Positions 1-18,269 of a stretch of DNA of 18,269 nt are shown here, piece by piece (the first letter of the stretch is position 1; each line of letters opens with the position of its first letter). The DNA is taken from NCBI GenBank assembly GCA_023512255.1, contig JAILZY010000068.1:1-18269 (forward strand). Reading direction: 5' to 3'. Below the pieces are notes generated by a model. It had not been told where the DNA came from. It saw only the letters and a program-made list of their open reading frames with translations, and made no database searches. Source of the stretch: a bacterium. GTDB taxonomy: Bacteria; SZUA-182; DTGQ01. The position numbers and the translations under genes were made by a program.

Positions 1-6
1 CAATCA

Positions 7-35
7 GTTAACTTTCACAAAATGTGTGAGTTAAC
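7..35. promoter_or_regulatory. Imperfect 29-bp dyad, possible operator or hairpin
   Basis: Both outer arms read GTTAAC (7-12 and 30-35), and the inner part continues as CACA (16-19) and TGTG (23-26) around a 3-nt AAA centre, with one T-T mismatch and one G-T pair. It lies about 120 bp beyond the stop of the leftward carboxypeptidase gene. There is no T-run after it on either strand, so it does not look like an intrinsic terminator. It could be an operator for a gene outside the window or a 3'-end stabilising hairpin. The rest of 1-152 shows nothing else that I can support. Confidence 0.35.
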
Positions 36-152
36 ATTCTGGAATATAAAGCTTTTCAGGTGTTCGCTCTGGATTCAGGTAAAACAAACATAGCCTTAGG
101 AGCTTTCAGAAAAAGGTAGCTTTCTCACTTCTCTTCCCTCTTTTCTTCACCG

Positions 153-1973
153 CTAGGGCTTTTCTTCAGCTAGGTTTTCAGCTAGGGCTCTCTTCATGAA
201 GGCGGCTGCATCATTGGTCAGTTTTTTCAAAGATGGCAGATGCACATAGATCTGGTGTCCGACTTCGTAGTAGGCAATCTCAATATTGTCCCTAAGATTC
301 GGATCAAGGCCAAGGTGGTTGATCGTATAATCGGTAGCCGAATAGGGCGTGGTCAGATCATAATAGCCTGCGGCTACGAAGACCTTCAGCGCGCTGTTTT
401 TGCTGATCGCCTCTCTCAAGGTGGCGCTAACATTAGTAAATCCCTGCCCTTCCTCCTGCCCCAAGCCCCAGTCCCAGGAGCGATTTACCTCTTCATTTAG
501 CACCTCATATCGAAGATCATTGATATATTTGAGCTCAGTGCGTACATAGTCGCTCATGGCCGCCCCAAAGGGGCCAGATACCATAAACAGGGAAGGGTCA
601 TATTCATTATGCTCTTGGCTAGGATCAGGATCAGGGCCACTGATGCGGCTATCCAGCAGGCCGATCAGCCGGCGCTCTGACCGAAGCAGCTCCCTCCTGA
701 ATTGCTGAGGGCTGAGGCGAAGGTTGTGGCTGCTGATATAGTCAGGAGAGAGGGCTGTATAGCGGGCCAGTTTCTCAACTATCTGATGGCGCTCCGGAGT
801 CGAAAGTAAATCTCCCTTTAGCAAAGCTAGGCTATATTCGCTCATTGCCCAGTTTGCTGTTTCTTTGAGGAGCTTGGATAATTCGACAGATTGTAGCTCA
901 GGGGCAAGTCTTCTGTGGTACCAGGCGGCGGCTGTGTATGAGGGTAAAAACAGGCAGTAAGGGAGATCGTTACCCTGGCTGAAGATAATGGTTTGAAAAT
1001 CAAGGGCTGGTGAGATCAGCACCAGGCCGTTTAGATTCAGATTCTCTTTGTCCTGAAGGAATCCGGCTAAGGCCGTAGCCCTGGTTGCCCCGTAGCTTTC
1101 GCCAACGATGAACTTTGGTGATGACCAGCGACGGTAGCGGGTAATGTAGAGCCGGATAAAATCCGCGGCTAGGCGAATATCTTCTTTCAGGTTATAAAAC
1201 CTTCTCGCCTCTTCTTCTCCTCCTCCTAAGGAAATGGGCTGAGAGTTAGGCTCGGACTGGGCCGATGCAGCCTTAGTCTCTTTGACCGTGGGTGAGGCTT
1301 TGGCTGCGGCTGGGTTTGAATCGGGTTTTGACTCAAGCTGAAAGCCGCCAGATGGTAGGCGGCTGTATCCAGTACCCATAGGATCAATAAAGACAAGGTC
1401 GGTGAAGGCAAGCCAGCTATATTCGTTGTCGAGCAGACGGTAGGGAGGCGCGACATTTTTTCCCTCATCCTTCAAAAATATTCGCCTAGGGCCAAGAGCT
1501 CCAAGGTGCAGAAAGACTGAGGCTGCACCAGGTCCGCCGTTAAAGGCAAAGGTGATTGGCCACCGGCCCTTATCCTTCTGGTCGTTTCGCTCATAGGCCA
1601 CAAAGAATAGCTCTGCTTCGGGCTGGCCTGATTTTCCCTTAAGCTCAAGGTAGCCTGCGGTAGCTGTGTAGTTCAGACTCTGGCCATTGATAATAATTGT
1701 ATGGCGAGTTACTGATGGCTTATGGGCCGCATTGGGCTCAGCGGATGGCTCTTCAGCCACCACAGGCTCATCGGTCTCCTTGCTGCGGCTGGTTGAGTCT
1801 GGCTGCTGCGGCCCTCTTGAGGGTGTTTTAGTCAGATTTTTGGCCGCTACTGATACTAAATGCTGTTGTCTAGCTGCACCGTAGACTACTGTCCTGCTGC
1901 CTGGCCAGGCAAGGCAGATAAGGAGTGCGCTCATAAACAAACTGCTGATCAGGAAAATGTCATGTTTTCTCAT
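153..1973 (-). CDS. Exported peptidase S10 (serine carboxypeptidase-like) protein
   Basis: A 606-residue member of the alpha/beta-hydrolase S10 family, which removes C-terminal residues from peptides with a Ser-Asp-His triad. The family landmarks are present in order: the oxyanion-region motif NGGPG (145-149), the FIDPMGTGYSR block (195-205), the nucleophile Ser293 in VGESYG (290-295), Asp539 in GYYDLTTPY and His573 in EVGHQ. A hydrophobic segment at about residues 6-24 after MRKH is a signal peptide or anchor; Cys20 is not in a convincing lipobox, so it is probably periplasmic or membrane-tethered rather than a lipoprotein. Two low-complexity Pro/Ser/Ala/Glu-rich stretches (about 45-88 and 212-255) are linkers; the second is an insert between the GTGYSR block and the catalytic Ser block. 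The start is supported by GGAGAG about 5 nt upstream. The gene stands alone. The family is secure; the natural substrate is unknown. Confidence 0.9.
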   Translation of the reverse strand: MRKHDIFLISSLFMSALLICLAWPGSRTVVYGAARQQHLVSVAAKNLTKTPSRGPQQPDSTSRSKETDEPVVAEEPSAEPNAAHKPSVTRHTIIINGQSLNYTATAGYLELKGKSGQPEAELFFVAYERNDQKDKGRWPITFAFNGGPGAASVFLHLGALGPRRIFLKDEGKNVAPPYRLLDNEYSWLAFTDLVFIDPMGTGYSRLPSGGFQLESKPDSNPAAAKASPTVKETKAASAQSEPNSQPISLGGGEEEARRFYNLKEDIRLAADFIRLYITRYRRWSSPKFIVGESYGATRATALAGFLQDKENLNLNGLVLISPALDFQTIIFSQGNDLPYCLFLPSYTAAAWYHRRLAPELQSVELSKLLKETANWAMSEYSLALLKGDLLSTPERHQIVEKLARYTALSPDYISSHNLRLSPQQFRRELLRSERRLIGLLDSRISGPDPDPSQEHNEYDPSLFMVSGPFGAAMSDYVRTELKYINDLRYEVLNEEVNRSWDWGLGQEEGQGFTNVSATLREAISKNSALKVFVAAGYYDLTTPYSATDYTINHLGLDPNLRDNIEIAYYEVGHQIYVHLPSLKKLTNDAAAFMKRALAENLAEEKP

Positions 1974-2011
1974 CCCTTCTCTCCATCGAAAGAAGCTGCT
2001 CTTTTTCAGAG

Positions 2012-2248
2012 CTTTCGCTAAGTCTTAGCGGTATTTTTCGCCAAGTACGGAATCACTAACTAAAGACCCATATTCAAGGTTTTGGCCTCGAAGAGTTTAT
2101 CGTTAAAATATATTTACTTTAGCGAGGAAACCAACTTAGCGGTATTTTCGCGCAACAAAGTGCGCAAGCTTGGGCGGGCACAAGGTCCGCACCTACAATT
2201 GATAGCGTAATTGATCCGCTCCATACTTGTTTACGCACTTAGCGAAAG
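2012..2248. repeat. MITE-like non-coding element with 12-bp terminal inverted repeats
   Basis: This fills most of the gene-free stretch 1974-2458. CTTTCGCTAAGT at 2012-2023 is matched perfectly in inverted orientation by ACTTAGCGAAAG at 2237-2248. Inside lie further related words: CGCTAAG-T-CTTAGCG (2016-2030) forms a 15-nt palindrome, and CTTAGCGGTATTTTTCG (2024-2040) recurs with one T missing at 2135-2150. GCGCA/TGCGC (2150-2154, 2161-2165) and the GGGCGGGCAC...GTCCGCACC segment (about 2172-2193) can form hairpins, and AATTGAT occurs twice (2197-2203, 2209-2215). No open frame fits. The structure suggests a degenerate non-autonomous element, but I see no clear target-site duplication. Confidence 0.45.
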
Positions 2249-2458
2249 AGTCACTTAGAGCATCCCCTTCTTTCCTGCGCTAGCCCAATCTATATCGGCC
2301 ATTTTCCTTAAAACATGCAAAAGGCCTTAAAGAGATTCGGGCCTTCGGTAAATAATACCTCTTGCAAGACGCATATCCTGGCTAGTTTTCCGATGATAAG
2401 TGAAGGGCAAATTTATGGAGACTCTGAAGGATAGAAAAAATAAGGTCAAATTAAATCT

Positions 2459-3664
2459 ATGAAACACGTTAAATACCCTGGCCGAAGAAAAATATCCCTG
2501 ACTGTTATTATCCTTGGGATAGTCAGCTTTTTTGCCACTTTTTCAAGCGATATGATTTATCCTCTCCTGCCGATATTTTTATCCCTCCTTGGGGCCGGAG
2601 CCATTGATCTTGGCCTAGTTGAAGGCATAGCCGAGGCCACAGCCTCCAGCCTCAAGATTCTTTCAGGATATCTCACCGACAGGGTAAAGAAGAGAAAACC
2701 ATTTGTTCTGGCTGGCCTAAGCCTGTCTTCGACTATGAGACCTCTTATCGGGCTGGCTACTGCCTGGCCGTCGGTCCTCGGATTGAGATTTATGGACAGG
2801 ACAGGGAATGCCATCGCTACCTCTCCGCAGGATGCCCTGATTGTTGACGTTACTGACTATGAGCTCACCGGGAAGGCCTTTGGATTTCAAAGGGCCATGG
2901 AGCATGGAGGGTCAGTTGCCGGCCCCCTGACCGCGGTTTTGCTGATTAGGGTATTCAGATTCAGCTTGCGAAAAGTCTTTATTTTTTCTATAGTTCCGGC
3001 ATCATTGGCTATCAGTCTTTTAATCTTTCTGATTAAAGAGCAGGGAGGATCATCGGAGAGATTTTCTCCTGAGGCTACTTTGGCCAGACAAGGCCACAAG
3101 CGCAATGGCGGCCTAGAGCGTGAATTCAAACTCTTTATTCTCACTGCCATTACCTTTACCCTAGGTCATCCGACCGACACCTTTCTTCTGCTTCGGCTCC
3201 ATATGGCAGGTTTTGAGGCAGCAAGCTCAGCTATCCTATGGTCGTTGTTCAATATCATCAAGGGAGTCTCTACCTATATCGGCGGCGGCACCGCGGATAG
3301 GATTGCTCCCAAGTCAATGATTATTGCCGGATGGCTCTCTTCTGCGCTAATATATCTTTTATTTGCCATGCTGGAGAGTAGAGGAGCACTGATCGGAGTT
3401 TTTCTGTTTTACGGTGTTTATTTCGGTTTCACTGAGCCTGCGATCAGAGTATTCATCAGATCTTTTGTCAACCATGAGCTGCGGGGAAGAGCCTTCGGCT
3501 ACTATAGCGGAGCGATCGGATTTGCTTCTCTTCCGGCCAGTCTCCTGTTCGGCTTCCTTTGGCAGAGGCTGGGCTATCGGTATGCTTTCGCCGCCGGGAT
3601 AGTTTTTACTCTACTGGGATGTGCAGGCCTTGGTATGATCAAGGAACCAAAGAAAAAATCGTAA
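2459..3664 (+). CDS. Major facilitator superfamily (MFS) transporter
   Basis: A 401-residue inner-membrane secondary transporter of the MFS_1 type. About twelve hydrophobic segments can be read in two halves, split by a hydrophilic central loop (about residues 193-225). The loop after the second helix carries the MFS signature A variant GYLTDRVKKRK (about 70-80), and the block FMDRTGNAIATSPQDALIVDVT (about 110-131) with the following AFGFQRAMEHGGSVAGP is typical of a widespread bacterial MFS subgroup. Length is normal for a 12-helix carrier. The start is the first in-frame ATG; its ribosome site is weak (AAGGT at 2442-2446, 12 nt away). An out-of-frame ATG at 2415 precedes it. It has its own upstream region and no partner gene that would reveal a substrate, so drug efflux, metabolite export and uptake are all possible. 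Confidence 0.88.
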   Translation: MKHVKYPGRRKISLTVIILGIVSFFATFSSDMIYPLLPIFLSLLGAGAIDLGLVEGIAEATASSLKILSGYLTDRVKKRKPFVLAGLSLSSTMRPLIGLATAWPSVLGLRFMDRTGNAIATSPQDALIVDVTDYELTGKAFGFQRAMEHGGSVAGPLTAVLLIRVFRFSLRKVFIFSIVPASLAISLLIFLIKEQGGSSERFSPEATLARQGHKRNGGLEREFKLFILTAITFTLGHPTDTFLLLRLHMAGFEAASSAILWSLFNIIKGVSTYIGGGTADRIAPKSMIIAGWLSSALIYLLFAMLESRGALIGVFLFYGVYFGFTEPAIRVFIRSFVNHELRGRAFGYYSGAIGFASLPASLLFGFLWQRLGYRYAFAAGIVFTLLGCAGLGMIKEPKKKS

Positions 3665-3693
3665 GGATGCACGGAAAATTCAGACTAAGCGTC

Positions 3694-3722
3694 TTGACAT
3701 CTCCGTAACATTAGGATAAATT
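3694..3722 (+). promoter_or_regulatory. Sigma70-like promoter candidate
   Basis: A perfect TTGACA at 3694-3699 is followed after 17 bp by TAAATT (3717-3722), which matches four of six positions of the -10 consensus. It lies in the 99-bp gap after the MFS gene, about 42 bp before the next start codon, so it would give a short leader for the 330-residue protein gene. Only the -35 box is strong. Confidence 0.45.
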
Positions 3723-3763
3723 AACCCAAAATTAATTTTCTACCTTACAGGCCTAGCCAAAAG

Positions 3764-4756
3764 ATGAACAAAAGCTACGATCCTGAATATCTGGAAAAGG
3801 AGTGGAGTCGAAGGGACCTTGATCTTTTCCCCTATATGGAGGGATTCTTCAGTCTGCTGCGGTCAAGAGAAGAAAATCTTGAGCGGACCAGGAAAAGATT
3901 GCAAGGCTCTTCTGCGGCTACGATCGTTCAATTCTTGAGTTCGGATGACAAAGATGTCTCACTTATTGCCAAGAGCCTGATCCAGGATTATCCAGACCAA
4001 GCACTGATTACTTCTACCCTGGTCTACAGTCTGAGCAAGATAACTAAAGCGGGCTATCCGGCTAGGGCTGGGGCTTGTCTGGCTGGCTGCCACAGACCTG
4101 CGGCAGGTCTTGCCTATCTTTTCTCGCTTCTTCGCCACCGTCCAGAAATCAAATCCAGGGGCTATGAATTTTTCAACCACTTCTGGCTGACAGGAACCAG
4201 CGACTCGATCACCTGCCCTGAGCATCTTCAGCACTTTTTCAGACAGATCTTTCAAGCCGTTCAGGAAGATCTTAGGGAAATTATCGCTGATCTTAGTCGA
4301 ATTAGCACCGGAGAGGAATTCCTCTTGCTGAAAGAAGATCTTCTGCCAGCAATCAGGGCCTACTACCTGATTGAAACCCGGCCTGAGGTAAGGATAATCT
4401 TTGACCAGGAGCTTGCAAGGTTTGGACAGCAGCGCATCCGAAGCCTTGGTCGGCTGATCTCCTTTGAACCCCATAAGCATGGTCATCATTACCTTGAAGA
4501 GATGCTTCCCTTGGTGGTTGCCTTTATCGGTTTGCTTCGGCTTGAGCGGGACAGCGAGCAATTGAGCCAAATTTTAATGGATATCGCTCTAGCTGAATGG
4601 AACAAACCGTTGAGAACCCGTCTTGAAATCCTTATTAAAAAGGTGCTTTCCCTGTTAGAAGACTCAACCTTGTATGTCTATGAGACTCTAGCAGCGGATC
4701 TATTTTTTAATCAAAGCGGGAGATCGGAAACTCCTCCTGAGTCAGCGGCTGCATGA
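3764..4756 (+). CDS. Hypothetical all-helical protein, possibly HEAT-like
   Basis: I do not recognise this 330-residue protein. There is no signal peptide and no convincing membrane helix, so it is probably cytoplasmic. The sequence is rich in Leu, Glu, Arg and Lys and reads as successive amphipathic helices; the stretches around 40-120, 150-215 and 230-320 have the spacing expected of an alpha-solenoid, but I cannot define exact repeats. No nucleotide-binding, metal-binding or catalytic motif is apparent; an HKHGHH cluster at about 238-243 is the only histidine-rich spot. The C-terminus is a short low-complexity tail (ETPPESAAA). The start has only a weak ribosome site and is chosen as the first ATG downstream of a TTGACA promoter candidate. 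Its coding character is supported by length, by codon use like the neighbours and by the lack of a better frame: the 203-codon antisense frame over 3959-4570 looks like a shadow. Confidence 0.7.
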   Translation: MNKSYDPEYLEKEWSRRDLDLFPYMEGFFSLLRSREENLERTRKRLQGSSAATIVQFLSSDDKDVSLIAKSLIQDYPDQALITSTLVYSLSKITKAGYPARAGACLAGCHRPAAGLAYLFSLLRHRPEIKSRGYEFFNHFWLTGTSDSITCPEHLQHFFRQIFQAVQEDLREIIADLSRISTGEEFLLLKEDLLPAIRAYYLIETRPEVRIIFDQELARFGQQRIRSLGRLISFEPHKHGHHYLEEMLPLVVAFIGLLRLERDSEQLSQILMDIALAEWNKPLRTRLEILIKKVLSLLEDSTLYVYETLAADLFFNQSGRSETPPESAAA

Positions 4757-4790
4757 GTGCTGTCATAAGACGCCGCGTGAGTGCTATCAT
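4743..4790. repeat. Two-copy 24-bp imperfect tandem duplication over a stop codon
   Basis: Copies lie at 4743-4766 and 4767-4790 and agree at 18 of 24 positions; the best-conserved core is GTGAGTGCTATCAT in the second copy against ATGAGTGCTGTCAT in the first. The first copy contains the TGA stop (4754-4756) of the preceding gene. The rest of the 4757-4930 gap shows no hairpin terminator. Confidence 0.5.
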
Positions 4791-4914
4791 GAAGATAAGA
4801 TGTTAATTTTAGCTGCTTTTGTCCAATAAAAGAAATGAATAATAGCCGAAAGATAATAGCGAAAAAGACAGAAGGCATAGGAAAAAGAGACAATCATGAT
4901 CAGCAGGGAGAATC

Positions 4915-4924
4915 GAGGAGGAAG
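4915..4924 (+). promoter_or_regulatory. Strong Shine-Dalgarno that fixes the M16C start
   Basis: GAGGAGGAAG lies 6 nt (8 nt from its GAGGAGGA core) upstream of the ATG at 4931. The in-frame ATG at 4835 has no purine-rich site before it and would add 32 charged residues that do not resemble the family, so 4931 is the preferred start. Confidence 0.75.
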
Positions 4925-4930
4925 ATACGC

Positions 4931-7900
4931 ATGGGTAATTGCGGGGGATGTCCTGCGCCAACACTGAAAGCGGGTGATAGGTTACATGGGTTTACCATAA
5001 TCCGGGTGCAGCAGATACCGGAGATTCGAGTAACGGCCTATGAGGCTCGGCACGATCGCTGTGGCGCTCGTGTTTTGCATCTGCACTGTGATGATCGGGA
5101 AAATCTTTTTTCTATAGGCTTTCGAACTACCCCAAGCGATTCCACCGGCCTTCCCCATATCTTGGAGCATTCAGTTCTAGCTGGCTCCGAGAGATATCCG
5201 GTCAAAGACGCCTTCAATGAGCTAGCCAAAGGATCATTAAAAACCTTCATCAATGCCTTTACCTATCCTGACAAAACAGTCTATCCTGTAGCCAGCCAGG
5301 TCAAGGCGGATTTTTATAATCTGGCCCGGGTATATATGGATCTGGTGCTCCGGCCTCGGCTCCTGCTGCATACCTTCCAGCAGGAGGGGTATCACTTTGA
5401 GCCTGAAAACCCTTCTGATCCTGATACTGGCCTGACCATATCAGGCATCGTCTACAATGAAATGAAGGGGCTATACTCTTCAGCCGACTCACTCCAAAGC
5501 AAATATATCATGGAGGGATTGTATCCTGATAGCACCTATGGTTATGATGCTGGCGGAGATCCTGAGGAAATTCCTAACCTGACTTACGAGCAGTTTAAGC
5601 GTTTTCACCAGCTTTACTACTCTCCCTCAAATGCCTGGATCTTCTTCTATGGGAGTATTACCACTCGGGAAAACCTTGAGTTTCTTGAGGAAATGCTCGC
5701 TGGCTTTGACCATATTGAAGTCAATTCCCAGATAAAAGATCAGCCTCTATGGACCACGATGCGCCGCATCCATAACCGATATCCGATCAGCAGGGAGGAG
5801 AAGCTAGAGCGCAAGAGCATAGTTGATCTTGCCTGGATAGTTGGCGACAGCCGCAACCCTCAGGAGATCTTGCTTCTTCAGATCGCGGCCATTGCCCTGG
5901 TGGGGAGTGCTGGTGCTCCTTTACGCAAGGCCTTGATCGATTCAGGGCTTGGTGAAGATCTTTCTCCAGCTACCGGCCTTGAGAGGGACTTAAAGCAGGT
6001 GCCATTCATTGTCGGGCTGCGGGGCACAGATCCTGACAAAGCGGATCAGATCGAGCGGCTGATCTTTGACACATTAGAGAAAATCGTCAGGGATGGGTTT
6101 GATCCCCAATTGATTCACGGCGCTCTGCATCAGGTTGAGTTTCACGGCAAGGAGATTACCCGAAACTCCATGCCCTACGGCCTTACCCTGATGAGCAGGG
6201 CATACTGCACCTGGCTATACGAGGCTGACCCCCTGGCTGGATTGCAGTTTTCCACCCTGATCGAAGAAATCAGGCAAAAGTGGCAAGATGAGCCAAGGTT
6301 ATTCGAGAACCTCATCCGCCGAAAGATTCTGGAAAATACCCATTGCCTGCGCTCGGTCATGGAGCCAAGCTATACCTATCAAGAGGAAAAAGAGGCTGCT
6401 TTTCGCCGCAAGATGGCCGAATATAAAGCCTCTTTATCCAAAGCCAAATTAGAAGAGATTTTCCAGAATGCTGAAAAGCTTAGAAAGGAGCAGGCCGCGC
6501 CGGATTCTCCCCAGGCCCTGGCCAGCCTTCCACGGCTAGAGTTAGCCGATATTCCGCGAGAGATTGAAACCATTCCGACCAGGAAAACCACAATTGGCGG
6601 TGTTCCTGCTCTTGAGCACGATATTTTCTCAAACGGCATTGTCTATCTCGACCTGGCCTTTGATATCTCGGATCTGCCCGATGATCTTCAGCCCTACTTG
6701 CCGCTTTTGGCTACCCTGACCCTAGGCATGGGAGCTGCCGGGAAAGGATATGATGTTATGTCCTCACAGATCGCCCTGAAGATCGGGGGATTATCAGCTA
6801 GCCCCTCTGCTGGCCAAACAGTGATGGGCGAGGAAACCTGGCAGAAGATGATCTTTCGGATGAAAATGCTCCATCGCAACATCCCAGATGCGGTTCAATT
6901 GCTTGATGAGCTTCTGACTCAAGGAGATCTATCGGACCGAACTAGAATGCAGAATCTGCTCGCCGAGGAGAAAAACGATATGCTCTCTGCCGTTGTTCCG
7001 CAGGGACATGCCTTTGCCCGGCGCACGGCTTCGGCTGGCCTTTCCCTAGCTCATCACCGCGATGAGCAGTGGAACGGCTTGGCTCAATTGAGGCTTTTGG
7101 TTGATCTGGCTGAGCGGTTTTCCCGTGACGGTGAGAGTCTGGCTGAAAAAATGGCCCAGCTTCGGGCGCACATTTATCGCCGGGGCAGAGTCATCCTCAA
7201 TCTGACTGGCGATGCAGAAGGGTTAGACGAGCTGCGCCGAGCTCTTGAGCACTTGGTGCAGGATTTGCCACCAGCTGGGGAGCCAAAAGAGATAACTCCA
7301 TTCCGGCTTGAGACCCCTGTGCCCACCGGGGTGGCTATCCAGGCCCAGGTTTGCTATATGGCTCAGGTGCTCCCTGCGCCCCGTTATCTCTCCAGCCAGG
7401 CCCCAGCTTTGTCAGTGCTTTCCCATGAGCTAGCCAGCGGCCCACTATATAACCGCATACGGGTACAGGGCGGCGCCTATGGAGCACACTCTATCTATGA
7501 TAGCCTAAATGGTAATTTTGCCTTCCTATCCTATCGGGACCCAAATCTTGAACAGACGATAAAAGTCTACCGGCAGGTGTTGGATGAGGTCTCATCGGAG
7601 GAAATTTCCGCCGAGGAGCTGCGCAAGGCCATTATCAGCACCATCGCCTCACTAGATAAACCAATGGGACCTGGGGCTAAGGGTTTTGCGGCCATGATCT
7701 GGGATTTTGCCGGCATAAGCGATGAGCATCGACAAAGATTCAAGGAGGAGGTGCTAAAGACAACACCACAATCTGTGCGGCAGGTAGCGGCTGAGTATCT
7801 TCGCCCGCGGCTTGATGAGTCCAATCTGGCTGTATACGCGGCCGAGGATCGGCTAAAGCGGGCTAGCGAGCAGATGAACCTTCGGCTGCGCATCGAACCC

Positions 7901-7951
7901 TTGCTGGGGAGGAGGAAAGTCTCTGGATCAGCCGAAGGGGAAGCGGGATAA
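4931..7951 (+). CDS. M16C zinc metallopeptidase, presequence protease (PreP)-like
   Basis: A 1006-residue member of the PreP/Cym1/falcilysin branch of the insulinase superfamily, which degrades unstructured peptides inside a chamber made of two hinged halves. The inverted zinc motif HxxEH is HILEH with His76, Glu79 and His80, and the distal ligand is Glu177 in GIVYNEMKG; spacing and numbering nearly equal those known for plant PreP. The C-terminal half keeps the substrate-positioning Arg844 and Tyr850 pair in RVQGGAY. The middle region (about 480-600) contains the charged helical hinge typical of the M16C-associated domain. The N-terminus (MGNCGGCPAP) is not a signal peptide, so the enzyme is probably cytoplasmic. 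Length is normal for the family, and all catalytic residues are present, so it should be active. It converges on the M48 gene with an 88-bp gap and is monocistronic or follows the 330-residue gene. Confidence 0.93.
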   Translation: MGNCGGCPAPTLKAGDRLHGFTIIRVQQIPEIRVTAYEARHDRCGARVLHLHCDDRENLFSIGFRTTPSDSTGLPHILEHSVLAGSERYPVKDAFNELAKGSLKTFINAFTYPDKTVYPVASQVKADFYNLARVYMDLVLRPRLLLHTFQQEGYHFEPENPSDPDTGLTISGIVYNEMKGLYSSADSLQSKYIMEGLYPDSTYGYDAGGDPEEIPNLTYEQFKRFHQLYYSPSNAWIFFYGSITTRENLEFLEEMLAGFDHIEVNSQIKDQPLWTTMRRIHNRYPISREEKLERKSIVDLAWIVGDSRNPQEILLLQIAAIALVGSAGAPLRKALIDSGLGEDLSPATGLERDLKQVPFIVGLRGTDPDKADQIERLIFDTLEKIVRDGFDPQLIHGALHQVEFHGKEITRNSMPYGLTLMSRAYCTWLYEADPLAGLQFSTLIEEIRQKWQDEPRLFENLIRRKILENTHCLRSVMEPSYTYQEEKEAAFRRKMAEYKASLSKAKLEEIFQNAEKLRKEQAAPDSPQALASLPRLELADIPREIETIPTRKTTIGGVPALEHDIFSNGIVYLDLAFDISDLPDDLQPYLPLLATLTLGMGAAGKGYDVMSSQIALKIGGLSASPSAGQTVMGEETWQKMIFRMKMLHRNIPDAVQLLDELLTQGDLSDRTRMQNLLAEEKNDMLSAVVPQGHAFARRTASAGLSLAHHRDEQWNGLAQLRLLVDLAERFSRDGESLAEKMAQLRAHIYRRGRVILNLTGDAEGLDELRRALEHLVQDLPPAGEPKEITPFRLETPVPTGVAIQAQVCYMAQVLPAPRYLSSQAPALSVLSHELASGPLYNRIRVQGGAYGAHSIYDSLNGNFAFLSYRDPNLEQTIKVYRQVLDEVSSEEISAEELRKAIISTIASLDKPMGPGAKGFAAMIWDFAGISDEHRQRFKEEVLKTTPQSVRQVAAEYLRPRLDESNLAVYAAEDRLKRASEQMNLRLRIEPLLGRRKVSGSAEGEAG

Positions 7952-8039
7952 AATTGACCCTCTCTGCCTCACGGGGACAAAAGCCACTAGGGGCGATCCT
8001 TACGGGCGCCTGATTCCGTTTTGTATTTATTTTTTATAT

Positions 8040-9437
8040 TTATTTGCCGTTGGTTTTTAGCCGCTCGGCTTCCTGACGGTGAAACTGGGCCGCTTTCTGA
8101 TTGCCCCGGAGGGCAAAGTGAGTACTGAAATTCTCGTGGGCTTCCCTTATCTTACCCTTTTGCTGAAAGAGCAAGCCCAAATAGTAGTAATTGTCGGCAA
8201 ACTCAGGCTCCAATTCTTTGGACTGAGTCAGTTTAGCTATGGCCTCATCCGGCTGATGCATCTCTTTTAGCGTTCTGCCAAGATAATGGAAGGCCAAAAA
8301 ATCCTCATGATTGACCTGGACAGCCTGCTCAAGGCTCTTTTGGGCTTTGGCATATTCTCCTTGGCGAAAGAGGCTGATGCCCATATCCCGTAGGGCATCT
8401 TGATCATTAGGATTTAGGCTAAGGCACTTTTGAAAAAAATCCAGGGCCTCCTTTTGCCTGCCAATCTTTCCAAGGGCCAGGGCTAGCCCGTAGAGAAGAT
8501 CAGGATTATTCGGGTCGCGCTGGCAGGCTGTCTGAAGATCATGCCAGTAATCGTGAGGGTTTTCAGTCTCAAGCCTGCTCCAGATCTCCAGTCGGCGGAT
8601 ATTGCCCACCGGATCGATAGGCTTAGACGGGTTTTTTCGACTCATCTGCTCAAGATGATAAACGCGGCTGCTAGTGGCCGGATGGGTCGACAAATAAATC
8701 GGCGCCGTTATGGTAATCCGCTCCAGCTGATGTAACTTTTCCATAAAGTCAATGGCTCCCTGCCCACGGTAGCCTGCGGCAATGAGATAGTTAAAGCCTG
8801 TCTCATCCGCTTCATCTTCGAACTCGCGGCTATATTTGAGAAAAAAACTCTGGTTTGCTCCGACACTAAAGGCCTGCACAGCCGTGGCCATTTCACTGTC
8901 TTTGCTCAAAAGGACCCCGGCAATCATGGCGGCCATAGTGGCCATATCCACCTTTGACTTTTTCTCCATTAGTCTTCGAAAGTGGGTTTTAACCACGTGA
9001 GCGGTTTCATGGCAGAGCACAAAGGCCAGCTCGTCTTCGGTTTTTACGGAATTCAGCAAGCGCTCGGTCAAGAAGATATACCCGTTCGGTAAGGCAAAGG
9101 CATTGAGTTGATCGGATTTTATAACAAAGTAGCGGAACTCAAACCGGTTGGGATAGACCTGCTCGATAATTCTTTTACCAACCTGATCAACATAGAGCTG
9201 AATCAGTGGGTTGTCAGTAAATTTCAGATGAGGCTTGAGTTCCTCAAAGATTTTTTTCCCAAGCTCGATATCCGAAAAAACAGGAGAGCCGGCCTCAGGT
9301 CGCGGCTGAGCAGAGGAGTTAATCCGCTGACTGGCCGCACAGCCTAAAAAAAGAAAAGTAAAAAAACCAAATAGTGCAAGAGCAGCCAGCCGCTTGCAAC
9401 CCTCCCTGTTGAGCAAATTTCTCACCTTCTCTTCCAT
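8040..9437 (-). CDS. M48 family metallopeptidase with TPR repeats, lipoprotein
   Basis: A 465-residue exported zinc peptidase of the M48/Ste24-like group that resembles BepA-type periplasmic proteases involved in outer-membrane quality control. The N-terminus has a basic region, a hydrophobic helix (about 16-32) and the lipobox FLGC with Cys33, so it should be lipidated and face the periplasm. The zinc motif is HETAH (His143, Glu144, His147), the third ligand is expected in DEADETG (Glu209), and the conserved THPATSSRV block follows at 251-259. From about residue 300 to 460 there are several tetratricopeptide repeats (for example around ALDFFQKCLSLNPND and AIAKLTQSKELEPEFADNYYYLG). The domain order matches that of BepA (YfgC), though orthology cannot be claimed. 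The start lies behind a duplicated leader in which the nearest ribosome-binding site is a rather distant 13 nt upstream. Confidence 0.92.
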   Translation of the reverse strand: MEEKVRNLLNREGCKRLAALALFGFFTFLFLGCAASQRINSSAQPRPEAGSPVFSDIELGKKIFEELKPHLKFTDNPLIQLYVDQVGKRIIEQVYPNRFEFRYFVIKSDQLNAFALPNGYIFLTERLLNSVKTEDELAFVLCHETAHVVKTHFRRLMEKKSKVDMATMAAMIAGVLLSKDSEMATAVQAFSVGANQSFFLKYSREFEDEADETGFNYLIAAGYRGQGAIDFMEKLHQLERITITAPIYLSTHPATSSRVYHLEQMSRKNPSKPIDPVGNIRRLEIWSRLETENPHDYWHDLQTACQRDPNNPDLLYGLALALGKIGRQKEALDFFQKCLSLNPNDQDALRDMGISLFRQGEYAKAQKSLEQAVQVNHEDFLAFHYLGRTLKEMHQPDEAIAKLTQSKELEPEFADNYYYLGLLFQQKGKIREAHENFSTHFALRGNQKAAQFHRQEAERLKTNGK

Positions 9438-9480
9438 AAGGGTTATTATTCTCCCTCACATAAGGGGTTATTATTCTCCT
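9435..9480 (-). repeat. Duplicated ribosome-binding site and start codon, giving an ATG-TGA mini-ORF
   Basis: Two near-identical 22-nt copies (9435-9456 and 9459-9480) differ only by one G and one C indel. On the minus strand each contains GGAGAATAATAACC followed by CC or C, TT and ATG. The inner copy starts the M48 gene (ATG at 9437-9435). The outer copy puts an ATG at 9461-9459 directly followed by TGA (9458-9456), a start-stop minimal ORF 19 nt before the real start codon. Confidence 0.7.
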
Positions 9481-9482
9481 TA

Positions 9483-9527
9483 ATCTCTTGATACTGCCAA
9501 ATATCTTGCCCATCTCTTGATCTTGCC
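9483..9527. repeat. Two-copy direct repeat, period 29
   Basis: ATCTCTTGATACTGCC (9483-9498) recurs as ATCTCTTGATCTTGCC (9512-9527), with 14 of 16 positions equal. It is in the leader or promoter region of the M48 gene. Confidence 0.5.
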
Positions 9528-9647
9528 GCTTTATCCCATTTTTCGGCTCTATCCTTGATTATTCTATTACATTTAGCAGGAAAAAGAAACCTGTTTTTGG
9601 CCAGCCTAGACCTCATCTCCCCGCCCCATCTTTCATTAAGTAATAAA

Positions 9648-9687
9648 GAGTTAAAGGGAAAAATTTTGAGTTAAAGGGAAAAATTTT
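9648..9687. repeat. Perfect 20-bp tandem duplication
   Basis: GAGTTAAAGGGAAAAATTTT occurs twice head to tail without a gap (9648-9667 and 9668-9687). The perfect identity suggests a recent duplication. Confidence 0.8.
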
Positions 9688-9799
9688 TAAATTAAAAATG
9701 GTTTTCTCTTTTCATCCGCCTTGCCACCAGCCAGACTTTTCCCGAAGTCGTCTTCAATGCCTCCCGATAAATAAAGTGTTATCAATCTCCTACTTACTA

Positions 9800-9841
9800 T
9801 TGTGGTCTTGTGGTGATAAATCTTGCGGTCTTATAGTGATA
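9800..9841 (+). repeat. Two-copy imperfect direct repeat, period 23, with a weak -10 box
   Basis: TTGTGGTCTTGTGGTGATA (9800-9818) recurs as TTGCGGTCTTATAGTGATA (9823-9841), 16 of 19 equal. The second copy contains TATAGT (9832-9837), a fair -10 hexamer about 105 bp before the LysRS-like gene; the matching -35 region is poor. It could be a paired regulator site or only another duplication. Confidence 0.4.
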
Positions 9842-9943
9842 GCAAATTGAGCATCTAAAACGAATCCAAATTTCTTTTGGGCAATTGAAACAGAGGCGGA
9901 AAAACGCGAAATACCCTGGAATAATTAAGGAGAAAGCTCTTTT

Positions 9944-11476
9944 ATGCCCCCTATCATGCCGAGCGGCCAATCCACCAAAAAGAAAAAAATCCCTTATGTA
10001 ATAGCTACTGGTTTTACTACTGCCTTTTTGGGAGATGAGCGATCTTTAAGGGAATTCATTATTGGTGATAAGATTCAGAAAGACCTTGAGCGGAAGGGCA
10101 GAAATAGCGTTCTTTATCTTATTAATGATAGTTATGACCCCCTAAATTATCGACAACTGAGAGTAGGTGTTAATAAGAATGAGAGACTTTTAAGCCGCTT
10201 TGAGCGCTACTGTGGTCGCCCTATTTCGGAAATCCCAGACCCTTTTGATTGTCATGAGAATTATTCGCAGCATTTTGCCCAAGCTCTCATCAAGCGCCTT
10301 CATTCTCTCGATATCTATCCAGTGATGATCGACTCTTATCATGCTTATCAAAAAGGATATTATGCAGATTTCATCTCCACTACCTTTGAGAACTACAACA
10401 GGATACAGGAGCTTATCTCACAGCGATTTCCAAACTTCTCTATTAAGAACCTGTTTCGCATCCAGTGTCTGGAGTGCCTCTGCATAGATGCCACCCATAT
10501 CTTTCAGGTAAGCGGCCGTGATATCCGATTCGGCTGTGAGCGCTGCAATAGGTCAAATATGCTCCATAGTATTGATGAGGTTCGCGGTAAATTGAGCTGG
10601 AAACTTGATTGCGCAGCGCGCTGGAATCTGTATGGAATCGACCTTGAGACCTTTTCCAAGGCCCATATGGCTGAGTTAGGAAGCTTTGCCATATCTCGCT
10701 TTCTATCCCAAGAGTTTTACGGAGGCAAAGTGCCAGCCATAGTCCGATATGGCGATGTGATGATAGATAAGGAGCTCTCACTCAAGCTGCTTGAAATTCT
10801 TCCCCCCCAAATTTTCAAGGCCCTCTTTGCCACCAACCGCCATCGGGACCTGAAGCTAACCAAAGCTTTTGTGGAAAATTTCTGCCAGCAATATCTGGTT
10901 AGACCCGGATTGAGCTATATTGATTATATACGCCAGGAGCTTCCCAAGCAGGCCATACATGAGAAGAATCACATCGGCTCGTATCTTGATTCACATAGCC
11001 TTAATAAGTATCCGCCTGAGGGGATGATTGACGACCAATCTCTGCTCACCTATGGAAATCGCTTCTCTCGAATTTATTATCAGCGGGAGTATAAGATTTG
11101 CTGGCCTGGAGCCGAGCTTATTAGCTCCACAGATCAGCAAACCGCTCTTCAGGCCCGGCAGGTGATCCTATATGCCCTTTTAGTCAGGGAAAATCATAAG
11201 ATAGATGACCAGAAGCAAGATAGTATTCATGAGCTGATCAGGGCTTATCTTCACTCAGAGAAACTCTCTCCTCAGCTCTTTCAATATCTAAGAAGGATAC
11301 TCGGTCAGGCTGACGGCCCAAATATCGCCACCCTGCTCGCCATTCTGCCTAGAGATTATCTGAACATAATTCAGGCTATCATTGGCTACTACTATGCCGG
11401 ACAGCCCGGTCAGGAGAAATGGGGGGAGAAGATAGATCAAAGGCTTGCCCAGTATTCAAGCCTAGTGAAAAACTAG
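9944..11476 (+). CDS. Class I lysyl-tRNA synthetase-like protein lacking HIGH and KMSKS, probable non-catalytic paralogue
   Basis: At 510 residues this matches class I LysRS in length and order. Family landmarks seen include the INDSYDPL block (60-67), IPDPFDCHENYSQHF (97-111), the YHAYQKGYY segment (132-140), two zinc pairs CLEC/CERC (Cys175, 178, 198, 201), GKLSWKLDCAARW (215-227, family GKLxWRVDWPARW), and a C-terminal helical domain ending in the GQADGPNIATLLAILPRD block (454-471). The catalytic signatures are lost. Where the family has PSGPxHIGN, the protein reads TAFLGDERS (26-34), so His and both key Gly positions are changed with no gap. The KMSSSKG loop expected after VRYGDVMID (267-275) is absent, with ELLEILPP-type sequence following at once. 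GKDH is replaced by SKAH (238-241). It should be unable to activate lysine in the normal way; it may bind tRNA, an amino acid or a nucleotide as a regulator. An AAGGAGA site 10 nt upstream supports the start; an alternative ATG lies at 9956. Confidence 0.85.
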   Translation: MPPIMPSGQSTKKKKIPYVIATGFTTAFLGDERSLREFIIGDKIQKDLERKGRNSVLYLINDSYDPLNYRQLRVGVNKNERLLSRFERYCGRPISEIPDPFDCHENYSQHFAQALIKRLHSLDIYPVMIDSYHAYQKGYYADFISTTFENYNRIQELISQRFPNFSIKNLFRIQCLECLCIDATHIFQVSGRDIRFGCERCNRSNMLHSIDEVRGKLSWKLDCAARWNLYGIDLETFSKAHMAELGSFAISRFLSQEFYGGKVPAIVRYGDVMIDKELSLKLLEILPPQIFKALFATNRHRDLKLTKAFVENFCQQYLVRPGLSYIDYIRQELPKQAIHEKNHIGSYLDSHSLNKYPPEGMIDDQSLLTYGNRFSRIYYQREYKICWPGAELISSTDQQTALQARQVILYALLVRENHKIDDQKQDSIHELIRAYLHSEKLSPQLFQYLRRILGQADGPNIATLLAILPRDYLNIIQAIIGYYYAGQPGQEKWGEKIDQRLAQYSSLVKN

Positions 11477-11485
11477 GCTCTTTTT
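11459..11485 (+). terminator. Intrinsic terminator or attenuator overlapping the LysRS-like stop codon
   Basis: AGCCTAGT (11459-11466) and ACTAGGCT (11472-11479) form a perfect 8-bp stem with a GAAAA loop, followed by C and five Ts (11481-11485). The TAG stop (11474-11476) lies inside the right arm. The short T-run suggests partial termination, so downstream genes may be read through at reduced level or need their own promoter in 11480-11523. Confidence 0.65.
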
Positions 11486-11538
11486 GAGAGCCAAGCGAAT
11501 AGAAAAAAACAGAAAATCACGCTAAGGAGAGAATATTT

Positions 11539-12381
11539 ATGAAGAAATTGATCCACTACTTTTGGCCGCTTTTGTTGCTTGCCCTTATCCTAAGCTGTCA
11601 GAGAGGAACCACCGAGGAGGATGTGGACCTTGGCCGACAGGGCGACGATGTTTCTCTCGAGAGGGTAAAGAAGGCTGGTGTTCTGCTTTGGGGAGCGGAT
11701 GTAATCGGCGGGGTTCCCTATGTTTACGAAGATCCCAATAAACCGGGTACATATATAGGTTTTGAGATGGACATAGCCCGCTCTATCGCCCGGCACCTTG
11801 GAGTGAAACAGAGGTTAGTCATCAAGGCCTGGGATACCTTGATTCCAGAATTGCAAAAGGGAAGCTTCGACATGGCCATGAACGGTATCGAAGATACCGA
11901 GGATCGAAGAAGGCTGGTTCTTTTTTCAGAACCATATTTTGTTTATTCCCAACAGATCACTGTTAAAAAAGAGACCGAGGGAATCAGCACCCTTGAAGAT
12001 CTTCGGGGGAAAAAGGTGGCTACCTTATCTGGGACAGCAGCTGAAGACCTCTTGCGCAAAGAGCCTACCATTGAGGTGAGCATTAACCCTGAAATCATCT
12101 ATAGTTACCGAGACCTGGAAGAAGGCATGGTGGATGCGGTTCTCCTTGATAAGCCGATTGCTGTGGCCTATGGAGCCACGAATCCGAAGTTGAAGAATGT
12201 CGGAGAGTCTTTTGGGGAGGGAACCTATGTAATTGCTGTGCGCCTGGAAGATCGAGCGCTGCTTGAGGCGATCAATGCCGCCTTAAAGAGCATGAAGGAA
12301 AGCGGCGAGCTGGCCCGGATTTTACAGCGATGGGGTATTATGGATGAACATCAGAAACGGATCGGGATTGTGATCAAATGA
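11539..12381 (+). CDS. Amino-acid-type periplasmic solute-binding lipoprotein (SBP family 3), orphan
   Basis: A 280-residue extracytoplasmic binding protein of the polar amino acid type. A short basic start, a hydrophobic helix (about 7-18) and the lipobox LILSC (Cys20) mark it as a lipoprotein. The mature part shows the family pattern: GVLLWGADVIGGVPY, YIGFEMDIARSIARHLG, WDTLIPELQKGSFDMAMNGI, the EDTEDRR segment whose Arg usually holds the ligand carboxylate, LVLFSEPY, TLSGTAAEDLL (second-lobe contact region) and AVLLDKPIA, whose Asp usually binds the ligand amino group. So an alpha-amino acid is the likely ligand, though its side chain cannot be read. No permease or ATPase gene occurs on either side; the gene is followed with a 4-nt overlap by the ALDH-like gene and then by a sensor kinase. 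That suggests a sensory rather than transport role, or a transporter encoded elsewhere. AAGGAG lies 9 nt before the ATG. Confidence 0.9.
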   Translation: MKKLIHYFWPLLLLALILSCQRGTTEEDVDLGRQGDDVSLERVKKAGVLLWGADVIGGVPYVYEDPNKPGTYIGFEMDIARSIARHLGVKQRLVIKAWDTLIPELQKGSFDMAMNGIEDTEDRRRLVLFSEPYFVYSQQITVKKETEGISTLEDLRGKKVATLSGTAAEDLLRKEPTIEVSINPEIIYSYRDLEEGMVDAVLLDKPIAVAYGATNPKLKNVGESFGEGTYVIAVRLEDRALLEAINAALKSMKESGELARILQRWGIMDEHQKRIGIVIK

Positions 12382-13820
12382 CTGCTGTTTATGGAAATTT
12401 CATCAATGATCGTATCTCCACTCAGGGGACTTATCATGAAGTAATCTCACCAGTGAGTGGTGCTTGTCTTGGCACGGTACCCTTGGCCACGAAAGAGCAG
12501 ATCGCTCAAGCTCTGGCTAAGTTTGCTGATCAGCCACCAGCGCTTTACCGCAAGGAGGTCTTTGCCTTTCTCCATCGCCTGGGGCAGCAGCTACATCTGC
12601 AGCAGGATCTTTTGGTGGAGAAAATCTGCCTTGAGACTGGCTTTGTAATTAGGGATTGCCAGGAAATTGTTTCTAGCTCAATCGAGTTTCTGCACGATTT
12701 TGAGGTTTATGTTCATGACAAGAGCTTCAGGGAGCAGGTAATCAGGCATTCCTATTCTTCAGCCTCAGGGCGGGATATTCGGCTAACCCAGCTTCCCTTC
12801 CGCTGCGTGGCAGCAGTTGTGCCGCAGAATGCATCTCTTTCGCTCAGTGTCATCATTATTGCCTCGGCTCTCTATGCCGGGACTCGACTAATTCTACGAA
12901 CCTCGCTTCAAAACGGCCTAACTTCCTCTCTTTTGGCCAAAGCAGTTGCTCGTAGCGCTCCTCCACCCTCACGGATCATAATCATCAATTGCCTGGCTAA
13001 GGATTTTATTGACGCCTGCTGCAACTCGCCATCCGTAGACCTGATCCATTATATAGGAAGCAATCAGTATGCCCTGCCAGTCTTTACCCAAGCATTTGAG
13101 GCCGGAAAGGTCTGTTTGCTCGATGGGCAGGGAAACGGGCTCCTCTATCTGGATGATACCTTCCCGCTGGAGGATGCGGTCAGGATCATCGGCCAGGGAG
13201 CGACGCGATATAATGGAGAAACCTGCACCTCAATTAATGGCGTTTTGATTAAAAACACCGTATATCAAAAGGCTAAAGAAGCCATAGTGGATTATTTTAA
13301 AGCCTTACGTCTGGGAAATCCTCTTGATCCCAAAACTCAGATTGGCCCTCTATTTAGTGAGAAGCAGGCTCTGATGCTCCATCAAGCTATTCGGAAAGCT
13401 GCGGGGGCAAGGGCCCTGTGCGGTGGTCAAATTGAGGGAGCATATTTTAGGCCGGCAGTGGTGGAGGGGGTAAGCCTTGATGATACTATAGTTCGGGAAG
13501 GAGTTTTTGGCCCGCTTATCTGGATTCAAAGTGTAGGTGAGGAGAGTGTATGGCCTTGGCTGTCCGCAAATCGATTTCCTCTAAGTGACACCATCCTGAG
13601 CATGGATGGTGATCTTATCCGCTCTTTTACTGAACACTCCAAAGCAGCCAGGATCTGCGTCAATGAGGATCCATCGGTTGAGTCCGTTTTCGAGCCCTGG
13701 GGCGGCTATCCTCCCAGCGGACTGAATCCTGTTTCAGTTTGGACGGAAAAATATCGCCGAGCTTTTCAGCTGGACGGCAGGCTAAAGGAGATCATGACCA
13801 TTTCTTTTTTAGGTGAGTAA
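12378..13820 (+). CDS. Aldehyde dehydrogenase superfamily protein with altered active site
   Basis: A 480-residue protein with the ALDH fold, which normally oxidises an aldehyde with NAD(P)+ through a Cys thiohemiacetal. The catalytic Cys283 sits in YNGETCTS (family SGQxCT) and the oxyanion Asn151 is kept in VVPQN (family TPWN). Other key positions differ: the cofactor Lys after that motif is Arg174 (LILRTS), the general-base Glu of LELGGK is Leu248 or a displaced Asp249 (CLLDGQGNG), and the second Glu of EEIFGP is Gly375 (REGVFGPL). IGSNQ (226-230) replaces the usual TGS nucleotide loop. It may have changed chemistry, such as acyl transfer or reductive use, or be a binding protein only. Its ATG overlaps the upstream TGA (ATGA), so translation is probably coupled to the binding protein; no separate strong ribosome site is visible. 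Length is normal. Fold assignment is firm, activity is not. Confidence 0.82.
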   Translation: MTAVYGNFINDRISTQGTYHEVISPVSGACLGTVPLATKEQIAQALAKFADQPPALYRKEVFAFLHRLGQQLHLQQDLLVEKICLETGFVIRDCQEIVSSSIEFLHDFEVYVHDKSFREQVIRHSYSSASGRDIRLTQLPFRCVAAVVPQNASLSLSVIIIASALYAGTRLILRTSLQNGLTSSLLAKAVARSAPPPSRIIIINCLAKDFIDACCNSPSVDLIHYIGSNQYALPVFTQAFEAGKVCLLDGQGNGLLYLDDTFPLEDAVRIIGQGATRYNGETCTSINGVLIKNTVYQKAKEAIVDYFKALRLGNPLDPKTQIGPLFSEKQALMLHQAIRKAAGARALCGGQIEGAYFRPAVVEGVSLDDTIVREGVFGPLIWIQSVGEESVWPWLSANRFPLSDTILSMDGDLIRSFTEHSKAARICVNEDPSVESVFEPWGGYPPSGLNPVSVWTEKYRRAFQLDGRLKEIMTISFLGE

Positions 13821-13821
13821 A

Positions 13822-15765
13822 GTGAAGAGTTGGCGTCGAGTGATAGAAAAAATTACCTCTTGCTCAATAAAGATTAAGATGATGGCTATGGTGTCTGTCT
13901 CCCTTTTCTTGGCAATCACCTCAGCCGCTTACCTGATGAGGAATCTGGTTTATCAGAATATTGTTGACCAGAAAATGACCACAGCCGAGATACTCACCGC
14001 CTCGCTGGTTCATGATATCAAGTATGAATATGATCTGAAGCTCGATCATCAGAATGGCTTTAAGGATATTATCAGCAAATACATGACCTATTATCGGATT
14101 ATTGAATCTATTTCTATTTATGATTATGAAGGCGTTGATATTGCGGATTCAAATCCACAAAATATCGGGACCACTACCCAAGAGAGGGAAGTGATCAGAG
14201 CCATTTCCCTGGCTAAACCAAGCCTCAGGATTATTCGCCTCGATAAGAACAAACTGTGTATCCACTCGGTATTTCCCATCCTGCGAGGCTCAAAAGTTGT
14301 GGCTGCCGTCCACATGCACATCTCCATCAAGGATATCGAGGCCATTATGTCAGCTATTGACCGGCGGATCATGACTACTTTGATCTTTACGATTACGGCA
14401 GCCTCTGTCGCTCTATTCATTATATCTCATCGGGTAATTCTCCAGCGGTTGAGTAGGTTGATGGAGGTAACTCACCAGATTGCCGCTAGCAACTACGACA
14501 TCCAGGTCAGGGATAAGTTTGGGGATGAGCTTGGACAACTGGCCCAAGCCTTTAACCATATGACCTGTGAGCTTAAAAAATCAAAGCAAGAGATTGAGGA
14601 TTACAACCAGCACCTAGAATCCAAGGTTCAGGAGGCCACTGCCCAACTCAATCAGGCCTATGAGGATCTTAAAAATGCCCAAAGCCAACTGGTCCTGAAT
14701 GAGAAGATGGCCTGCCTTGGCGTTCTCATTGCTGGAATCGCCCATGAGATCAACACCCCCGTAGGGGCTATCCACAATGTAGCCAGAAACCTTGAGCAGC
14801 GAGTTGAGGCTTTCCTCCAGGCACTTGAATCCTTCAAAAAGGACCAGGATGTCGAAGCTGATAATAATCTGGTTGAATGCTTCAGGGAGTTGATCAAGAC
14901 TTCGGCCACTGACCGGCAGGCTGCCTCCTTTCAAGAGATTAGAGCGGTTGAAAATCTCCTAAAAGAGGAAGGTATCGCTGGCTGGCGAAAAGTAGCTGCA
15001 AGCTTGGCTCAACTCAATTTTACAGATTTAGACAAAATCAGGCAGTTTAGACATCTTTTCAGAAGCTCTTCTCTCTTTCCCCTCTTAGAATCGATCGGCA
15101 GCATTGCTCAGGCCACTAAGATCGTCCAGACAAGCTCCAAGAAGATTGAGGAGATTGTCCGAGCACTTAAATACTATGCCTACACTGATAAGGACAGAGT
15201 CGAAAAGACCCAGTTGAATGAATCAATCAATACTGCCCTAATCCTGTTGCGCAACAGGCTAAAGCACACAGTTAAGATAGTGGCCGAGTTTGACCCTGAT
15301 CTGCCAGAGATTCCCTGCACCAGCGAGGTTCACCAGATATGGACCAATCTTCTGAACAATGCCTGTGATGCCGTAGAGGCTATGGGCGAGGAGTGGTCGG
15401 GAGAGATTGTCATCCGAACTCAAAGGGTTGCAGATCGCATCGTAGTTACCATAACTGACAACGGTATTGGTATTCCAGAGGACAAGATAGGGAGGATCTT
15501 CGATCCCTTTTTTACCACCAAGGATATCGGCAAAGGGACCGGCCTTGGGTTGTCGATCGTCTCTGGGATCATCAAAAAGCACAAAGGAGAAATTCGGGTG
15601 GTTGAAAGCAGACGGGGCCATACGGTTTTTGAGGTCAGTTTCCCGATCGAGGCGAAATTATTGCCGGAGTCTGAGCAGGTGTTAACAGCAGAGCTTGACC
15701 AGCCAACAGAGAAACGAGAAAAAACGCTTAACAAGAGGAGGTTGTGTGAGCCATGTCTTCTGTAG
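13822..15765 (+). CDS. Membrane sensor histidine kinase, Cache-HAMP-HisKA-HATPase
   Basis: Residues here are counted from a GTG three codons upstream (13813). Order: TM1 about 22-42, a periplasmic single-Cache-like domain about 43-185, TM2 about 187-206, HAMP about 207-258, coiled coil about 252-298, the H-box LIAGIAHEINTP with phospho-acceptor His311, then the ATPase domain with N-box TNLLNNACDAV (511-521), DNGIG (549-553), FDPFFTTK (563-570) and GTGLGL (575-580). The kinase should be active. About 110 residues (325-435) separate the two helices of the dimerisation domain, far longer than usual, as in other kinases with HEINTP boxes that I recall. The start GTG at 13822 has AGGTGAG 4 nt upstream; the alternative GTG at 13813 has no such site. 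It begins one base after the ALDH-like stop and overlaps the response regulator by 13 nt, so both are co-translated partners. The ligand may be sensed directly or through the binding protein. Confidence 0.93.
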   Translation: MKSWRRVIEKITSCSIKIKMMAMVSVSLFLAITSAAYLMRNLVYQNIVDQKMTTAEILTASLVHDIKYEYDLKLDHQNGFKDIISKYMTYYRIIESISIYDYEGVDIADSNPQNIGTTTQEREVIRAISLAKPSLRIIRLDKNKLCIHSVFPILRGSKVVAAVHMHISIKDIEAIMSAIDRRIMTTLIFTITAASVALFIISHRVILQRLSRLMEVTHQIAASNYDIQVRDKFGDELGQLAQAFNHMTCELKKSKQEIEDYNQHLESKVQEATAQLNQAYEDLKNAQSQLVLNEKMACLGVLIAGIAHEINTPVGAIHNVARNLEQRVEAFLQALESFKKDQDVEADNNLVECFRELIKTSATDRQAASFQEIRAVENLLKEEGIAGWRKVAASLAQLNFTDLDKIRQFRHLFRSSSLFPLLESIGSIAQATKIVQTSSKKIEEIVRALKYYAYTDKDRVEKTQLNESINTALILLRNRLKHTVKIVAEFDPDLPEIPCTSEVHQIWTNLLNNACDAVEAMGEEWSGEIVIRTQRVADRIVVTITDNGIGIPEDKIGRIFDPFFTTKDIGKGTGLGLSIVSGIIKKHKGEIRVVESRRGHTVFEVSFPIEAKLLPESEQVLTAELDQPTEKREKTLNKRRLCEPCLL

Positions 15766-18086
15766 AGGAGTTGGAAGACGATACCCTACAGATGGATCCT
15801 GCGGAGCATTTGATCATCTGCGTAGATGATGACCAAAATTTCCTAAAGTCGCTGGAGTTTTTTCTCCCTGAGAAAATCAATCAGGAGACAGATGGACAGA
15901 CATGGTACCGGTTCCTTTTCTTTGATAATCCTCACCTCGCTCTCGATACTCTCAAAGAACTAATAGCCAGCCAGGAAACAGTGGCTATGGTTATTAGTGA
16001 TCAGAAAATGCCCAGTATGAAGGGGACGGAATTTTTGGCTGAGGTCAAAAAAATTTCCCAGCACAGCATCCGGGTCCTTCTGACCGGCTATGCCGGTGTA
16101 GAATCAGCCGTAGTGGCCATCAATGAGAATTTGCTGGATAAATATTTGACTAAGCCGATAGAGGATGAGCACGATTTCATTATCAGTATTAAGCATCTGC
16201 TCCAAAAGTTTCGGATGCAAGGCACGATTGCTCATCAGGCCAAGATTATCCATGAGCTCTATCAATTTTCGAATATTTTGAACGGGATAGAGGATTTCCA
16301 AAAGATGCTGGACTACATTGTCAGCTTCACTGGCCGAATGCTGAAATGCCAGCGTATCTCCCTCATGCTCGATGACGGCGGTCTGCTTCGGATCAAAGCC
16401 TCAATGGGAGTTCCCGCTGGAGTGGTCAATGCGACCAGCATACCAATCGGTGAGCGAATCTCAGGCACGGTTTTCCGATCCAAAAAGGCTATCTTAGCTA
16501 AAAGTCTCGATCAGGTTCCTTACCTTGACGGAAGGGTTGAAGTCAATGCCCAATCCTTCATCAGCATACCCATTCTCCTAGCCAGCTTGACCTCAGGAGA
16601 TCAACCCCTTGGGGTGATCAACATTACCCAGAAGGAGGACAATCTGCCCTTTACCGAAGATGACCTGGACATCCTGACCTATATCGCCAACACCGCCTCT
16701 ATTGCCATCCATAATCAGATCAATCGCCTGAAGCTTCAGCAAGCTTATGTTGAAACCAAGACCCAGGCCGCGGCCCTTGAATACCAGGCCAGGCATGATG
16801 CCCTGACCGGCTTGCCGAACCGGAACATGCTCAAAGAATGCCTCAGGGAGGCTATCTTGGCCGGGGAGAGCGAAAAGAAGCCATTTGGCCTGCTGATCAT
16901 GGATTTAAACCGATTCAAGGAAGTCAATGATACCCTTGGCCACAACAGTGGTGATGTCCTTCTCCAGCAGATTGGGCAAAGATTGCGCCAAGCGCTGCCA
17001 GAGGAAGATGTGCTGGCTCGACTCGGAGGTGATGAATTCGCCGTATTTTTGCCAGGCGCTGATATAGAGGCTGCCATAGGGGTTGCCCGCCTAATCATTC
17101 AGACTCTAAGAGAGCCGTTTACCCTTGAGGGATTGACGCTTGATATCAGCACAAGCCTTGGCCTAAGCCTTTATCCCGATCATGGGCAGGAGGTCAATCT
17201 ACTCATTCAGCGGGCTGACGTAGCCATGTATCAAGCCAAAAACAGCGGATCAGGCTACAGTGTCTATGATCCCGCATACGATCAGTACAATCACCGCCGT
17301 CTAGCTATGATCGGCGGACTGCGCCGGGCTATCGAAGACAACCAGCTGGTTCTATACTATCAACCAAAGATAGACCTCAAGACCGGCTGCATCTGCGGCC
17401 TTGAGGCCCTGGTACGTTGGCAACACCCTGAATACGGTTTTATGCCTCCTGACCAATTTATACAACTGGCTGAGCAGACCGATCTGATCAGACCGCTCAC
17501 CCTGTGGGTGCTGAATGAAGCCCTAAAGCAGAGTAGTCAATTGCTGAGCCAGGGGATCGAAATCTCTATGGCTGTTAATTTGTCGATCCGAAATCTTCAA
17601 GATGAGAATTTTCCCGACCAGGTGAGAGAGCTCCTCGAGAAGTGGGGTATAAGTCCAAATCTTCTGGAACTTGAAATCACTGAAACCAACATCATGGCCA
17701 ATCCTGAGCTAGCGATGTGCGTTCTCAAGCGCTTAAGTAATATGGGTATCCATCTGGCCATTGATGATTTCGGCACCGGGCAGTCCTCTCTGGCTTATGT
17801 CAAGAGATTACCCGTCCATGAGATTAAAATTGACAAATCATTTGTCATGAGCATGGAAGCAAACAATAGTGATGTCATGATCGTCAATACAGCCGTAGAC
17901 CTTGGCCACAACCTTGGGCTTTCCGTTGTGGCCGAAGGAGTCGAAAACAAAGAAACATACGACCGGCTAGCCATTCTTGGCTGCAATGTGGCTCAAGGAT
18001 ATTTCATCAGCCGTCCCCTACCTGCAACCCAGCTAGTGAGTTGGATTCATGAATCTAGATGGGGATTAAAGAATAGGACGGAGTAG
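15753..18086 (+). CDS. Response regulator REC-GAF-GGDEF-EAL, cyclic-di-GMP turnover
   Basis: A 777-residue cytoplasmic protein with four domains. REC (about 20-150) has the acidic cluster Asp25-27, phospho-acceptor Asp83 in VISDQKMP, Thr111 and Lys134. GAF spans about 165-325. GGDEF (about 345-505) has an intact GGDEF (425-429) plus DLNRFKEVND and LGHNSGD, so diguanylate cyclase activity is expected; the product-inhibition site RxxD is PEED (416-419), so feedback by c-di-GMP should be weak or absent. EAL (about 520-770) keeps GLEALVRW (Glu551), Asn609, ELEITET (Glu641), DDFGTG (671-676), Lys695 and Glu728, so phosphodiesterase activity is also expected. Phosphorylation by the kinase encoded just upstream (13-nt overlap) probably shifts the balance between synthesis and breakdown; GAF may add a second signal. 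The start has AAGAGGAGG 11 nt upstream. Confidence 0.95.
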   Translation: MSSVEELEDDTLQMDPAEHLIICVDDDQNFLKSLEFFLPEKINQETDGQTWYRFLFFDNPHLALDTLKELIASQETVAMVISDQKMPSMKGTEFLAEVKKISQHSIRVLLTGYAGVESAVVAINENLLDKYLTKPIEDEHDFIISIKHLLQKFRMQGTIAHQAKIIHELYQFSNILNGIEDFQKMLDYIVSFTGRMLKCQRISLMLDDGGLLRIKASMGVPAGVVNATSIPIGERISGTVFRSKKAILAKSLDQVPYLDGRVEVNAQSFISIPILLASLTSGDQPLGVINITQKEDNLPFTEDDLDILTYIANTASIAIHNQINRLKLQQAYVETKTQAAALEYQARHDALTGLPNRNMLKECLREAILAGESEKKPFGLLIMDLNRFKEVNDTLGHNSGDVLLQQIGQRLRQALPEEDVLARLGGDEFAVFLPGADIEAAIGVARLIIQTLREPFTLEGLTLDISTSLGLSLYPDHGQEVNLLIQRADVAMYQAKNSGSGYSVYDPAYDQYNHRRLAMIGGLRRAIEDNQLVLYYQPKIDLKTGCICGLEALVRWQHPEYGFMPPDQFIQLAEQTDLIRPLTLWVLNEALKQSSQLLSQGIEISMAVNLSIRNLQDENFPDQVRELLEKWGISPNLLELEITETNIMANPELAMCVLKRLSNMGIHLAIDDFGTGQSSLAYVKRLPVHEIKIDKSFVMSMEANNSDVMIVNTAVDLGHNLGLSVVAEGVENKETYDRLAILGCNVAQGYFISRPLPATQLVSWIHESRWGLKNRTE

Positions 18087-18096
18087 GTACTATAAG

Positions 18097-18269
18097 ATGT
18101 CCGCACCTGAGCTTATAGTCAAAATTAAAGGTGATATTCCTACTCTACCCATAGTTGTAACCCGCGTTCTAAATATTATTCTGGATGACAAAAGCTCAAT
18201 CAAAGACCTTTACGAGGCTGTCCGGGTAGATCAGGCTCTGGTCGCCAAGGTGTTGCGGGTGGTTAATTC
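18097..18269 (+). CDS. HDOD domain protein, N-terminal part, cut by window edge
   Basis: Starting at ATG 18097 the frame stays open to the end of the window (57 full codons). The sequence contains LPIVVTRVLNIILDD, SSIKDLYEAVRVDQ and ALVAKVLRVVN, which follow the consensus beginning of HDOD domains (LPxLPxxxxxLLxL.., SSxxDLAxxIxxDPALxAxVLRxxN). HDOD proteins are inactive relatives of HD phosphohydrolases and are common in bacterial signalling operons. It lies 10 nt after the REC-GAF-GGDEF-EAL stop, with AGG 9 nt before the ATG, so it very likely belongs to the same transcript. Any C-terminal output domain is outside the window. Confidence 0.8.
   Translation, partial: MSAPELIVKIKGDIPTLPIVVTRVLNIILDDKSSIKDLYEAVRVDQALVAKVLRVVN

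Follow-up and report, generated by a model that had tools for sequence, protein, structure and literature searches.

A class I lysyl-tRNA synthetase homologue without catalytic signatures heads a conserved c-di-GMP signalling operon

The first gene of a signalling operon in the 18,269-nucleotide stretch of bacterial DNA analysed here (the window) encodes a homologue of class I lysyl-tRNA synthetase (LysRS-I) that has lost the catalytic signatures of the family. The genome carries a separate housekeeping LysRS, the gene evolves under purifying selection, and the operon is conserved in a sister species of the same genus (G001). We refer to the protein as pseudo-LysRS; it probably serves as a sensor of amino acids or as a regulatory subunit and not as a synthetase. 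The features on which this analysis draws are collected in Table 1.

Table 1. Features of the pseudo-LysRS gene and its operon (positions in the window; G001, sister species; G002, another genus of the same family)
Feature	Position	Strand	Evidence and remarks
Pseudo-LysRS-I, 510 aa	9944..11476	+	PF01921; 1irx match; sister-species orthologue 77% identical
Former HIGH region, residues 23-37, GFTTAFLGDERSLRE	10010..10054	+	HIGN -> DERS, PSG -> TAF; 15/15 residues same in orthologue
Zinc-binding cysteine pairs C175/C178, C198/C201	10466..10546	+	near-invariant in 26 canonical LysRS-I; kept here and in orthologue
Residues 219-247, WKLDCAARW and SKAH (former GKDH)	10598..10684	+	W219, H241 kept; G->S238, D->A240; 1/29 differs in orthologue
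Site of deleted KMSKS/MSSSK loop, residues 269-279 (YGDVMIDKELS)	10748..10780	+	alignment gap against canonical LysRS-I
Conserved C-terminal motif, residues 447-473	11282..11362	+	25/26 compared residues same across species; dN/dS 0.018
Orphan amino-acid-binding lipoprotein, SBP_bac_3	11539..12381	+	PF00497, 115.6 bits; lipobox LSC
Divergent ALDH-like protein	12378..13820	+	PF00171, 205.7 bits; alignment
Membrane histidine kinase, HAMP, HisKA, HATPase	13813..15765	+	Pfam; orthologues G001 75%, G002 61%
Response regulator REC-GAF-GGDEF-EAL, intact GGDEF and EAL motifs	15753..18086	+	Pfam; motifs read from sequence
Short conserved element, possible control site	9738..9784	.	47 bp, 79% identical to G001; ~160-205 bp upstream of pseudo-LysRS start

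The frame of 510 codons is open, and the protein that had been read from it is confirmed. The Pfam profile tRNA-synt_1f (PF01921) matches residues 13–277 with 146.9 bits against a cut-off of 27, the sole solved relative found by sequence is the class I LysRS 1irx (E 6e-20), and profile-profile alignment with 26 canonical LysRS-I proteins carries the homology over residues 17–473, so that the full-length relationship proposed in an earlier, sequence-only reading of this DNA holds. Identity to the canonical LysRS-I proteins of its own family is 25–29%, and the score against TIGR00467, the NCBIfam equivalog for lysine-tRNA ligase, is 138.9 bits, below the cut-off of 147.55. An AF2 model of residues 14–300, of only moderate quality (mean pLDDT 61.7, pTM 0.68), matched 1irx with a Z score of 17.5 and an rmsd of 3.8 over 226 residues, GluRS and further class I synthetases following at Z ≤13; a full-length model, of poor quality with a pLDDT of 48, was left unused. 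Pseudo-LysRS shares with class I LysRS (LysRS1, lysK) the fold, the four zinc cysteines, the KLxW and ARW blocks, Y269 and a C-terminal ILGQxxGP motif; unlike these enzymes, it has no HIGH, KMSKS or GKDH, and its C-terminal half is shorter and divergent. By homology and fold it is therefore a class I LysRS, whereas none of the three marks of an aminoacylating LysRS, namely HIGH, the KMSKS/MSSSK loop and a sufficient TIGR00467 score, is found in it.

The alignment with the 26 canonical proteins locates these losses. Among the near-invariant positions of the family, 29 of 43 are retained, including C175, C178, C198, C201, D62, D65, Y107, K216 and W219, together with R226, W227, E235, S247 and Y269; L217, G23, T25, E37 and H241, the histidine of the former GKDH, are kept as well. 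The remaining 14 positions (14/43), mainly those of PSG, H.G of HIGH, GKD of GKDH and KMSKS, are lost. The family sequence GITPSGxxHIGNLRE is replaced by GFTTAFLGDERSLRE with no gap, and the H.G present in every canonical LysRS-I that spans the site has given way to DERS in the pseudo-LysRS of both species. In the same way, GKDHxxxGGSYDTG is replaced by SKAHMAELGSFAIS, and the MSSSKGN (MSSSK/KMSKS) loop is deleted between VMID and ELSLKLLEILPP, again in both species. The sequence-only reading had called the ungapped change of HIGN to DERS, the missing KMSKS loop, the change of GKDH to SKAH and the retention of the zinc cysteine pairs and of the WKLDCAARW block, and the alignment bears it out on each of these points. 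Chance or sequencing error does not account for the changes, because the sister species has the same residues at all of these places; an artefact or frameshift masking HIGH and KMSKS is likewise ruled out by their identity in an independent species. That pseudo-LysRS does not aminoacylate is a well-supported prediction.

The genome (3.83 Mb, 96.6% complete) does encode the second, canonical LysRS gene for which a search had been suggested. This LysRS-I, on contig 15 (L001), has intact HIGN and MSSSK and scores 493.8 bits against TIGR00467. The three class II matches to PF00152 in the genome include no class II LysRS; judged by sequence and length, they resemble AspRS, AsnRS and an EpmA-like protein. 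Because the canonical LysRS-I is present and a class II LysRS is absent, pseudo-LysRS can be ruled out as the housekeeping enzyme.

The sister-species orthologue carries the same altered signature residues, and comparison of the two copies yields a dN/dS of 0.088 overall, with values of 0.079–0.118 for the operon neighbours. In the Rossmann domain (residues 15–270) the ratio is 0.038; the equivalent domain of the housekeeping LysRS gives 0.044 between these two species. The former active-site windows, which were picked post hoc, differ at 3 of 60 residues, as against 32 of 206 in the remainder of the domain (Fisher p 0.03). The earlier claim that the gene is under selection is thus correct, although the open frame from which it was drawn is no proof in itself. 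These values also bear on the view that pseudo-LysRS is a decaying LysRS duplicate. The observation that could be read as decay is an in-frame TAA in the sister copy (L006 2824–2826), at the codon that matches CAA 447. However, the sequence beyond this stop is strongly conserved, with a dN/dS just past it as low as that of the motif in Table 1; the frame is intact in the genome studied here, the operon is conserved, and the purifying selection on the main domain argues against decay. We therefore reject decay on dN/dS and consider it highly improbable. Given the conservation beyond it, the TAA is either of very recent origin, an error of sequencing or assembly, or a tolerated truncation. Recoding of TAA in this lineage is ruled out, since TAA serves as the stop codon of the ALDH, MFS and M16 genes in this genome. 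One in-frame TAA likewise occurs in an ALDH gene from another member of the class (L073 in G007).

Selection is unevenly spread along the protein, and this bears on the nature of the ligand. The C-terminal half of LysRS-I is the site of the anticodon-binding domain. In pseudo-LysRS, residues 271–445 evolve with a dN/dS of 0.183, compared with 0.058 in the canonical C-terminal half, and the tail (residues 474–510) reaches 0.449. The sequence-only reading held that the C-terminal helical domain is retained, which is correct in part: this region is shortened, weakly similar when taken alone, and conserved mainly at residues 447–473. One alternative is that pseudo-LysRS is a tRNA sensor that binds tRNA-Lys without charging it and reports the charging state to the kinase, in the manner of the HisRS-like domain of Gcn2. 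Homology to LysRS-I over the full length, including the highly constrained C-terminal motif, is consistent with such a sensor. Against it, the C-terminal half is shortened and mostly relaxed, significant profile matches are missing over most of it, and the sister-species copy stops short of its final part, which makes a tRNA sensor improbable. An amino acid is a better candidate than tRNA for the putative ligand, given the constraint on the Rossmann domain, which would hold the amino acid, and the relaxation of most of the anticodon-side half.

Downstream of pseudo-LysRS, on the same strand, lie the genes for a lipoprotein, an ALDH-like protein, a histidine kinase and a REC-GAF-GGDEF-EAL regulator; a gap of 62 bp separates pseudo-LysRS from the lipoprotein gene, and the last four genes overlap end to start. 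DNA similarity to the sister species begins at 9932, just 5' of the pseudo-LysRS start, and extends to the end of the window; in the sister species the sequence continues into a protein that reads as HDOD-GGDEF. The association with a signalling operon that the sequence-only reading proposed has accordingly proved sound, pseudo-LysRS being the first gene of an operon conserved between the two species. The 47-bp element is the only stretch upstream of the operon that is shared with the sister species; the DNA that flanks it is unrelated, and the upstream genes differ. The search for an RNA element upstream of pseudo-LysRS gave sub-threshold Rfam matches only, the window contains no tRNA genes, and the search for anti-phage families returned no match. 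Farther upstream, the gene for a 330-aa protein with no Pfam match (3764–4756) is flanked by genes for an MFS transporter and a putative M16-type peptidase.

In another genus of the same family (G002), the kinase–regulator pair is present, with a kinase 61% identical, and the genes for pseudo-LysRS, the lipoprotein and the ALDH-like protein are absent. The first three genes look like a module that was added to the signalling pair in this genus or was lost elsewhere; the former is suggested because the other genus has the pair without them. Downstream of the pair in that genome (L088 6113–12032) lies another copy of the regulator, which appears to be joined to the beginning of an HDOD protein.

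The two proteins encoded between pseudo-LysRS and the signalling pair add to this picture. In the lipoprotein, an Arg and an Asp align with the positions by which the SBP_bac_3 fold holds the alpha-amino acid. The ALDH-like protein, which has no close relative beyond the genus among 30 genomes, keeps the nucleophile Cys283 and the oxyanion Asn151; the general base Glu is replaced by Asp249, the cofactor-binding Lys by Arg174 and Glu by Gly375, in both species alike, so that it departs from the set of Cys, Glu base and cofactor Lys and Glu that marks an active NAD(P)-dependent ALDH. The strongest rival to a regulatory role is a new catalytic activity, in which pseudo-LysRS and the altered ALDH would perform a two-enzyme step on a substrate derived from an amino acid, such as a semialdehyde or an aminoacyl intermediate, a compound that the operon would sense or degrade. 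The two genes are adjacent, were found together only in this genus across the genomes covered, and show the same divergence (77% identity between the species); the retained Cys283 and Asn151, and the invariant new residues of DERS and SKAH, which could be catalytic, are also compatible with joint chemistry. However, pseudo-LysRS lacks the ATP-binding elements and the ALDH-like protein has substitutions at the general base and at two positions that bind the cofactor, such that the classic chemistry appears lost in both. We consider joint chemistry unlikely.

Pseudo-LysRS was found in two species of one genus. A profile search of 386 genomes across the domain, a scan of 84,980 genomes confined to two peptide patterns, and scans of viral contigs and plasmids, none of them exhaustive, recovered no orthologue, yielding canonical LysRS-I or nothing. 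In the tree, the branch leading to the pseudo-LysRS pair is 3.1 changes per site long. Grouping of the pair with the family's own LysRS, as expected for an origin by duplication, lacks support but is not rejected either (AU p 0.061).

Our preferred reading, which we hold tentatively, is that pseudo-LysRS, a paralogue of class I LysRS, no longer uses ATP or aminoacylates and instead acts as a regulatory amino-acid-binding protein in a c-di-GMP operon. We infer its ligand, its partner and the direction of regulation. Under this model, lysine or an amino acid resembling it would be the ligand of the Rossmann domain, and the remodelled surface at the former HIGH and KMSKS sites would act on a partner encoded in the same operon, either the ALDH-like protein or the kinase–regulator pair. 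The operon would merge two amino-acid inputs, an outer one through the lipoprotein and an inner one through the pseudo-synthetase, and the c-di-GMP output would come from the REC-GAF-GGDEF-EAL protein. Mutagenesis of Borrelia LysRS1 has reportedly identified G, T, W, H and Y as residues of the lysine pocket, and we take G23, T25, W219, H241 and Y269 of pseudo-LysRS to be the corresponding places. This assignment rests on the reported mutagenesis and on conservation, because the 1irx structure contains no ligand (PMC7387524). The changes of PSG to TAF and of GGSYDTG to ELGSFAI alter the surroundings of the pocket, and the ligand may therefore be something other than lysine. Many pseudo-enzymes work as protein partners, and pseudo-LysRS could be a structural or regulatory subunit that binds a protein partner only and no small ligand. 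An interaction surface of this kind would agree with the strong conservation of a domain that has no catalytic signatures, but the retention of T25, E37, W219, H241 and Y269 as opposed to the lost ATP side would then be left unexplained, and we regard such a subunit as decidedly unlikely.

The combination seen in pseudo-LysRS, that is, homology to an aminoacyl-tRNA synthetase with loss of the adenylation signature, a separate housekeeping synthetase, and purifying selection with an orthologue in a second species, is that of a non-catalytic regulator of the HisZ kind, and by analogy we suggest that pseudo-LysRS stands with such synthetase-derived regulators. HisZ is a HisRS paralogue that regulates HisG, has no adenylation activity and has been proposed to be an amino-acid-responsive regulator (PMC9437257). 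Pseudo-LysRS, by its sequence, resembles HisZ as a synthetase paralogue without the adenylation signature; the two differ in that HisZ stems from HisRS, a class II enzyme, and has its role in histidine synthesis, whereas pseudo-LysRS is a class I LysRS in a signalling operon. The insect SerRS-like protein SLIMP and the HisRS-like domain of Gcn2 are likewise non-charging, synthetase-like regulators, but they are eukaryotic, belong to class II and keep tRNA binding, whereas the tRNA-side half of pseudo-LysRS is mostly relaxed. PoxA/EpmA and LysX derive from class II LysRS. They too are LysRS paralogues, but catalytically active (PMC9437257), so that PoxA/EpmA, which the sequence-only reading had offered as a precedent for a dead synthetase, is not an apt one. 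In Bacillus cereus, the LysRS1 (lysK) is active and, together with LysRS2, aminoacylates tRNA-Other (PMC2916919); this enzyme and pseudo-LysRS are each a second LysRS of the LysRS1 fold in their genome, but that of B. cereus is catalytically competent. A 2022 review of duplicated synthetases lists LysU, PoxA and LysX as the only LysRS paralogues, all active, and no non-catalytic class I LysRS (PMC9437257). Our search of the open literature found no described regulator made from a class I LysRS.

A broader possibility, which we consider doubtful, is that pseudo-LysRS, the orphan lipoprotein and the pseudo-ALDH would form a genus-specific, three-gene sensing module joined to an existing kinase–regulator pair, with the two retired enzymes as intracellular ligand sensors that set c-di-GMP. 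If true, the module would include what is to our knowledge the first regulator derived from a class I LysRS and would represent a new type of input for two-component signalling. The operon is a small, testable system, in which a LysRS that has kept the amino-acid side and lost the ATP side, if it indeed acts at the head of a c-di-GMP operon, would couple the amino-acid state of the cell directly to second-messenger signalling.
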